Made by a program: the position numbers and the translations under genes
Notes under the pieces: model-generated
What the model was told of the DNA's origin: nothing
The model's database searches: none
What the model saw: the letters and a program-made list of their open reading frames with translations, nothing else
Assembly (NCBI RefSeq): GCF_004216915.1
Contig: NZ_SGXD01000003.1
Location: 690,222-754,221, forward strand
DNA length: 64,000 nucleotides
From: Motilibacter rhizosphaerae
Lineage (GTDB): Bacteria > Actinomycetota > Actinomycetes > Motilibacterales > Motilibacteraceae
Reading direction: 5' to 3'
In this document: piece after piece, positions 1 to 64,000 of the stretch
How the letters are laid out: each line of letters opens with the position of its first letter
How positions within the stretch are numbered: the first letter of the stretch is position 1

Positions 1-1
1 C

Positions 2-250
2 GCGGTCGAGCTCACCCAGCAGAACCGCCGCGCGCTGCTCGTGCCGCCGATGTTCGCGCACGGCTACCTCACCCTGACCGACGACGCCGAGGTCGTCTAC
101 CAGGTGAGCGAGACCTACACCCCGGGCACCGAGCGCGGCCTGCGCTACGACGACCCGGCGCTGGGCATCGACTGGCCGGTCGAGGTCGCCGTCATCAGCG
201 CCAAGGACGCGGCCTGGCCGCTGCTCTCGGAGCAGGGGATCTCGGCGTGA
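2..250 (+). CDS. dTDP-4-dehydrorhamnose 3,5-epimerase-like protein, C-terminal part
   Basis: Only the last 82 residues are in the window; the start lies to the left. Visible landmarks are a 'PPMFAHGYLTL' strand, a 'VVYQVSETYTPGTERGLRYDD' segment and a 'GIDWP...ISAKD' ending, the usual C-terminal pattern of the RmlC cupin family, which epimerises C3 and C5 of dTDP-4-keto-6-deoxyglucose on the way to dTDP-rhamnose. The stop overlaps the next start by 4 bases (GTGA), so the two are translationally coupled. The catalytic N-terminal part is not visible, so the exact nucleotide-sugar substrate is inferred. RmlC-like proteins acting on other NDP-sugars end the same way. Confidence 0.8.
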   Translation, partial: AVELTQQNRRALLVPPMFAHGYLTLTDDAEVVYQVSETYTPGTERGLRYDDPALGIDWPVEVAVISAKDAAWPLLSEQGISA

Positions 251-1536
251 TCCTCGTCGACACCGCGCTCAAGCAGCGCGCGGCCGAGGGGCGGCCCATC
301 CGCGTCGGGATGATCGGCGCGGGCTTCATGGGCCGCGGCGTGGCCAACCAGATCATCAACTACACCGAGGGCATGGAGCTGGTCGCGGTCTCGAACCGCC
401 GGCTCGAGGGCGCCGTCCGGGCGTACGCCGAGGCGGGCGTCGACGAGACCGCGACGGTCTCCGACGCGGCCGGTGTCAGCGACGCGGTCCGGCGCGGAGT
501 GCCTGCGGTCACGGAGGACCCGTTCGCGCTGGTCGACGCCGAGGGCATCGACGTCCTCTGCGACGTCACCGGCGCGGTGGAGTTCGGCGCGCGGGTGACG
601 CTCGCCGCCTTCGCGGCCGGCAAGCACATGGTGACGATGAACGCCGAGCTCGACGGCACCGTCGGCCCGCTGCTCAAGGTGCTCGCCGAGCAGGCCGGGG
701 TCATCTTCTCCGGCGTCGACGGCGACCAGCCGGGCGTGGAGGTCAACCTCTTCCGCTTCGTCACGCAGCTCGGCCTCACGCCGCTGGTGATGGGCAACAT
801 CAAGGGCCTGCAGGACCCCTACCGCAACCCCACCACCCAAGAGGGGTTCGCCAAGCAGTGGGGCCAGGACCCGGCCATGGTGACGAGCTTCGCCGACGGC
901 ACGAAGGTGTCGTTCGAGCAGGCGATCGTCGCCAACGCCACGGGGATGACGGTGGCGAAGCGCGGCATGGGCGGTGCGGACCACCGCGGCCATGTCGACG
1001 AGCTCACCACGGCGTACGACGTCGAGGAGCTGAAGAAGCTCGGCGGTGTCGTCGACTACGTCGTCGGGGCCAAGCCCGGGCCGGGCGTCTTCTGCCTCGC
1101 CACCGTCGAGGACCCGAAGCAGCGCCACATGCTCAACCTCTACAAGCTCGGCGAGGGGCCGCTCTACAGCTTCTACACGCCGTACCACCTGTGCCACTTC
1201 GAGGTCCCGACCTCGCTCGCCCGGGCGGTCCTCTTCGGCGACGCGCCGATCGTCGCCGCGGGGGCCCCGCAGGTCGAGGTCGTCGCGACGGCGAAGGTCG
1301 ACCTCAAGGCCGGGCAGGTCCTCGACGGGCTCGGGGAGTACCACACCTACGGCGAGGCCGAGGCGGCCGACGTCACCGCCCGCGAGCGGCTGCTGCCGAT
1401 GGGCGTGGCCGAGGGGTGCACCCTCGTGCGCGACGTGCCCAAGGACGCGACCCTGACCTACGACGACGTCATCGTCCCGGAGGGTCGCCTCATCGACGAC
1501 CTCCGCCGGCGGCAGGCGGAGCACTTCGGGGCGTAG
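247..1536 (+). CDS. NAD(P)-binding oxidoreductase with C-terminal SAF domain
   Basis: A 429-residue protein. A Rossmann dinucleotide-binding motif GAGFMG lies at residues 24-29 after a short N-terminal extension. The middle resembles homoserine dehydrogenase/DapB-like folds. The C-terminal ~80 residues (from about 350, 'KVDLKAGQVLDGLGEYHTYG') match the SAF/antifreeze-like domain of sialate synthases and altronate dehydratases. It is coupled to the RmlC-like gene by a 4-base overlap, which points to modified nucleotide-sugar or surface-glycan metabolism. The exact reaction is not known to me; homologues are usually called only 'oxidoreductase' or 'SAF domain protein'. The GTG start is fixed by the overlap. 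Confidence 0.75.
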   Translation: MILVDTALKQRAAEGRPIRVGMIGAGFMGRGVANQIINYTEGMELVAVSNRRLEGAVRAYAEAGVDETATVSDAAGVSDAVRRGVPAVTEDPFALVDAEGIDVLCDVTGAVEFGARVTLAAFAAGKHMVTMNAELDGTVGPLLKVLAEQAGVIFSGVDGDQPGVEVNLFRFVTQLGLTPLVMGNIKGLQDPYRNPTTQEGFAKQWGQDPAMVTSFADGTKVSFEQAIVANATGMTVAKRGMGGADHRGHVDELTTAYDVEELKKLGGVVDYVVGAKPGPGVFCLATVEDPKQRHMLNLYKLGEGPLYSFYTPYHLCHFEVPTSLARAVLFGDAPIVAAGAPQVEVVATAKVDLKAGQVLDGLGEYHTYGEAEAADVTARERLLPMGVAEGCTLVRDVPKDATLTYDDVIVPEGRLIDDLRRRQAEHFGA

Positions 1537-1577
1537 GAGCACCGGCGCGGCAGGGGGTCCTGCGGCGCGAGCACGTG

Positions 1578-1612
1578 GCAGAGGGGGCGTCCCGCCGGGG
1601 CGCCCCCTCTGC
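1578..1612. terminator. Hairpin terminator between convergent genes
   Basis: Perfect 12-bp stem GCAGAGGGGGCG / CGCCCCCTCTGC around an 11-base loop. It lies just after the oxidoreductase stop and before the convergent GT2 end, so it can serve both strands. No U-tract follows, as is common in GC-rich actinobacteria. Confidence 0.7.
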
Positions 1613-1622
1613 TGTGGGTGCT

Positions 1623-1664
1623 GGGCTGTGCGTGCCGGGCCGTGCGTGCCGGGCTGTGCGTGCC
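1623..1664. repeat. Three tandem 14-bp units
   Basis: Three head-to-tail copies of GGGCTGTGCGTGCC; the middle copy has C instead of T at position 5. A partial fourth unit (GGGCT) runs into the 3' end of the convergent glycosyltransferase gene. It looks like simple tandem expansion in a short intergenic gap; no function is evident. Confidence 0.75.
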
Positions 1665-1668
1665 GGGC

Positions 1669-2664
1669 TCAGCCGCGGGTGCCGGACTGGCCGCGCACCC
1701 GCTGGGCCAGCGCGAGCGCGCGCCCGGTGGGGAACGGCGCGGCCGCCAGCGCGTACGCCGCGAGGGCGCGCGGAGAGGCACCGCCGCGCAGCACCGGCCC
1801 GAGGACGGAGCGCGCGCCCGCCCGGTCGCCCTCGCGCAGCAGGGTGATCCCGAGACCGGTGCGCCAGTGGCGCGCCTCGCGCTCGAGCTCCGGACGCAGG
1901 TCCGCGGTGGCGGGGTCGGCCAGGAAGCGGTCGTAGCAGTAGCTCAGCGCCCGGTCGTAGCGCGCGCCCGAGGTGATGGACTGGCCGTGGTAGCGGTAGC
2001 GCGTGAGCCGCTCCGGGGTGAACCACGCCCCCGACCCGTCGCGGGCGGCGAGGTAGCCGATCCAGAGGTCGTAGTTGGTGCCGACCTCCTCCGGGAAGTC
2101 GGACCAGTCGACCGCCGAGGAGCGGAACACCGTCGACATCGCCACCGGCACGGCGCGCTCGAGGACGGCCTGGCGCAGGAACGGTCGCAGGACCCCCTCG
2201 CTGAGCGAGGAACGCCCCCAGGCACGGGAGTTCTCCTCCGTGCCCTCCGGGTCGACGACGCCCTTCTCGTCGATGAGCCAGTGGTCGCTGAAGGCGACGG
2301 AGAGGGTGGGGTCGGCCTCGAGCGGCGGCACCAGCCGCTCGAGGAAGGTGGGCTCGTAGACGTCGTCGTCGTGCAGCGTCGTGAGCAGCGCCGCCCGCGC
2401 GTCCTGGTACGCGTTGAGCGCGTTGCGCGTCGCGCCGACGTTGCCCTCCGCGTTGGTGCGGTAGCGGATGCGCGGGTCGGCGTAGGACTCGAGCAGCTCG
2501 CGCGTCGCCGGCGAGGAGGCGTTGTCCGACACGAGGAGCTCGAACTCGCCGAGGGTCTGCGCGAGCGCGCTCTCCACGGCCTCGCGGATGTAGTCCATCC
2601 GCAGGTAGGTCGGCATGACGATCGTCACGCGCGGTGCGCCCGCGGCTCGGGAGCGGTCGGCCAC
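1669..2664 (-). CDS. Family 2 glycosyltransferase
   Basis: 331 residues from the GTG at 2664, chosen because a GGGGGGAC ribosome-binding sequence sits just upstream; an ATG at 2733 in the same frame has none. The N-terminus 'RVTIVMPTYLRMDYI' and the 'VSDNAS' loop are typical of the GT-A fold. The acidic LHDDD motif (D99-D101) should bind the metal and nucleotide-sugar phosphate. No membrane segment is visible, so it is probably a cytoplasmic enzyme adding a sugar to a surface glycan. Its 3' end faces the oxidoreductase across a hairpin. Divergent from the PIG-L/GT4 pair. Donor and acceptor cannot be told from sequence. Confidence 0.88.
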   Translation of the reverse strand: MADRSRAAGAPRVTIVMPTYLRMDYIREAVESALAQTLGEFELLVSDNASSPATRELLESYADPRIRYRTNAEGNVGATRNALNAYQDARAALLTTLHDDDVYEPTFLERLVPPLEADPTLSVAFSDHWLIDEKGVVDPEGTEENSRAWGRSSLSEGVLRPFLRQAVLERAVPVAMSTVFRSSAVDWSDFPEEVGTNYDLWIGYLAARDGSGAWFTPERLTRYRYHGQSITSGARYDRALSYCYDRFLADPATADLRPELEREARHWRTGLGITLLREGDRAGARSVLGPVLRGGASPRALAAYALAAAPFPTGRALALAQRVRGQSGTRG

Positions 2665-2824
2665 TCGTCCCCCCGGAGTCGGCTGCGGCCAGCCTAGCGG
2701 CCTGCTCGCGGCGCGGGAGGAGTGTTGCTCCATCCGAGGGAGTCTGCCCGGGAACGACGTGACTTGCCTATGCTCGTACCGAGGGGACGGTCGGGGGGCC
2801 GTGCCGGCGAGGGGGGATCACGAC

Positions 2825-3685
2825 GTGGGACTCGCGTCCGCAGCGCGCCGTGCTGCGGTGCCCGCCCAGCGCGGCAGCCGCGCCCTCTGGGAGCGCCGCG
2901 GCACCGACCGCACCGCGCAGATCGCCTCCACCAGCGCGCTCGTCGTCGCCCCGCACGCCGACGACGAGACCCTCGGCTGCGCCGTCACGATCATGCGCAA
3001 GCGGGCCGCCGGGAGCCGGGTCCGGGTGCTCGTCGTCAGCGACGGCGCGTACTCCCTCGACACCGCCCCGCACACCCACCCCGAGCTCGTCGCCCTGCGC
3101 GAGCAGGAGGCGCGGACCGCGGCCGGACTGCTCGGCGTCGCCGCCGAGGACGTCTCCTTCGGCGGCCTGCCCGACGGCGGTCTCGCCCAGCGCCGCGACG
3201 AGGTGCGCGCCCTGCTGGAGCGCGCCCTGGCGGAGGAGCGACCGGAGCAGCTGCTCGTGCCGGTCTCCTGCGACGGCCACCCCGACCACGACGCGGTGAG
3301 CCGCGTGGCGGCCGAGCTCGTGGCCGACCTCGCTACCCAGCCGGGCGAGCCGCCCGTCGAGCTGCTGGAGTACCCCGTCTGGATGTGGACGCACTGGCCG
3401 TTCACCAGCCCCGCCGGCGGCGCGGGGCCGGCGCAGCGCGCGCTCGGGCTGCCCCGCCGGCTCTCCTCGCCCCGCCCGTACCTCGTGAGCACGGCGGGCC
3501 ACCTCGAGCAGAAGCGGGCGGTCGTGGCGGCGTACAAGACCCAGGTCGAGCCGTACGGCGGGGAGGTCGCGCTCTCCCCGGCGTTCCTGGCGCACTTCCT
3601 GGGGCCGTGGGAGGTCCTGCTGCCGGGCGGGTCCATGAGCCACTTGGGGAGCCACCTGGGGGACCACCTCGGGAGCAGCGCGTGA
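2825..3685 (+). CDS. PIG-L (LmbE) family N-acetylsugar deacetylase
   Basis: 286 residues from the GTG at 2825, preceded by a GGGGGG ribosome-binding run. The zinc-site motif AHADDE is present at 43-48 (H44, D46/D47) and the second ligand motif HPDH at 152-155, both typical of LmbE/MshB/GlcNAc-PI deacetylases that remove N-acetyl groups from sugars. The stop overlaps the GT4 start by 4 bases (GTGA), so deacetylase and transferase are probably made together. MshB (mycothiol) is a relative, but the glycosyltransferase context argues for a polysaccharide or glycolipid substrate. The long in-frame extension upstream of 2825 overlaps the divergent gene and is unlikely to be translated. Confidence 0.85.
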   Translation: MGLASAARRAAVPAQRGSRALWERRGTDRTAQIASTSALVVAPHADDETLGCAVTIMRKRAAGSRVRVLVVSDGAYSLDTAPHTHPELVALREQEARTAAGLLGVAAEDVSFGGLPDGGLAQRRDEVRALLERALAEERPEQLLVPVSCDGHPDHDAVSRVAAELVADLATQPGEPPVELLEYPVWMWTHWPFTSPAGGAGPAQRALGLPRRLSSPRPYLVSTAGHLEQKRAVVAAYKTQVEPYGGEVALSPAFLAHFLGPWEVLLPGGSMSHLGSHLGDHLGSSA

Positions 3686-5001
3686 AGGTGCTCATGATGA
3701 CCCACGACGTCGGCCTCGTCGGGGGGATCGAGCGCAGCCTGCTGCTCGCCGCCGGCGCGCTGGTGGACCAGGGCCACACCGTCTACCTCGCGCACGGCGA
3801 GGGCACGGTCGGCCCCGACGCGCCCTTCGCGGAGTCGCTGTTCCTGCCCGCCTTCTTCGACCGCGGCCCCAAGTGGGAGAGCCGCCAGGTGCGCAGGGAG
3901 GTCCGCCGCCTGCGGGACTTCGTGCGGGACAACGGCGTGGAGCTGCTGCACGTCCACGGGATCCCGCGCAACGCCGTGCAGTTCCGGCTGCCGCGCATCG
4001 CGCCGACGGTGACGACGTACCACAACCTCTCCTGCCCCAACACTGCGCGCTACCAGTGGGGTCCGCGCCAGCCCTGCAGCCGCACCATCGGCGTCTCGTG
4101 CGTCACCACCGGCTACCGCCGCCTCGGCTGCGGGCGCGTGGGCGACGGGAGCCCCCTCGGGCTGCTGCAGTTCCTGCGCGGCATGCAGCAGGACCGGCGG
4201 ATGCGCGCCGCCGTGCGCCGCTCGGACCGCATTGTCGCCCCGAGCGCGTGGACCCGCGACCTGCTCGTCAGCGAGGGTGCCGACCCGGCGCGCGTCGACG
4301 TCGTCGCGCCGCCCATCACGACGTTCGCCCGGCGCACCCCGCCCGACGCGCAGCGGGTGCCGCTCGTCAGCTACGTCGGGCGCCTCGTCGACTTCAAGGG
4401 GGTGGACGTCGTGCTGCGCGCCTCGCAGGCGATCGACGTCCCCCACCGGGTGGTCATCGCCGGTGACGGTCCCGTCCGCGGCGAGCTCGAGGCGCTCGCC
4501 GCCGAGCTCGGGATCGCCGAGCGCGTCGAGTTCGTCGGCAGCGTCTCGCCGGAGGCGGCGCAGGAGCTGCGCGAGGCCAGCGCGGTCGTGGCCGTCCCGT
4601 CGCTGGTGCCGGAGACGTTCTGCATGGCCGGGCCGGAGGCGCTGGCCGTCGGCACCCCCGTCGTGGCGCACGCGGTCGGCGGCATGGGCGCCTGGATCTC
4701 GCAGGGCGGCCCGTTGGTCTCGGTCGCCGGGCTCTCCGAGGTCGGCGACTGGACGGCGCTGCTGCGCGAGCGGCTGCTGGCGGCACCCGACGGCGGCGAC
4801 CGCCGTCGGGTCGAGTCGCGCATCCGTGCCGGGCTCTCGGTGCAGGCGCACACCGCCGCGCTGCTCGAGGTCTACGCCGCCGCGCTCGGCGCGGCGCCGC
4901 ACCGGCCCGAGGCGGCGACCCGCGTGCCGGTCGGTGCGATGGCCGCCCTGCTGCCGCTGCTCGCCCTCGTCGCCCTCCTGGGCGGACTGGTCCTGGCGTA
5001 G
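3682..5001 (+). CDS. Family 4 glycosyltransferase with C-terminal hydrophobic tail
   Basis: 439 residues. The N-terminus 'VLMMTHDVGLVGGIERS' is the glycine-rich GT-B acceptor-side loop. The C-terminal half has 'YVGRLVDFKG' and the E-x7-E motif in 'PETFCMAGPEALAVGTP' that contacts the NDP-sugar. A cysteine-containing insert lies around residues 115-160. The last ~25 residues are a single hydrophobic helix following 'RVPVGAMAALL', which would anchor the enzyme to the membrane from its C-terminus; this is unusual for GT4 enzymes, which usually bind membranes peripherally. Coupled to the PIG-L gene by a GTGA overlap. A frameshifted relative of its N-terminus lies at 8696-8846. Confidence 0.88.
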   Translation: MKVLMMTHDVGLVGGIERSLLLAAGALVDQGHTVYLAHGEGTVGPDAPFAESLFLPAFFDRGPKWESRQVRREVRRLRDFVRDNGVELLHVHGIPRNAVQFRLPRIAPTVTTYHNLSCPNTARYQWGPRQPCSRTIGVSCVTTGYRRLGCGRVGDGSPLGLLQFLRGMQQDRRMRAAVRRSDRIVAPSAWTRDLLVSEGADPARVDVVAPPITTFARRTPPDAQRVPLVSYVGRLVDFKGVDVVLRASQAIDVPHRVVIAGDGPVRGELEALAAELGIAERVEFVGSVSPEAAQELREASAVVAVPSLVPETFCMAGPEALAVGTPVVAHAVGGMGAWISQGGPLVSVAGLSEVGDWTALLRERLLAAPDGGDRRRVESRIRAGLSVQAHTAALLEVYAAALGAAPHRPEAATRVPVGAMAALLPLLALVALLGGLVLA

Positions 5002-5039
5002 CCCCGCCCGGGGCGGCACGGGTCTGGGACGATCCTCCT

Positions 5040-5597
5040 GTGGACCTGCGCGCTGGTGAGGACGGGGTCCTCGTGCTGTGCACCGCCAACCGGTGCCGCT
5101 CCCCGATCGCCGCCGCCCTGCTCGCGGGCCTGCTCGGCGACGTGCCCGCGGTGTCGTCCGCGGGGTTCCTCGAGCCGGGGCTGCCCGTCCCGCCCGAGGG
5201 GGTGGCCGCGCTGCCGGCCTGCGCCCCGGAGCTCGCCGCGCACCGCAGCAGGCGCGTCGACGCGGCGGCGCTGACGGCCGCCGGTCTCGTCGTCACCATG
5301 GAGCGGGCCCACGTCCGCGACGCGGCCGTGCTGGCGCCGGCCTGCTGGCCCCGCACCTTCCCGCTCGTCGACCTCGCCGCCCGCGTGCAGCGCGTCGGAG
5401 GGCGCCTGCCCGGCGAGGGGCTGCGCGCGTACGCCGCCAGGCTGCACGAGGGCCGGCGGCTGGACTCGGTGCTGCGCGGGAGCGCGGCGGACGACGTGGC
5501 CGACCCCATGGGGCAGTCCGGCGCGGCGTACGTCCGGACGGCGGAGGAGCTGCGCCGCCTGCTCGAGCCGGTGGCCGCGGCGCTGCGGCCCCGCTAG
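5040..5597 (+). CDS. Low-molecular-weight protein tyrosine phosphatase family
   Basis: 185 residues. The P-loop CTANRCRS begins at C14 (nucleophile) with R20 completing CX5R. The general-acid Asp is probably D155 in 'VADPMGQ'. This is the LMW-PTP fold, cytoplasmic and cysteine-dependent. In capsule loci such enzymes (Wzb, Ptp) dephosphorylate the polysaccharide co-polymerase kinase or sugar transferases; a glycosylphosphotransferase is convergent to it here, but no BY-kinase is visible in the window. The P-loop (CTANRC) departs from the common CxGNxCR pattern, so activity should not be assumed. The GTG start at 5040 has a weak ribosome-binding site; the motif lies too near the N-terminus for a much later start. 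Confidence 0.8.
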   Translation: MDLRAGEDGVLVLCTANRCRSPIAAALLAGLLGDVPAVSSAGFLEPGLPVPPEGVAALPACAPELAAHRSRRVDAAALTAAGLVVTMERAHVRDAAVLAPACWPRTFPLVDLAARVQRVGGRLPGEGLRAYAARLHEGRRLDSVLRGSAADDVADPMGQSGAAYVRTAEELRRLLEPVAAALRPR

Positions 5598-5619
5598 CGC
5601 GGACTCGGAGGGGGACGGG

Positions 5620-7158
5620 CTAGTAGGCGCCGTGGCTGAACAGCACGGCGGACGCGGTGCGCACGAGGATGACGAGGTCGTACGCGAACGACCAGTTCTC
5701 GACGTAGCGCAGGTCGAGCCGCACCGACTCCTCCCAGCTGAGGTCGGAGCGCCCGCTCACCTGCCACAGCCCGGTGACGCCGGGCTTGACGAGCAGCCGG
5801 CGGCGCACGTCGCCCGGGTAGAGCGCGACCTCGCGCGGCAGCGGCGGGCGCGGACCCACCAGCGACATGTGGCCGAGCAGGACGTTGACCAGCTGGGGCA
5901 GCTCGTCGAGCGAGGTCTTGCGCAGCAGCCGGCCGACGCGGGTGACCCGCGGGTCGTCGCGGACCTTGAACAGCAGCCCGCTGCCCTCGTCCTGCTCGGC
6001 GAGCTCGCCGACGAGCGCGTCGGCGCCCGTGACCATGCTGCGGAACTTCCACATCGTGAACTCGCGCCCGCGGACGCCCACCCGGCGCTGGCGGAACAGC
6101 GCGCCTCCGGGGCTGTCGAAGCGGACGGCGACGGCGACGGCGAGCAGCACCGGGGAGAGCACGAGCAGCGCCACGGCGGCGACGGCGCGGTCGAAGGCCG
6201 CCTTCGCCAGGCGGCGCGAGCCGCGCAGCTCCGGCGCCTCGACGTGGATGAGCGGCACGCCGCAGACGGGGCGGATGCCGACGCGCGGGCCGACCGCCTC
6301 CATGACGCCGGGCGCGACGAGCAGCTCGGCCCCGAGCTCCTCGAGCCCCCACCCGATGCGCCGCAGCGCCTCGGCGTCGAGCTCGGGGCAGCTGAGGACG
6401 ACGACCGTGTCCACGGCGAGCGCCTCCGCGACCCGCACGACGTCGGCGAACGACCCCTCGACGGGGACGTCGACCTCCGCGAGGCGCCCGGCCTCGGCGC
6501 GCTGCGGCAGGCACGCCGCGACGACGTCCATGCCGTGGTACGGCGAGCGGGCCAGGGTGCTCGTCAGCCAGACGAGGCCCTCGGGGTGCCCGACCACGAG
6601 GACGCGGTCGCGGTCGAGGCCGCGCGCCCGGCGCCGGTGCGTGCGCCGGCGCAGCGCCCAGCGGGCGGCGAGGCTCAGCGAGACGGTGAGCGCGAGGGCG
6701 AGCAGGACCGGCGCGCGGGGCACGCTGGCGTCGAACGCCCAGGCCCCGGTGCCCACCAGGGCGGTGAGCGCCAGGCCGGCGACGCCGACGCGGCGGAACT
6801 CCTCCGAGCCGACGGAGGTGAAGCGGGTCTCGTAGCCGCGCAGGAGCACGACCACGAGGACCCAGGCCGCGGCGAGGGCCAGCACGGCGGCGGCGCTGGA
6901 CCACGCGGCGTGCCGGGCGGCGGCGAGCGCACCGGCGACCAGCGCGGCCGTGAGGTCGGCGGCCAGCAGGCGCGCCTGGTCGGCGTCGTGCCAGCGGCGC
7001 CCCGCCGGCGACGCGGGCACCGCCTGGCGCGGGATCGCCGGCAGGCCGGCGCGGGCGGTCAGCCCGGTCAGGCCGGTCAGCTCAGCCGGCTCCGGACGAC
7101 CGCGCCGCGGTCCCCCGAGCCTGGCCGAGTCGTCCGGCGAAGCGACGACGTCGGTCAT
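5620..7158 (-). CDS. Polyprenyl-phosphate glycosylphosphotransferase (WbaP/ExoY type)
   Basis: 512 residues from ATG 7158, with GGGGGGACACC directly upstream; an in-frame GTG at 7257 is less likely. Several N-terminal membrane helices (about 55-150) are followed by a Rossmann-like CoA-binding-type domain ('RVLVVGHPEGLVWL'). The C-terminal bacterial sugar-transferase domain (about 310-512) shows 'KFRSM', 'LRKTSLDELPQL', 'MSLVGPRP' and 'KPGVTGLWQVSGRS'. Members transfer a sugar-1-phosphate from a UDP-sugar to undecaprenyl phosphate at the inner membrane face, starting exopolysaccharide repeat-unit assembly. It is convergent to the LMW-PTP gene, and its promoter region is shared divergently with the GT at 7501. 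Confidence 0.92.
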   Translation of the reverse strand: MTDVVASPDDSARLGGPRRGRPEPAELTGLTGLTARAGLPAIPRQAVPASPAGRRWHDADQARLLAADLTAALVAGALAAARHAAWSSAAAVLALAAAWVLVVVLLRGYETRFTSVGSEEFRRVGVAGLALTALVGTGAWAFDASVPRAPVLLALALTVSLSLAARWALRRRTHRRRARGLDRDRVLVVGHPEGLVWLTSTLARSPYHGMDVVAACLPQRAEAGRLAEVDVPVEGSFADVVRVAEALAVDTVVVLSCPELDAEALRRIGWGLEELGAELLVAPGVMEAVGPRVGIRPVCGVPLIHVEAPELRGSRRLAKAAFDRAVAAVALLVLSPVLLAVAVAVRFDSPGGALFRQRRVGVRGREFTMWKFRSMVTGADALVGELAEQDEGSGLLFKVRDDPRVTRVGRLLRKTSLDELPQLVNVLLGHMSLVGPRPPLPREVALYPGDVRRRLLVKPGVTGLWQVSGRSDLSWEESVRLDLRYVENWSFAYDLVILVRTASAVLFSHGAY

Positions 7159-7500
7159 GGTGTCCCCCCCTGTGACGGCCCCCCGGCACGAGCCGCGCAC
7201 CGGGCGCGGCTCCGTCAACAGGGGGAAGTGTCGCACAAGCCGCACCTCCGTGCCCATGCTCCGAACGGTCCCTCCACCCGCTCGGGACCACGGTCGGCAC
7301 TCCTCGTGACGGCCTGCTCGCAGCCCGTACGGCTGCGTGACGGGCCGTCGGTCCGAACGGGGGACGCGTTCACCCGTCTGTCACACGACGTGCGGACAGG
7401 GCGTGCCGGGCGCCGGTAGGGTCTGTCACCAGGAGCACTGCTCAGCAGCCAGGGGTGGGGCGGAGCGGTCCGGAGCAGGCAGCGATTCCCGGGGGGGAAC
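7159..7500. other. Divergent intergenic region between sugar transferase and GT
   Basis: About 340 bases without a plausible gene. It carries the ribosome-binding sites of both flanking genes and one candidate promoter toward the plus strand (separate entry). I see no RNA gene, long palindrome or repeat in it. Short GC-rich inverted repeats around 7190-7212 are weak. Confidence 0.6.
7393..7422 (+). promoter_or_regulatory. Candidate promoter for the GT gene at 7501
   Basis: CGGACA (-35 like, 4 of 6) and TAGGGT (-10 like) separated by 18 bases, about 80 bases before the start codon. Pattern match only. Confidence 0.35.
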
Positions 7501-8688
7501 ATGACCAAGGTCGTCGTGGCTCACGACTACGTCTCCCAGCGCGGCGGTGCCGAGCGCGTCGCCCTGACGCTGCTGCGCACCTTCCCGGGGGCGCCGCTCG
7601 TCACGAGCGTCTACGACGCCGAGCAGACCTTCCCCGGCTTCCGGGCGCACGAGGTCCGCACCAGCCCGCTGCAGGCGGTGCCCGCGTTCCGCCGCGACCC
7701 GCGGCTCGCCCTCCCGCTGCTCGCCCCGGTGTGGAGCCGCACCCGGGTGACCCGCGCGGACGCCGACGTCGTCGTCGCCAGCTCGAGCGGCTGGGCCCAC
7801 GGGCTCGCCACCGACCCGGGCGTCGGGCTGGTCGTCTACTGCCACAACCCGGCCCGCTGGCTCTACCAGAGCGACGAGTACTTCGCCGGCCGCCGCGTCG
7901 GCGCCAAGGCCATCAGCACGTTCGGCTCGGCCCTGCGCCGCTGGGACGGGAGCCACGCCCGCCGCGCCACCCGCTACCTCGCCAACTCGTCCTCGGTCGC
8001 GCGGCGCATCCGCGACGCGTACGGCATCGAGGCCGAGGTGCTCCCGCCGCCCGTCTCCGTCGACACCGCGGGCCCGATGGACCCGGTGCCGGGCCTCGAG
8101 CCGGGCTTCCTGCTCACCGTCGCCCGCGGTCGCGGCTACAAGAACACGAGCGTGGTCGAGGAGGCCGTCGCCGGCCTGCCCGGCGAGCGCCTCGTCGTCG
8201 TCGGCTCGGCGACCGCCGACGAGCCCGCCGCCTCGTCCGCCGTCGTCCGCCTCGGCCGCGTCAGCGACGCCCGGCTGCGCTGGCTCTACGCCAACGCCCG
8301 CGCGCTCGTCAGCGTCTCGTTCGAGGACTTCGGGCTCACTCCGCTCGAGGCCAACGCCTTCGGCACCCCCGCGGTCCTGCTCCGCGCGGGCGGCTTCCTC
8401 GACACCCTCGCCGAGGGCGTCTCCGGGGTCTTCGTCGACGCCCCCGAGGTCGGCGCGGTCCGCTCCGCGGTCCGCTCGCTGCCCGACCTCGACGCCGACC
8501 GGATCCGGCTGCACGCCGCGACGTACTCGGAGGCGGCGTTCCGCGCCCGCCTGCACGAGGTCGTCGAGGACGTGGCCGCCGGCCGCAGCTCGCGCGAGCG
8601 GGTCATCGACCTGCGCGACTCGGCGCGCACCGTCCGCCTGCCCGGCCAGTCGTCAGCGGCGGCGTCCTCGCCGGTCGCGGGGGCCTGA
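7501..8688 (+). CDS. Family 4/1 glycosyltransferase
   Basis: 395 residues from an ATG with GGGGGG at 5-base spacing. The N-terminus 'VVVAHDYVSQRGGAERV' is the GT-B glycine loop; 'GLVVYCHNPARWLY' and the C-terminal E-x7-E ('FEDFGLTPLEANAFGTPAVL') match mannosyl/rhamnosyl-type GT4 enzymes. No membrane helix is visible, so it probably works at the cytoplasmic face on a polyprenyl-linked glycan started by the adjacent glycosylphosphotransferase. A decayed glycosyltransferase starts 8 bases after its stop, so the operon once continued. The sugar specificity is not readable. Confidence 0.9.
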   Translation: MTKVVVAHDYVSQRGGAERVALTLLRTFPGAPLVTSVYDAEQTFPGFRAHEVRTSPLQAVPAFRRDPRLALPLLAPVWSRTRVTRADADVVVASSSGWAHGLATDPGVGLVVYCHNPARWLYQSDEYFAGRRVGAKAISTFGSALRRWDGSHARRATRYLANSSSVARRIRDAYGIEAEVLPPPVSVDTAGPMDPVPGLEPGFLLTVARGRGYKNTSVVEEAVAGLPGERLVVVGSATADEPAASSAVVRLGRVSDARLRWLYANARALVSVSFEDFGLTPLEANAFGTPAVLLRAGGFLDTLAEGVSGVFVDAPEVGAVRSAVRSLPDLDADRIRLHAATYSEAAFRARLHEVVEDVAAGRSSRERVIDLRDSARTVRLPGQSSAAASSPVAGA

Positions 8689-8695
8689 GCCCCGG

Positions 8696-8846
8696 GTGAC
8701 CGGACCCGCCGCCGAGGTGCTGCTGACGGCGCCGGGCCCGGGGGGCGACGTCACCGACGTGCTCATGCTGGAGGACGACGTCAGCGCGTCGGCGGCACCG
8801 AGCGCAGCCTGCTGCTAGCGGCGGAGGCCCTCGACCGGCGCGGCGT
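8696..8846 (+). pseudogene. Frameshifted remnant of a GT4 glycosyltransferase
   Basis: From GTG 8696 the frame reads 'VTGPAAEVLL...DVTDVLMLEDDVS', then continues only after a one-base frame change near 8783-8788 as 'VGGTERSLLLAAEALDRRG'. The intact GT4 at 3682 reads 'VKVLMMTHDVGLVGGIERS' and 'LLLAAGALVDQG' over the same stretch. The distance from the VLM codon to the VGG codon is 29 bases here against 30 in the intact gene, i.e. a single-base deletion. Similarity ends by about 8846, and from there to prs (9020) I recognise no protein, although another frame ('ALEALLVAPPATELGG') may be more of the same decayed gene. A sequencing error cannot explain the lack of a downstream GT body. Confidence 0.75.
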
Positions 8847-9020
8847 GCGCGGTCCCGCTCGAGGACGTCGGCGGCTGGGCGCGCGCTCGAGGCCCTACTC
8901 GTGGCGCCCCCGGCGACTGAGCTCGGCGGCGCTCGACACCCTTGGGACGCGCAGGCCCGAGCGGCAACCCTGCCGGGCCTGCGCCACCGAGCAGAGCTCG
9001 CAGCGGCGGCGCCCCTCCCG

Positions 9021-9998
9021 CTACGCCGCGCCGTCGAACAGGCTGGTGACCGACCCGTCGTTGAAGACCTCCTGGATCGCGCGTGCGAGCAGCGGCGCGA
9101 TCGGCAGGACCGTGAGCTTGTCGAACAGCCGCTCCGGCCCGATGGGCAGCGTGTCGGTGACGACGACCTCGGAGATGCGGCTGTTCTTCAGCCGGTCGAC
9201 CGCCGGGCCGGAGAAGATGCCGTGCGTCGCGGTGACGATGACGTCGGCGGCGCCGTTCTCGAACAGCGCCTCGGCGGCCTTCACGATCGTGCCGCCCGTG
9301 TCGATCATGTCGTCGACCAGCACGCAGGTACGGCCCGCGACGTCACCGACGACCTCGTGCACCTTGACCTCGTTGGCGATGTTCGGGTCGCGGCGCTTGT
9401 GGATGATGGCCAGCGGCGCGTTGAGCGTGTCGGTCCAGCGCTCCGCCACCCGCACGCGGCCCGCGTCCGGGCTCACGATCGTGAGCCGGCTGCGGTCGAC
9501 GCGGCTGCCGACGTGGCGGGCCAGCGTGGCCAGCGCGAACAGGTGGTCCACGGGCCCGTCGAAGAACCCCTGGATCTGCGCGGTGTGCAGGTCGACGACG
9601 ATGAGCCGGTCGGCGCCCGCGGTCTTGTAGAGGTCGGCCATGAGCCGCGCGGAGATCGGCTCGCGGCCGCGGTGCTTCTTGTCCTGCCGGGCGTAGCCGT
9701 AGAACGGGATCACCACGGTGATGCGCTTGGCCGACGCGCGCTTCAGCGCGTCGATCATGATGAGCTGCTCCATGATCCACTGGTTGATCGGCGCGGTGTG
9801 GCTCTGGATGACGAACGCCTCCGAGCCGCGCACCGACTCCTCGAAGCGGACGAAGATCTCCCCGTTGGCGAACTCGAACGCCCGCGTGGGCACGAGGTCC
9901 ACGCCCAGCTCGCGGGCCACCGCCGAGGCGAGCTCGGGGTGCGCCCGCCCCGAGAACAGCATCAGCTTCTTCTCGCCCGCCGCCGTCATGCCGCTCAT
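9021..9998 (-). CDS. prs: Ribose-phosphate pyrophosphokinase (PRPP synthetase)
   Basis: 325 residues, full length for class I enzymes. It makes PRPP from ribose-5-phosphate and ATP for purine, pyrimidine, His, Trp and NAD synthesis. The ATP-side segment '[18 protein letters not shown]', the flexible-loop '[15 protein letters not shown]', the cation/PP-binding '[12 protein letters not shown]' and the PRPP-binding loop '[12 protein letters not shown]' are all present. The start ATG overlaps the glmU stop (ATGA), so the two are co-translated. In mycobacteria and Streptomyces rplY and pth usually follow prs; here the downstream neighbour is the decayed GT locus, so synteny is broken on this side. 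Confidence 0.97.
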
Positions 9999-11530
9999 GC
10001 CGAAGCCCCTTCGCCCGCTGCCGTGCCGTCCGTACCGGTCTCGCCCTGCCCTGCACCCGCGACCCTCGCCGCGGCGTCATCTGCGGCTCTCGCCGCGGCG
10101 TCGCTCGCCGTCCCCGCTCTCCTCCGCGCCACCCAGCCGTCCACGGCGCGCTGGCGGCCGCGGGCCACGCCCAGCGCGCCGGGCGGGACGTCGGCGGTGA
10201 TGACCGACCCCGCCGCGACGTACGCACCGGCGCCCACGCGCACCGGCGCCACCAGCACCGTGTCGCTGCCGACGCGGGCGTGGGGGCCGACCTCGGTGCG
10301 GTGCTTGGCGACGCCGTCGTAGTTCGCGACGATCGTGCCGGCGCCGAGGTTGGCGCCCTCGCCGACGGTCGCGTCACCGACGTAGGACAGGTGCGGCACC
10401 TTCGCGCCCTCGCCGAGCACGGCGCCCTTCATCTCGACGAAGCCGCCGGCCTTCGCCCGCGCGCCGAGGACGGTGCCCGGCCGCAGGTAGGTGTACGGGC
10501 CGACCTCCGCCCCGGGGCCGATCCGCGCACCGTCCGCGGTGGTGCAGCGCACCCGGGCGCCGTCGCCCACCTCGGTGTCGGTGAGCGTCACGTCGGGGCC
10601 GACGACCGCGCCCGCCCCGACCGTCGTCCGGCCGTGCAGCCGGGTGCCGGGCAGCAGCACCGCGTCGCGCCCCACCTGCACGTCGGCGTCCACCCACGTC
10701 GTCCGCGGGTCGACGACGGTCGCCCCCGCGCGCATGAGGTCGAGCAGCCGGCGGTCGCGCAGGACCGCCTCAGCCTCGGCGAGCTGGACCCGGTCGTTGA
10801 CGCCCGCGACGTCGAGGGGGTCGTCTGCGACCACAGCGGCGACCAGCCGTCCGTCGGCGCGCAGGATGCCGACGACGTCGGTGAGGTACTCCTCGCCCTG
10901 CGCGTTGTCGGTGGAGAGCCGCTCGAGCGCGCCGCGCAGGAGCTCGGCGTCGAACGCGTAGACCCCGCTGTTGATCTCGCGGACCTCGCGCTCCGCCGGC
11001 GTCGCGTCCTTGTGCTCGACGATGCCCGAGACGCCGCCGTCGGCGTCGCGCAGCACCCGGCCGTAGCCCGTCGCGTCGTCGAGGACCGCGCTCAGGACGG
11101 TGGCCGCGGCGCCGGCGCGGGCGTGGCCCTCGACGAGGGCGACCAGCGTGGAGCCGCGCAGCAGCGGGGTGTCCCCGGCGGTGACGACGACCGTCCCCGT
11201 GAGGCCCGGCAGCTGCTCGAGCGCGACGCGCACGGCGTGACCGGTCCCGCCCTGGCGCTCCTGCACGACCGTGCGGGCGGTGGGCGACGAGCCCGCGAGG
11301 TGCGCCTGGACCTGCTCGCGCCCCGCACCGACGACCACGACGAGCAGCCCCGGGGCGAGCGCGCCGGCCGCGGCGAGCACGGAGTCGACGAGCGGGCGCC
11401 CGCCCGCGCGGTGGAGCACCTTGGGCTGCGCGGAGCGCATGCGGGTGCCCTCGCCCGCGGCGAGCACGACGACGGCGGAGACCGCCGCGGAGGTCGCGCT
11501 GTCGTCCGGCCGCGGGGTGGGGTCCGACAC
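9995..11530 (-). CDS. glmU: Bifunctional GlmU: GlcN-1-P acetyltransferase / GlcNAc-1-P uridylyltransferase
   Basis: 511 residues. The N-terminal pyrophosphorylase domain starts with '[19 protein letters not shown]' (signature LxxGxGTxMxS-x4-K); the C-terminal left-handed beta-helix is rich in hexapeptide repeats ('[20 protein letters not shown]', '[23 protein letters not shown]', '[20 protein letters not shown]'). It makes UDP-GlcNAc for peptidoglycan and other glycans in the cytoplasm. GTG start with GGGAGC upstream. The C-terminus past the helix is longer than in E. coli and Ala/Gly-rich, as in other actinobacteria. tRNA-Gln lies just upstream on the same strand. Confidence 0.97.
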
Positions 11531-11684
11531 GCACGCTCCCGGGGGCTCGACGGCTGCAGCAGGGCGGCGCGTGCGCGGGACGCGCGCCGCGGTGCCTCCC
11601 GCAGCGTACCGTCCGGCGGGCAGGCGTCCTGCCGCCGGACTGCGTCGTCGCGAGGCGCTCCGCCGCCGCTGTCAGCGCTGGCGG

Positions 11685-11757
11685 CTCCGCCGCTTGGACT
11701 CGAACCAAGACTCCGAGGCTCCAAAGGCCTGGGTGCTGCCGATTACACCACGGCGGA
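11685..11757 (-). tRNA. tRNA-Gln (anticodon TTG)
   Basis: On the minus strand the acceptor arm TCCGCCG pairs with CGGCGGA. The D-arm contains TGTAATCGGCAGCA, the anticodon loop is CTTTGGA (TTG at 34-36) and the T-arm contains TTGGTTCGAGTCCAA. The base after the discriminator G begins CCG, so CCA is not encoded. It sits upstream of glmU on the same strand. Confidence 0.93.
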
Positions 11758-11875
11758 CCGGCGCCGAGCGCCCGCACCAGTGTGGCACCGCCGCGTACGC
11801 GCGTCCGCTCCACCCGCTCACCGCTCCCGCACCGGAGCCCCGACGACGACCCGATCGTGTCGTACGCTCGACTGC

Positions 11876-11905
11876 TTACGGCGCCGTAGGTTACGGTTGC
11901 GTAGG
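11876..11905. promoter_or_regulatory. Tandem 15-bp operator-like repeat upstream of the desaturase
   Basis: Two head-to-tail units, TTACGGCGCCGTAGG (11876-11890) and TTACGGTTGCGTAGG (11891-11905). Each is an imperfect palindrome of the form TTACG-N4/5-CGTAG. It ends 49 bases before the desaturase start, a position suited to a repressor or activator site. The TetR protein at 24570 is my candidate ligand, because in other actinobacteria I recall a similar TetR gene next to this desaturase. The assignment is inference; the repeat itself is plain in the sequence. Confidence 0.65.
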
Positions 11906-11954
11906 GACGAGGGAGGCACCTCCCCGACCCACCCCCAGACCAAGGAGCCCAGTC

Positions 11955-12932
11955 GTGAGCGCACCCGCCGTCGACCGTCCGGTCGGCACTCCCGACGACA
12001 TCCCCAAGGCCTTCCACGGGGACGACGAGAAGCAGACGTGGGAGCAGATCGCCCTCGCGGTCTTCATCGCCGTGCCGTTCCTCGCCCTCATCACGGCCGT
12101 GCCGGTGATGTGGGGCTGGGGACTCGGCTGGACCGACCTCGGCCTGCTGCTGTTCTTCTACTTCCTCAGCGGCTTCGGCATCACCGGCGGCTTCCACCGC
12201 TACTACACCCACGGCTCGTTCAAGGCGAAGCGCCCGCTGCGCATCGCGCTCGCCGTCCTCGGCTCGCTCGCCATCGAGGGCCCGGTCATCCGCTGGGTCG
12301 CCGACCACCGCAAGCACCACAAGTTCTCCGACAAGGAGGGCGACCCGCACAGCCCGTGGCGCTTCGGCGAGGACCTCCCGTCGCTGCTCAAGGGCCTGTT
12401 CTACGCCCACATGGGCTGGCTGTTCGACGTGGAGCAGACCAACCAGGCGCAGTACGCGCCGGACCTGCTCAAGGACAAGGACGTCGCGCGCGTCTCGCGC
12501 TCGTTCCCGTACATCGTCGCCGCGTCGCTGGCCGTCCCGGCGCTGCTCGGCGGGCTGCTCACGTGGTCGTGGCAGGGCATCTTCACGGCCTTCTTCTGGG
12601 CGAGCCTCGTGCGCGTCGCGCTGCTCCACCACGTGACCTGGTCGATCAACTCGATCTGCCACGCGATCGGCGAGCGCGAGTTCAAGAGCCGTGACCGCTC
12701 GGGCAACGTCTGGTGGCTGGCGATCCCGTCGCTCGGCGAGTCCTGGCACAACCTGCACCACGCCGACCCGACCTGCGCGCGCCACGGCGTCGAGCGCGGC
12801 CAGATCGACATCACCGCCCGCACCATCTGGGCGTTCGAGAAGCTCGGCTGGGCCTACGACGTGCGCTGGCCGAAGCGCGAGCGGGTCGACGCCAAGCGCA
12901 TCGGCGCCGAGGACGAGCGCGCCGCCGCCTAG
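11955..12932 (+). CDS. Acyl-CoA delta-9 desaturase (membrane fatty acid desaturase)
   Basis: 325 residues from a GTG with AAGGAG 7 bases upstream. It has the three histidine boxes of membrane di-iron desaturases: HRYYTH, DHRKHHKFSD and SWHNLHHADP. Four membrane helices are visible (about 30-75 and 175-215). It uses O2 and electrons from a reductase to put a cis double bond into acyl chains, setting membrane fluidity. It ends at a strong hairpin shared with the convergent LacI gene. A tandem operator-like repeat precedes it. Substrate (acyl-CoA versus phospholipid) is not decidable here, but the family resembles stearoyl-CoA desaturases. Confidence 0.93.
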   Translation: MSAPAVDRPVGTPDDIPKAFHGDDEKQTWEQIALAVFIAVPFLALITAVPVMWGWGLGWTDLGLLLFFYFLSGFGITGGFHRYYTHGSFKAKRPLRIALAVLGSLAIEGPVIRWVADHRKHHKFSDKEGDPHSPWRFGEDLPSLLKGLFYAHMGWLFDVEQTNQAQYAPDLLKDKDVARVSRSFPYIVAASLAVPALLGGLLTWSWQGIFTAFFWASLVRVALLHHVTWSINSICHAIGEREFKSRDRSGNVWWLAIPSLGESWHNLHHADPTCARHGVERGQIDITARTIWAFEKLGWAYDVRWPKRERVDAKRIGAEDERAAA

Positions 12933-12970
12933 CGGGCGCAGCACCGCCAGCAGCACCGACAGCACTCACC

Positions 12971-13013
12971 AGGGCCCCGCGGCTCCCCCGAGAGGGGTCA
13001 GCCGCGGGGCCCT
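12971..13013. terminator. Bidirectional hairpin terminator
   Basis: Perfect 14-bp stem AGGGCCCCGCGGCT / AGCCGCGGGGCCCT around a 15-base loop. It lies between the desaturase and the convergent LacI gene; the LacI stop codon (12998-13000) falls at the foot of the second arm. Confidence 0.8.
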
Positions 13014-14032
13014 GCCGTGCGCATGCGGATGACGCGGCCGCGGGGCGGGGCGGAGCTGGTCCGGACCACGAGCGAGGGCGCGATCGTCTCGGAGTGGTGG
13101 GCGCGGTTGCCCTCGATCTGCGAGAGCAGCAGCGCGATGCTGCGCCGGCCGAGCGCCTCGAAGTCCTGCCGGACCGTGGTCAGCGGCGGCCAGAAGAACG
13201 CCGACTCCGGCAGGTCGTCGTAGCCCACGACGAGCACGTCCCCCGGGCACTGGCGCCCCGCCTCGCGCAGGGCGCGGAGGAACCCCAGCGCCATCTGGTC
13301 GTTGGCCACGAACACCGCCCGCACCTCGGGGTCGCGGGCGAGCTTCTGGCCCAGCGCGTAGCCCGAGTCCGCGCTCCAGTCCCCGCGCAGCAGCGGCGGC
13401 TCCGCCCGCCCGGCGTCGGCGAGCGCCGCCCGCCAGCCGCGGACGCGGCTCTCCGCCTCGACCCAGTCCGGCGGCCCGGCGAGGTGCCACACGGTCTCGA
13501 CGCCCTGCTCCAGCAGGTGCTCGGTGGCGAGCCGGCCCCCGAGCTCCTGGTCGACGTAGACGCGCGGCGCACCGCAGTCGGGGTGCCCGTCGATGACGAC
13601 GGCGGGGAACGCCTCCAGCCGGGCCAGCGCCTCCTGGCCGCGCTGCTGCGGCGCGATGACGACGACGCCCTCGACGCCCTGCTCGGCCAGCCGGCCGAGG
13701 GACTCGCCGATGCTGCCGCCGTCGAGCGCCCGGTCGTTGAGCATGCTGACGAAGTAGTCCTGCTGGCGCGCGGCCTGCTCGATCGCGTACAGCGCCGCGG
13801 TCGGCCCGTAGAGCCGGTCGCCGAAGTTGACGACGCCGATCGTCTGGGAGCGCCGGGTGACCAGCGCCCGCGCCGCGACGTTGCGCCGGTAGCCGAGGTC
13901 CGAGATCGCGGCGAGCACCCGCTCGCGGGTCTCCGGCAGCACGGCCGGGGAGTCGTTGAGCACGCGCGAGACCGTCTGGTGCGAGACGCCCGCCCGCGAG
14001 GCCACGTCGCGCATGGTCGCCGCTCGCGCCAC
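12998..14032 (-). CDS. LacI-family transcriptional regulator (paralogue 1)
   Basis: 344 residues from a GTG with GGAGGAGG upstream. The N-terminal HTH 'TMRDVASRAGVSHQTVSRVLN' and hinge helix 'NVAARALVTRRSQTIGV' are typical. The periplasmic-binding-like ligand domain ends in 'LTTVRQDFEALGRRSIALLL'. It is a close paralogue of the next gene (14097), both carrying 'PPDW' and 'FFWPPLTTVRQDF' ligand-domain segments, and both point away from the sugar ABC transporter on the same strand. It probably senses a sugar from the GH51/importer system and binds the sites at 20210-20391; which paralogue does what is not known. Confidence 0.92.
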   Translation of the reverse strand: MARAATMRDVASRAGVSHQTVSRVLNDSPAVLPETRERVLAAISDLGYRRNVAARALVTRRSQTIGVVNFGDRLYGPTAALYAIEQAARQQDYFVSMLNDRALDGGSIGESLGRLAEQGVEGVVVIAPQQRGQEALARLEAFPAVVIDGHPDCGAPRVYVDQELGGRLATEHLLEQGVETVWHLAGPPDWVEAESRVRGWRAALADAGRAEPPLLRGDWSADSGYALGQKLARDPEVRAVFVANDQMALGFLRALREAGRQCPGDVLVVGYDDLPESAFFWPPLTTVRQDFEALGRRSIALLLSQIEGNRAHHSETIAPSLVVRTSSAPPRGRVIRMRTAGPRG

Positions 14033-14096
14033 TGGCCCTCCTCCGGGTCACGTCCCGCCGTGCAGGGCACGCGGGACCGTCGTGAGCGGATCGTAG

Positions 14097-15158
14097 TCAG
14101 GCCGAGCTCGGCACCGGCAGCCGGTGCGAGCTCGCGCGCACCACCAGCTGCGCGGGGACCGCCACCTCTCGTCGTGGGGACCCGCCGGCGCCGCCCGCGG
14201 CACCAGCGACCGCCCCGCCCGCGATGCCCTGCAGCAGCAGGTCGATGCTGGCGCGCCCCAGTGCGGGGAAGTCCTGCCGCACCGTCGTGAGGGGCGGCCA
14301 GAAGAAGCCCGCCTCCGGGACGTCGTCGAAGCCCGCGAGCAGCACGTCCTCGGGGCAGCGCCGGCCGACCTCCGCCATCGCGCGCAGCACGCCGAGCGCC
14401 ATCTGGTCGTTGGCGACGAACACCGCCTCGACCTCGGGGTCGACCGCGAGGAGGCAGCCCGCGGCGTAGCCGGAGCCGGCGCTCCAGTCGCCCGCCAGCG
14501 GACGGGGTACGGCGCGGCCCGCCTCGCGCAGCACGGCCTCCCAGCCGGCCCGCCGGTCGGCCGCCTCGCCCCAGTCCGGGGGCCCCGCCACGTGGTGGAC
14601 CGTGCGCACGCCCTGCTCGAGCAGGTGCGCGGTGGCCGCCCGCGCCCCACCCAGGTGGTCGACGTAGACGCGCGTGGGCCCGGGGCCGGCGTGACCGTCG
14701 ACGACGACCACCGGGACGCGCTCCGCGAGCTCGACGAGGGCGCCCTGCGCGTCCTCCTGGGGACCGACGACGACGATCCCGTCGACGGCCTGCTCGGTGA
14801 GCCGGGCGAGGGCCCGGCGGACCGCAGCCAGCTCGAGCACAGGCTCGCTGGCGATGCTGAGGTAGTAGTCGGCCTGGCGGGCAGCCTGCTCGATGCCGTG
14901 CAGGATCCCGGTCGGGCCGAACAGCTGCGTCCCCGCCGTCAGCACGCCGATCGTCTGCGAGCGCCGCGAGGCGAGGGCCCGGGCGGCGACGTTGCGCCGG
15001 TAGCCGAGCCGCTCGACCGCGGCCAGGACGCGCGCCCGGGTCTCCGGGCGTACGGAGTCGGCGCCGTTGAGCACCCGGGAGACCGTCTGGTGCGAGACCC
15101 CGGCGGCGGCGGCCACGTCGTCCATCCGAGCGGGCCGCCGCTCGCCGTTGCTCTGCAC
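14097..15158 (-). CDS. LacI-family transcriptional regulator (paralogue 2)
   Basis: 353 residues. HTH 'RMDDVAAAAGVSHQTVSRVLNG' with hinge 'NVAARALASRRSQTIGV', nearly identical to its neighbour in the DNA-recognition helix and hinge, so both may bind overlapping operators. The ligand domain shares 'VDGIVVVGPQ', 'GPPDWGEA' and 'FFWPPLTTVRQDF' with paralogue 1 but differs at many pocket positions, suggesting a recent duplication with diverging inducer range. An extra Gly/Ala-rich stretch (about 318-333) precedes the C-terminus. It lies 33 bases downstream of the YjfF-type permease, on the same strand, so it is probably in the transporter operon. Confidence 0.92.
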   Translation of the reverse strand: MQSNGERRPARMDDVAAAAGVSHQTVSRVLNGADSVRPETRARVLAAVERLGYRRNVAARALASRRSQTIGVLTAGTQLFGPTGILHGIEQAARQADYYLSIASEPVLELAAVRRALARLTEQAVDGIVVVGPQEDAQGALVELAERVPVVVVDGHAGPGPTRVYVDHLGGARAATAHLLEQGVRTVHHVAGPPDWGEAADRRAGWEAVLREAGRAVPRPLAGDWSAGSGYAAGCLLAVDPEVEAVFVANDQMALGVLRAMAEVGRRCPEDVLLAGFDDVPEAGFFWPPLTTVRQDFPALGRASIDLLLQGIAGGAVAGAAGGAGGSPRREVAVPAQLVVRASSHRLPVPSSA

Positions 15159-15191
15159 GGTCCGTCCTCGTGCGGGGGTGGGGCGCCCGCG

Positions 15192-16262
15192 CTAGCGGAC
15201 GCCCACCTCGGCGCGCTTGCCCAGCTGCGTCTGCAGCACGACCACGACGAGGAGGAACGCGCCGCTGACGACCTGCTGGACGTAGGTGTTGAACTGCAGG
15301 CCCTGCACGACGATGTTGTTGATGACGTACCAGAGCAGGATGCCGGCCAGCGAGCCGAGCATGGAGCCCACGCCACCGCTGAGCAGCGTGCCGCCGATGA
15401 CGACGGCCGCGATCGCGACCAGCTCGTACGAGTCACCGATGCGCGCCTCGTTGCCGCCGCCGGACAGCGCGGTGGTGAGGATGCCGGCGAGGCCGGCGCA
15501 CAGCCCGCTCGTGACGTAGACGAGGACCTTGACGCGGCGCACGGGCAGGCCCATGAGCTCCGCGGCGGTGTCGCTGCCGCCGATCGTCTGCACGTGCTGC
15601 CCGAAGGCCGTACGCGCCAGCAGCCACCAACCGACCGCGAAGACGAGCAGCATGATCCACACGGGCAGGCCGATCGTGATGAACGTGCCGGTGCCGAGGT
15701 GCTCGAAGGCCTCCTTGTGCGGGACCTGCGGGACCTTGTTGCCCTCGTCGGTGATGTAGTAGACGATCCCGCGGATCCCGGTGAGGCCGGCGAGCGTCAC
15801 GATGAACGGCGGCAGCCGCAGGTAGGCGATGACGAGGCCCTGCAGCAGGCCGGCGAGCCCGCAGCACAGCAGCGCGGTGCCGACCGCGGCCACCGACCCG
15901 TGCTGGGACTGGAACGCGCTGACGAGGACGCCGAGCGCGAACAGCGAGCCGACCGAGAGGTCGATGCCGCCGCTGATGATGACGAAGGTCATGCCGGCGG
16001 CGATGATCCCGATGAACGACGACGCCAGCGCGATGTTGCGCAGGTTGTCCAGTGAGGCGAAGCCGTTGTCGAAGACCGCTGCCAGCAGGCAGGTCAGGAC
16101 CAGCACGGCGATCGCGCCGCTGCGGAAGAACAGCGAGGTGAGGGCACGCGCCCGCTCGCGGCCGGCGGTGACGCCGCGCTCGTCGGTGGCGACGTGGACC
16201 GGGGCGGTCGGCTCTGGCAGCACGGGCTTGCTCGCAGTCGTGAGGTCGGGCGTCGGGCTCAT
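15192..16262 (-). CDS. Sugar ABC transporter permease, YjfF-type
   Basis: 356 residues with an N-terminal ~45-residue cytoplasmic lead and about eight to ten membrane helices of the BPD_transp_2 (RbsC/YjfF) family. The conserved 'GIDLSVGSLFALGVLVSA' and 'GLPVRRVKVLVYVTSGLCAGLAGI' segments are present. In E. coli the galactofuranose importer uses two different permeases, YtfT and YjfF; this gene and the next form such a pair. The start ATG overlaps the stop of the upstream permease (ATGA). With a secreted GH51 next door, a furanose such as L-arabinofuranose is a likely substrate (inference). Confidence 0.9.
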   Translation of the reverse strand: MSPTPDLTTASKPVLPEPTAPVHVATDERGVTAGRERARALTSLFFRSGAIAVLVLTCLLAAVFDNGFASLDNLRNIALASSFIGIIAAGMTFVIISGGIDLSVGSLFALGVLVSAFQSQHGSVAAVGTALLCCGLAGLLQGLVIAYLRLPPFIVTLAGLTGIRGIVYYITDEGNKVPQVPHKEAFEHLGTGTFITIGLPVWIMLLVFAVGWWLLARTAFGQHVQTIGGSDTAAELMGLPVRRVKVLVYVTSGLCAGLAGILTTALSGGGNEARIGDSYELVAIAAVVIGGTLLSGGVGSMLGSLAGILLWYVINNIVVQGLQFNTYVQQVVSGAFLLVVVVLQTQLGKRAEVGVR

Positions 16263-17254
16263 TCCCCGCTCCTGCTGGTGCGCTGGATGTAGACGGCGCC
16301 GACGATGATGAGCGCCTCGGCGACCTGGGTCGCCGAGTCCGGCACGTTGTGCGCGGTGAGCGTCGTCGTCAGCAGCTGCATGAGGATCACGCCGGCGACC
16401 GTGCCGAGGATCCGCACCCGGCCGCCGTTGAGGGCCGTCCCGCCCACGACCACCGCGGTGATCGCGCTGAGCTCGAGGCCCAGGCCGAGGTAGGACGGGT
16501 CCGCCGCGCGGGTACGGGCGGTGGCGATGATGCCGGCGATCGCGGCGAGCAGCCCGCTCAGCGCGTAGACCGTGATGATCGTGCGGCGCACGGGCAGGCC
16601 GGCGAGGGTCGCGGCCCGTACGTTGCCGCCGATGGCGAGCAGGCGGAAGCCGAAGGTCGTCTGCCGCACGAGCACCGCGACGACGACGACCAGCGCGAGC
16701 GCGATGAGGAAGATGTACGGGATGTTGCTGACCTGGCCGCGGCCGAGCTTGGTGAGCCCCGGCACGAACAGCTCGATCAGCGCGCCCGAGGTGATGACGA
16801 GCGCGATGCCGCGGCCGCCGACGAGCAGGCTGAGCGTCGCGACGATCGGCTGCACTCCGCCGACGCCGACGACGATGCCGTTGAAGATGCCCACGAGCAG
16901 CCCCGCGACGAGCGCGGTGATGATCGCGAGGGCGAGCGGCAGGCCGAGCCCCTTGGGGTCCGGGGCGACGAACTTGCCCATGACCGCAGCGGCGATCGCC
17001 ATCGTCGCGCCGACCGAGAGGTCGATGCCGCCGGTGCCGATGACCATGAGCATGCCCAGCGACACGATGAGGACCGCGGGGGTCTGCAGCATCAGCGTGG
17101 TCACGGTCTCGAACCGGTTGAAGAACGGCGTGAAGAAGACGTTGTAGAGGATGAGCAGCACGAGGGCGATGTAGACGCCGCGCTCGCGCACGAAGTCGCC
17201 GTCGACGGCCTTGCGGTCGAGCCGCGGGATCCGCTGGAGGACAGCAGTGCTCAC
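16259..17254 (-). CDS. Sugar ABC transporter permease, YtfT-type
   Basis: 331 residues, multi-spanning inner-membrane protein of the RbsC/YtfT family. The signature 'GTGGIDLSVGATMAIAAAVMG' and the coupling-helix region 'LAGLPVRRTIITVYALSGLLA' (EAA-like contact with the ATPase) are visible. It overlaps both neighbours by 4 bases (GTGA with the ATPase, ATGA with the second permease), so the three membrane-complex subunits are tightly coupled. It probably forms a heterodimer with the 15192 permease. Substrate inference as for that gene. Confidence 0.9.
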   Translation of the reverse strand: MSTAVLQRIPRLDRKAVDGDFVRERGVYIALVLLILYNVFFTPFFNRFETVTTLMLQTPAVLIVSLGMLMVIGTGGIDLSVGATMAIAAAVMGKFVAPDPKGLGLPLALAIITALVAGLLVGIFNGIVVGVGGVQPIVATLSLLVGGRGIALVITSGALIELFVPGLTKLGRGQVSNIPYIFLIALALVVVVAVLVRQTTFGFRLLAIGGNVRAATLAGLPVRRTIITVYALSGLLAAIAGIIATARTRAADPSYLGLGLELSAITAVVVGGTALNGGRVRILGTVAGVILMQLLTTTLTAHNVPDSATQVAEALIIVGAVYIQRTSRSGE

Positions 17255-18804
17255 GGCGCCGCCACCTCCGCCTGCTCGGCGGCAGCGCCGGCGATGAGGT
17301 TCATGATGGCGTCCTCCGAGATCTCGTCACCGAACAGCGTGCCGAGCGCAGCACCGTCCCGCAGCACGAGCACGGTGTCGGAGCCCTCGACCACCTCCTC
17401 CAGCTCGGAGGAGATGAGGATCACGCCCAGCCCCTTGTCGGCCAGGTCCGCGATCAGGGCCTGCACCTCAGCCTTGGCGCCGACGTCGATGCCACGGGTG
17501 GGCTCGTCGAGGATCAGCACCTTGGGGTTGAGGCAGAGCAGGCGGGCCAGCAGGACCTTCTGCTGGTTGCCGCCGGAGAGCTCGCGCACCTTCTGGTGCG
17601 GGCCGGCAGCGCGGATCCGCAGCCGCTTCATGAAGACGTCGACGATCTCGTCCTGCTTCTTGCGGTTGAGGAAGCCGCCCCGCGACAGCTGCGGCAGCGC
17701 GGCGAGCGCGATGTTGTCGCGGATCGACATGCTCGGGATGATGCCCTCGACCTTGCGGTCCTCCGGCAGCATCGCGACGCCGGACCGGATGCTCGAGGCG
17801 GGGTTGCGCCGCGCGTCGGGCTTGCCCTCGACGTGCACGGTGCCCGAGTCGACCGGCATCGCACCGAAGACCGCCTTCGCGGTCTCGCTGCGCCCCGACC
17901 CGAGCAGGCCGGCCAGCCCGACGATCTCGCCGGGGCGCACGACGAGCGAGATGTCGTCCAGCACCAGCTTGCGCTGCAGGGACTTCGCCTCGAGCACCGG
18001 GGCGGCGTCGGAGCGGGCGGTGCCGCGTACCTGCAGCTGGGTGCGGCCGCTCTCGATGTCCGAGGCCTCGCGACCGAGCATCCGCGAGACCAGCGTGCGC
18101 CGGTCCATGCTCGACACCGGGTCGGTCGAGACGAGCTTGCCGTCCCGCAGGACCGTGACGACGTCGCAGGCGCGGAAGATCTCGTCCATCTTGTGCGACA
18201 CGTAGACGATCGCCACGTCCTGCTGGCGGAGCAGCCCGACGACGGCGAGCAGCCGGTCGACCTCGCGCGGCTCCAGCGACGACGTCGGCTCGTCCATGAT
18301 GACGACCTTGGCGTCCTGCGAGACCGCGCGGGCGACCGCGACCATCTGCTGGACCCCGAGACCGAGCTCCCCGAGCGGGCGGCGCACGTCGGCGACGATG
18401 CCGTACCGCCCGAGGATCTCGTCGGTCTCGCGGTTCATGCGGCGCAGGTCCAGCGACCCGAACCGCTTGGGCTCGCGCCCCAGGAACATGTTGCGGGCGA
18501 CCGAGAGCTGCGGGGCGAGGAAGACCTCCTGGTAGATGGTCTGGATCCCCGCCTGCTGCGCCTCGCGGGCCGACTTGAAGACCCGCTGCTCCCCTTGGTA
18601 GTGGAGCGTCCCCGCGTCGAGGGAGTACACGCCCGTCATCAGCTTGATGAGCGTCGACTTGCCCGCGCCGTTCTCACCGACGAGGGCGTGCACCTCCCCC
18701 GGCAGCAGGTCGACGGAGACATCGTCCAGCGCCACGACGCCGGCGAAGTGCTTGCTGGCGCCCTGGATCGAGAGCGTGGGTGCCTTCGGTTGCGCTGAGC
18801 TCAC
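17251..18804 (-). CDS. Sugar ABC transporter ATP-binding protein (two NBDs, YtfR/RbsA type)
   Basis: 517 residues with two ABC domains fused. NBD1 has Walker A GENGAGKSTLIK and 'VVIMDEPTSSLEP'. NBD2 has a non-canonical P-loop 'GLLGSGRSETAKAV', the signature 'LSGGNQQKVLLAR' and Walker B 'VLILDEPTRGID'. A degenerate second P-loop is normal for the RbsA/MglA/YtfR family, where one site dominates hydrolysis. It energises the two downstream permeases. The gene follows the binding-protein gene by 50 bases on the same strand and is probably part of one operon read from the promoter near 20210-20238. Confidence 0.95.
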   Translation of the reverse strand: MSSAQPKAPTLSIQGASKHFAGVVALDDVSVDLLPGEVHALVGENGAGKSTLIKLMTGVYSLDAGTLHYQGEQRVFKSAREAQQAGIQTIYQEVFLAPQLSVARNMFLGREPKRFGSLDLRRMNRETDEILGRYGIVADVRRPLGELGLGVQQMVAVARAVSQDAKVVIMDEPTSSLEPREVDRLLAVVGLLRQQDVAIVYVSHKMDEIFRACDVVTVLRDGKLVSTDPVSSMDRRTLVSRMLGREASDIESGRTQLQVRGTARSDAAPVLEAKSLQRKLVLDDISLVVRPGEIVGLAGLLGSGRSETAKAVFGAMPVDSGTVHVEGKPDARRNPASSIRSGVAMLPEDRKVEGIIPSMSIRDNIALAALPQLSRGGFLNRKKQDEIVDVFMKRLRIRAAGPHQKVRELSGGNQQKVLLARLLCLNPKVLILDEPTRGIDVGAKAEVQALIADLADKGLGVILISSELEEVVEGSDTVLVLRDGAALGTLFGDEISEDAIMNLIAGAAAEQAEVAAP

Positions 18805-18854
18805 TGGCCCGATGCCTTCCTGGTCCGTCGCTGCTGCTGCTCGCCGACCGCGGA

Positions 18855-20105
18855 CTAGTACGCCGTGCCCGACGAGATCGCCTGCTGCGCGTTGGACTTG
18901 TCGTACTGGTTGTCCGTGGTGATGGTGACAGCCGGGTAGCCGTCGCCGTTCACATACGCGTTCAGCGCGTCCTCGGCGGACGGGCCGTAGGCCGGGTTCG
19001 ACTCGATGACGGTGTCGATGTCACCGTCGACGATGGCCTGCACGGCGCCCTTGGTGCCGTCGATCGAGACGATGTGGACCTTGTCGGTGCCGTTCTTGCC
19101 CTTGTCCTGCAGGGCCGTGATCGCGCCGAGGGCCATCTCGTCGTTCTCGGCGTAGATCGCGTTCACGTCGGGGTGGGACTGGAGCAGGGTCTCGGTGACC
19201 TGCTGGCCCTTCTCACGGGTGAAGTCGGCGGTCTGCTTGAAGATGACCTGGATGCCGGAGGCGTTCTGCGCCTTGAGCTCGTCGAGGAAGCCGCTGGTGC
19301 GGTCGTCGGTCACGTTGACGCCGGTCGCGCCGAGCAGGATCGCGAGCTTGGCCTTGCCGCCGGTCGCCTTGATCATCGCGTCCGCGGCGCGCTTGCCCTG
19401 GAGCACGAAGTCCGAGCCGAGCTGCGGGCCGACCGACTGGCAGCCCTGCACACCGGTGATGTTGCGGTCCACGGGGATCATCGCGACGTGCTTGCTCTTG
19501 GCGTACGCGATGGCGTCGCCGAGGCCGGTCGAGTTGATCGGCGAGAAGATGATGGCCTTCGCGCCCTTGTCGATCATGCCCTTGATGTCGCTGTTCTCCT
19601 GCTGGACGTTCGACTGCGCGTTGGTCGTCAGCAGGTGGATGCCGCGCTTCTTGGCCTCGTCGACCTGGGACTTGGTGGAGGCGATGCGGAAGGGGTTGGC
19701 CTCCTTCTCGGACTGCGCCCAGCCGATGGTGTCCTTGGCGAAGTCGATCTTGCCGATGCCGAGGTCGGAGCCCTTGCAGATCGGGCCGTACTGCGCCTCG
19801 ATCCCCTTGGCCGGCGTGCCCGCGATGAGCGCGGTGCCGCCGGCGGCCTTGATGGCGGCGGGGACCTCGCCGCTGCCACCGGCCGCCGCGCTGCTGCCCG
19901 CGTCGGCGGAGCTCGAGGCGTCCGAGCCGGTGGACGTGGCGGCAGCGGGAGCGCTGCTGGCCGGGGCGGCGGGCTGGCTGGCGGTCGTCCCGGTGCCGGC
20001 GTCGGCGCCCGTGGACTTGTTGCCCGAGTCGCCGCAGCCGCTGAGCACGGCCACCAGGCCGGCGGCGGTCAGGGCCGAGACGACCAGGTGCTTCTTGGGG
20101 GTCAT
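18855..20105 (-). CDS. Sugar ABC transporter substrate-binding lipoprotein (YtfQ-like)
   Basis: 416 residues. A signal peptide with lipobox LSGC (Cys at about 24) predicts a lipid-anchored surface protein. A long Ser/Ala/Gly/Thr linker (to about 85) precedes a type I periplasmic-binding fold with 'NPFRIASTKSQVDEAKKRGI', 'IPVDRNITG', 'YAENDEMALGAITAL' and 'VSIDGTKGAVQAIVDGDID', the pattern of YtfQ galactofuranose-type receptors. It is the first gene of the importer operon and diverges from the GH51 gene; operator-like palindromes lie between them. Substrate is inferred from the GH51 neighbour (arabinofuranose), but galactofuranose is an equal alternative for this family. Confidence 0.9.
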   Translation of the reverse strand: MTPKKHLVVSALTAAGLVAVLSGCGDSGNKSTGADAGTGTTASQPAAPASSAPAAATSTGSDASSSADAGSSAAAGGSGEVPAAIKAAGGTALIAGTPAKGIEAQYGPICKGSDLGIGKIDFAKDTIGWAQSEKEANPFRIASTKSQVDEAKKRGIHLLTTNAQSNVQQENSDIKGMIDKGAKAIIFSPINSTGLGDAIAYAKSKHVAMIPVDRNITGVQGCQSVGPQLGSDFVLQGKRAADAMIKATGGKAKLAILLGATGVNVTDDRTSGFLDELKAQNASGIQVIFKQTADFTREKGQQVTETLLQSHPDVNAIYAENDEMALGAITALQDKGKNGTDKVHIVSIDGTKGAVQAIVDGDIDTVIESNPAYGPSAEDALNAYVNGDGYPAVTITTDNQYDKSNAQQAISSGTAY

Positions 20106-20209
20106 GGCTTCTCCTTTGAACGAGACCGTGGGGCGCGATGCCCGGGGCGCTGCCGGAGGGCCGTCCCGGCTCCTGCCCGGACCGTGCTCCCCGCCGCACC
20201 TGCGTTGAG

Positions 20210-20238
20210 ATGTTCGCGCTCACATCAGGGCTCGTCAA
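20210..20238 (-). promoter_or_regulatory. Importer promoter with LacI-type operator A
   Basis: Read on the minus strand: TTGACG (-35, 20233-20238), a 17-base spacer, and GAACAT as a weak -10 (20210-20215). The near-palindrome ATGTTCGCGCTCACAT (20210-20225, half sites ATGTnnGC) covers the spacer and -10, as expected for repression by a LacI protein. The substrate-binding protein starts 105 bases downstream. Confidence 0.6.
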
Positions 20239-20253
20239 GGGACCGTGATGGAA

Positions 20254-20267
20254 ATGTTACCGCTCAC
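20254..20267. promoter_or_regulatory. LacI-type operator B
   Basis: ATGTTACCGCTCAC, half sites GTTACC/GTGAGC matching in four of six positions. It lies between the two divergent promoters, upstream of the GH51-side -35. Confidence 0.55.
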
Positions 20268-20298
20268 CTCACGGCGCGCCCGGACCACGGGACGGGTC

Positions 20299-20327
20299 TT
20301 GACAAGCCTCGCGAGCCGGACGAGAGT
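20299..20327 (+). promoter_or_regulatory. Candidate promoter for the GH51 gene
   Basis: A perfect TTGACA (20299-20304) followed after 17 bases by GAGAGT, a poor -10. If used, the 5' leader is about 180 bases and holds operator C. Confidence 0.4.
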
Positions 20328-20379
20328 GCCATCCACCTCCCCCCGCCTTGCCGCGCTGCAGAACCCCGCGACTGGCCGA

Positions 20380-20391
20380 GTGAGCGTTCAC
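20380..20391. promoter_or_regulatory. LacI-type operator C
   Basis: GTGAGCGTTCAC, a near-perfect palindrome (five of six half-site positions). It lies downstream of the GH51-side promoter and 124 bases before its start codon. Sites B and C bracket the promoter, an arrangement that allows looping or a roadblock. Confidence 0.6.
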
Positions 20392-20514
20392 ATCACGCCC
20401 GGGCGTGCACGCCCGGGTGCTTCCGGCCGGAGCGTTCCGCGCCGTCCCGTCCCCCTGCGACGCGCCCCCGCGCGTCCCGCTCTGCCCCGTCACCGTCCGA
20501 CGAAGGAGTACGAC

Positions 20515-23500
20515 GTGACCCGAGCACGACCCCGTCCCCACCCCCGCCCGTCCTCGAGCGCGCGGCGGCGCGCTGCCCGCGGGTGGGCCGGCCTCGCCGC
20601 CGGCTCGCTCCTCGCGAGCGGCCTGACGGCACTGCTGTCGGCCCCGACCGCCGCGCACGCCGCCGCGGGCCCCGTCCCCAGCGACCGCTGGACCTTCGAG
20701 GAGGGCAGCGGCAGCACCTCCGCCGACACCACCGGCACCCACCCGGTCACGCTGCAGGGCGGGGCCACCTGGACCAGCGGCATCCAGGGCGAGTCCGCCC
20801 TGCAGGTCAACGGGAACGGCCAGTACGCCGACGCCGGGGCCCCGGTCATCGACACCGGCAGCTCGTTCACCGTCAGCACCTGGGTGAAGCTCGTCAGCAT
20901 CAACGGCTACCAGACGGTGGTGAGCGTCGACGGCAGCTCGGTGAGCGGGTTCTTCCTCGGGCTGCGCGGCGACACCAACCGCTTCGCCTTCGTCCAGCTG
21001 TCGAGCGACTCGCCGCAGGCCGCGGCGCCGTTCCCGAGCGCGACCTTCGACCCGGTGCCGGGCCAGTGGTACCAGCTCACCGGCGTCAAGGACACCGCGG
21101 CGCACACGCTCTCGCTGTACGTCAACGGCCGCCTCCAGGGCACGACCCCGACGCCTGCCTCGTGGACCGCGGGCGGTCACCTCGTCATCGGCCGCGGCAA
21201 GTACGCCGGCGGCCCGGTGGACTTCGTCAACGGCAGCATCGACGACGTCCGCGCGTGGACCTCGGCGCTGAGCCCCGCCCAGGTCGCCCAGCTCGCCACC
21301 ACCGGCGCCTGGCGCTTCGACGAGGGCAGCGGGACCACCGCCGCCGACGACTCGCTCGCCAACGCCGACGGCACCCTCACCGGCGGCGCCACCTGGACCC
21401 CCGGCGTCGTCGGCCCGAGCGCCGGGGCGTTCAACGGCACCAGCGCGTACGTCGACACCCCGGGCCCGGAGGTCAACACCTCGCAGAGCTTCTCGGTGTC
21501 CGCCTGGGTCCGCAGCGACGACCCGAACGGCTTCCGCACCGCGGTGAGCGTGGACGGCAGCGCCGTCAGCGGGTTCTTCCTGCAGCGGCGCAACGACGGC
21601 CGCTTCGCCTTCACCAAGCTCGCCTCCGACTCCACGTCGGCCGCTGCTGCCGTCGCGAGCGCGACGAGCACGGCGACGACGGGCCAGTGGTACCACCTCG
21701 TCGGCGTCTACGACTCCGCTGCGAGCACCGTGACGCTCTACGTCAACGGCACCAAGGAGTCCACCGCCAGCGTCACCGGCACGTGGAGGGCGACCGGGCA
21801 CCTCGTCATCGGGCGCGGCAAGTACGGCGGCCCGGTCGACTTCTGGAGCGGCGCGGTCGACGACGTCCGCACGTACCCCTTCGCCCTCGACGCCGGCACC
21901 GTCTCGAGCCTGTCCGGCAGCGGCCTGTGGCACCTCGACGAGGGCAGCGGCACGACGGCGAAGGACGCCTCCCCCAATGGCGCCGACGGCACGCTGCGCG
22001 GCCCCGGGGCGACGTGGACCGCGGGCGCCATCGGGAAGGCGGTCGCCCTCACCGGCGGCGCCGACATCTCCGTGGGCGACGTCCCGGGGCTCGACCTCGG
22101 CACCGGCAGCGCCACGGTCGGCGCCTGGGTGCGCACGACCTCCAGCGCCCCGCAGACGCTGGTGCAGAAGGGCAGCGCCACCGACGGGTACGCCATCGGC
22201 GTCTCGGGCGGCAAGGTGACCGTGCGGCTGGGCGGGATCTCCGCCACCACCGCCGACGGCGGCCTCGCCGACGGCACGTGGCACGACGTCGTGGCCGTGG
22301 TCGACCGCGCCGCGGGCCGGCTGCGCGTCTACCTCGACGGCAGCGCCTCGGCGCTCGTGGCGGGCGCCGGCAGCTGCGGCACCGGGGCCTCCGACGGCCT
22401 CGACATCTCCGCCTGCGCCACGGCGTCCGGCGACTCGTCGGCGCCGTTCACCATCGGCAGCGCGAGCGGCGCGGCGCCGTACCTCGACGGCGCGGTCGAC
22501 GAGGTGCAGGTCGCGCGCTACGCGCTGACGCAGGACCAGGTCAACGTCCTCGCCGGCGCCAACGCGGTCACGGTCGACGCGACGGACATCCGCGCCACCA
22601 CGCGGAAGACGACGTACGGCCTCATCCTCGAGGACATCAGCCACTCGGTCGAGGGCGGCCTCTACGCCGAGCTCGTGCGCAACCGCAGCTTCAAGGAGAG
22701 CTACCAGGGCGGGAGCGGCGCCGGGGACTGGCCCGTGCCGTACTGGCAGTACTCCGCGACGGGCGGCGCCACCGGCTCGTACGCCGTGGACACGACCACG
22801 CCGCTGAACTCCGCGATCGACCGCAGCCTCCAGCTGTCCGCCACCTCGCTCCCGGTGGGCGCGCGCGTCGCGGCCAGCAACATCGGGTTCTACGGCATCC
22901 GTGTCGACCCGAGCACGACGTACAAGTCGTCGGTGTCGGTCAAGGCCGCGAGCGGCTTCACGGGCGACGTGCGCGTCAGCCTCGAGAAGCCTGACGGCAC
23001 GGTGCTCGCCTCGAAGAACCTGCGCGCCCCCAGCACGTCCTGGACCAAGCAGTCGTTCAGCCTGACCACGCCGGCGGGCATCACCGCCTCGACGGACAAC
23101 CGCATCGTCGTCTCCGTCGTCAACAGCGGCCGCAAGGCCCTGGCAGGGCAGACGGTCTGGGTCTCGCAGGTCTCGGTCTTCCCGCCGACCTACAAGGGCC
23201 ACGGGCTGCGCACGGACATCATGCAGAAGTTCGCGGCGCTGAAGCCGGGGCTCTTCCGCGTGCCGGGCGGGAACTACCTCGAGGGCAACGACCTCGCGAC
23301 GCACTTCGACTGGAAGAAGACGATCGGCGACGTCGACCTGCGCCCGGGGCACCAGAACACCGCCTGGGGCTACTGGTCCTCGGACGGCATGGGGATCCTC
23401 GAGTACCTCCAGATGGCCGAGGACCTCGGCGCCCAGCCTGACCTCGCGCTCTTCGCGGGCTACACGCTCAACGGCCAGCACGTGAGCGAGGCGGACTACC

Positions 23501-24450
23501 AGCAGTACATCGACTCCGCGCTCGACGAGATCGAGTACGCCATCGGCGACACCACGTCGACGTGGGGCGCGAAGCGCGCCGCCGACGGGCACCCGAAGCC
23601 GTTCGACCTGCACTACGTCGAGGTGGGCAACGAGGACTGGTTCGACGGCAGCGGGTCCTACGCCTGGCGCTACACCCGGATGTACGACGCCATCAAGGCG
23701 AAGTACCCGCAGCTCAAGGTGATCGCCACCACGGGCGGGCTCCAGGGCGGGGCGGCCAGCGCCAAGCCGGGCATCACGCCGGACGTGGCGGACGACCACT
23801 ACTACAACAGCCCGCAGTGGTTCACCGACGCCTCGACGCGCTACGACCAGGCGTCGCGCAGCGGCCCGCAGATCCTCGTCGGCGAGTACGGCGCGCAGGA
23901 CGGGCAGCCGACCGGGACGGTCGCCGCGGCCGTGGGCGAGGCCGGGTTCCTCACCGGCATCGAGCGCAACAGCGACATCGTCATCGGCAGCATGTACGCC
24001 CCGATCATCGTCAACGAGAACCAGTCCAACTGGGGCACCAACCTCGTGGGCATCGACGCGGGCTCGAGCTACGGGTCGCCGTCGTACTGGGTCGAGCAGA
24101 TGTTCAGCACCAACCTCGGCTCGCAGATCGTCGGCAGCCGGCTCTCCGGCGCCGGTGCGATCCAGCAGACGGTGAGCAAGTCGACCTCGAGCGCGGGCAC
24201 GACGTTCTACGTCAAGCTGGTCAACCCCAGCGACCAGGTGCAGTCCGCGCGCCTGCAGTTCACCGACATCGGCTCGATCGACCCGACCGGGACGCTGACC
24301 CAGCTGACCGGTGACCCGTCGACGCGCAACACGCTGGCCCACCCCGACGCGGTCACCCCGACCACGCGGCAGGTCAGCGGGCTCGGCACCACCACCCGGC
24401 TGAGCCTGCCGGCCCACTCGGTCACCGTGCTCAAGGTGACCGGGCACTAG
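20515..24450 (+). CDS. Secreted GH51 alpha-L-arabinofuranosidase with three LamG domains
   Basis: 1311 residues from a GTG with AAGGAG 6 bases upstream. An Arg-rich signal peptide (RRR...AHA, cut near residue 50) predicts export. Three LamG/concanavalin-like domains follow at about 57-262, 263-472 and 473-682; the first two share the near-identical stretch 'GHLVIGRGKY...GGPVDF'. The GH51 part runs from about 692 to 1311, with a CBM4-like beta insert near 800-900. The acid/base is E1040 in 'VEVGNEDW' and the nucleophile is probably E1124 in 'LVGEYG'. It should release arabinofuranose from arabinoxylan or arabinan outside the cell for the divergent importer. Much larger than a bare GH51 (~500-650 residues). 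Confidence 0.92.
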   Translation: MTRARPRPHPRPSSSARRRAARGWAGLAAGSLLASGLTALLSAPTAAHAAAGPVPSDRWTFEEGSGSTSADTTGTHPVTLQGGATWTSGIQGESALQVNGNGQYADAGAPVIDTGSSFTVSTWVKLVSINGYQTVVSVDGSSVSGFFLGLRGDTNRFAFVQLSSDSPQAAAPFPSATFDPVPGQWYQLTGVKDTAAHTLSLYVNGRLQGTTPTPASWTAGGHLVIGRGKYAGGPVDFVNGSIDDVRAWTSALSPAQVAQLATTGAWRFDEGSGTTAADDSLANADGTLTGGATWTPGVVGPSAGAFNGTSAYVDTPGPEVNTSQSFSVSAWVRSDDPNGFRTAVSVDGSAVSGFFLQRRNDGRFAFTKLASDSTSAAAAVASATSTATTGQWYHLVGVYDSAASTVTLYVNGTKESTASVTGTWRATGHLVIGRGKYGGPVDFWSGAVDDVRTYPFALDAGTVSSLSGSGLWHLDEGSGTTAKDASPNGADGTLRGPGATWTAGAIGKAVALTGGADISVGDVPGLDLGTGSATVGAWVRTTSSAPQTLVQKGSATDGYAIGVSGGKVTVRLGGISATTADGGLADGTWHDVVAVVDRAAGRLRVYLDGSASALVAGAGSCGTGASDGLDISACATASGDSSAPFTIGSASGAAPYLDGAVDEVQVARYALTQDQVNVLAGANAVTVDATDIRATTRKTTYGLILEDISHSVEGGLYAELVRNRSFKESYQGGSGAGDWPVPYWQYSATGGATGSYAVDTTTPLNSAIDRSLQLSATSLPVGARVAASNIGFYGIRVDPSTTYKSSVSVKAASGFTGDVRVSLEKPDGTVLASKNLRAPSTSWTKQSFSLTTPAGITASTDNRIVVSVVNSGRKALAGQTVWVSQVSVFPPTYKGHGLRTDIMQKFAALKPGLFRVPGGNYLEGNDLATHFDWKKTIGDVDLRPGHQNTAWGYWSSDGMGILEYLQMAEDLGAQPDLALFAGYTLNGQHVSEADYQQYIDSALDEIEYAIGDTTSTWGAKRAADGHPKPFDLHYVEVGNEDWFDGSGSYAWRYTRMYDAIKAKYPQLKVIATTGGLQGGAASAKPGITPDVADDHYYNSPQWFTDASTRYDQASRSGPQILVGEYGAQDGQPTGTVAAAVGEAGFLTGIERNSDIVIGSMYAPIIVNENQSNWGTNLVGIDAGSSYGSPSYWVEQMFSTNLGSQIVGSRLSGAGAIQQTVSKSTSSAGTTFYVKLVNPSDQVQSARLQFTDIGSIDPTGTLTQLTGDPSTRNTLAHPDAVTPTTRQVSGLGTTTRLSLPAHSVTVLKVTGH

Positions 24451-24470
24451 CAGCGGCTGCTCTCCCCCAC

Positions 24471-24517
24471 GCAGAGCCCCCGGCTCCGGCACCCCTCGCC
24501 GGAGCCGGGGGCTCTGC
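24471..24517. terminator. Strong hairpin terminator after GH51
   Basis: Perfect 20-bp stem (24471-24490 with 24498-24517, arm beginning GCAGAGCCCCCGG) around a 7-base loop, 20 bases after the GH51 stop. It insulates the TetR gene that follows on the same strand. Confidence 0.85.
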
Positions 24518-24569
24518 GGCGTACGCGCCCTGCGGCTGCTCAGCCGGGACGCTCTGCGAGGATGGAGCG

Positions 24570-25226
24570 GTGACACCGCCCGCGACCCGCAGCAGCGGCC
24601 GCTCCCCCGCGGCGGCCAGCCGGGTGCGCATGACGGGCAAGCAGCGCCGCGAGCAGCTGCTGGACGTCGGCCGCTCGCTGTTCGCCGAGAAGGGCTTCGA
24701 GGGCACCTCGGTCGAGGAGATCGCCGCGAAGGCAGGCGTCTCCAAGCCCGTGGTCTACGAGCACTTCGGCGGCAAGGAGGGCCTGTACGCCGTCGTCATC
24801 GACCGCGAGGTCGAGAGCCTGCTGACGTCGATCACGGAGGCGCTGACCGCCACGGAGCGCTCGCGCGAGCTGCTCGAGCAGGCCGCGCTCGCCCTGCTCG
24901 ACTACATCGAGTCCAGCAGCGACGGGTTCCGCATCCTCGTCCGCGACTCGCCGGTGACCTCGGGCAGCGGCACGTTCGCCAGCATCATGAGCGACGTCGG
25001 CAGCCAGGTGGAGCACATCCTCGCCGCCGAGTTCCAGTCACGCGGCTTCACCGACAAGATCGCCCCGCTCTACGCGCAGATGCTCGTCGGCATGGTCGCG
25101 CTCACCGGTCAGTGGTGGCTCGACGTCCGCAAGCCGCGCAAGGCCGAGGTGGCCGCGCACCTGGTCAACCTCGCGTGGAACGGGCTGTCCGGGCTCGAGG
25201 CGAAGCCGAAGCTGACCTCGCGCTGA
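24570..25226 (+). CDS. TetR-family transcriptional regulator
   Basis: 218 residues. N-terminal HTH at about 22-68 ('KQRREQLLDVGRSLFAEKG', 'SVEEIAAKAGVSKPVVYEHF') and an all-helical ligand domain ('DGFRILVRDSP', 'GMVALTGQWWLDVRKPRK'). The sequence is typical of a very conserved actinobacterial TetR that I recall lying beside the fatty-acyl desaturase in Streptomyces. Here the desaturase is 11.6 kb away, separated by the sugar island. If the regulatory link persists, its site would be the tandem TTACGG repeat at 11876. GTG start; an internal ATG (codon 21, 'MTGKQRRE') is an alternative, since the first 20 residues are not family-typical. Confidence 0.9.
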   Translation: MTPPATRSSGRSPAAASRVRMTGKQRREQLLDVGRSLFAEKGFEGTSVEEIAAKAGVSKPVVYEHFGGKEGLYAVVIDREVESLLTSITEALTATERSRELLEQAALALLDYIESSSDGFRILVRDSPVTSGSGTFASIMSDVGSQVEHILAAEFQSRGFTDKIAPLYAQMLVGMVALTGQWWLDVRKPRKAEVAAHLVNLAWNGLSGLEAKPKLTSR

Positions 25227-25500
25227 GGGCGCGCGCGCCGACGAGGCTGCGGAGCCCCAGCAACCCCCCGGCGGCGACGCTGAGCAGCCCGACGGGGTCC
25301 GCGGCCGTCAGCCCCATCCGGTGCGGGACGAGGACGAGCAGCACCGGGCCCTCCCACAGCCGGTCGATGGTCAGCCACGCGAAGCCCAGCAGCACCAGGG
25401 CCGCCGAGCTCGAGCGCGAGCCGCGCCACGCCGACCACCCGACCAGCACCATGGCGAACGCGAGTGCGACGAGCGCCGAGCCGACGCGCAAGGTGGGCAC
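25165..25500 (-). CDS. Small membrane protein, unknown function
   Basis: 111 residues from a GTG with GGGAGGAC about 7 bases upstream. Three hydrophobic segments ('VGSALVALAFAMVLVGW', 'SAALVLLGFAWLTIDRLW', 'VGLLSVAAGGLLGLRSLVG') and a basic tail. The last 62 bases overlap the 3' end of the convergent TetR gene. I do not recognise a family; it sits downstream of the ABC-F gene on the same strand and could be co-transcribed. Support: ribosome-binding site, hydrophobic pattern and the otherwise empty gap. The C-terminal Arg/Ser-rich tail, which lies in the overlap, is low-complexity. Confidence 0.55.
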   Translation of the reverse strand: MPTLRVGSALVALAFAMVLVGWSAWRGSRSSSAALVLLGFAWLTIDRLWEGPVLLVLVPHRMGLTAADPVGLLSVAAGGLLGLRSLVGARALSARSASASPRARTARSTRG

Positions 25501-25592
25501 CGCAGGTCCTCCCAGGGGGGTCGTCGGGGTGGACGCGCCGGTGCGACCTCCCCGGCTCAACGTCCGGGACCGCCGCGGCGTCCCCGGCCGGC

Positions 25593-27374
<1,782 letters not shown>

Positions 27375-27400
27375 AGGCGGTTCCAGTCGTTCGAGGTGCG

Positions 27401-28309
27401 CTAGGGGTTCACGGGGGCGAGCTGCGGGCTGCCGGCCGGCCCGCGGGCCGTGCGCGTGCGGCGGACGCCGGGGAGGCCGGCGAGGGCGGCGCCGACGACG
27501 GCAGCCACGGCCTCGGCGGGGCAGAGGAAGGCGCACGTGGGGCCGCTCCCGCTGACGATGCCGGCGAGCGCGCCCGCGCGCGTCCCCTCGGCCAGCACGT
27601 CGGCGAGCCCCGGCCGCAGCGCGAGCGCCGCCGGCTGCAGGTCGTTGGCCAGGCTCGCCGCGAGGGCGGCCGCGTCGCCGTCGTGCAGCGCCGCCAGCAG
27701 GTCCTCGGCCACCTCGGGCTGGGGCACGTCGACGCCCTCGCGCAGCCGGTCGCAGGTGCGGAAGACCTCCGGGGTCGAGAGCCCCTCGTCGGCGAAGGCG
27801 AAGGCCCAGGCGAACTCCGCCGTGGTCCCGACCGGCTCGAGCAGCTCCCCGCGACCGCGCCCGACGGCCACGCCGCCGAGCAGGCCGAAGGCGACGTCGC
27901 TGCCGACCTCGGCAGCGACGGGGACGAGCTCCTCGGCCGGCCAGTGCAGGCCCCAGATCTCGTTGCAGGCCAGCAGGACCGCGGCCGCGTCCGCGCTGCC
28001 GCCGGCCATCCCGCCGGCGACCGGGATGTCCTTGTCGATCGTGATGTCCACACCGCTAGAGACGCCCGCGCGACGGGCGAGGGCCTCGGCCGCACGGGCG
28101 GCGAGGTTGTCCGCACCGGCTGGGACGAGGTGCGCCTCGGGGCCGGTGGTGCGGACGCGGGTCTCGTCGGAGGTCGTGACGGTGACGTCGTCGTGGAGCC
28201 CGACGCTGCAGAAGACGGTGACGAGCTCGTGGAACCCGTCGGGGCGTACGGGCCCCACCGCGAGCTGGAGGTTGACCTTGGCCGGCACGCGCACCCGGAC
28301 CGGCCCCAT
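27401..28309 (-). CDS. ispE: 4-diphosphocytidyl-2-C-methyl-D-erythritol kinase
   Basis: 302 residues of the GHMP kinase family. It phosphorylates CDP-ME in the MEP isoprenoid pathway, feeding menaquinone and polyprenyl carriers. Visible: 'VRVPAKVNLQLAVGPVRPDGFHEL' at the N-terminus (substrate contact) and the ATP loop 'DKDIPVAGGMAGGSADAAA' (PxxxGLGGGSA type). C-terminal 'GIVSGSGPTCAFLC' is the third GHMP motif. In mycobacteria rsmA lies directly upstream; here an AsnC/decarboxylase cassette intervenes. Confidence 0.95.
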   Translation of the reverse strand: MGPVRVRVPAKVNLQLAVGPVRPDGFHELVTVFCSVGLHDDVTVTTSDETRVRTTGPEAHLVPAGADNLAARAAEALARRAGVSSGVDITIDKDIPVAGGMAGGSADAAAVLLACNEIWGLHWPAEELVPVAAEVGSDVAFGLLGGVAVGRGRGELLEPVGTTAEFAWAFAFADEGLSTPEVFRTCDRLREGVDVPQPEVAEDLLAALHDGDAAALAASLANDLQPAALALRPGLADVLAEGTRAGALAGIVSGSGPTCAFLCPAEAVAAVVGAALAGLPGVRRTRTARGPAGSPQLAPVNP

Positions 28310-28318
28310 GCTCCGATC

Positions 28319-28825
28319 CTAGGTGCTGCCGCCGGCCTGCCGAGCCGCCGCGCTCCGCTCGTGCCGGCGCAGGTGCTGCTGCAGGAGCGGAGCCGTCCGG
28401 TAGGGCACGAGGTCGCGCAGCAGCACCACGGTGCTCGTCCGCTGGATGCCCGGGCAGGCGAGGATCTGCTGGCCCACCCGGTAGAGATCCTCCGGGTCCG
28501 CCGCCACCACCCGGCAGACGATGTCGCCCTCGCCCGTCGTCGCCGCCGCCTCCAGCACCTCGGGGATGGCGCGCAGCCCGCGGACCACGGAGGCCAGCTC
28601 GGCCTGCGCCACCTCGGCCGTGACGAGGGCGGCCACGGCGTACCCGAGCTCGCGGGGCGGCACCCGCTCGGTGTGCGGGCGCAGCACCCCCTCGAGGCGG
28701 GCGAGCCGCGTCTGCACCGTCTTGCGGGCGAGCCGCAGCCGGGCCGCGAGCTCCACCACCGGCGAGCGCGGGTCGCTGTCGAGCGCGAGCAGGATCCGCG
28801 CGTCCGTGTCGTCCAGCATGCCCAC
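28319..28825 (-). CDS. Lrp/AsnC-family transcriptional regulator
   Basis: 168 residues. N-terminal winged HTH ('LDDTDARILLALDSDPRSPVVELAARLRLARKTVQTRLARLE') and a C-terminal RAM/ASNC domain ('GEGDIVCRVVAADPEDLYRVGQQILACPGIQRTSTVV'). Such proteins form octamers and respond to amino acids or their derivatives. It is transcribed divergently from a 2-keto-acid decarboxylase, and a near-perfect 18-bp palindrome lies between them, so it probably controls that gene in response to an aromatic or branched-chain amino acid. Second ATG at codon 3 is an alternative start. Confidence 0.9.
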   Translation of the reverse strand: MGMLDDTDARILLALDSDPRSPVVELAARLRLARKTVQTRLARLEGVLRPHTERVPPRELGYAVAALVTAEVAQAELASVVRGLRAIPEVLEAAATTGEGDIVCRVVAADPEDLYRVGQQILACPGIQRTSTVVLLRDLVPYRTAPLLQQHLRRHERSAAARQAGGST

Positions 28826-28874
28826 CCTGCTCCCTTCCTGGCCCTCTGGAGGAGTCCTGAGTGCTCATCCTGCT

Positions 28875-28892
28875 CCATCTGCGCGCGGATGG
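28875..28892. promoter_or_regulatory. Palindromic candidate operator for the AsnC-type regulator
   Basis: CCATCTGCGCGCGGATGG, 18 bp with one mismatched pair, in the 103-base divergent gap and 37 bases before the decarboxylase ATG. Position and symmetry suit an Lrp/AsnC site; binding is inference. Confidence 0.5.
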
Positions 28893-28928
28893 TTGCCCAG
28901 ACCGCTCCCCCGGGTCTCCACTGTGGCC

Positions 28929-30608
28929 ATGGACCTCACCGTCGGCGGCTACCTCGGGGCGCGGCTGCGCCAGTGCGGCGTCGGGCACCTGTTCGGGCTG
29001 CCGGGGGACTACTCGATGGCGCTGCTCGACGAGCTGCTCGCCACCGGGCTCGACTGGGTGGGGACGACCAACGAGCTCGGTGCGGCGTACGCCGCCGACG
29101 GCTACGCGCGGCGGCGCGGCTTCGGCGTGGTGGCGACGACGTTCGGCGTCGGCGAGCTGTCCGCGCTCAACGGCGTGGCGGGGGCGTACGCCGAGTCGGT
29201 GCCGCTGCTCGCGCTCACCGGCGGGCCGGCCACGAGCGCCGTCGTGGCCGGGACGCCCGTGCACCACTCGCTGCTCGACGGCGACCTCACCCGCTTCAGC
29301 CGGGCGTACGCCGAGGTGACCGCCGCTGCCGAGGTGCTGGCGCTGGACACCGCGGCCGAGCAGATCGACCGGCTGCTGCAGCTGGCGCTCGACGAGCTGC
29401 TCCCCGTCCACCTCACCGTGCCGTGCGACGTCGCGGTCGCGCCGGTGCAGGGCGCCGAGCGCCTGGCACGTCCTCTGGTGGCGCGCTCGTCCGACCCCGA
29501 GTCGCTGGCAGAGTTCGAGGAAGCGCTGCGCCACAGGCTCTCCTCGGCACAGCCGGTGGCCCTCTCCGGGCGGCTGGCGGTGCGTACGGGCCTGCGGGGG
29601 GAGGTCCGCGCGCTCGCGGACGCCGGGGTGCCCGTGGCGACGCTGCTCGACGCGAAGGGCCTGCTCGACGAGGCGCACCCGTCGTCGCTGGGCTGCTACG
29701 TCGGCGCGCTCTCCCCCGACCCCGCCGTCGTCGCACCGGTGGAGGACAGCGACTGCCTGGTGGTCGTGGGCGCGGTGCTGTCCGACCTCGTGACCGGCAT
29801 GTTCAGCGCGCACCTCAAGCCCGCGGTCACGCTCGGCCTGCACGAGGCGCAGGTGGGCGAGGTGGCGTACCCGCGGGTGGAGCTGCGCGACGCGGTGGCG
29901 GCGCTGGTGCGGGTGGCGTCGGGAGCGGCCGCCTCTTCCCCCCAGTTGATCGGGGGCCTCGATCAACTGGGGGTCCGGACTGGTCCATCTGCTCGGGACG
30001 AGCCCGCGTCGATCGAGGACCCCGATCAAACGGGCCTCACCCAGGAGGCGCTGTGGCGCGAGCTCGCGGCCTGGCTCCCGCCGGGCGCGCTCCTGGTGGC
30101 GGACGCCGGCAGCGCGTACTTCGGGGCGGCCGGGGTCGCACTGCCGGCGGGGGCCGAGCTCGTCGGCCAGCCGGCGTGGGCCTCCATCGGCTGGACGATC
30201 CCCGCCCTGCTCGGCCTCGCGGTCGGCGGTGACGACCGCCCGCTCGTGCTCGTCGTCGGGGACGGCGCGGCGCAGCTCACCGTGCAGGAGCTCTCGACCG
30301 TCCTCGCCCGCGGGTTCGCGGGCACCGTGCTGCTCCTCGACAACGGCGGCTACACGGTCGAGCGGGCGATCCGCAGCCCGGAGGCGGCGTACCAGGACAT
30401 CGCCCGCTGGGACTGGCGTGCGCTCGTCCGAGCGCTCGCGCCCGGCGTCCGCGTCGAGACCGCGCTCGTCGAGACGGCCGGCGAGCTGCGGCAGGCGCTG
30501 CGGTCAGGAAGCGCTGGTACGCCGCGCTTCCTCCAGGTCGTCCTCCCCCGCGACGACACCCCGCCCCTGCTGCAGGGCATCGCCCGCGGGCTCGGTGCGG
30601 CGCACTGA
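28929..30608 (+). CDS. Thiamine-diphosphate 2-keto-acid decarboxylase (KdcA/IpdC type)
   Basis: 559 residues. Catalytic Glu E49 in 'TTNELGAAYAADGYAR', the HH pair in 'GTPVHHSLLDGD', and the ThDP/Mg motif GDG (444-446) ... N472 in 'GDGAAQLTVQEL...LLLDNGGYTVER' match indolepyruvate and branched-chain keto-acid decarboxylases more than pyruvate oxidase. It converts a 2-keto acid to an aldehyde plus CO2 (Ehrlich-type catabolism or indole-acetaldehyde synthesis). Odd: residues ~338-367, in the linker before the C-terminal ThDP domain, are encoded by two copies of a 21-bp palindrome and the DNA between them. The divergent AsnC regulator is the likely controller. Confidence 0.9.
   Translation: MDLTVGGYLGARLRQCGVGHLFGLPGDYSMALLDELLATGLDWVGTTNELGAAYAADGYARRRGFGVVATTFGVGELSALNGVAGAYAESVPLLALTGGPATSAVVAGTPVHHSLLDGDLTRFSRAYAEVTAAAEVLALDTAAEQIDRLLQLALDELLPVHLTVPCDVAVAPVQGAERLARPLVARSSDPESLAEFEEALRHRLSSAQPVALSGRLAVRTGLRGEVRALADAGVPVATLLDAKGLLDEAHPSSLGCYVGALSPDPAVVAPVEDSDCLVVVGAVLSDLVTGMFSAHLKPAVTLGLHEAQVGEVAYPRVELRDAVAALVRVASGAAASSPQLIGGLDQLGVRTGPSARDEPASIEDPDQTGLTQEALWRELAAWLPPGALLVADAGSAYFGAAGVALPAGAELVGQPAWASIGWTIPALLGLAVGGDDRPLVLVVGDGAAQLTVQELSTVLARGFAGTVLLLDNGGYTVERAIRSPEAAYQDIARWDWRALVRALAPGVRVETALVETAGELRQALRSGSAGTPRFLQVVLPRDDTPPLLQGIARGLGAAH
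29939..30029. repeat. Palindromic element translated in-frame inside the decarboxylase gene
   Basis: Holds two copies of a 21-bp palindrome family: 29946-29966 (arms TTGATCGGGG / CCTCGATCAA, embedded in a perfect 14-bp inverted repeat 29939-29952 / 29960-29973) and 30009-30029 (TCGATCGAGG / CCCCGATCAA), separated by 42 bases. Each copy matches the perfect palindrome at 42480-42500 in 19 of 21 positions. The frame stays open through the whole element and encodes an interdomain linker. Confidence 0.8.
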
Positions 30609-30622
30609 TCCGCCCGCTCGGC

Positions 30623-30679
30623 GATCGAACAGGGTGCCCCAGTGTGCGTCCGACGCGCACTGGGGCACCTTGTTCGATC
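30623..30679. terminator. Long hairpin between convergent decarboxylase and rsmA
   Basis: 22-bp arms (30623-30644 and 30658-30679) with one mismatch around a 13-base loop that is itself partly self-complementary. The arm core GAACAGGGTGCCCCAGTG resembles the hairpin at 54764-54812. It serves as terminator for both convergent genes. Confidence 0.75.
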
Positions 30680-30701
30680 CCGCCGGGGGGTGCCCGGAGG
30701 T

Positions 30702-31553
30702 TCAGCCGGTGGGCCGCTGCTCCGCGATCCGCGCGAAGTCCTCGACCCTCAGCGCTTCCCCTCGGGTGAGCGGGTCGATCCCCGCTGCCCGCAGCGCCTC
30801 CGCGGCGGCGCCGGGCGAACCCGCCCAGCCGGCGAGCGCGGCGCGCAACCCCTTGCGACGCTGCGCGAACGCCGCGTCGACGACGGCGAAGACCTGCTCG
30901 CGCGACGCGGACGTCGAGGGCGGGTCGCGCCGGTCCATCGCGACGAGGCCGCTGTCGACGTTGGGCGCCGGCCAGAACACGGCTCGGCCGATGGAGCCCG
31001 CACGCGAGACCGTCGCGTACCACTGCGCCTTGACGCTCGGCACACCGTACGTCCGCGAGCCCGGCGCAGCGGCGAGCCGGTCCGCGACCTCCGCCTGCAC
31101 CATGACGAGCGTGCGGCGGATCGTCGGGACGTGCTGCAGCAGGTGGAGGATCACGGGGACCGCGACGTTGTAGGGCAGGTTCGCGACGAGGGCGGTCGGC
31201 GCCGGCCCGGGCAGCGTCGTCACCCGCAGGGCGTCGGCGTTGACGACGCGGAAGCCCGCGGCGTGCTCCGGGGCGCGCTCGGCGATGGTCTGCGGGAGCC
31301 GCTCCGCCAGCGGCGGGTCGATCTCGACCGCGGTGAGCGAGGCGCAGGACGGCAGCAGCGCCAGCGTCAACGACCCCAGACCCGGCCCCACCTCCAGCAC
31401 GACGTCATCGGGCCGGAGCTCCGCCGCGCGCACGATCTTGCGGACCGTGCCGTGGTCGATGACGAAGTTCTGCCCGAGCTGCTTGGTCGGCCGGATCCCG
31501 AGCTCGGCCGCGAGCGCGCGGACCTCCGCCGGACCGAGCAGGTCGGACGTCAC
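30702..31553 (-). CDS. rsmA: 16S rRNA A1518/A1519 dimethyltransferase
   Basis: 283 residues from GTG 31553, which overlaps the tatD stop by 4 bases. SAM motif '[17 protein letters not shown]', the acidic '[11 protein letters not shown]' and the catalytic '[10 protein letters not shown]' (motif IV, NLPY) identify KsgA/RsmA, which dimethylates two adenines near the 3' end of 16S rRNA. Loss of this enzyme gives kasugamycin resistance in other bacteria. In mycobacteria rpfB sits between tatD and this gene; it is absent here. ispE, usually next, lies 2.4 kb further on. Confidence 0.96.
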
Positions 31554-32419
31554 CAGGCCCCGAACGCGCGCTCGGTGTTCGCCGCGACCGCCTCGCACAT
31601 CCGCTCGACGCTCACGCCCTTGACCTCCGCCATCACGCGGACGGTGAGCGGGATGAGGTACGACGCGTTGGGCCGCCCGCGGTACGGCGTGGGCGCCAGG
31701 AACGGCGCGTCCGTCTCGACGAGCACGTTGTCGATCGGCGTGACGGCGAGGGCGTCGCGCAGCCCCGCGGCGTTCTTGAACGTCACCGTCCCCGCGAACG
31801 ACAGGAACCACCCGTGCCGCGCGCACTCCTCGGCCATGGCCGCATCACCGCTGTAGCAGTGGAAGATGACGCGCTCCGGGGCCTTGTCCGCGAGCACCCG
31901 CAGCACGTCGGCGTGGGAGTCGCGGTCGTGGATCATCACCGGCTTGCCGACCGCGTCGGCGATGGCGATGTGCTCGCGGAAGCTCTCCTCCTGCACGCCG
32001 CGACCCTCGGGCGGCGTGCGGAAGAAGTCGAGCCCCGTCTCGCCGACCGCGCGCACCCGCGGGCGGGCGGCGGCGGCGCGTACCTGCTCCAGGGCGTCGG
32101 CCAGCTCACCCCGCTCGGCGAGCAGCGGCGCCTCGTTGGGGTGCATCGCGACCGCCGCGACGATCGCCTCGTGCTCCTCCGCGGCGCGCACCGCCCACTC
32201 GACGCCGGGTCGGTCGCAGCCGACCTGCACGATGCGGGGGACGCCGACCGCGGCCGACTTCGCCAGCGCGTCCGCCGTGGGCACCCACTCGGTGCCGTCG
32301 ACGATGTCGAGGTGGCAGTGGGCGTCCGCGACGGGCAGCGGCAGCGGCTCGGGCGCAGGCGGCGGCGTCAGGTCGCGGGTGCGCCCGCTGCTCCCCCGGC
32401 TGCGCGTCGGCTCGCTCAC
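31550..32419 (-). CDS. tatD: TatD-family metal-dependent hydrolase (deoxyribonuclease)
   Basis: 289 residues. Metal ligands: 'ADAHCHLDI' near the N-terminus (HxH), the catalytic Glu in '[10 protein letters not shown]', 'VMIHDRDSH', 'IFHCYSGD' and '[11 protein letters not shown]'. This is the TIM-barrel amidohydrolase fold of the TatD 3'-5' DNase/RNase group; the cellular role is RNA or DNA quality control. GTG start overlaps the metG stop (GTGA), and its own stop overlaps rsmA, forming metG-tatD-rsmA. Confidence 0.93.
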
Positions 32420-34200
32420 GCGCCTTCCAGCCGCGCCAGCTCCTCCTCGACGACGGACTCGTCGAGCTTCTTGAAGATCGGCGTCGGTGTGCTGACAGGA
32501 GTTCCGGGCGTGATGGAGATCCTGCCCCAGGCGGGCACGTCGGCGTAGTCGCCCGTGATGATGGGGTACGCGGGACCGCCGTCGAGGTCCTCGACCTCCT
32601 CGATGCGCGGCAGCGGAGCGAGGATCCCCGGCAGGCCCAGCATCTCGTGCACCTGCTGCGCGCTGTGCGGCAGGAACGGCGACAGCAGCACGTTGCAGTC
32701 GGCCACCGCCTGGAGCGCCGTGTGCAGCACGGTGGCGCGCCGCTCGGGGTCGTCCTTGAGCTTCCAGGGCGCCTGGTCGGAGAGGTACTTGTTGGCCTCG
32801 CCGACGACGCGCATCGCCTCGGTGATGGCGGCCTTCTGCCGGTGCTTCTCGATGAGGCCGCCCACGGTGGCGAACCCCTGCTCGGTGGTCGCCAGCAGCG
32901 CGCGGTCCTCGTCGTTCTGCTCGCCGGCGGCGGGGATCTCACCGAGGTTCTTGGCCACGAGCGAGATCGAGCGGTTGACGAGGTTGCCCCACCCGGCGAC
33001 GAGCTCGTCGTTGTTGCGGCGACGGAACTCCGACCAGGTGAAGTCGGTGTCCTGGTTCTCCGGGCCGGCCACGGCGATGAAGTAGCGCAGGGCGTCGGCG
33101 TCGTAGCGCTCGAGGAAGTCGCGCACGTAGATGACGATGCTGCGCGAGGACGAGAACTTCTTGCCCTCCATGGTGAGGAACTCGCTCGACACGACCTCGG
33201 TCGGCAGCGCGAGCCGGCCGAGCGAGCCGACCTCGCCGCCCTTGTCGCCCTCGCCGTCGTAGCCGAGCAGGATCGCCGGCCAGATCACCGAGTGGAAGAC
33301 GATGTTGTCCTTGCCCATGAAGTACGACCCCGTGGCGGACGGGTCCTGCCACCACAGCCGCCACTTCTCCGGGTCGCCGGTGCGACGCGCCCACTCGATC
33401 GAGGCCGAGAGGTAGCCGATGACGGCGTCGAACCACACGTAGATCCGCTTGTCGTCGCGGTCCTTCCACGCCTCGAGCGGGATCGGCACGCCCCACTCGA
33501 GGTCGCGCGTGATCGCCCGCTGCTGCAGGTCGTCGACGAGGTTCTGGCTGAACCGCAGCACGTTGGGCCGCCAGTCCTCGCGGGACTGCAGCCACCCCGT
33601 CAGCGCCTCGGCGAAGGCCGGCAGGTCGAGGAAGAAGTGCTCGGTCTCGACGAACTCCGGCGTCTCGCCGTTGATGCGCGAGCGCGGCGAGATGAGGTCG
33701 GTCGGGTCGAGCTGGTTGCCGCAGTTGTCGCACTGGTCGCCGCGCGCCGCGTCGTAGCCGCAGATCGGGCAGGTGCCCTCGATGTAGCGGTCCGGCAGCG
33801 TCCGCCCCGTCGACGGGGAGATCGCGCCGAGCGTCGTCTTGGCCACGATGTAGCCGTTGCGGTGCAGCCCGCTGAACAGCTCCTGCACCACGGCGTAGTG
33901 GTTGCGCGTCGTGGTCCGCGTGAACAGGTCGTAGGACAGCCCCAGCCCGCGCAGGTCCTCGACGATGACGCGGTTGTAGCGGTCGGCCAGCTCTCGCGGC
34001 GTCACGCCCTCCTTGTCGGCCTGCACCTGGATCGGCGTGCCGTGCTCGTCGGTGCCGCTCACCATCAGCACCTGGTGGCCCGCCATCCGCATGTAGCGGC
34101 TGAAGACGTCGGACGGGACGCCGAAGCCGGACACGTGGCCGATGTGCCGGGGGCCGTTGGCGTAGGGCCAGGCCACCGAGGTGAGGACGGGACGGGACAT
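32416..34200 (-). CDS. metG: Methionyl-tRNA synthetase
   Basis: 594 residues. HIGH-type motif '[12 protein letters not shown]', KMSKS-type loop 'GKKFSSSR', and a zinc knuckle with four cysteines ('[17 protein letters not shown]') give the larger MetRS type. The catalytic domain is followed by the anticodon-binding helical bundle ('[20 protein letters not shown]'); no C-terminal EMAP-like tRNA-binding domain is present. It charges initiator and elongator tRNA-Met. First gene of the metG-tatD-rsmA unit. In mycobacteria rsmI lies divergently next to it; here an 8.5-kb accessory block separates them. Confidence 0.97.
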
Positions 34201-34254
34201 GGCTCCAGCCTAGTTGCCCCGCGCCGGCGCCCTCCCTGCGCGCTCGCCCCCGCG

Positions 34255-35460
34255 CTACTCCTCGACCGCCAGCACCGGGCGGCGTACGGACCGGGTCCGC
34301 AGCTGCCCGAGCACCGTCGAGGTCAGCGAGACGACGACGACGAACCCGGCGTAGGCCCGGGCGGTGTCGAGCAGGCCGTACGACGTGACGGCGAAGCCGG
34401 CGACGACCGCCGGGACGCTGAAGGCGACGTAGCTGACCGCGAACAGCGCGGCGAACAGCTCGGCGCGCTCGTCCGGACGGGCCACGGCGGCCAGCGACCG
34501 GAACGCGCCGAGGAACGCCGAGCCGAAGCCCAGCCCGGCGACCGCGCTGCCGACGAGGAAGAGCGCGAGCGAGTCGGCCTCCAGCGCGAGCAGCGAGACC
34601 AGCGTGCCGACGGCGAGGACCAGGGAACCGCCGCTCATCGTCCGCTCGGGGGCGGCGTCGCGCACCGCCCACGAGGCGAGCGAGCCCGCGGCCATGAGGG
34701 CGAAGACGACGACCCCGCCGATGACGTGGTTGCGCGTGCCCAGCACGCCGGCGGCGAGCGACGGCCCGAGCGAGAGGTAGAGCCCGCCCATCGCCCAGGT
34801 CGCGAACAGGCTCGGCAGCGCCACGAGGAAGGTGCCCCGCGCCTCGCGGGGGACGCGCACCCGCGGCCGCAGGCTGGCGAGCGCGCCGGGGCGCCCGGGC
34901 ACGGTCTCCGGCAGCGCGAGGACGGCGAGCGCCGCGACGACGAAGGCGACGAGCAGCACGACGAAGACGAGCGAGCGGGGGGCCGGCGCGTACTCGACGA
35001 GCAGGCCGCTGCCCAGGGCACCGACGGCGAGACCGGCGGAGGGCGCCACGCTGCCGAGCAGTGAGCCCAGCCGCGGGTTGGAGGCGGGGGCGAGGTCGAC
35101 CAGCGCGGCGCTGATCGCACCGTTGGCGAGCCCGGTCGCGACGCCCTGCAGGATCCGGGCCGTCGTGAGCCACGCGACGCCGCGCGCCCCGAGGAAGACC
35201 GCCATGCTGACGACCTCCAGCACGAGCGCGGCGAGCAGCGCGCGCCGGCGGCCGACGAAGTCGGAGATGCCGCCCGCGGTGACGAGCGCGACCAGCAGCG
35301 CCAGCGCGTACACCGCGAAGACGGTCGTGAGCGTCGTCGACGAGAAGTGCCAGCGCGCCTGGTAGACGACGTAGAGCGGGCTCGGTGCGCTCGCGGCGGC
35401 CATGAACGCGAACAGCGTCGCGGCGACCAGCCAGAAGCCCTGGGGGCGGGTCCACTGCAC
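34255..35460 (-). CDS. Major facilitator superfamily transporter
   Basis: 401 residues from GTG 35460, with GGAGGAT upstream; the longer frame has no ribosome-binding site. Twelve hydrophobic helices with the MFS loop 2-3 motif 'GGISDFVGRRRALLA' typical of DHA-type proton-coupled exporters. The divergent neighbour is an ArsR-family repressor, and two identical-format operators lie between them, so export of a toxic or signalling compound is the probable role. The substrate cannot be read. A Cys/His-based metal pathway is not evident. Confidence 0.85.
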   Translation of the reverse strand: MQWTRPQGFWLVAATLFAFMAAASAPSPLYVVYQARWHFSSTTLTTVFAVYALALLVALVTAGGISDFVGRRRALLAALVLEVVSMAVFLGARGVAWLTTARILQGVATGLANGAISAALVDLAPASNPRLGSLLGSVAPSAGLAVGALGSGLLVEYAPAPRSLVFVVLLVAFVVAALAVLALPETVPGRPGALASLRPRVRVPREARGTFLVALPSLFATWAMGGLYLSLGPSLAAGVLGTRNHVIGGVVVFALMAAGSLASWAVRDAAPERTMSGGSLVLAVGTLVSLLALEADSLALFLVGSAVAGLGFGSAFLGAFRSLAAVARPDERAELFAALFAVSYVAFSVPAVVAGFAVTSYGLLDTARAYAGFVVVVSLTSTVLGQLRTRSVRRPVLAVEE

Positions 35461-35477
35461 GGGGATCCTCCAGCGGA

Positions 35478-35495
35478 GTTCGAATCGACTCGAAC
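35478..35495. promoter_or_regulatory. ArsR-type operator 1
   Basis: Perfect inverted repeat GTTCGA-N6-TCGAAC, 17 bases upstream of the MFS start. It has the same format as operator 2. Confidence 0.7.
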
Positions 35496-35520
35496 GGACA
35501 GTAGCCGCAACACCGCGGGG

Positions 35521-35538
35521 GTTCAAATCCTTTCGAAC
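35521..35538. promoter_or_regulatory. ArsR-type operator 2
   Basis: GTTCAA-N6-TCGAAC, one change from operator 1 in the half sites. It ends one base before the ArsR ATG, so the arsR mRNA is probably leaderless or the site overlaps its promoter, giving autorepression. Confidence 0.7.
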
Positions 35539-35539
35539 T

Positions 35540-35863
35540 ATGCTGGCCGATGTGAAGCGCCACCTCGACCACCCGGCTCCCGAGGAGCTGGAGCTGACCC
35601 GCGTGCTGTTCGCGCTGAGCGACCCCCTGCGCCTCGCGCTGGTCCGCCAGCTCGCGGGCGAGGGCCCGCAGGAGGTCCAGTCCTGCCTGCCGGACGCCGG
35701 CGAGCTGCCGAAGTCCACGCTCTCGCACCAGCTCAAGACGCTGCGCGAGGCCGGGGTGATCCGCAACGAGCCGCAGGGCCGGCAGCGGCTGCTCACCCTG
35801 CGCCGCGAGGAGCTGGACGCCCGCTTCCCGGGCCTGCTCGACGCCGTGCTCTCGCGCGGCTGA
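35540..35863 (+). CDS. ArsR-family transcriptional regulator
   Basis: 107 residues with a winged HTH ('LTRVLFALSDPLRLALVRQLA', 'LPKSTLSHQLKTLREAGVI', 'NEPQGRQRLLTLRREEL'). Only one Cys is present and there is no ELCVCDL-type metal box, so a non-metal ligand is more likely than arsenic or heavy metals. Divergent from the MFS transporter with two operators in the gap. ATG chosen because the operator ends just before it; there is no Shine-Dalgarno, which fits a leaderless mRNA. Confidence 0.88.
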   Translation: MLADVKRHLDHPAPEELELTRVLFALSDPLRLALVRQLAGEGPQEVQSCLPDAGELPKSTLSHQLKTLREAGVIRNEPQGRQRLLTLRREELDARFPGLLDAVLSRG

Positions 35864-35887
35864 GCCCTCGCTCGGCTGACCAGGGCG

Positions 35888-37288
35888 TCAGCCAGGCGGC
35901 AGCGTGAGGCGGAACCGCCCGCCCGGACCGGGGACGCCGACGAGCTCCCCGCCCGCTGCCCGCGCGAGCCGGCGCGCCAGCGGCAGGCCGAGCCCCGCGC
36001 CGCCGTGGCCGGGCGCCAGCGACACCCCGGGCTCGAAGACCCGCTCGAGGTCGGCGGCCGCGAGCCCGGCCCCGTCGTCCACGACGTCGACCACCACCTC
36101 GCGGCCTGCGCGGGCCGCCGTCACGCGGACGGCGGAGCCGTGCCGGCGGGCGTTGTCCACGAGCGGCGCGAGCATCCGCTCGACCAGCTCGCCCTCCACG
36201 CCCACGCTGAGCGCAGCGGGCACCTCCACCTCGACGCCCGGTGCGCGCTCCGCGACCCGCGCCAGCACGGGAGCGAGCTCCGCGCGTCCCGGCGTCGTCG
36301 CGGCCTCGGCGCGGGCCGCCCGCAGCAGCGTGTCGAGCAGCGCGGACATCTCCGTCGCCGTCGCGGTGATCGCCGCCGCCCCGGGGAGCTGGCGGCCCTC
36401 GGCGTCGACGAGCAGCTCGCCCTCCGCGAGGATGCGCGCCAGCGGCGTCCGCAGCTCGTGGGAGAGCTCGGCGGTGAGCCGCTGCTCGTGGCGCAGCACG
36501 GCCGAGAGCCGGTCGAGCATCTCGTCGAGGCTGCCCGCGAGGTGGGCGAGCTCCGCCGGCAGCCGCGCCGCGCCGAAGCGGCGAGACGGGGCGCTCGCGC
36601 TCCAGGCCGCCGCCTGCTGGGCGAGCCCCGAGACCGGGCTCAGCGCCCGGGCGACGACGAGCCGCGCGAGCACGTAGACGCCCGCGACGACGAGCACCGC
36701 GAGCACCGCCGAGGCCAGCAGCGCCGCCCGCTGCGCCGTCGAGTACGGGCCGGTCCCCACCGCCGTCACCACGGTCACGCGGGCCGGGCCCGGCGCACCC
36801 GTCGTCCCGTCCGCGCCGTCGCGCTGGACGGCCATCGCGTAGAGCCGGTAGTCGTGCGGGACGTCGACGTCGCGGGTGGCGGCGCCGTGCCGCCCTCCCT
36901 GCACGCGGGCGAGGTCGGCGGCCGCGGCGTACAGCGCCCCGGAGCGGGTGGCGCCCTCGACGAGCCGGCCGTCGGCGAAGACCCAGGCGTCGGTGTCGAG
37001 CGCGTCGTCGTCCTGCGGCGAGTCGACCCGGACCCCGCCGGGCGCCACGTGCACCGTGCTCGCCACCGCCTCGGCGTGCGCCGCGAGCACGCTGTCGGCT
37101 TGCGCCGAGAGCTGGTGGCTGAGCACCGCGTGCACCGCCGCGCCCATCACGAGGAGCCAGCCCCCGACCGCGAGGGCGGCGAGCAGGGCCAGCCGGCCGC
37201 GCAGCGTGCTGGTCCGCACGAGGCCGCGCGCGGTCGAGGAGAGGCGCGTCCTGCCCGGGCCGCTGGTCGCGCCCGTCGGGGTCCGCAC
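35888..37288 (-). CDS. Two-component sensor histidine kinase
   Basis: 466 residues from GTG 37288, one base after the response-regulator stop. Two membrane helices ('LALLAALAVGGWLLVMGAAV' and 'AALLASAVLAVLVVAGVYVLA') flank an extracytoplasmic sensor of about 130 residues. Then a HAMP linker, the HisKA H-box 'ELSHELRTPLARILAEGE', the N-box 'LVDNARRHG' and 'VDDGAGL', 'GGAGLGLPLARR' nucleotide-binding boxes. Ligand not predictable. Convergent with ArsR. Confidence 0.92.
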   Translation of the reverse strand: MRTPTGATSGPGRTRLSSTARGLVRTSTLRGRLALLAALAVGGWLLVMGAAVHAVLSHQLSAQADSVLAAHAEAVASTVHVAPGGVRVDSPQDDDALDTDAWVFADGRLVEGATRSGALYAAAADLARVQGGRHGAATRDVDVPHDYRLYAMAVQRDGADGTTGAPGPARVTVVTAVGTGPYSTAQRAALLASAVLAVLVVAGVYVLARLVVARALSPVSGLAQQAAAWSASAPSRRFGAARLPAELAHLAGSLDEMLDRLSAVLRHEQRLTAELSHELRTPLARILAEGELLVDAEGRQLPGAAAITATATEMSALLDTLLRAARAEAATTPGRAELAPVLARVAERAPGVEVEVPAALSVGVEGELVERMLAPLVDNARRHGSAVRVTAARAGREVVVDVVDDGAGLAAADLERVFEPGVSLAPGHGGAGLGLPLARRLARAAGGELVGVPGPGGRFRLTLPPG

Positions 37289-37289
37289 G

Positions 37290-37961
37290 TCAGCGCTGCG
37301 CGAGCCGGTAGCCCACACCGCGCACGCCCTCGATCGCCCGGTCGGTCGGCAGCCCGCGCAGCTTGCGCCGCAGCCGGGCGACGTAGGAGTCCAGCGTGTT
37401 GTCCGAGACGATCGCACCCGCCGGCCAGCCGGCGGCGACGAGCTCGTGGCGCCGTGTCACGGCGCCGGGCTGCGTGAGCAGCCGGGCCAGCAGCCGGAAC
37501 TCCGTGGGCGTGAGCGGTACGGACTCCCCGCCCGCGCTCAGCGCGTGCGTCACCGGGTCGAGCAGCAGCTCGCCGTCGCGCACCCCCGGCTCGCTCCCGG
37601 ACCGGCGCAGCGCGACCTCGAGCCGCGCGACCAGCTCGGCCAGGGCGAACGGCTTGGCGAGGTAGTCGTCGCCGCCCGCGGCGAAGCCGGCCAGCCGGTC
37701 GGGCAGCGCATCACGGGCGGTGAGGAACAGCACCGGGACGGTGAGCCCCCGCGCCCGCAGCGCCTGGCAGACGTCCCGGCCGTCGCTGTCGGGCAGCCCG
37801 ACGTCGAGCACGACGGCGTCGACGCCGGCCTCTGCCGCCCGCAGCCCGCCGGCGCCGTCGCGCGCGGTCACCACGTCGTACGCGTGGCGGCGCAGCCCGC
37901 GCGCGAGCACGTCGCGCAGGCCGTCGTCGTCCTCGACGACGAGGACGCGGGCGGAGGTCAC
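37290..37961 (-). CDS. OmpR/PhoB-family response regulator
   Basis: 223 residues. Receiver domain with acidic pair 'VVEDDDGL', phospho-acceptor Asp in 'VVLDVGLPDSDG', Thr in 'LFLTARDA' and Lys in 'YLAKPF'. C-terminal winged HTH ('VPLTPTEFRLLARLLTQPG', 'VSDNTLDSYVARLRRKL'). Pairs with the kinase 1 base downstream. Targets are unknown; the next gene upstream, a GH30 enzyme 63 bases away on the same strand, has its own LacI regulator, so a link is not obvious. Confidence 0.94.
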   Translation of the reverse strand: MTSARVLVVEDDDGLRDVLARGLRRHAYDVVTARDGAGGLRAAEAGVDAVVLDVGLPDSDGRDVCQALRARGLTVPVLFLTARDALPDRLAGFAAGGDDYLAKPFALAELVARLEVALRRSGSEPGVRDGELLLDPVTHALSAGGESVPLTPTEFRLLARLLTQPGAVTRRHELVAAGWPAGAIVSDNTLDSYVARLRRKLRGLPTDRAIEGVRGVGYRLAQR

Positions 37962-38024
37962 CGGTCCAGTGTCCTCCGCCCGCGCCCGTCTCCGCTGGCG
38001 GTCCCGCTCGTGGAGCGACGGGCC

Positions 38025-39956
38025 CTAGTCGTAGAACCGCACGTCGGCGATGCTCCACCAGCTGCCGCTCGAACCGGTCGAGCCGATCCGCACGTAGCGG
38101 GCCTTCGTCCGCGGCACGTCGACGGTCGTCAGCTGGCCCGTACCGACCCCGCTCGCGAGCGTCGTCCAGGTCGTCCCGTCGTCGCTCACCGCGAGGCTCC
38201 AGCCGCGGGCGTAGTCGCCGAGGTTGCCGCCGCTGTCGATCGCGACCTGCGAGAAGTGCTTCTTGGAGTGCAGGTCGATCTGGAGGTACTGGCCGGGCGC
38301 CTGTCCCGTGCCGCTCGACCAGCGGGTGGAGGCGTCGCCGTCGACGGCGTTCTGCGGGCCCTCGCCGGTCGGGTTCGCGGTCGCGGTCGCCGCCGAGGTG
38401 TCGACGAGCCGCGGCTTGGCGTCGCGCAGCACCTGGCTGCTCGGCCACACGAACGTCGCGAGCGCACCGCCGGGCAGCGTGTAGTCGAACGACTGGGCGC
38501 CGACCGACACGGTGAAGTCGCGCGGGTCGTCGTTCTCGTTGTGCACCACGAGGGCGGTCGAGCCGTCGGGGTTGCGGAAGGCGACGTCCATGAGCTGGCC
38601 GTTCCAGCCGGTGGTCCCGAACGACGAGCTGGCGATCCGCACCGCACCCGGCTTCACGAACTTCGACAGGTGGCCGATCGTGTAGAACTCCGCCTGCGTC
38701 TGCACGCTGCCGTCGGGCTGCTTCTCGACCAGCGCGTCGCAGGTGTCGCACCCGCCGTTGTGCGGCGTGCTGTCGCTGTTGAGGGCGATGTTCCACGTCA
38801 CCACGGACTTCGCCCAGTTGCGGGTCGTGCCGATGGTGATGTTCCGCGCGTGCCAGGTGAGCGTGCCGCGGAAGATCTGCGCGGGGGTGTCGCCGGCACT
38901 GTGCGACCCGGAGCACTCGGTGAACCAGATCCCCTTGCCGGGGTACGCGTCGTGGAGCGCCGTCTGCGCGCTGGGGTCCCCGGAGTAGCAGTGGTACGCC
39001 GTGCCGGCGACCCACTTCGCCGCGTCGCTCGAGAGGACCTCGTACGGGTAGTCGGTCGCCGGGTCCTCCCCGGGCGGCGTGGTCTTCACGTCGTCGGGGT
39101 GGGTGGTCCAGTTGTGGTCGTAGGCCAGGATCTTCGTGCCCGGGCTGGCCTGCTGGAGCATCGGGCCGAGCGCGTCGATGACCTTGATCTCCTGCGCCGG
39201 GTCGATGTCGGTGCCGGGGTACGCCTTGGGCGCGCGGTTCTGCGGCTCGTTCTGCACCGAGAGGTAGTCGACCGGGACGCCGGCCGCGGCGTACGCCTGG
39301 ACGAACTTCACCAGGTAGCGCGCGTAGGCGTCGTAGACCGCCGGGTCGTCCTTGAGCTTGCCGCCGACGAGGGAGTCGCTGGTCTTCATCCACGCCGGCG
39401 GGCTCCACGGCGTCGCCATGACGGTCAGTCGCGGGTCGAGCTGCTTGGCCTGGCGCAGCAGCGGGAGGATCTGCGCCTCGTCGTGCGCGACGGAGAAGTG
39501 CGCCAGCGGGAAGTCGGTCTGCCCAGCCGGCACGTCGTCGTAGGTGTAGTGCGTCGGGGACGCCGTGAAGTCGCTGGACCCGACCGGCTGGCGCAGGAAG
39601 CTGATGCCGATGCCCGTGGTCGGGTCGAACAGCTGGCGCATCGTGCTGTCGCGCAGGTCCTGCGGCAGCGAGGACAGCACCGCGGCCGAGGAGTCGGTCA
39701 GCGCCGCACCGAAGCCGTCGACCGTCTGGTACGACCGGCTCGGGTCGACCGCGATGGTCACGCGGTCGCTGCGGCCCTGGTGGAACGCCACCGGCGCCTG
39801 CTCCGCCATCAGCTCGCTGCGGTCCGGCGTCGTGACCCACACCCGAGCCTGCGGGACGTCGCTCTGGTCGCTCGCCTGCGCGGGCTGCACCCCCGCGGCG
39901 CAGAGGGCCGCGACCGAGGACACGGCGGCCGCGCCCACCCAGGTCGTCCTTCTCAT
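38025..39956 (-). CDS. Secreted GH30 glycosidase with C-terminal F5/8 type C domain
   Basis: 643 residues from ATG 39956 (GGGAGAG upstream; an in-frame ATG at 39992 lacks one). Signal peptide about 1-30 (RRTTWVGAAAV...AQA). GH30 TIM barrel about 60-500: acid/base E237 in 'SVQNEPQN', nucleophile E347 in 'WFTECSG', and 'GFGAALTDSSA' near the N-terminus. A discoidin/F5/8C carbohydrate-binding module follows (about 510-643). GH30 activities include beta-1,6-glucanase, glucosylceramidase and xylanase; the 'GFGAALTDSSA' and 'TPWSPPAWMK' segments fit the glucanase/glucosylceramidase side better than xylanase. Divergent LacI gene is the likely repressor. Confidence 0.9.
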   Translation of the reverse strand: MRRTTWVGAAAVSSVAALCAAGVQPAQASDQSDVPQARVWVTTPDRSELMAEQAPVAFHQGRSDRVTIAVDPSRSYQTVDGFGAALTDSSAAVLSSLPQDLRDSTMRQLFDPTTGIGISFLRQPVGSSDFTASPTHYTYDDVPAGQTDFPLAHFSVAHDEAQILPLLRQAKQLDPRLTVMATPWSPPAWMKTSDSLVGGKLKDDPAVYDAYARYLVKFVQAYAAAGVPVDYLSVQNEPQNRAPKAYPGTDIDPAQEIKVIDALGPMLQQASPGTKILAYDHNWTTHPDDVKTTPPGEDPATDYPYEVLSSDAAKWVAGTAYHCYSGDPSAQTALHDAYPGKGIWFTECSGSHSAGDTPAQIFRGTLTWHARNITIGTTRNWAKSVVTWNIALNSDSTPHNGGCDTCDALVEKQPDGSVQTQAEFYTIGHLSKFVKPGAVRIASSSFGTTGWNGQLMDVAFRNPDGSTALVVHNENDDPRDFTVSVGAQSFDYTLPGGALATFVWPSSQVLRDAKPRLVDTSAATATANPTGEGPQNAVDGDASTRWSSGTGQAPGQYLQIDLHSKKHFSQVAIDSGGNLGDYARGWSLAVSDDGTTWTTLASGVGTGQLTTVDVPRTKARYVRIGSTGSSGSWWSIADVRFYD

Positions 39957-39985
39957 GAGCTCTCCCTCGAGCCTTGTAACGAATT

Positions 39986-40014
39986 GGAACACACTGTTAC
40001 AGTGCGCTCGTCAA
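39986..40014 (-). promoter_or_regulatory. GH30 promoter with embedded palindromic operator
   Basis: Minus-strand TTGACG (40009-40014), 17-base spacer, weak -10 TGTTCC (39986-39991). The perfect 13-bp palindrome CACTGTTACAGTG (39992-40004) fills the spacer; a weaker dyad lies at 39975-39991. Layout matches the importer promoter at 20210-20238, so the adjacent LacI protein probably represses here. Confidence 0.6.
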
Positions 40015-40066
40015 TCAAGCAGGCGCGTCCGCTCCTGTCAACGCCGGTGCGCGGGAGGAGGGGGCC

Positions 40067-41071
40067 GTGGCCCGACGCGCCGCCGGCGTACCGGCGTCCG
40101 TGCGCGAGATCGCCGCGGAGTCCGGGGTGTCGATCGCCACGGTCTCGCGCGTGCTGCGCGGCTCCGACGGCGTCGCCGAGCACACCGCCGCCCGGGTGCG
40201 CGACGCGCTCGGCCGGCTCAGCGGCGCGTCGACCGCCAGGCCGCGAGCCGTCTTCGTCCGCTGCCCGTACGTCCTCACGGACTACTTCGGGCTCGTCGTC
40301 TCGAGCATCGCCGAGACGCTCGAGCTGCACGACCTGCCGATGGTGCTCGAGGCCGGCGAGGCGGCGCAGCGCCGCTCGCTGCTCCCCCGCGTGCTCGGGC
40401 CGGGAGACGTCGCCGGCATCATCACGATCCTCCCGCTCGAGGAGGGCGCCGCCCTGGCCGCCCTCGGCGCGACGGGCACCCCTCTCGTCGTGGTCGACCC
40501 GCGTACGCCGCTGCCGCCCCGCGTCCCCGCCATCTCCGCCGCGCACTTCCCCGGCGCCCGGTCGCTGACCGCCCACCTGCTCGAGCTCGGCCACCGGCGC
40601 ATCGGCCTCGTCGCGGGGCCGCCGACGTGGGCCGCGAGCGATGCCCGGCTGGCGGGACACCGGGCGGCGCTCGGCGAGGCCGGCCTGCTGCTGGACGAGG
40701 CGCTGCTGCGCCACTCCGAGGCCACAGTGGAGGACGGCGAGCAGGCGGCCGCGTCGCTGCTCGACCTCGCGGTGCCGCCGACGGCGCTCGTCTGCTTCAA
40801 CGACAAGGTGGCGGTCGGGGCGCTGCGCGTCGCACGGGCCCGCGGTCTGCGGGTCCCGGAGGACCTGTCCGTCTGCGGCTTCGACGACATCGACCTCGCA
40901 CGGGCGACCACGCCCGAGCTCACCACGGTGCGCCAGCCGCTGCAGGAGATGGGACGGATGGCGGTGGCCCAGGTGGTCCGCATGGTCTCCGGCCACTCGC
41001 TTGAGGCGCTGCACGTCGAGCTCGCGACGACACTGGTCGTCCGCGGGTCGACCGGCCGCGCGCCGGTGTAG
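40067..41071 (+). CDS. LacI-family transcriptional regulator (GH30 cassette)
   Basis: 334 residues from GTG with GGAGGAGGG upstream. HTH 'SVREIAAESGVSIATVSRVLRG'; the hinge region after it is atypical ('ARVRDALGRLSGASTARPRAVFV'), shorter and without the usual N-x-x-A-R-x-L hinge helix. Ligand domain with 'GHRRIGLVAGPPTW', 'ALVCFNDKVAVGALRVARARGLRVPEDLSVCGFDD' and 'TTVRQPLQEMGRMAV'. Divergent from the GH30 gene across a palindromic operator. Inducer probably a gluco-oligosaccharide released by GH30 (inference). Confidence 0.9.
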   Translation: MARRAAGVPASVREIAAESGVSIATVSRVLRGSDGVAEHTAARVRDALGRLSGASTARPRAVFVRCPYVLTDYFGLVVSSIAETLELHDLPMVLEAGEAAQRRSLLPRVLGPGDVAGIITILPLEEGAALAALGATGTPLVVVDPRTPLPPRVPAISAAHFPGARSLTAHLLELGHRRIGLVAGPPTWAASDARLAGHRAALGEAGLLLDEALLRHSEATVEDGEQAAASLLDLAVPPTALVCFNDKVAVGALRVARARGLRVPEDLSVCGFDDIDLARATTPELTTVRQPLQEMGRMAVAQVVRMVSGHSLEALHVELATTLVVRGSTGRAPV

Positions 41072-41118
41072 ACCGGGCACCGGGAAGCGCACCAGGACCT
41101 CCTCGAGCGCAGGGCTCC

Positions 41119-42390
41119 TCACCACAACCCCCTGCTGGTGCCGGGGTTGCGGTCGGTGGCGTGCGTCGCGGGGACGGGTGGGCTGCCGTCGGGTGGTCGC
41201 CAGCGGAGCAGTCCTGGTCGGCCGGGGTCCGGTTCGAGCTGCCAGCCGCCCTGGTGGAGCAGGTGGTGGTGCCTGCTGCAGAGCAGGCACATGTTGGTGA
41301 GGTCGGTGGGGCCACCGTCGGACCAGTGGCGGATGTGGTGGGCTTGGACGCGTCTGTTGCGGCAGCCGGGGGCGATGCAGCCGCCGTCGCGTACCCAGAG
41401 GGCTTTGAGCTGGGCCTTGGTGGCGAGGCGGGTCTCGCGGCCCAGGGCGAGGGGCACTCCCGGAGCCACCGTGACCGGCATGTCGTGCGCCGGACGGTCC
41501 GCGTGGGGGCTGAGGGTCGTGGTGAGCAGCACGGCGACGTTCGCCGTGCAGGTGAGGTACTCCAGCTCCTCGGCGGTGAACGCGGTGCCGAGGATCGCGC
41601 TGATGCCGGTCCTGCCATCACCCGGCTGCAGCTCGTCGCGCAGGGTGGGCAGGTCGACGACGAGGGTCGTGTCGAGCCTCGAGCTCGTCACGCCCGGCTC
41701 GGTGGCGAGGAACGTCTGGGCGATCTCGACGAGCGCGTCGGCCTGCCGCTGAGCGGCAGTGCGCGGGTCGACCTGCTCGCCCGGCTCCGGGTTGGGCTGG
41801 GATCCGGCGCGGATCGCCTTCTGCAGCAGCAGTCCCTCCGCCTTCGGGAGTCGGCCGGTGATCTCGACCGTCTCGTCGAAGCCGGGAGAGAGCAGGAGGT
41901 AGCGGCTCTCGTGGATCCGCTGGGCCTTCTCCTCCCGCGACTCGTCCGCGCCGACGGCCTCCTCGAGACGCATGACCGCGGCCCGGACGTCCGCTGGTGC
42001 AGCAACCTTCGCCAGCGGCAGCAGGGTCTCCTCGGCCTCGAGCATGACCTGCGGGCCGAGCCGCTTGTGCCCAGCCGCGAGCTCGTCGACGTGCCTCGCG
42101 CTTATGACGCCCTCTGCTAGCGCGGCGGTCATGTGGGGGAGGTCGCGCAACGCCCGAGCAGCGGTGACCGCTCGCCGGGCGTCGAGGGAGTCCATGCGGG
42201 CGTGGTGCCGCAGCCACGCCTGCGCCGTCACCTGGTTGTCGAGCACGAACTCGCCCGCGGCGTCGAACGCCGCCAGCTCCGCCAGGAACTCCGCGTGCAG
42301 GCGTGCGGCCGCGGCCTGCTTCTCGAGCAGCGCGACGCCACGCGCCGACCCCGAACGGGGGTCGCGCGAAGGCTGGCTGCTCGAGGTCAT
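41119..42390 (-). CDS. DUF222 / HNH endonuclease protein (13E12 repeat type)
   Basis: 423 residues from ATG 42390; the open frame upstream has no better start and no clear ribosome-binding site. N-terminal ~300 residues are the helical DUF222 domain. The C-terminal HNH nuclease has 'CIAPGCRNRRVQAHHIRHWSDGGPTDLTNMCLLCSRHHHLLH' features: paired Cys zinc site, catalytic HH, Asn and final His, so it looks active. These genes are numerous in actinobacterial genomes (REP13E12 family in Mycobacterium); their function is unsettled, and a selfish or repeat-linked role has been suggested. Two copies of a 21-bp palindrome lie just upstream of its start. No integrase or transposase accompanies it. Confidence 0.85.
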   Translation of the reverse strand: MTSSSQPSRDPRSGSARGVALLEKQAAAARLHAEFLAELAAFDAAGEFVLDNQVTAQAWLRHHARMDSLDARRAVTAARALRDLPHMTAALAEGVISARHVDELAAGHKRLGPQVMLEAEETLLPLAKVAAPADVRAAVMRLEEAVGADESREEKAQRIHESRYLLLSPGFDETVEITGRLPKAEGLLLQKAIRAGSQPNPEPGEQVDPRTAAQRQADALVEIAQTFLATEPGVTSSRLDTTLVVDLPTLRDELQPGDGRTGISAILGTAFTAEELEYLTCTANVAVLLTTTLSPHADRPAHDMPVTVAPGVPLALGRETRLATKAQLKALWVRDGGCIAPGCRNRRVQAHHIRHWSDGGPTDLTNMCLLCSRHHHLLHQGGWQLEPDPGRPGLLRWRPPDGSPPVPATHATDRNPGTSRGLW

Positions 42391-42479
42391 GCCGTCAACG
42401 TACAAGCCACCACTGACAGAACCGGTCAGCAGAAACGGCTGCTGCACAGCCACTCCTCGGCTACGCGCCGTTACCCCAC

Positions 42480-42500
42480 TTGATCGGGGACCCCGATCAA
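42480..42500. repeat. Perfect 21-bp palindrome (copy 3)
   Basis: Arms TTGATCGGGG and CCCCGATCAA around a single A. It lies 90 bases upstream of the DUF222-HNH start. The flank CAACTAGGGCCACCGG resembles CAACTGGGGGTCCGG after copy 1 in the decarboxylase gene, so the homology extends past the palindrome. Confidence 0.8.
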
Positions 42501-42624
42501 CTAGGGCCACCGGCAAGATCTGCATGATCACGGGGAGGGGCGGGTGGGGCGACAATACGAACTGGCTGCCGCCAGCAAAGAATTCCACCCCTGCGTTGAC
42601 CACTTCGTACGGTCAGGCGCCAAC

Positions 42625-42645
42625 TCGATCGGGCAACCTGATCAA
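42625..42645. repeat. Degenerate 21-bp palindrome (copy 4)
   Basis: TCGATCGGGC / ACCTGATCAA arms, 17 of 21 positions identical to copy 3, followed by CAACTT-like sequence (TCAACTT). It lies between the DUF222-HNH gene and rsmI. With copy 3 it brackets about 120 bases of non-coding DNA in which I see no gene. The whole gap 42391-42731 holds only these repeats. Confidence 0.65.
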
Positions 42646-42731
42646 CTTCCCAACAGCGGCAGGCAGTTCGGGCTCGGCCGAGCCCACGAGCGGCCCCCGA
42701 CCCCCGACACGCGACCCGCGAGCGACCCGGG

Positions 42732-43583
42732 CTACTCCTCCGCCCGCGCGGCGAGCACAGCGGCGTACACCCTGCGCTTCGGCACGCCCATCTCCCGCGC
42801 CACCACGCCCATCGCCGCCTTGCGGTCCTGGCCCTCGGCCTCGAGCTCGGCGACGCGGGCGGCGAGCTCGTCGTCGCCCACCTCGTCACCGGTGCGCGCC
42901 GGCACCCACCCCGCGACCACGATCGTGATCTCGCCGCGGACGCCGCCCTCCTCCGCCCATCGGGAGAGCTCGCGGAGCGGGCCGCGGCGCACCTCCTCGT
43001 AGGTCTTGGTCAGCTCGCGGCACACCGCGGCCTGCCGCTCGCCGCCGAGCACGGCCGCCATGTCCGAGAGCGAGGCCGCGAGCCGGTGCGGCGCCTCGAA
43101 CCAGATCGTCGTGCGCGGTTCCTCCTGCATCTCGACGAGCCGGCGCGCCCGCTCCCCCGGCTTGCGGGGCAGGAACCCCTCGAAGCAGAACCGGTCCGAC
43201 GGCAGGCCCGACAGGGCGAGCGCGGTGAGCACCGCCGACGGGCCGGGGACCGCGGTGACGCGGATCCCCGCCGCCACCGCGGCCGCGACGATGCGGTAGC
43301 CGGGGTCCGAGACGCTGGGCATGCCCGCGTCGGTGACGAGCAGGACGCGGGCCCCGCCCTCGAGCGCCTCGACCAGCTCACGGGTACGCGCGACCTCGTT
43401 GCCCTCGAAGTAGCTCACCACCCGCGCGGGCGGCGGCACCTCCAGCGCGGCGCACAACCGCCGCAGCCGCCGCGTGTCCTCGGCCGCGACGACGTCGGCC
43501 GTCCGCAGCTCCTCGGCCAGCCTCGGCGACGCGTCCGCGGGGTCGCCGATCGGGGTTCCCGCGAGGACGAGCAGGCCGGTCAC
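42732..43583 (-). CDS. rsmI: 16S rRNA C1402 (ribose-2'-O) methyltransferase
   Basis: 283 residues of the tetrapyrrole-methylase (SAM) fold. N-terminal 'LLVLAGTPIGDPADASPRL' (GTPIGN-type), 'VAAEDTRR', 'VTDAGMPSVSDPGYRIV', 'VPGPSAVLTALALSG' and 'FEGFLPRK' are all typical of RsmI. It 2'-O-methylates C1402 in the decoding centre. Divergent from the ASCH gene with a 22-base gap; in mycobacteria its usual neighbours are metG and pmt, which are both displaced here. C-terminal HTH-like tail 'DRKAAMGVVAREMGVPKRRVY' is normal for the longer forms. Confidence 0.95.
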   Translation of the reverse strand: MTGLLVLAGTPIGDPADASPRLAEELRTADVVAAEDTRRLRRLCAALEVPPPARVVSYFEGNEVARTRELVEALEGGARVLLVTDAGMPSVSDPGYRIVAAAVAAGIRVTAVPGPSAVLTALALSGLPSDRFCFEGFLPRKPGERARRLVEMQEEPRTTIWFEAPHRLAASLSDMAAVLGGERQAAVCRELTKTYEEVRRGPLRELSRWAEEGGVRGEITIVVAGWVPARTGDEVGDDELAARVAELEAEGQDRKAAMGVVAREMGVPKRRVYAAVLAARAEE

Positions 43584-43605
43584 CCCGAGAGCCTACGGTG
43601 ATCGC

Positions 43606-44073
43606 ATGGAGCCCATCGACGACCAGGCCGTGGCGCGGGCGTGGAGCGCCTACCGCGCCGCCAGCGGCGACCCCGAGCCGGAGCCCACCGACGTCGTGCA
43701 GTTCGGCGACAGCGCCGCGATGGCCGACGAGCTGCTGGCCCTCGTGCTCGACGGCACCAAGCGCGCGACCGCGGGCCTCGTCCGCGACTCCACCCCCGAG
43801 CGGCGCCCGCGCCCCGGCTGGCCCTGGCTCGTCTGCGACGGCGCGGGGACACCACGGGCCGTCCTCCGCACGACCGAGGTCCGCACCGGCCTGCTCGACA
43901 GCGTGGACGACGCCTTCGCCTGGGACGAGGGCGAGGGCGACCGGACCCGCGCGTCCTGGCTCGAGGGCCACCTGCGCTACTTCCTCCGCCAGGGCGAGCG
44001 CGAGGGCGTGCCCTTCGACCCGGCGAGCGACGAGGTGCTCTTCGAGCGCTTCGAGCTGGTCTGGACCGCGTAG
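43606..44073 (+). CDS. ASCH-domain protein
   Basis: 155 residues. 'VVQFGDSAAMADELLALVLDGTKRATAGLV' and 'VLRTTEVRTGLLDSVDDAFAWDEGEGDRT' followed by 'YFLRQGEREGVPFDPASDEVLFERFELVW' match the ASCH (PUA-like, RNA-binding-type) family, including E. coli YqfB relatives. Some ASCH proteins hydrolyse N4-acetylcytidine; that activity should not be assumed here. ATG start, no strong ribosome-binding site. Convergent with the ureohydrolase, 10 bases apart. Confidence 0.85.
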   Translation: MEPIDDQAVARAWSAYRAASGDPEPEPTDVVQFGDSAAMADELLALVLDGTKRATAGLVRDSTPERRPRPGWPWLVCDGAGTPRAVLRTTEVRTGLLDSVDDAFAWDEGEGDRTRASWLEGHLRYFLRQGEREGVPFDPASDEVLFERFELVWTA

Positions 44074-44083
44074 CCGACGGCGG

Positions 44084-45097
44084 TCAGCGGCCCTCGAGCA
44101 GCGGCTGGCGCGGGTCCCACGTCGTCCCGTCCTGCGCGTCGCGCCGCCGCCGGGCCATGCCCGACAGCGCCTCGAGCACGACCCGGTTGGCGAGGTACGC
44201 CGTGACCTCCGCCGTGTCGTACGGCGGCGACACCTCCACCACGTCGACGCCGACGACCGGCAGCTCGTACGCCAGCCGCCGCACGCTGTCGAGCAGCTGG
44301 CGCGCGGTCAGCCCGCCGGGCTCCGGAGTCCCCGTGCCCGGCGCGTGCCCCGGGTCGCAGACGTCGATGTCGACCGAGAGGAACACCCCGTCGCAGTCGT
44401 CGGTCGCGATGGCGGAGGCCTCGGTGAGGCACTCGTCGAGGCCGCGGGCCGTGATCTCGGTCATCTCGTACGACCGCATGCCCTGCTCGGCCATCCACGC
44501 CAGCGTCTGCGGGCCCGGCCAGTAGCCGCGCAGCCCGACCTGGAGGAACCGGTCGCCCCGCACCGCGCCGCTCTCGATGAGCCGGCGCATCGGCTGCCCG
44601 TGCCCGACGAGCGAGCCGAACTCCACGTCGCCGGTGTCGGCGTGCGCGTCGAAGTGGACCATCGAGACCCGGCCCTGACCGACGTGCCGCGCGACCCCGG
44701 CGGCGTCGGGCCAGGCGATCGTGTGGTCGCCGCCGAGCACGACAGGCACCGCGCCCGTCGCGGCGACCGCCGCGACCGCCTCCTCGAGGTCGCGGACGGA
44801 CCGCACCGCGTCGCCGGAGAACATCTCGACGTCGCCCGCGTCGTAGACGAGCAGGTCGCGGAGCGCGTCGACGCGCAGCGCGACCGACGGGCGCGAGCCG
44901 TCGTGCGGCAGGTAGCAGGCCTGGCGCACCGCGCTCGGCCCGAAGCGGGTGCCGGGGCGGTGCGAGGTGCCGCCGTCGAAGGGCGCGCCGAGCACGACGA
45001 CGTCGGCACCGGCGTAGGTCGACGGGTCCGCCCAGTCGCAGCGCTCCACGCCGAGGAAGGTGATGTCGGGGCCGTACTGCGTCCCGTAGCGCGCCAT
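44084..45097 (-). CDS. Agmatinase-type ureohydrolase (arginase superfamily)
   Basis: 337 residues from ATG 45097; sequence upstream is low-complexity and overlaps the pmt region. Di-manganese ligands are in 'VVLGGDHTIAW', 'VHFDAHADTGD' and 'LSVDIDVCDPGHAPGTGTPEPGG'. The last motif and the C-terminal 'VGVDVVEVSPPYD' favour agmatinase or guanidino-acid hydrolases (formiminoglutamase and guanidinobutyrase are alternatives) over arginase. It would release urea from an agmatine-like substrate in the cytoplasm. Divergent from pmt, start-to-start within about 50 bases. Confidence 0.88.
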   Translation of the reverse strand: MARYGTQYGPDITFLGVERCDWADPSTYAGADVVVLGAPFDGGTSHRPGTRFGPSAVRQACYLPHDGSRPSVALRVDALRDLLVYDAGDVEMFSGDAVRSVRDLEEAVAAVAATGAVPVVLGGDHTIAWPDAAGVARHVGQGRVSMVHFDAHADTGDVEFGSLVGHGQPMRRLIESGAVRGDRFLQVGLRGYWPGPQTLAWMAEQGMRSYEMTEITARGLDECLTEASAIATDDCDGVFLSVDIDVCDPGHAPGTGTPEPGGLTARQLLDSVRRLAYELPVVGVDVVEVSPPYDTAEVTAYLANRVVLEALSGMARRRRDAQDGTTWDPRQPLLEGR

Positions 45098-45149
45098 GGC
45101 CGCGACCCTACGACCGCACAGCGGACCGGCGCCGGACAGCGACCCTACG

Positions 45150-46799
45150 ATGGCGGGCGTGGCGACGACCCTGATCCCTGCCGCGCATGTGCGCGCGGAC
45201 CGCGGTCCCCGCTCCCGGGGCTTCTCGGCCGCCGCGCGCGAGCGGCTGGTGACCGCCATGCCCTCCGACCGCCTGCTCGGCTGGGTCGGCCCGCTGCTGG
45301 TGGGGCTCCTCGGCGGGCTCCTGCGGTTCTACCACCTCGGCGACCCGGGCACGGGCTGGATCTTCGACGAGAAGTACTACGCGCAGGAGGCCCAGTCCTA
45401 CCTGCACAACCACGTCGAGTACGCCGTCCCCTACGACGGCCCCGTCTCCGACCCGGCGCCGAACTTCGTCGTCCACCCCCCGATCGGCAAGTGGGTCATC
45501 GCCCTCGGCGAGAAGGTCGGCGGCTACCACCCCGGCGTGGACGGGTTCGGCTGGCGGCTCTCCGTCGCCCTGCTCGGCACCCTCGGCATCGTGCTGCTGG
45601 CCCGCATCGGGCGGCGGCTGTTCCGCTCGACCCTGCTCGGCTGCGTCGCGGGGCTGCTGCTCTGCCTCGACGGGCTGCACCTCGTCGAGAGCCGCACCGC
45701 GCTGCTCGACCCGGTGCTGACCTTCTGGGTGCTCTGCGCCTTCGGCTGCGTCGTCGTCGACCGCGACTGGACCCGGCGGAGGCTGGCCCGGCGGCTGGAC
45801 GAGGGCGGGGACGGGCGGGCCGGGCTCGGGCTGCGCCCGTGGCTGCTCGCCGCGGGCCTCTTCTCCGGCCTCGCGTGCGGCACCAAGTGGAACGGCGTCT
45901 TCTTCATCGTCGCGTTCGGGCTGCTCGCGCTCGCCTGGACCATCGGCGCGCGCCGGGTCGCGGGTGCCGACTCCCCGTGGCTCAGCACGCTCGTCCGCGA
46001 TGTGCCGCTCATCGCGGTCTACCTGCTGCTCGTGCCGCTCGCCGTCTACCTCGCCTCGTGGACGGGCTGGTTCCTCTCCGACGACGCCCACGCCTGCTTC
46101 CGCGACTGGGCCAACGCCACGCAGCCCGCGGTCTACCACGCGGGCGGCGGCGTCGCCTGCACCGACAACTGGGGCCCGGGCAACAAGGACCGCTACCCGC
46201 TGCTGCCCTTCGAGGCGCTCAAGGAGCTGTGGTACTACCACCACCAGATGTGGGACTTCAACGTCCACCTCCACACCCCGCACCTCTACCAGTCGAACCC
46301 CTGGTCCTGGCTGCTGCTCGGCCGTCCCGTCGCCTTCTGGTTCCCGACGGGCACCGCAGCCCCCACCGACTGCGGCGCCGACAAGTGCGCGGCCGCCATC
46401 ACCGCCCTGGGCACTCCGGCCCTGTGGTGGGCCGTCATCCCCGCGCTGGTCGTCCTCGGCTACCGCGCGCTCGGCCGCCTCGACTGGCGGGCCGCGGCCA
46501 TCCTCGTCCCGCTGCTGGCCGGCTACCTCCCCTGGTTCAACTACCAGGAGCGCACGATCTTCTCCTTCTACGCCGTGGTCTTCGCGCCCTTCGCGGCGCT
46601 CGCCGTGGCGTACTGCGTCGGGCTCGTGCTCGGCCCGCCCGACGCCTCCGGCACGAGACGCACCTGGGGGGCGGCCGTCGCCGGTGCGTACCTCCTGCTG
46701 GTGGCGGCCGACTTCGCCTACCTGTGGCCGATCCTCACCGCGCAGCACATCCCCTACCAGGACTGGTACGCCCGCATGTGGTTCAAGAGCTGGATCTAG
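45150..46799 (+). CDS. pmt: Protein O-mannosyltransferase (GT39)
   Basis: 549 residues from ATG 45150; GTG 45159 and an upstream ATG at 45096 are alternatives, and no start has a clear ribosome-binding site. About ten membrane helices. The first extracytoplasmic loop carries 'GWIFDEKYYAQEA' (the catalytic DE) and 'NFVVHPPIGKW'. 'CGTKWNGVFFI' and the C-terminal 'WFNYQERTIFSFYAVVF' are typical of actinobacterial Pmt. It transfers mannose from polyprenyl-phosphate-mannose to Ser/Thr of exported proteins at the outer face of the membrane. The next two genes are a channel and a Ser/Thr/Pro-rich anchored peptide, the latter a plausible substrate type. Confidence 0.93.
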   Translation: MAGVATTLIPAAHVRADRGPRSRGFSAAARERLVTAMPSDRLLGWVGPLLVGLLGGLLRFYHLGDPGTGWIFDEKYYAQEAQSYLHNHVEYAVPYDGPVSDPAPNFVVHPPIGKWVIALGEKVGGYHPGVDGFGWRLSVALLGTLGIVLLARIGRRLFRSTLLGCVAGLLLCLDGLHLVESRTALLDPVLTFWVLCAFGCVVVDRDWTRRRLARRLDEGGDGRAGLGLRPWLLAAGLFSGLACGTKWNGVFFIVAFGLLALAWTIGARRVAGADSPWLSTLVRDVPLIAVYLLLVPLAVYLASWTGWFLSDDAHACFRDWANATQPAVYHAGGGVACTDNWGPGNKDRYPLLPFEALKELWYYHHQMWDFNVHLHTPHLYQSNPWSWLLLGRPVAFWFPTGTAAPTDCGADKCAAAITALGTPALWWAVIPALVVLGYRALGRLDWRAAAILVPLLAGYLPWFNYQERTIFSFYAVVFAPFAALAVAYCVGLVLGPPDASGTRRTWGAAVAGAYLLLVAADFAYLWPILTAQHIPYQDWYARMWFKSWI

Positions 46800-46805
46800 G
46801 ACGCC

Positions 46806-47729
46806 GTGACGCTGACCGACAACCTCTCCCACCTCGGCCACTGGCTCCGCGGCTCGGGCCTCGAGATCGTCCTGCTCGTGCTGGGCGCGATCCTCGTGAC
46901 GCGCACCATCGGGTGGGTCGGCGAGCTGCTGACCTCCCGCATCGACGCGCGCGCCCAGGAGGAGGACGCGCTCGTCCGCTCGGAGGCCGCCAAGCACCGG
47001 CACGCGGTCGCGCAGGTGCTGACCTGGGCGACGATCGTCGTCATCTGGTGCGTCACCGCCGTGCTCGTGGCCCGCGACTTCGGGATCCCGCTGACCGGCC
47101 TCGTCGCGCCGGCGACCGTCGCCGGCGTCGCGCTCGGCTTCGGCGCGCAGCGCATCGTCCAGGACCTGCTCGCCGGGTTCTTCATCATCACCGAGCGCCA
47201 GTACGGCTACGGCGACGTCATCCGCATGGCGGTCATCGGCACCCCTGCGCCCGCGGTCGGCACGGTGGAGGACGTGACCCTGCGGGTCACGAGCGTGCGG
47301 TCCATCGACGGCGAGGTCATCACCACGCCCAACGGCCAGATCGTCCAGGTCACGAACCTCTCGCGCGGCTGGGCCCGTGCCGTGGTCGACGTGCCGGTGC
47401 CGGCGCACGTGACCGTCGAGCAGGCGAGCAGGATCCTGCGCCAGACCTGCCAGGACGCCTTCGACGACCCTGAGCTGCAGCCGCTGCTGCTCGACGCGCC
47501 CTCGGTGATGGGCGTCGAGACCATCGACGTCGACACGTTCTCGATCCGCGTCGTCGCGCGCACCCTGCCCGGCAAGCAGTTCGACGTCGCGCGGGCTCTG
47601 CGCGGCCGGGTCGCCGACGCCTTCCTGCGGGAGGGGATCCTCGCCTCGGGCACGATCACGGTGGCCGCCGAGCCCAGCGACCCCGCGACGGCCGCCGCCG
47701 CGCCCGCCCAGCCGGAGGAGGCGCCGTGA
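46806..47729 (+). CDS. Small-conductance mechanosensitive channel (MscS family)
   Basis: 307 residues, three N-terminal membrane helices. The third is the pore helix with 'VAGVALGFGAQRIVQDLLAGFFI', followed by the beta domain ('YGYGDVIRM', 'GTVEDVTLRVTSVRSIDGEVITTPNGQI') and a cytoplasmic alpha/beta vestibule domain. It opens under membrane tension to release solutes in hypo-osmotic shock. GTG start 7 bases after pmt, and the stop overlaps the next gene (GTGA). The C-terminal ~20 residues are Ala/Pro/Glu-rich. Confidence 0.93.
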   Translation: MTLTDNLSHLGHWLRGSGLEIVLLVLGAILVTRTIGWVGELLTSRIDARAQEEDALVRSEAAKHRHAVAQVLTWATIVVIWCVTAVLVARDFGIPLTGLVAPATVAGVALGFGAQRIVQDLLAGFFIITERQYGYGDVIRMAVIGTPAPAVGTVEDVTLRVTSVRSIDGEVITTPNGQIVQVTNLSRGWARAVVDVPVPAHVTVEQASRILRQTCQDAFDDPELQPLLLDAPSVMGVETIDVDTFSIRVVARTLPGKQFDVARALRGRVADAFLREGILASGTITVAAEPSDPATAAAAPAQPEEAP

Positions 47730-48082
47730 GGCAGCTGCCGCCCGTCCGCCGCTCGACCTGGTTCCTGCTGGCCGCCTTCGTGGCCGTGCTCGTCGTCTAC
47801 CTGCTCGTCAAGCCGGCGACGCCCGCGAGCGGCACCCAGGACGACACCCCGGCCCCCCGAGCGACGCCGCGCGCGGAGCGCACGCCGAAGCCCACCCCGA
47901 CCCCGACGGCGGCCGCGACCCCGACGCCCAGCCCCACCCGGGAAGCGACCCCCACGCCGACGCCGACCGTGGCCAGCCCCTCACCCACGCCGACGCCCTC
48001 CCCGAGCGCGAGCGCGGGCACGGCGAGCCCGCGGGCGAGCGTGCCGCCGCCGGTCCCGCAGCCGGACTCGACTCCTGGCTGA
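47726..48082 (+). CDS. Membrane-anchored Pro/Thr/Ser-rich peptide
   Basis: 118 residues. One N-terminal membrane helix ('STWFLLAAFVAVLVVYLLV'), then an almost wholly Pro/Thr/Ser/Ala extracytoplasmic tail with PTPTPT-type repeats. No fold is recognisable. Coupled to the MscS gene by a GTGA overlap. The tail is the kind of region that actinobacterial Pmt glycosylates, and pmt lies two genes upstream, so it may be a mannosylated cell-surface stalk (inference). Homology search would be biased by composition. Confidence 0.7.
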   Translation: MRQLPPVRRSTWFLLAAFVAVLVVYLLVKPATPASGTQDDTPAPRATPRAERTPKPTPTPTAAATPTPSPTREATPTPTPTVASPSPTPTPSPSASAGTASPRASVPPPVPQPDSTPG

Positions 48083-48097
48083 TGCCCGGCTGACGCC

Positions 48098-48424
48098 CTA
48101 CAGCCGGCCCGTCCGCGCCGCCCAGCGCTCGAAGACGAGCGTGAACAGCGGCGGGATGCTGGCGAGCAGCGCGAGGACGGTCGTCCGCGCGTCCCAGCGC
48201 TGCGCCCGCGCGGCGAGGACCGCCAGCACGACGTACGCGACGAACACGACGCCGTGGATCGGGCCGAAGACGTGCACACCGATCGCGTCGTGCGCCAGCG
48301 CGTACTTGAACAGCATGCCGATGAGCAGCCCCACCCAGGAGACGGCCTCGGCCACGGCGACGACGACGAAACGGCCCTGCGGCGTGCGCAGGAGGCCGGC
48401 GGGAGCGGAGCTGGTGACGGTCAC
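48098..48424 (-). CDS. DUF3817 membrane protein
   Basis: 108 residues from GTG 48424 (the ORF extends to 48439, but that start lies inside a hairpin). Three membrane helices; 'AEAVSWVGLLIGMLFKYAL' and 'GVHVFGPIHGVVFVAYVVLAVLAA' are diagnostic of DUF3817 (YdzA-like integral membrane protein). Function unknown. Convergent with the PT-rich gene and downstream of the formamidase on the same strand after a terminator-like hairpin. Confidence 0.8.
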   Translation of the reverse strand: MTVTSSAPAGLLRTPQGRFVVVAVAEAVSWVGLLIGMLFKYALAHDAIGVHVFGPIHGVVFVAYVVLAVLAARAQRWDARTTVLALLASIPPLFTLVFERWAARTGRL

Positions 48425-48438
48425 GACGCCGGAACGCA

Positions 48439-48475
48439 CGACGGGGCCGGTGGCGTTCCGCCTCCGGCCCCGTCG
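48439..48475. terminator. Hairpin after the formamidase gene
   Basis: 12-bp perfect stem CGACGGGGCCGG / CCGGCCCCGTCG with a 13-base loop, 17 bases downstream of the formamidase stop on the minus strand. Confidence 0.65.
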
Positions 48476-48492
48476 CGACGAGGATCACACCC

Positions 48493-49740
48493 TCAGCTGG
48501 TGAGGGCGCACGCCCCCCGGTCGGCCAGCACCGGCCCAGCGGCGGAGGGCTTGATGTCGAAGTCGAAGATCTCCGTCGGCAGGTAGAGCGAGCAGCACGC
48601 GTTCGGGATGTCGACCACGCCGCTGATGCGCCCCTCGATCGGCGCGCTGCCGAGCAGGAGGTAGGCCTGCTCGCCGCTGTAGCCGAACTTCTTGAGGTAC
48701 TCCACGGCGTTGAGGCAGGCCCGCTTGTAGGCCAGCGTCGCATCGAGGTACGCGTTGGTGTCGGTCTCGTGGTCGACCGAGATGCCGATGAAGGTGAGGA
48801 ACTCCGAGTAGCGCGGCTCCACCCGCCCCGGCATGAAGATGGGGTTGGTGGTGACGCCGTAGGTCTCCATGCCGCCCTTGATGAGGTCGACGTGGAGGTC
48901 GATGAAGCCCCCCATCTCGATGGCCCCGCAGAAGGTGATCTCGCCGTCGCCCTGCGAGAAGTGCAGGTCCCCGCCCGACAGCTTCCCTCCCTCCACGTGG
49001 ACCGGGTAGAACACCCTGCTGCCACGGGTGAAGTTCTTGATGTCGTGGTTGCCGCCGTTCTCCCGCGCGGGCACGGTACGCGCCCCCTCCCGCGCGATCT
49101 GCGCCGAGAGAGCACCCGACGCCGTCCCCGCCAGCGCGCCGGCCTCGAGCGGGGGCAGCGCGAGGTCCGGCACGCGCGTCGGGTTGGTGTCGATAAGCGC
49201 CTGCTCGCGCGCGTTCCACCGCGCCAGCAGCTCGGCCGAGGGCGCCGTGCCGAAGAGCCCCGGGTGGGTGATGCCCGTGTAGGAGACACCCGGGAGGTGG
49301 CGTGAGGTCGCCACCTGCCCGGAGAAGTCCCAGATCGCCTTCGCCGCGTCCGGGTAGTAGTCCGTGAGGAAGCCGCCGGCGTTGGTCTTGGCGAAGATGC
49401 CGGTGTAGCCCCAGCCCTGCCCGCAGACGTCCCCCTCCTGCTGCGGGATCGGGCCGAGGTCGAGGATGTCGACGACGAGCAGGTCGCCGGGCTCGGCGCC
49501 CTCGATGGAGATCGGCCCGCTGAGCATGTGGGCGACGGTGAGGTCGACGTCGCGGACGTCGTCCGCCGAGTCGTTGTTGCCGATCTGCCCGTCGGTCCAC
49601 TCCCTGCACTCCAGCCGGAACGACGTCCCGGGCTTCACGGTCGCGACCGCGGGGATGTCGGGGTGCCAGCGGTTGTGGCCCGGCACCTCCTGGTCGCGCA
49701 TGGACTTCTGCGGGTCGACGGAGAAGATCACTTCTGGCAT
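48493..49740 (-). CDS. fmdA: Formamidase / acetamidase (FmdA family)
   Basis: 415 residues from ATG with AAGGAG 6 bases upstream, full length for the family. 'HNRWHPDIPAVATVKPG', 'EGAEPGDLLVVDILDLGP', 'HPGLFGTAPS', 'GGDLHFSQGDGEITFCGAIEMGG' and the C-terminal 'DIPNACCSLYLP' are all FmdA hallmarks. It hydrolyses formamide to formate and ammonia (acetamide for some members), a nitrogen-scavenging role in the cytoplasm. FmdB and a permease lie directly upstream on the same strand, forming an uptake-plus-hydrolysis unit. Confidence 0.94.
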   Translation of the reverse strand: MPEVIFSVDPQKSMRDQEVPGHNRWHPDIPAVATVKPGTSFRLECREWTDGQIGNNDSADDVRDVDLTVAHMLSGPISIEGAEPGDLLVVDILDLGPIPQQEGDVCGQGWGYTGIFAKTNAGGFLTDYYPDAAKAIWDFSGQVATSRHLPGVSYTGITHPGLFGTAPSAELLARWNAREQALIDTNPTRVPDLALPPLEAGALAGTASGALSAQIAREGARTVPARENGGNHDIKNFTRGSRVFYPVHVEGGKLSGGDLHFSQGDGEITFCGAIEMGGFIDLHVDLIKGGMETYGVTTNPIFMPGRVEPRYSEFLTFIGISVDHETDTNAYLDATLAYKRACLNAVEYLKKFGYSGEQAYLLLGSAPIEGRISGVVDIPNACCSLYLPTEIFDFDIKPSAAGPVLADRGACALTS

Positions 49741-49763
49741 CGAGGCTCCTTGCCGTGGGGACG

Positions 49764-50051
49764 TCAGGGACGAGGGAGGGCGGGCTTGCCCGGTGCGGCG
49801 CGTACGGGTGTCGGGCTCGCGGACTCGGGGCGGGGTGCGCGCCGCGCCACCGCGGGTGCGTCCGCGGAGGACTCCGCCGTGGTGAGGGCGCGGGCCAGCC
49901 CTGCGGACGTGCGCCGCAGGGCCGGCACGGAGAACACCCGTGCTGCCAGGCTCGTGCAGCCTGGGCAGCGCTCCTCGGCCGCGACGCCGCTCATTGGGCG
50001 GACGACGTCGAAGAGCCCGCACGAGGAGCACGAGTAGGCGTAGGTGGGCAC
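49764..50051 (-). CDS. fmdB: FmdB-family zinc-ribbon protein
   Basis: 95 residues from GTG 50051. Zinc ribbon 'YAYSCSSCGLFDVVRPM...ERCPGCTSLAARVF' with two CxxC pairs, then a disordered Ala/Pro/Arg tail. FmdB-type proteins were first described as regulators of formamidase expression; small homologues occur widely. Here it sits between the formamidase and the permease on the same strand, supporting a regulatory or accessory role for the amide set. Four bases separate its start from the permease stop. Ribosome-binding site weak, so coupling to permease translation is likely. Confidence 0.88.
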   Translation of the reverse strand: MPTYAYSCSSCGLFDVVRPMSGVAAEERCPGCTSLAARVFSVPALRRTSAGLARALTTAESSADAPAVARRAPRPESASPTPVRAAPGKPALPRP

Positions 50052-50055
50052 AGGA

Positions 50056-51822
50056 TCAGCTCGAGGCGCGGGTGAGCGTGAGGTCGACAGGACCGCTGCT
50101 CGCGCCGCCCTTCTTGCACATGTCGTGGCAGGCCTTGTCCAGGCTGCAGCACAGCGAGCAGATCGCGCTACTGTGGAAGGGGCAGTACGCCATGTCCGGC
50201 CGCTCGAAGTGGTCGGTGCAGACACCGCACTCCATGCTCACCCCGGAGAGCTGCCCGTCGACCGTGAGCGGCTCGGGAAGGGTGTCCTCGCGGGCGATGT
50301 AGTACTTGCCCTTGGTCAGCACCGCGAAGACCGGCGAGAGCACGAAGGCCAGCGCCAGGGCGATGAACGGGGAGAACGCCTGCGCGTAGGTCCCGAACGT
50401 GCCGTGTCCGAAGCCCCACTCGAAGGCGACGATCGAGACCGCCGACCCGATGAGCATCGAGACGAAGCCCACGGGGTTGAAGTTGTAGAGGTGCGCCCGC
50501 TTGAACTCCACGATGCTCGGGCTGAGCCCCAGCGGCTTGTTGATGACGAGGTCGGCGACGATGGCGCCGATCCACGCGATCGCGACGTTGGAGTAGAACC
50601 CCAGAACGGTGTTGAGGAAGCTGAAGACATTGGCCTCCATCAGCGTCAGCGCGATGCCGATGTTGAAGAAGATCCACACGACGCGGCCGGGGTGGTAGTG
50701 CAGCAGCCGCGAGAAGAAGTTCGACCAGGACAGCGATCCCGAGTACGCGTTGACCACGTTGATCTTGATCTGCGACAGCACCACGAAGAAGACCGCCACC
50801 CCGAGCGTGCCTGCGGTGATGTAGACGCCGAGACCGTGGCGGAACTGCTCGATGGGCTCGTCGGCCACGACCGTCCCGGCCGAGGCCACGATGAGGAAGG
50901 CGAGGAACGCTCCGCCGATCTGCTTGAACGCGCCCAGGACGACCCAGCCCGGACCCGCCGCCAGCACGGCGGTCCACCACTTCTTCGCGTTCGCCGCGGT
51001 CTTGTCGGGCATGAAGCGCAGGTAGTCCACCTGTTCGCCGATCTGGGCGATCAGCGAGAGTGCGACACCCATGCCGGCCCCGAACCCGACCGCGCTGAAC
51101 GTCGAGCCCCCCTTCACGTCCGTCCCGCCGCTCCAGTGCGTGAACGCGGCGTACGAGTGCGGGTCCTTGATGGCGACGAAGACGAACGGCGCGAACATCA
51201 GCGTCAGCCAGACCGGTTGCGTCCACACCTGCAGCTTCGCCATCGCCGTCATGCCGAAGATGACGATGGGGATGACGATGAGCGACGCCACCGCGTACCC
51301 GATCCAGAGCGGCAGCCCGAAGCCCAGGTGGAACGCCTGGGCCATGATCGAGCCCTCGAGCGCGAAGAAGATGAACGTGAAGCTCGCGTAGACGATGGAG
51401 GTCAGCGTCGAGCCGAGGTAGCCGAAGCCCGCGGCACGCGTGAGCAGGTCCATGTCGATGTTGTAGCGGGCCGAGTAGTACGAGATCGGGATGCCCGTGA
51501 GGAAGATGACCAGGGCTGCCACGAGCACCGAGGCGAGCGCATTCTCGAAGCCGTGGGAGATCGCGATCGACGCACCGATGGCGAAGTCGGCGAGGTACGC
51601 GATGCCGCCGAGCGCCGTGGTCGCCACGGTGTACTCGGACCAGCGGCGGAAGGACTTCGGCGCGTAGCGCAGCGAGTAGTCCTCGAGGGTCTCGTTGGCG
51701 ACAGCGCTGTTGTAGCTGCGTGCCACCTGCTTCTCGACCGCGGAGTGCGGGGCCGAGGGCGGGACGACGGGTGGTGTGCCCTGGGCGGGGAGCCCGGCAC
51801 CCTTCTGGGAATCGATGCTCAC
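50056..51822 (-). CDS. NCS1-like (cytosine/purine permease family) transporter with Cys-rich C-terminus
   Basis: 588 residues from GTG 51822 (AAGGAG 6 bases upstream). About twelve membrane helices in the purine-cytosine permease pattern ('YNSAVANETLEDYSLRYAP', 'GAGMGVALSLIAQIGEQVDYLRFMP', 'KINVVNAYSGSLSWSNFFSR'). After the last helix comes a cytoplasmic ~75-residue tail with eight cysteines and several His ('ECGVCTDHF...YCPFHSS...CSLCCSLDKACHDMC'), a probable zinc-binding module not seen in standard NCS1 carriers such as CodB. Next to fmdB and fmdA, it probably imports formamide or a related amide/urea; substrate is inference. Confidence 0.85.
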   Translation of the reverse strand: MSIDSQKGAGLPAQGTPPVVPPSAPHSAVEKQVARSYNSAVANETLEDYSLRYAPKSFRRWSEYTVATTALGGIAYLADFAIGASIAISHGFENALASVLVAALVIFLTGIPISYYSARYNIDMDLLTRAAGFGYLGSTLTSIVYASFTFIFFALEGSIMAQAFHLGFGLPLWIGYAVASLIVIPIVIFGMTAMAKLQVWTQPVWLTLMFAPFVFVAIKDPHSYAAFTHWSGGTDVKGGSTFSAVGFGAGMGVALSLIAQIGEQVDYLRFMPDKTAANAKKWWTAVLAAGPGWVVLGAFKQIGGAFLAFLIVASAGTVVADEPIEQFRHGLGVYITAGTLGVAVFFVVLSQIKINVVNAYSGSLSWSNFFSRLLHYHPGRVVWIFFNIGIALTLMEANVFSFLNTVLGFYSNVAIAWIGAIVADLVINKPLGLSPSIVEFKRAHLYNFNPVGFVSMLIGSAVSIVAFEWGFGHGTFGTYAQAFSPFIALALAFVLSPVFAVLTKGKYYIAREDTLPEPLTVDGQLSGVSMECGVCTDHFERPDMAYCPFHSSAICSLCCSLDKACHDMCKKGGASSGPVDLTLTRASS

Positions 51823-51922
51823 GAGCGCTCCTTGGCGCGGGGAGATGGACCCCCGCACCGTGGCAGCGGCGTATGTCGCAGAACGAGGTGGAGCATGTCG
51901 GCTGCGTAACCGAATAGGAATC

Positions 51923-51932
51923 GAAGCGCTTC
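51923..51932. promoter_or_regulatory. Short palindrome in the permease upstream region
   Basis: GAAGCGCTTC, within a longer imperfect dyad AGGAA...TTCCT, about 100 bases upstream of the permease start. A possible regulator site; no regulator gene is adjacent except FmdB. Confidence 0.35.
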
Positions 51933-51997
51933 CTGTGTTCCGGCGCGGGAACGCGAAGCGCACACGCATCGTTCACGCCCCACCTCGCGACGGGTGC

Positions 51998-52525
51998 TCA
52001 GCCCGCGACGGTGACGGGGGACGTCGCCCTCGTGCGGCTGCGGACGGCCCGGACGGCCCAGCCGAGGAAGAGGATCCCGAGGAGGAGGCCGCCGCCGTGG
52101 TCCCCCAGCCCGATCGCGACGACCAGGCCGAGCAGCGGAAGCGGTGCAGGCCAGCGCGGGCCGGGCGCGGTGAGGCCGTCGAGCGCCAGCACCAGCAGGG
52201 AGAGCAGCACCAGCCCGAGACCGACGACGAAGACGAGGCCGAGGGTGTTGCCCCCCGCGACGAGGCTCACGACCGACGCGACCACGAGCGCGGCGAGTCC
52301 GACGAGGGCGACGACCGTCGCGGCCCGGCCCGCAGCGCGCACCCGCAACCGGTCCCGCACGTCCGGCAGGCAGGTCGCGCTCCCGACGAGCGCGACGACG
52401 AACGCCAGCTCGACGAGCCGGCCAGGGGCGCCCCAACCGGAGTCGCCTTGCGGGTAGCGCAGCACGAGCAGCGCCTCCGCGGTCCAGCCGGCGGCGGCGA
52501 GCAGGGGGAGGGGACGGATCGGCAC
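51998..52525 (-). CDS. Membrane protein, unknown function
   Basis: 175 residues from GTG 52525 with AGGAGC 6 bases upstream. Five or so hydrophobic helices ('LPLLAAAGWTAEALLVLRYP', 'LVELAFVVALVGSATCL', 'VVALVGLAALVVASVVSLVAG', 'LGLVFVVGLGLVLLSLLVLAL', 'LLLGILFLGWAVRAVRSR'). No family recognised. It diverges from the two-component kinase gene, and its stop faces the amide permease's upstream region. Good ribosome-binding site and hydrophobic pattern support it being real. Confidence 0.7.
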   Translation of the reverse strand: MPIRPLPLLAAAGWTAEALLVLRYPQGDSGWGAPGRLVELAFVVALVGSATCLPDVRDRLRVRAAGRAATVVALVGLAALVVASVVSLVAGGNTLGLVFVVGLGLVLLSLLVLALDGLTAPGPRWPAPLPLLGLVVAIGLGDHGGGLLLGILFLGWAVRAVRSRTRATSPVTVAG

Positions 52526-52713
52526 GGCGGGCTCCTGGGGTCGGTGGGCGGCGGTCTGCCGCCGGTCGGTGCGGACCCGACTCTCGCCGCCGGGGACCGC
52601 ACCGCGCGTCGGCGTACGGCGGGATCCTCGGCGTCCCCCTACGGGTGGACGTCGGGCCACGGATGCCCCCGGAGTCCGACGCGCGTGGGGCGGGCGCGCC
52701 CTACCGTGACGAC

Positions 52714-53904
52714 GTGCTCGCGCGACGCCCACCCCGGCTCCTCATCGACGGCGCCATCGCCGCGGTCCTCTGCGTCACCGGGCAGGTGGAGGTGTTCGGG
52801 CGCGCGGAGTACGACGGCGCCCCCGTGCTCCCCGGCCCGCGCCCTGCCGCGGCGGTGCTCGTCGCGCTGCTCTGCCTGGCGCTGCTCGTCCGCCGCCGCT
52901 GGCCCGTGGCGTCGAGCGCCACCGTGCTCGGCCTGCTCGGCGGCGCGTCGCTCGTCTGGGGTGGCGCGGAGGCCGGGACGGTCTTCGTGGCCGTGCTGCT
53001 CACGGTCTACTCGGGCACGGCGTACGGCCGGCGCCCGGGCCTCGTCGGCGCCCTCGCGGGGGCGACGGCCGTGGTGCACCTGCTGCGCGACCCCCACGTC
53101 CACGGCACCGGCGACGTGGTGTTCGGGCTCGGGCTGTTCGCCGTCGCCTGGGTGACCGGACTGGCGATGCGCGCCCGGCACGGCTCCATCGGCCGGCTCG
53201 AGCGGCACGTCGACCGCCTGCAGCGCGAGCGCGAGGAGCAGATCGCCGCCGCTACCGCCGCCGAGCGCGCGGCGATCGCCCGCGAGCTGCACGACATCGT
53301 CGCCCACGCGGTCTCGGTCGTCGTGATCCAGGCGCAGGTCGGGCGCCAGGCGCTGCCGGCACGGCCCGAGGTCACCGACCAGGCGCTGCTCGCGGTCGAG
53401 CGGACCGCGCGGGACGCGCTCGTCGAGCTCCGCCGGCTGCTGACGCTGCTCGCGGGGGACGCGACGAGCACCACCTCGCCGACCCCGTCGCTCGCGGCGC
53501 TGGACGCCCTCGTCGAGACGCTGCGCGCCTCCGGGCTGCAGGTGGAGCTGGAGCGCGCGGACGACCTGCCGGCGCTCCCGGCGACGGTGGAGCTGACGGC
53601 GTACCGGGTGGTGCAGGAGGCGCTCACCAACTGCCTGAAGCACGCCCCGGGAGCGCGGGCGGTCGCCTCGGTCCGCCAGGAGGCCGGCGGCCTCGTCGTC
53701 GAGGTCGCCGACGCGGGAGGAGGCCGCGCCGGCTCGCCGGGGACGGGCCGTGGCCTCATCGGCATGCGCGAGCGGCTCGCCCTCGTCGACGGGACGCTGG
53801 AGGCGGGCCCGACGCAGACGGGGTTCCGGGTGCGCGCCGTCATCCCGACCGCCGTCGTCGACGGCCCGGACACCGCTGCCGCCGTGCCGCAGCTGGCCCC
53901 GTGA
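52714..53904 (+). CDS. Sensor histidine kinase, NarL/HisKA_3 type
   Basis: 396 residues from GTG 52714; an in-frame GTG at 52645 is possible. Four to five N-terminal membrane helices with short loops, so it may sense a membrane signal. A coiled linker leads to HisKA_3 'AAIARELHDIVAHAVSVVVIQAQ' (phospho-His in ELHDIVAH) and an HATPase with 'VVQEALTNCLKHAPGA' and 'GTGRGLIGMRERLALVDG'. Its stop overlaps the response regulator by 4 bases (GTGA). This class includes VraS/DesK-like envelope sensors. Confidence 0.92.
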   Translation: MLARRPPRLLIDGAIAAVLCVTGQVEVFGRAEYDGAPVLPGPRPAAAVLVALLCLALLVRRRWPVASSATVLGLLGGASLVWGGAEAGTVFVAVLLTVYSGTAYGRRPGLVGALAGATAVVHLLRDPHVHGTGDVVFGLGLFAVAWVTGLAMRARHGSIGRLERHVDRLQREREEQIAAATAAERAAIARELHDIVAHAVSVVVIQAQVGRQALPARPEVTDQALLAVERTARDALVELRRLLTLLAGDATSTTSPTPSLAALDALVETLRASGLQVELERADDLPALPATVELTAYRVVQEALTNCLKHAPGARAVASVRQEAGGLVVEVADAGGGRAGSPGTGRGLIGMRERLALVDGTLEAGPTQTGFRVRAVIPTAVVDGPDTAAAVPQLAP

Positions 53905-54566
53905 TCCGCCTCGTCGTCGTCGACGACCAGGACCTCGTCCGTGACGGGCTGCGCGCCCTGCTCGACGCCGAGCCGGACCTCGAGGTCGTCGGCACGGCTG
54001 GGGACGGCGAGGCGGCCGTCGCGACGGTCCTCGAGACGCGCCCCGACGTCGTCGTCATGGACATCCGCATGCCGCGCCTCGACGGCATCGCGGCGACCCG
54101 GCGGCTGCAGCAGCTCGCGTCGCCGGCGCGGGTGCTCGCGCTGACGACCTTCGACCTCGACGACCTCGTCTACGACGCGCTGGCCGCGGGCGCGAGCGGC
54201 TTCCTGCTCAAGGACGTCCGGGCCGCCGACCTCGCGGCCGCGGTCCGCACCGTGGCCGCCGGCGACGAGCTGCTCGCCCCCTCGGTGACGCGCCGGCTCA
54301 TCGCCCACTTCGTCCGCACGGCTCCCCGCGGGCCCGGCGCCGCGCGCACCCTCCAGGTCCTCACGCCGCGCGAGCGCGAGGTGCTCGTGCTCGTCGCCCG
54401 GGGGCTCTCGAACGCCGAGATCGCCACGGCGGAGCACGTCAGCGAGGCGACGGTGAAGACGCACATCAGCCGAATCTTCGCCAAGCTCGAGCTCCGCGAC
54501 CGCGCCCAGGCCGTCATCGCGGCGTACGAGGCGGGGCTGGTCACGGCGGGCACCGGCGCGGACTGA
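53901..54566 (+). CDS. NarL/FixJ-family response regulator
   Basis: 221 residues. Receiver with 'VVVDDQDLVRDGL', phospho-Asp in 'VVVMDIRMPRLDG', Thr in 'LALTTFD' and Lys in 'FLLKDV'. LuxR-type HTH at the C-terminus ('LTPREREVLVLVARGLSNAEIATAEHVSEATVKTHISRIFAKL'). Coupled to the kinase by a GTGA overlap. Target genes unknown; the membrane protein divergent to the pair is a candidate. Confidence 0.95.
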   Translation: MIRLVVVDDQDLVRDGLRALLDAEPDLEVVGTAGDGEAAVATVLETRPDVVVMDIRMPRLDGIAATRRLQQLASPARVLALTTFDLDDLVYDALAAGASGFLLKDVRAADLAAAVRTVAAGDELLAPSVTRRLIAHFVRTAPRGPGAARTLQVLTPREREVLVLVARGLSNAEIATAEHVSEATVKTHISRIFAKLELRDRAQAVIAAYEAGLVTAGTGAD

Positions 54567-54576
54567 GGGAGGGACG

Positions 54577-54609
54577 CCGCAGGGCCCGGTCGTGGACCGG
54601 GCCCTGCGG
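54577..54609. terminator. Bidirectional terminator hairpin
   Basis: Perfect 15-bp stem CCGCAGGGCCCGGTC / GACCGGGCCCTGCGG around a GTG loop, just after the response regulator stop and just after the 3' end of the convergent tRNA-Ala. Confidence 0.85.
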
Positions 54610-54617
54610 GTGTCTGG

Positions 54618-54693
<76 letters not shown>

Positions 54694-54763
54694 GAGACGT
54701 CGGACATCATAGCCGACGGGGGGGACGGCCTGCGCACGGGCGCTCTCCCGCCCCCTGCCGAGC

Positions 54764-54812
54764 GAACGGGGGCACCCAGTGGGCGCCGGAGCGCCACTGG
54801 GTGCCCCCGTTC
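54764..54812. terminator. Long hairpin downstream of glpR/sepX
   Basis: Perfect 19-bp arms (54764-54782 / 54794-54812) with an 11-base, partly self-pairing loop, 14 bases after the glpR/sepX stop on the minus strand. The arm GAACGGGGGCACCCAGTG shares 14 of 18 positions with the hairpin arm at 30627-30644. Confidence 0.75.
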
Positions 54813-54826
54813 ACACCCGGGGAGCG

Positions 54827-55879
54827 CTACTCGCCGACCACGCGGCGGCGCTCGAGGATCGCGCCGAGCTCGTCGTCCAGCGCCTCGTCGGCCTCGTCGA
54901 CCACGGGCGGCGGCGTACGCGGTGCTGCCGGCGCCGCCACCTCGAGGTCGTCGCGCTCCGCGTCGCCCCAGAACGCCGACACCGCCGTGTCAGGCAGCCG
55001 CGGCGCCGCGGGCTTCGTCACGTACGTCGGCAGCGGCACCTCGCGCGGGTCCCAGCCCCCGTCCTCGGCGAGCAGGTCCTCCAGCGGGGCCTCCTCGGCG
55101 CCCGGGGAGGCGAGGTGGCGGCGGGCGGCGCGGCGCAGGCGCTCGGCCGTGCCGAGGCGGACCTGGCGGGCGGCGGTGCGCTGGGCGGTCGCGCTGCGCC
55201 GGCGGGCGGCCTGGGCAGTGACGCGGGCCTGCGCCCGCAGGTGCACGACGTACGCGGCGAGCAGCAGCACCGCGAGGACCGCCGGCCACAGCGGCAGCAC
55301 GCCGGCGAGCCCGAGCAGCCCGGTCAGCGCGACGAGCGCCGCCAGCCCGAGCAGCGTGCGCCGGCGGCGGACGACCAGGCTGGTGCGCCCGGGGCGCGGG
55401 CGGGAGGGGCGCGGGGCGCCCGGACGCGCGGACGCCGGGCGGGCGGTGGCGCTCCTCGGCCCGGGGCGCGCGGCGGCACGCGGAGCGGGAGCAGCAGCAC
55501 CGCGAGCAGGAGCGGTGCGGGCGGGAGCCGGCCGGGCCGTGGGCCGCTCGGCGGCAGCGGGCCGCGCGGCGACCCGGGCCTGGACGGGCCGCACGACCGC
55601 GGAGCGCACCGCGCGCAGCGGCACCACGGAGCGGCGCGGCCGCGCCGGGCCCGTCACGTGCACGTCGGCCACGCGCTGGCGCTCCGGCATCACGACGGAG
55701 CGGCCCCGCCCGGGGACGGGGGGTCGGGCGGCGCTGCCGCGGCGCGAGAGGACGCGCATCGCGGTGGAGAAGCGCTCCGCCGACCTGGCCTCGTTGCGCT
55801 CGTCGTGGCGGCGCAGCCACATGGGTACGAGGACCGCGGCCCAGGCCGCGATGATGGTCCCGAAGATGAGGCCGGTCAC
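54827..55879 (-). CDS. glpR: SepX/GlpR-like divisome membrane protein
   Basis: 350 residues. N-terminal membrane helix ('GLIFGTIIAAWAAVLVPMWL') followed directly by 'RRHDERNEARSAERFSTAMRVLSRR', the most conserved part of the actinobacterial SepX/GlpR family. A long Ala/Pro/Arg-rich disordered middle, a second hydrophobic hairpin near 173-210 ('TLLGLAALVALTGLLGLAGVLPLWPAVLAVLLLAAYVVHL'), then a conserved C-terminal region. In Corynebacterium GlpR is the membrane receptor for the gephyrin-like Glp, and in Streptomyces SepX supports FtsZ-dependent division. The Glp/MoeA homologue lies four genes upstream on the same strand. Confidence 0.85.
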   Translation of the reverse strand: MTGLIFGTIIAAWAAVLVPMWLRRHDERNEARSAERFSTAMRVLSRRGSAARPPVPGRGRSVVMPERQRVADVHVTGPARPRRSVVPLRAVRSAVVRPVQARVAARPAAAERPTARPAPARTAPARGAAAPAPRAAARPGPRSATARPASARPGAPRPSRPRPGRTSLVVRRRRTLLGLAALVALTGLLGLAGVLPLWPAVLAVLLLAAYVVHLRAQARVTAQAARRRSATAQRTAARQVRLGTAERLRRAARRHLASPGAEEAPLEDLLAEDGGWDPREVPLPTYVTKPAAPRLPDTAVSAFWGDAERDDLEVAAPAAPRTPPPVVDEADEALDDELGAILERRRVVGE

Positions 55880-55943
55880 GATCTCCGAGGCTAGGCCCGG
55901 GACCCTTGCTGACCAGGGAGATCGCTCCCCGGCGTGTCGTCCC

Positions 55944-56552
55944 TCAGCGGCCGACGGACCGGACCCGCCGCCAGCGCTCCAGCAGCCCGCCCGGCACGTC
56001 CTCCGCGAGCAGCGCGAACGACCGGTGGTCGCGCCAGTCGCCGTCGATGTGGAGCAGGCGCCGGCGCAGCCCCTCGTCGGTGAAGCCGAGCTTCTCGACG
56101 ACGCGCAGGCTGGCGGTGTTCTCCGGGCGGATGTTGATCTCGATCCGGTGCATGCCGCCGGCGACGAAGCAGTGGTCGACGGCGAGGGCGACCGCGGTCG
56201 GGATGATCCCGCGCCCCGCGTGGCCCTCGTCGACCCAGTAGCCGATCTGCGCCGAGCAGAGCGAGCCGCGCGTGATCCCGCTGACCGTCACCTGGCCGAC
56301 GAGCACGCCGTCCCACGTCACGACGAACGGCATGGCCCGGCCCGCCCGCGCCTCGGTCCGCAGGTAGCGCACGGTCGCCCCGAACGACACCGCCGGCGAT
56401 CGCGGGTCCGGCGGCGTGGCCTCCCAGCGCTGCAGCCACGACGAGTTGCGCAGCCGCAGCGCGCGCCAGGTCCCCGCGTCGGAGCGGCGGATCGGGCGCA
56501 GCCCCACCCGCTCCTCCTGCAGCTGCACCGGCCAGCCCGGGGCGCCGGTCAC
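55944..56552 (-). CDS. rimJ: GNAT N-acetyltransferase, RimJ/RimL type
   Basis: 202 residues. 'VGLRPIRRSDAGTWRALRLRN' and 'IGYWVDEGHAGRGIIPTAVALAVDHCF' (acetyl-CoA Q/RxxGxG/A-like motif in 'HAGRGI') and 'RIEINIRPENTASLRVVEKLGFTDEG' are typical of ribosomal-protein or small-molecule alpha-N-acetyltransferases. GTG start overlaps the mogA stop (GTGA). In mycobacteria a rimJ gene lies at this position between moeA1 and the GlpR homologue; the true substrate is not established. Confidence 0.9.
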   Translation of the reverse strand: MTGAPGWPVQLQEERVGLRPIRRSDAGTWRALRLRNSSWLQRWEATPPDPRSPAVSFGATVRYLRTEARAGRAMPFVVTWDGVLVGQVTVSGITRGSLCSAQIGYWVDEGHAGRGIIPTAVALAVDHCFVAGGMHRIEINIRPENTASLRVVEKLGFTDEGLRRRLLHIDGDWRDHRSFALLAEDVPGGLLERWRRVRSVGR

Positions 56553-57055
56553 GGCTCCGCCTGCGGGTGGTCACCGCCGCGCACCTGGTCGGCGGCGTGG
56601 GCCAGCACCGGGCCGAGGACCTCGAGGGCGTCGCGGCAGGCGCCGGTCGACCCGGCGACGTTGACGACGAGCGTGCGCCCGGCCACGACCGCGGTCCCGC
56701 GCGAGAGCAGGGCGGTGGGCACTCCCCGGCGAACGCCGTCGGCCCGCAGCGCCTCGCCGATGCCCGGGACCTCGCGCTCCCCGACGGCGCGGGTGGCCTC
56801 GGGCGTGCGGTCGGTCGGCGACAGGCCGGTCCCGCCGGTGGTGAGCACGACGGAGTACGCGGCGGCCACCGCCGCCCGCAGCGCCTCCTCGACGGGCGCG
56901 CCGTCGGGCACCACCTGCGGGCCGTCGACCGCGAAGCCGAGGGCGCGCAGCCCCTCGACCAGCACGGGCCCTCCGCGGTCGGCGTAGACCCCGGCGGCGG
57001 CGCGGTTCGACGCGACGACGACCAGCGCGCGGAGCGGCGTGGTGGGCGTGCTCAC
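56549..57055 (-). CDS. Molybdopterin adenylyltransferase-like protein (MogA/MoaB)
   Basis: 168 residues from GTG 57055. 'ALVVVASNRAAAGVYADRGGPVLVEGLRALGF', 'VVLTTGGTGLSPTDRTPEAT' and 'NVAGSTGACRDALEVLGPVL' are the MoCF domain motifs shared by MogA, MoaB and the MoeA core. MogA adenylylates molybdopterin before metal insertion. Overlaps moaC at its start and the rimJ-like gene at its stop, 4 bases each. TTGGTG (with GGTG rather than GGTGT) is normal. Confidence 0.92.
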   Translation of the reverse strand: MSTPTTPLRALVVVASNRAAAGVYADRGGPVLVEGLRALGFAVDGPQVVPDGAPVEEALRAAVAAAYSVVLTTGGTGLSPTDRTPEATRAVGEREVPGIGEALRADGVRRGVPTALLSRGTAVVAGRTLVVNVAGSTGACRDALEVLGPVLAHAADQVRGGDHPQAEP

Positions 57056-57525
57056 GGGCGCACCCACTCCCCCGAGCGGCCGCCGGACTTCCGCTCGACC
57101 CGGACGTCGGTGATGCTCGCGGCCTTGTCGACGGCCTTGACCATGTCGATGAGGTTGAGCCCGGCGACGGCCACTGCCGTGAGCGCCTCCATCTCGACAC
57201 CGGTGCGCTCCGCGGTGGTCACCTCGACGGTGATCGCGACCCCGTCGTCGACCACCTCGAGCTCGACGTCGACGGCGTGCAGCGGCAGCGGGTGGCACAG
57301 CGGCAGCAGGTCCGCGGTGCGCTTCGCGCCGGCGATCGCGGCGATGCGTGCCACGGCCAGCGCGTCGCCCTTCGGCACGCCCTCGCCGCGCAGCAGCGCC
57401 ACGACCTCGGGCGAGGTGCGCAGGCGGCCCGACGCGACGGCCGTGCGCGTCGTCACGGCCTTCGCCGAGACGTCCACCATCCGCGCGACCCCGCGCTCGT
57501 CGACATGGGTGAGCCGCTCGCTCAC
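57052..57525 (-). CDS. moaC: Cyclic pyranopterin monophosphate synthase
   Basis: 157 residues from GTG 57525 overlapping the glp/moeA stop. 'LTHVDERGVARMVDVSAKAVTTRTAVASG', 'AKRTADLLPLCHPLPL', 'TGVEMEALTAVAVAGLNLIDMVKAVD' (active-site segments incl. conserved Lys/His/Glu/Asp) identify MoaC, which with MoaA turns GTP into cPMP, the first step of molybdenum cofactor synthesis. MoaA, MoaD and MoaE are not in the window. Confidence 0.96.
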   Translation of the reverse strand: MSERLTHVDERGVARMVDVSAKAVTTRTAVASGRLRTSPEVVALLRGEGVPKGDALAVARIAAIAGAKRTADLLPLCHPLPLHAVDVELEVVDDGVAITVEVTTAERTGVEMEALTAVAVAGLNLIDMVKAVDKAASITDVRVERKSGGRSGEWVRP

Positions 57526-58757
57526 GAGGCCCGCCGCTCGAGCACCATGACCTCGACCTCGTCGCCGGCGGCCACCGCCTCGACCTCCTCGCGGAGCACG
57601 ATGAGGGCGTTGGCGCGGGCGAGCCCGGCGAGCAGGTGCGAGCCCTGGCCGGAGGCGGGGGCCACCTCGGCCACGCCGTCGGCACCGGTCGTCAGCACGC
57701 CCCGGAGGAACTGCCGGACGCCCGGCCGGGAGGAGAGCTCGGCCGTGCTGCGCGCCCGCACGACCGGCCGCTGCAGCGGCGCGAAGCCGAGCATCCGGCG
57801 GATCGCCGGGCGGACGAACACCTCGAACGACACGTGCGCGCTCACCGGGTTGCCGGGCAGCGTGAAGATCGGCGTCGCGTCCGGGCCCACGGTCCCGAAG
57901 CCCTGCGGCTTGCCCGGCTGCATCGCGACGGGGGTGAACTCCACCGTCCCGAGGCCGCTGAGCACCTCCTTGACCACGTCGTACGCTCCCGCGCTGACCC
58001 CGCCGGTCGTCAGGACGAGGTCGGCGCGGACCAGCTGGTCCTCGATCGTGGACAACAGCGTCGTGGGGTCGTCGGGCACGATGCCGACGCGGTAGACCAC
58101 CGCTCCCGCCTCGCGCGCGGCGGCGGTCAGGCCGGGGCCGTTGGAGTCGGGGATCTGCCCGTGCCCGAGCGCGGCGCCGGGCTCCACGAGCTCGCTGCCC
58201 GTCGAGATGATGACGACCCGCGGCCGCGGGTGGACGCGGACCCGCGCGCGGCCCACCGCGGCGAGCAGGCCCACGTGGGCCGGGCCGAGCCGGGTGCCCT
58301 GCGGCAGGACGACCTCGCCCGCGCGCACGTCGTCCCCCCGCCGGCGCACGTGCTGCCCGAGCGCGGCGGCCTGCCGCACGGTGACGCTCTCCGTGCCGGC
58401 GTCCGTCCACTCCACGGGGACGACGGCGTCCGCGCCCTCGGGCATGGGGGCGCCGGTCATGATCCGCACCACCTGGCCCGGCTGGACCCGGTGGCTGACC
58501 TGGCTGCCCGCCGGGACGTCACCGACGACGGGCAGCACGACCGGCGACTCAGCGACGGCGTGCTCCACGTCGGCTGCGACCACCGCGTAGCCGTCCATGC
58601 CGCTGTTGTCCCAGGGCGGCAGGTCGGTGGGCGCGGTGACGTCCTCGGCCAGCACGCAGCCGTGCGCCTCCAGCAGCTGCACCTCCAGCGGGTGCAGCAG
58701 CGGGATCCGCTCGAGCACGCGGGCGAGGTGGTCGTCGACGCTGCGGGGGGAGGTCAC
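57522..58757 (-). CDS. glp: Molybdopterin molybdenumtransferase / gephyrin-like Glp
   Basis: 411 residues. MoeA architecture: 'PLEVQLLEAHGCVLAEDVTAPTDLPPWDNSGMDGYA' (domain I), 'VVRIMTGAPMPEGADAVV', the MoCF core 'VVIISTGSELVEPG...DSNGPGL', 'LVLTTGGVSAGAYDVVKEVL', 'PGKPQGFGTV' and 'LPGNPVSAHVSFEVFV', then a C-terminal beta barrel. All active-site signatures look intact, so it may insert molybdate. In corynebacteria the orthologue at this locus (Glp) binds FtsZ and the membrane receptor GlpR; glpR is in the same operon here. Single or dual function cannot be decided. Confidence 0.9.
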   Translation of the reverse strand: MTSPRSVDDHLARVLERIPLLHPLEVQLLEAHGCVLAEDVTAPTDLPPWDNSGMDGYAVVAADVEHAVAESPVVLPVVGDVPAGSQVSHRVQPGQVVRIMTGAPMPEGADAVVPVEWTDAGTESVTVRQAAALGQHVRRRGDDVRAGEVVLPQGTRLGPAHVGLLAAVGRARVRVHPRPRVVIISTGSELVEPGAALGHGQIPDSNGPGLTAAAREAGAVVYRVGIVPDDPTTLLSTIEDQLVRADLVLTTGGVSAGAYDVVKEVLSGLGTVEFTPVAMQPGKPQGFGTVGPDATPIFTLPGNPVSAHVSFEVFVRPAIRRMLGFAPLQRPVVRARSTAELSSRPGVRQFLRGVLTTGADGVAEVAPASGQGSHLLAGLARANALIVLREEVEAVAAGDEVEVMVLERRAS

Positions 58758-58829
58758 GGTCGGTCGGGCTCCTGCGGTCCGGAGGGGCGGGCACGGGGTC
58801 GGGCCGGCTGCAGAGCAGCGTGCCCGGCC

Positions 58830-59720
58830 TCAGCCCGCGACGAACTCCTGCAGCCAGGAGCGCAGCTCCGGGCCGATGTCCTCGCGCTCGCTGGCGAGCC
58901 GCACGACCGCCTTGACGTAGTCGAGCTTGTCGCCGGTGTCGTAGCGCCGGCCGCGGAAGACGACGCCGCTGACGCCGCCGCCCTGCTGGGCGGGGAGCGA
59001 GGCGAGCGTGCGGAGCGCGTCGGTGAGCTGGATCTCGCCGCCGCGACCGGGAGCGGTCTGCTCCAGGACCCCGAAGACGGCGGGGTCGAGGACGTAGCGC
59101 CCGATGATGGCGAGGTTGCTCGGCGCCTCGTCGGCCGGCGGCTTCTCGACGAGGTCGGTGACCGTGACGACGTCGCCGTCGGCGGCCTCGACCGCGACCG
59201 CGCCGTAGAGGCTGATGGACTCGGCCGGCACCTCGAGCAGGGCGATGACGCTGCCGCCGCGCTCGGCGCGCACGGCGAGCATCTGCTCGAGCAGGTGGTC
59301 GCGGGCGTCGATGAGGTCGTCGCCCAGCAGCACGGCGAACGGCTCGTCGCCGACGTGCGCCTTCGCGACGAGCACCGCGTGGCCCAGGCCCTTGGGGTCG
59401 CCCTGGCGGACGTAGTGCACCTGGGCGAGCTCGGTGGAGCGGCGGACCGCGGCGAGGGCGTCGTCCTTGCCCTTGGACTCCAGCGCCTCCTCGAGCTCGA
59501 CGTTGCGGTCGAAGTGGTCCTCGAGCGGGCGCTTCCCGCGGCCGGTCACGAGCAGGACGTCGCCGAGGCCGGCGCGCACGGCCTCCTCGACGATGTACTC
59601 GATCGCCGGGGTGTCGACGACCGGGAGCATCTCCTTGGGCACCGCCTTGGTCGCGGGCAGGAAGCGGGTGCCCAGCCCCGCCGCCGGGATCACGGCCTTC
59701 GTCACGCTGCTCGTCGTCAT
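58830..59720 (-). CDS. galU: UTP-glucose-1-phosphate uridylyltransferase
   Basis: 296 residues. 'AVIPAAGLGTRFLPATKAVPKEMLPVVDTPAIEYIVEEA' is the nucleotide-binding signature; 'VLLVTGRGKRPLEDHFDRN', 'YVRQGDPKGLGHAVLVAKAHVGDEPFAVLLGDD' and 'RYDTGDKLDYVKAVVRLA' complete the GalU pattern. It makes UDP-glucose for trehalose, glycogen-like and surface-glycan synthesis, serving the sugar transferases at the left of the window. Upstream of glp by 72 bases on the same strand, as in mycobacteria. Confidence 0.97.
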   Translation of the reverse strand: MTTSSVTKAVIPAAGLGTRFLPATKAVPKEMLPVVDTPAIEYIVEEAVRAGLGDVLLVTGRGKRPLEDHFDRNVELEEALESKGKDDALAAVRRSTELAQVHYVRQGDPKGLGHAVLVAKAHVGDEPFAVLLGDDLIDARDHLLEQMLAVRAERGGSVIALLEVPAESISLYGAVAVEAADGDVVTVTDLVEKPPADEAPSNLAIIGRYVLDPAVFGVLEQTAPGRGGEIQLTDALRTLASLPAQQGGGVSGVVFRGRRYDTGDKLDYVKAVVRLASEREDIGPELRSWLQEFVAG

Positions 59721-59815
59721 GCCCCGACCCTAGTGGGGCCCGCCGACGGCGTCCCCGGCACTCCGGCGGTCCCCACCCCACTGCGGATCCCGTCCACCGA
59801 CTGTCCGGACGGCGT

Positions 59816-61816
59816 TCAGGCCCCGGTCCCCGAGGTGACCGCCGCGACCCCCCAGCGGTTGCGCCCGCCCCGCTTCGCGTCGTACAGCGCCGTGTCCGCC
59901 GCGCGCAGCAGCGCCGCGGGCGTGCTCCCGTGCAGGGGGTACGCCGCGACGCCGATCGAGACCGTCACCGGCACCGGCAGCTCGGCCGCACCGGCACCGA
60001 AGTGCGGGACCTCGACCGCGACGCGGATCCGCTCGGCGAGCTGCGCCGCCCCCTCCAGCGAGGTCTCGGGCAGGGTGAGGACGAACTCCTCACCGCCGTA
60101 GCGCGCCAGCACGTCGACCTCGCGCACCTGCTGGCCCACCCGCATCGCGAACTCGCGGAGCACCGCGTCGCCGCGGGCGTGGCCGTACGTGTCGTTGATC
60201 GCCTTGAAGTGGTCGATGTCGAGCATGAGGACGGCGAGCGTGCGCTCGAACCGGCTCGCCCGCTCGATCTCCCGGGCGAGGCTCATCGAGAGGTAGCGGA
60301 AGTTCCACAGACCGGTCAGCGGGTCGGTGATCGCGAGCCGCTCGGTCTCGCGGTGCAGCAGCACGTTGTCGACGGCGATGCCCGCCTGGGAGGCGAGGGT
60401 GCGGATCTCCTCCTCCTGCCGCGCGTCGAACGGCCGCCCGTCCTGGCGCCCCACCAGCGCGAGCACGCCCGTCACGCCCGTGGAGCCGCGCAGCGGCACG
60501 GCGAGGACGTGCTGCCCGGCCGGGTCGCCCGGCCCGGGCACGAGCTGGCCCGGCCCGTCGCCCAGCAGGCCGCGGACGACCACGCCCTGCTCCGCCACGG
60601 AGCCGAGCACCCCGACGCCGGGCACGACGCGGCGCGCGATCCCGGCGCCGAGCTCCTCGATGTCCTGGGCGGCCACCAGCGGGAACGGCTGACCGGTCTC
60701 GCCGACCCAGGCCAGGCCGGCGCGCGCCTCGACGGCGGCGACCGCGGACTCGAGCACGACGGTGACGAGCCCCTCGAGGTCGTGCGTGGAGCTCAGCGCC
60801 TCGCCGAGCCGCTCGAGGTTGTCGCGCAGCTCGTCGCGGCTGCGCTGCAGGGCGTCGAGGTACTGCCGCATCTCCGCGGTGATGAGGTTGAGCGAGCGCC
60901 CGAGCCGGCCCACCTCGTCGTCGCTCTGCACGGTGACGGCCGCGTCCAGGTCGCCGGCGACGACGCGCTCGGAGGCCTCCGTGAGCGACGCGAGCGGGCG
61001 GGTCAGCGCGCGCGACACGGCGCGGCCGAGGGCGACCACCAGCAGGCAGCCGAGCACGGTGCCGAGCAGGGTCAGCGCGTAGAGCCGCGCGTGGCCCGGC
61101 GCCGGGGTCGCGACGACGACCGTCACCGGGCTGCGCGGTCCGAGGGCCTCCGCGCGCACGACGCGGCCGTGCGCCTGCTCGTCGCCCTCGAGCACCGCCG
61201 GACGGAGGTACGCCGCGGAGTCCCCCAGCGTCGTCACGACGGGCTGCCCGTCGACCGCCAGCAGCGCTCCGCCGCCCTTCGCGCCTCCGACGCCGCCGAG
61301 CGCCGTGAGCAGCCAGGTCGGCGTCACGGTCTCCATCACGACGGCCTGCACCGCGGTGCGCGCGCGCTCGGGCCCGGAGCCCGAGCTGGCGTCGCGCCGG
61401 GCGCCGGGCAGCTGCTCGGCGAGGCCGACGAGGTCGGGCGCGGTGAGCCGGTCCTGGCAGGCGACCGCGTGCGCGGCGCGGTCCTCGGCCCCGGCGGGGA
61501 CGGAGGCGCTGTGGCCGTCGGCGAAGGTCACCCCGGCGTAGTCCGCCCCGTCGCCCTGCACCTCCGCGAGCGCCGCGCTGACCTCGGCGGCGGTGGCCGT
61601 GCCGAGCAGCGCCGAGAGCTCGCGGGCGACGGCCTGCATCCGGCCGCACTCGGCGACGAGCGCCTGGGCGACCGCCTGCGCCTGCAGCCCGGCGCGCTCG
61701 CCGGCGCGGTCGTCCTCCTGGCGCGCCAGCACCGACGCGGCCACCAGCCCGGTCACGAGGACGGGGAGCAGCAGCAGCGCGGTGACCGCCACCCACAGCC
61801 GCGAGCGCAGACCCAC
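59816..61816 (-). CDS. Membrane-bound diguanylate cyclase: sensor-HAMP-GAF-GGDEF
   Basis: 666 residues from GTG 61816 (GGAAGGGG upstream). First membrane helix about 6-30, an extracytoplasmic sensor of ~210 residues, second helix ('ALTLLGTVLGCLLVVALG'), HAMP ('RPLASLTEASERVVAGDLDAAV'), coiled coil, GAF (about 320-480) and C-terminal GGDEF. The active site is GGEEF at 574-578, and RxxD of the inhibitory I-site ('REVD') lies five residues upstream, so it looks catalytically competent and feedback-inhibited. It would make c-di-GMP in response to an external ligand. No phosphodiesterase (EAL/HD-GYP) or PilZ protein is in the window. Confidence 0.94.
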   Translation of the reverse strand: MGLRSRLWVAVTALLLLPVLVTGLVAASVLARQEDDRAGERAGLQAQAVAQALVAECGRMQAVARELSALLGTATAAEVSAALAEVQGDGADYAGVTFADGHSASVPAGAEDRAAHAVACQDRLTAPDLVGLAEQLPGARRDASSGSGPERARTAVQAVVMETVTPTWLLTALGGVGGAKGGGALLAVDGQPVVTTLGDSAAYLRPAVLEGDEQAHGRVVRAEALGPRSPVTVVVATPAPGHARLYALTLLGTVLGCLLVVALGRAVSRALTRPLASLTEASERVVAGDLDAAVTVQSDDEVGRLGRSLNLITAEMRQYLDALQRSRDELRDNLERLGEALSSTHDLEGLVTVVLESAVAAVEARAGLAWVGETGQPFPLVAAQDIEELGAGIARRVVPGVGVLGSVAEQGVVVRGLLGDGPGQLVPGPGDPAGQHVLAVPLRGSTGVTGVLALVGRQDGRPFDARQEEEIRTLASQAGIAVDNVLLHRETERLAITDPLTGLWNFRYLSMSLAREIERASRFERTLAVLMLDIDHFKAINDTYGHARGDAVLREFAMRVGQQVREVDVLARYGGEEFVLTLPETSLEGAAQLAERIRVAVEVPHFGAGAAELPVPVTVSIGVAAYPLHGSTPAALLRAADTALYDAKRGGRNRWGVAAVTSGTGA

Positions 61817-61961
61817 GGCGGCACCCCTTCCCCGGACGCACGGCCCGGAGCAGCGGCGCTGCTCCCCGCGGGACCGCGGTCCTCCCCTACGCTGCCCAGA
61901 TGGTCCCACCCGACGGCCGCCGCTGACCACCGGTGACCGGCGCGCCCCCGGCAGGTCACCC

Positions 61962-62591
61962 GTGCCGGTGACGAGCGACGGGGCCGCGACTGCCCACCCG
62001 GGCAAGGAGCGGCTGCGCGCGGAGCTGCGGGCCCGGCGCCGGGCCCGGTCCGCGGAGGAGCGCGCGGAGGCCGCGCGCGGGCTCGAGCGGGTCCTGCTGG
62101 CCGCCTCCGCCGCGGCGGGCGCGGGCTGCGTCGCGGCGTACCTCCCGGTGCCCGGCGAGCCGGACGTCCTCCCCGCCCTGCGCGCCCTCGCCCCGCGGGG
62201 CGTCCGCGTCCTCGTCCCGCTGCTGCGCCCCGACCTCGACCTGCACTGGGCCGAGCTCCCCCTGGGCGTCGCCGTCGTGGGCTCGCCGGTGCGCCCGCGC
62301 CTGCTCGAGCCGGACTCCCCCGACCTCGGTCCCGCGGCCCTCGCGCTCGCCGACGTCGTGCTCGTCCCCGCGCTGGCCGTCGACCGGCGGGGGGTGCGCC
62401 TCGGGCAGGGCGGCGGGTCCTACGACCGGGCGCTGCCCCGCGCCCGGCCGGGCGCCCTGCTCGCCGCCGTGGTCCACGCCGACGAGCTGGTGGACGGCCC
62501 ACTGCCCGCGGAGGAGCACGACGTGCGCGTGACCGCCGCGCTCACCCCCACCGGGCTGGTGCGCCTCGCGACGGGACCGGACGGCCCGTGA
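61962..62591 (+). CDS. 5-formyltetrahydrofolate cyclo-ligase
   Basis: 209 residues from GTG 61962; GTG 61968 also possible. 'HPGKERLRAELRARRRAR' N-terminus (LR.....R), 'VAAYLPVPGEPDVLPALRAL', 'VVLVPALAVDRRGVRLGQGGGSYDRAL' (the ATP/folate motif GxGGGxYDR). It converts 5-formyl-THF to 5,10-methenyl-THF using ATP. In mycobacteria a homologue flanks galU (Rv0992c), matching this order. Divergent from the diguanylate cyclase. The next gene overlaps by 4 bases (GTGA). Confidence 0.92.
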   Translation: MPVTSDGAATAHPGKERLRAELRARRRARSAEERAEAARGLERVLLAASAAAGAGCVAAYLPVPGEPDVLPALRALAPRGVRVLVPLLRPDLDLHWAELPLGVAVVGSPVRPRLLEPDSPDLGPAALALADVVLVPALAVDRRGVRLGQGGGSYDRALPRARPGALLAAVVHADELVDGPLPAEEHDVRVTAALTPTGLVRLATGPDGP

Positions 62592-64000
62592 CCGTCGGCC
62601 AGCTCGACGCGGTGCTCCTCGTGGGCGCCCTCGTGCTCCTCCTCGCGATCGCGACCTCGCGGCTGTCCGCCGGCACCGGGCTGCCCTCGCTCGTGCTGTA
62701 CGTCGGGCTCGGCATGCTCATCGGCGAGGACGGGCTGGGCGTGCGCTTCGACGACCCGCAGCTGGCGCAGGTGCTGGGCTACGCCGCGCTCGTCGTCATC
62801 CTCGCCGAGGGCGGGCTCACGACCCGGTGGAGCTCCGTGCGCTCCTCGGTCGGGCTGGCGGCCTCGCTGTCGACCCTCGGCGTCGCCGTGTCGGTCCTCG
62901 TCACGGCCCTGCTGGCCGAGCCGCTGCTCGGGCTCGACCTGCGCACGGCCGCCCTGCTCGGCGCCGTGCTGGCCTCGACCGACGCGGCCGCGGTCTTCAG
63001 CCTGCTGCGCCACGTCCCGCTGCCCGAGCGCCTCGCCGGCGCGCTGGAGGCCGAGTCCGGGTTCAACGACGCGCCGGTCGTCATCGTCGTCGCCGCCCTC
63101 GCGCAGGCGCCGCTGGAGCCGTCGGACGGCTGGCGGCTGCCGCTGCTGCTGCTCTGGGAGCTCGGGGCCGGATCGGCCGTCGGGCTCGGGGTCGGGGCGC
63201 TCGGCGCCTGGTCGCTGCGCCGCGTCGCGCTCCCGAGCGCCGGCGTCTTCCCGCTCGCGGTGGTCGCGGTCTGCGTGCTCGCGTACGCCGGGGCCGCCGT
63301 CCCGCACGCGAGCGGCTTCCTCGCGGTCTACGTCGCCGGGCTGGTGCTGGGCAACGGCCGGCTGCCGCACCGGCCGGCGACGCGCGGCTTCGTCGAGGGG
63401 CTCGGCTGGCTCGCCCAGATCGGCCTGTTCGTCATGCTGGGGCTGCTCGCGTCCCCGTCCCGGCTGCCCGGCGTCGTGCTGCCCGCGCTGGCGCTCTCGG
63501 CCGTGCTCCTCCTCGTCGCCCGACCGCTGGCGGTCGCCGTGGCGGTCGCGCCGTTCGCGCTGCTGCGCCGGTGGGGGCTGCGCGTGCAGCCGGTGCCGTG
63601 GCGCCACGGGGCCTTCCTCTCCTGGGCCGGGCTGCGCGGCGGCGTCCCCATCGTGCTGGCGACCGTGCCGGTGGTGGAGCACGTCCCCGGCGCGCAGCGG
63701 CTCTTCGGCGTCGTCCTCGTCCTCGTCGTGGTGAGCACGCTCGTGCAGGCCCCGACGCTCGGGAGGGCCGCGACCCTGCTCCGCCTCGCCGACCCGCTCG
63801 CCGCGCGGGAGATCGACGTCGAGGCCAGCCCGCTCGGCCTGCTCGGCGCGGACCTGCTCGAGGTGCGCGTCCCCGCCGGTTCGCAGATCGCCGGCGTCGA
63901 GGTCTTCGAGCTGCGGCTCCCGGCGGGCGCGTCGCTCGCCCTCGTCGTGCGCGAGGGGGTCGCCGAGGTCCCGACACCGCGGACGGTCCTGCGCGCCGGC
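62588..64000 (+). CDS. CPA1-type monovalent cation/proton antiporter with TrkA-C-like end, partial
   Basis: At least 471 residues; the 3' end lies beyond the window. About twelve to thirteen membrane helices starting 'LVGALVLLLAIATSRLSAGTGLPSLVLYVGLGMLIGEDG'. The ion site motif is 'GAVLASTDAAAVFSLLR' and 'EAESGFNDAPVVI' (ND of CPA1-type electroneutral carriers), and 'WAGLRGGVPIVLA' is another family signature. The visible C-terminal stretch ('LGLLGADLLEVRVPAGSQIAGVEVFEL') is a TrkA-C/RCK_C domain, as in potassium/proton antiporters of the CvrA/YcgO type. Start overlaps the cyclo-ligase stop (GTGA), so the ORF is real although no stop is present. Confidence 0.9.
   Translation, partial: MTVGQLDAVLLVGALVLLLAIATSRLSAGTGLPSLVLYVGLGMLIGEDGLGVRFDDPQLAQVLGYAALVVILAEGGLTTRWSSVRSSVGLAASLSTLGVAVSVLVTALLAEPLLGLDLRTAALLGAVLASTDAAAVFSLLRHVPLPERLAGALEAESGFNDAPVVIVVAALAQAPLEPSDGWRLPLLLLWELGAGSAVGLGVGALGAWSLRRVALPSAGVFPLAVVAVCVLAYAGAAVPHASGFLAVYVAGLVLGNGRLPHRPATRGFVEGLGWLAQIGLFVMLGLLASPSRLPGVVLPALALSAVLLLVARPLAVAVAVAPFALLRRWGLRVQPVPWRHGAFLSWAGLRGGVPIVLATVPVVEHVPGAQRLFGVVLVLVVVSTLVQAPTLGRAATLLRLADPLAAREIDVEASPLGLLGADLLEVRVPAGSQIAGVEVFELRLPAGASLALVVREGVAEVPTPRTVLRAG

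Follow-up and report, generated by a model that had tools for sequence, protein, structure and literature searches.

A ThDP-dependent 2-keto-acid decarboxylase gene of the indolepyruvate/pyruvate type carries a palindromic repeat element within its reading frame in the window analysed here, a stretch of 64,000 nucleotides from Motilibacter rhizosphaerae (Table 1). According to Pfam, the TPP_enzyme_N, TPP_enzyme_M, and TPP_enzyme_C domains of the encoded protein flank the palindromes on both sides. Among proteins of solved structure, those closest to it are indolepyruvate and alpha-keto acid decarboxylases, and its best NCBIfam model is TIGR03393, with a score under the cut-off of that model. 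A regulator gene lies divergent to the decarboxylase gene, and a DUF222-HNH nuclease gene elsewhere in the window has copies of the same palindrome in its leader. Directly 3′ of the decarboxylase stop codon, at 30624-30680, there is a nearly perfect long inverted repeat (GATCGAACAGGGTGCCCCAGTG...CACTGGGGCACCTTGTTCGATC). A similar hairpin with TTCGATC occurs at another locus (L170), and the two may represent another family of 3′-end hairpins.

Table 1. Features of the window, with positions counted from its first nucleotide. The ends of the 96-bp element are uncertain by a few bases.
Feature	Position	Strand	Remark
Lrp/AsnC-type regulator gene	28319..28825	-	divergent to decarboxylase gene; type assigned by sequence reading
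ThDP-dependent 2-keto-acid (indolepyruvate/pyruvate-type) decarboxylase gene	28929..30608	+	carries the insertion; 559-aa protein
96-bp palindromic repeat element (palindrome, hairpin spacer, palindrome)	29940..30035	+	predicted in-frame translation PQLIGGLDQLGVRTGPSARDEPASIEDPDQTG
Palindrome P1, 33 bp with flanks	29940..29972	.	21-bp core 29946-29966
Spacer hairpin module	29973..30002	.	left arm decayed in the decarboxylase copy, compared with intergenic copies
Palindrome P2, 33 bp with flanks	30003..30035	.	21-bp core 30009-30029
DUF222-HNH nuclease gene, one of eight palindrome-linked	41119..42390	-	Pfam DUF222 and HNH; tree support 100/100
Perfect palindrome copy	42480..42500	.	90 bp before the nuclease gene's start codon
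CGTGATCATGCA repeat in the DUF222-HNH leader	42521..42532	-	present upstream of 23 of 27 DUF222 genes
Outer, diverged palindrome (TCGATCGGGCAACCTGATCAA)	42625..42645	.	far end of the DUF222-HNH leader

Architecture of the palindromic element

The first-pass annotation had recorded a pair of 21-bp palindromes inside the decarboxylase gene and a perfect copy near the nuclease gene. All three were found where it had placed them, the pair having 1 and 2 mismatches to the sequence TTGATCGGGGNCCCCGATCAA. It had also supposed that the repeat is longer than 21 bp, and this proved correct. When the copies are aligned, the palindrome has a 33-bp consensus, CCCCAG-TTGATCGGGG-N-CCCCGATCAA-CTGGGG, with TTGATCGGGGNCCCCGATCAA as the core, and the pair together with its spacer makes up one 96-bp unit, which is larger and more symmetrical than first described. 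The whole unit is known from four further loci with an identical period of 63 bp, and the decarboxylase copy is 77-80% identical to these four. Each of the five whole copies is predicted to fold as a single long stem-loop (-57 to -88 kcal/mol, z -3.8 to -9.5), in which the two ends of the element act as terminal inverted repeats paired over most of their length. The weakest fold is that of the decarboxylase copy (z -3.8 to -4.1). A search for known RNA families returned only sub-threshold matches to miRNA precursors, which are typical for any hairpin, and a known RNA family was thus rejected.

Register 0 can be read through without a stop on either strand of each of the five whole copies, while the only register closed in every one of them is that which reads the TGA of TTGATC. 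Since an open register of 96 bp is not unusual at this G+C content, the open register is read as luck and survival, not design.

In-frame insertion in the decarboxylase gene

The reading frame stays open through both palindromes, as had been annotated, and the element adds 32 codons, those of residues 338-369, to the linker between the central and the C-terminal ThDP domains. Is this a true insertion? A syntenic orthologue from the same genus is shorter by about 29 residues at precisely this place, and the palindrome family is absent from that genome, which bears out the earlier suggestion of a lineage-specific insert. The synteny is indicated by the divergent regulator, which also adjoins the orthologue (65% identical by tblastn). 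The orthologue shares 56-62% identity, with 62% and 57% on either side of the element, and the linker without the 32 codons would have 29 residues, compared with 31 in the orthologue as counted from the alignment. The empty site in this one same-genus genome is too diverged for alignment at the DNA level, so that no target-site duplication is visible. A deletion in that genome rather than an insertion here keeps a small residual probability, one such genome having been compared, but the whole palindrome family is missing from it.

The codon usage of the insert differs from that of its host gene. Codons ending in A or T account for 9 of 32 in the insert versus 21 of 527 outside it (p=1.3e-5). 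The GC3 value is 72% in the insert versus 96% in the rest, and every other 32-codon window of the gene has a GC3 of at least 81%.

Among homologues the linker is 31, 46, 61, or 62 residues long. The value of 46 is that of a solved indolepyruvate decarboxylase (1ovm), and 62 is that of an Amycolatopsis homologue, the sole return (at 40% identity) when genome contigs were scanned for close orthologues. Such natural variation marks the linker as a permissive site, so its length alone proves no insertion; at the sequence level, the insertion is established by the repeat and by the codon usage. The same variation, together with the Amycolatopsis linker, which is as long and has no palindrome, would be expected if this were an ordinary variable linker whose palindromes are due to chance or serve as binding sites of a regulator. 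However, shuffling the window 100 times gave 0 matches to the 21-bp palindrome, similar 96-bp copies exist elsewhere, the insert stands out from the gene in its codon usage, and the genome-wide copies described below already contradict this explanation, which I consider extremely improbable.

A structure predicted from a two-sequence alignment presents the insert as a coil between two helices, in a poor model (mean pLDDT 42) that deserves little weight. The tryptic peptide DEPASIEDPDQTGLTQEALWR of the predicted protein spans the 3′ border of the insert.

Distribution of the repeat

Further copies in the genome, which the first-pass annotation had anticipated, were found in number: 47 matches with up to 3 mismatches at about 35 loci, while a control pattern written backwards gave 0. 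The repeat occurs as singles and as pairs, the pairs at a spacing of 63 bp. The gene context was assessed with a simple codon-bias gene caller on stretches of 5-6 kb around the copies. Of about 35 loci, only that in the decarboxylase lies within a gene; the others are intergenic. Among 16 other loci without a nuclease gene, 13 have the palindrome within 53 bp of a gene 3′ end, mostly at 14-25 bp, and 3 lie between divergent genes. In two places the TGA of the palindrome serves as a stop codon, namely that of a citrate-synthase-like gene with an HTH domain (C2:554233) and that of an ORF without a Pfam match (C1:813439).

Such a distribution raises the question of whether the repeats are functional 3′ ends, that is, bidirectional terminators or RNA stabilisers, which were spread by recombination or conversion and of which the decarboxylase copy is a misplaced one. 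Most copies without a nuclease gene stand 14-53 bp past stop codons, several of them between convergent genes, and the copies form very strong hairpins, as this explanation would have it. On the other hand, it does not account for the three loci between divergent genes or for the eight in the leaders of nuclease genes, at 90-91 bp from the start codon. A working terminator within an open gene would be harmful, and a search for an intrinsic terminator with a U-tract found none at the decarboxylase locus. High identity within one species and absence from the nearest relative fit spreading DNA better. I therefore hold the functional 3′-end explanation to be unlikely.

The palindrome was not found in the same-genus genome or in three other genomes of the order (up to 2 mismatches), nor in 393 other genomes sampled in the class, the same-genus genome included (up to 1 mismatch). 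On these results, the family is restricted to this species or close relatives of it. A phage origin was also considered and rejected, as no exact match to the palindrome was present in viral contigs.

Palindrome-linked DUF222-HNH genes

DUF222-HNH (13E12) genes are abundant in actinobacteria, and to my knowledge they have no settled function. The genome has 27 DUF222 genes. In a tree with the DUF222 genes of two relatives, they include three bursts found in this genome alone (10, 7, and 8 genes). The third burst makes up one side of a branch with a support of 100/100 and has short tips. It was found that all eight of its genes have the palindrome exactly 90-91 bp upstream of the start codon, and that none of the other DUF222 genes has it there. 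Where the outer palindrome exists, 145-175 bp further out, it bounds the homology among the eight on one side; on the other side the homology breaks off at the stop codon. The units thus share the palindrome at their 5′ side; only one of the eight has a palindrome after the gene. Inverted copies of the palindrome-linked leader lie at the two extremities of contig C11 (9569 bp), at 142-162 and 9408-9428. The assembly therefore probably broke in further near-identical copies, and eight genes are a minimum.

The palindrome-linked genes also differ from the others in their upstream regions. A LexA-type box (CGAAC-N4-GTTCG, up to 1 mismatch) is present before none of the eight versus 18 of the 19 other DUF222 genes (Fisher p=4e-6). 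In total, 18 of 27 DUF222-HNH genes in this genome are preceded by such a box, as are 37 of the 40 sampled in five other actinobacterial genomes, which suggests that SOS control is the rule for the family. In one relative (G004), the box is before 0 of 7 DUF222 genes.

The second repeat, CGTGATCATGCA, is nearly always on the coding strand where it precedes a DUF222 gene, and it lies downstream of one. Its longer form, CCCGTGATCATGCAG, has 209 matches in the genome (up to 1 mismatch), concentrated upstream of DUF222 genes. Another genome, G003, has 30 matches to this longer form, including an array with a period of 22 bp (C9:47882-48248), while the other three genomes tested have almost none.

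Is the pairing of DUF222 genes with palindromes general across actinobacteria? Dispersed palindromes were not found in the 40 DUF222 upstream regions from the five other genomes. A general pairing was accordingly rejected, and the pairing appears specific to this lineage.

Candidate mobilisers of the repeat

A Y1/RAYT transposase was considered as the mobiliser, and a search with PF01797 found none in the genome. It may instead be that the DUF222-HNH nucleases move or spread the repeat, with the palindrome in their leader belonging to a mobile unit. The short copies, that of the decarboxylase among them, would then be its non-autonomous descendants, in the way that REPs descend from RAYTs. The fixed position of the palindrome before all eight genes of one clade, and before no other of the 27, would agree with this, as would the single lineage-specific burst to which the eight belong, the extent of the homology from the outer palindrome to the stop codon, the lack of a Y1/RAYT transposase, and the second repeat upstream of most DUF222 genes. 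However, the palindrome could have been a passenger that a single ancestral gene had in its leader before it multiplied. The nuclease unit has no recognisable counterpart of the spacer module in the 96-bp element, other DUF222-rich actinobacteria have no dispersed palindromes in the upstream regions sampled, and I know of no nuclease activity on the palindrome. I regard the idea as possible, though rather doubtful. It can be combined with the explanation of the element given below, since it answers the question of which enzyme moves the repeat.

Discussion

It is very probable that the element is a species-specific, non-autonomous REP/MITE-like repeat which was inserted once, in frame, in a tolerant linker of the decarboxylase. 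A self-complementary hairpin of about 96 bp would have arrived in the gene by transposition. Its length is a multiple of three, one of its registers is open, and the linker already varied in length; thus the frame was kept and 32 codons were gained. The added residues probably form a disordered surface loop, with which the decarboxylase would keep its enzyme activity, and the hairpin has decayed in the gene after the insertion. Elsewhere the repeat sits between genes, mostly just past stop codons, and its transcripts would fold into a strong stem-loop.

In-frame insertion of a repeat is a real but known kind of event, and the present case documents it for an actinobacterium, in which a conserved enzyme has taken in a small palindromic repeat. 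What is new is the palindrome at a fixed place upstream of all eight genes of one DUF222-HNH expansion. This offers a concrete lead on the DUF222-HNH genes, whose three bursts here stand behind dispersed repeats, one of which is the palindrome. Action of the nuclease on the palindrome, if true, would provide a substrate and a mode of spread for a large family of which little is known in terms of function. More speculatively still, and on balance improbably, the DUF222-HNH proteins would be the mobilisers of a new actinobacterial class of small palindromes, a counterpart of the RAYT-REP system, with a palindrome at the 5′ side of the gene, lineage-specific bursts, and scattered short hairpins that can be translated in frame.

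For in-frame palindromes, the first-pass annotation had named Rickettsia as the known case. The comparison is less unique than that, since small hairpin repeats translated in frame are established in Rickettsia, Wolbachia, Neisseria, enterobacteria, Yersinia, and archaea (PMC2229807, PMC10969869), and REPs lie inside genes in several species (PMC3733652). In the part of the literature covered by the search, no report of an in-frame case in actinobacteria was found. A related precedent is that of the mycobacterial MIRUs, which lengthen reading frames at the edges of genes.

The proposed likeness to the Rickettsia palindromic elements (RPEs) holds in part. Like RPEs and their Wolbachia counterparts, the element is a dispersed palindrome of about 100 bp (here 96 bp) which forms one long hairpin, has an open register, and lies in frame in a conserved protein gene. 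The habit of entering genes is not shared: nearly half of the first-reported RPEs are in genes (PMC10969869), whereas the present element is in a gene at 1 of about 35 loci, with two more copies supplying gene stop codons. In R. conorii, RPEs terminate in CGTC (PMC3733652); at the ends of the present element this motif is not conserved (9 of 70 flanks, with sequence compared at the ends only).

REPs typically lie near gene 3′ ends (PMC3733652). The repeat resembles REPs and REPINs in having palindromes of 20-40 bp, as singles and pairs, mostly near gene 3′ ends and occasionally in genes. As in the REP/REPIN-RAYT systems, one set of palindromes adjoins a multiplied nuclease-type gene, here DUF222-HNH. 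Unlike them, it has no GTAG tag (1 of 70 flanks) and no Y1/RAYT gene in the genome. MITEs such as Correia/NEMIS, ERIC, RUP, and YPAL are small non-autonomous hairpins, some of which are translated in frame (PMC2229807), and the present element is likewise a small non-autonomous hairpin with terminal inverted repeats.

The nuclease genes linked to the palindrome are of the same DUF222-HNH kind as the REP13E12/13E12 family of Mycobacterium tuberculosis. DUF222-HNH is a multicopy family, some members of which are LexA-linked (PMC4181829, PMC10589994). The palindrome-linked clade differs in its lack of LexA boxes, and the accounts of 13E12 covered here make no mention of small palindromic satellites of this kind.

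With rare residence in genes, neither CGTC nor GTAG at its ends, and no RAYT, the repeat is filed only as a new family of small palindromic repeats. On this comparison, it would act like an RPE at the decarboxylase site and is distributed like a REP; it is likened to an RPE rather than identified as one.
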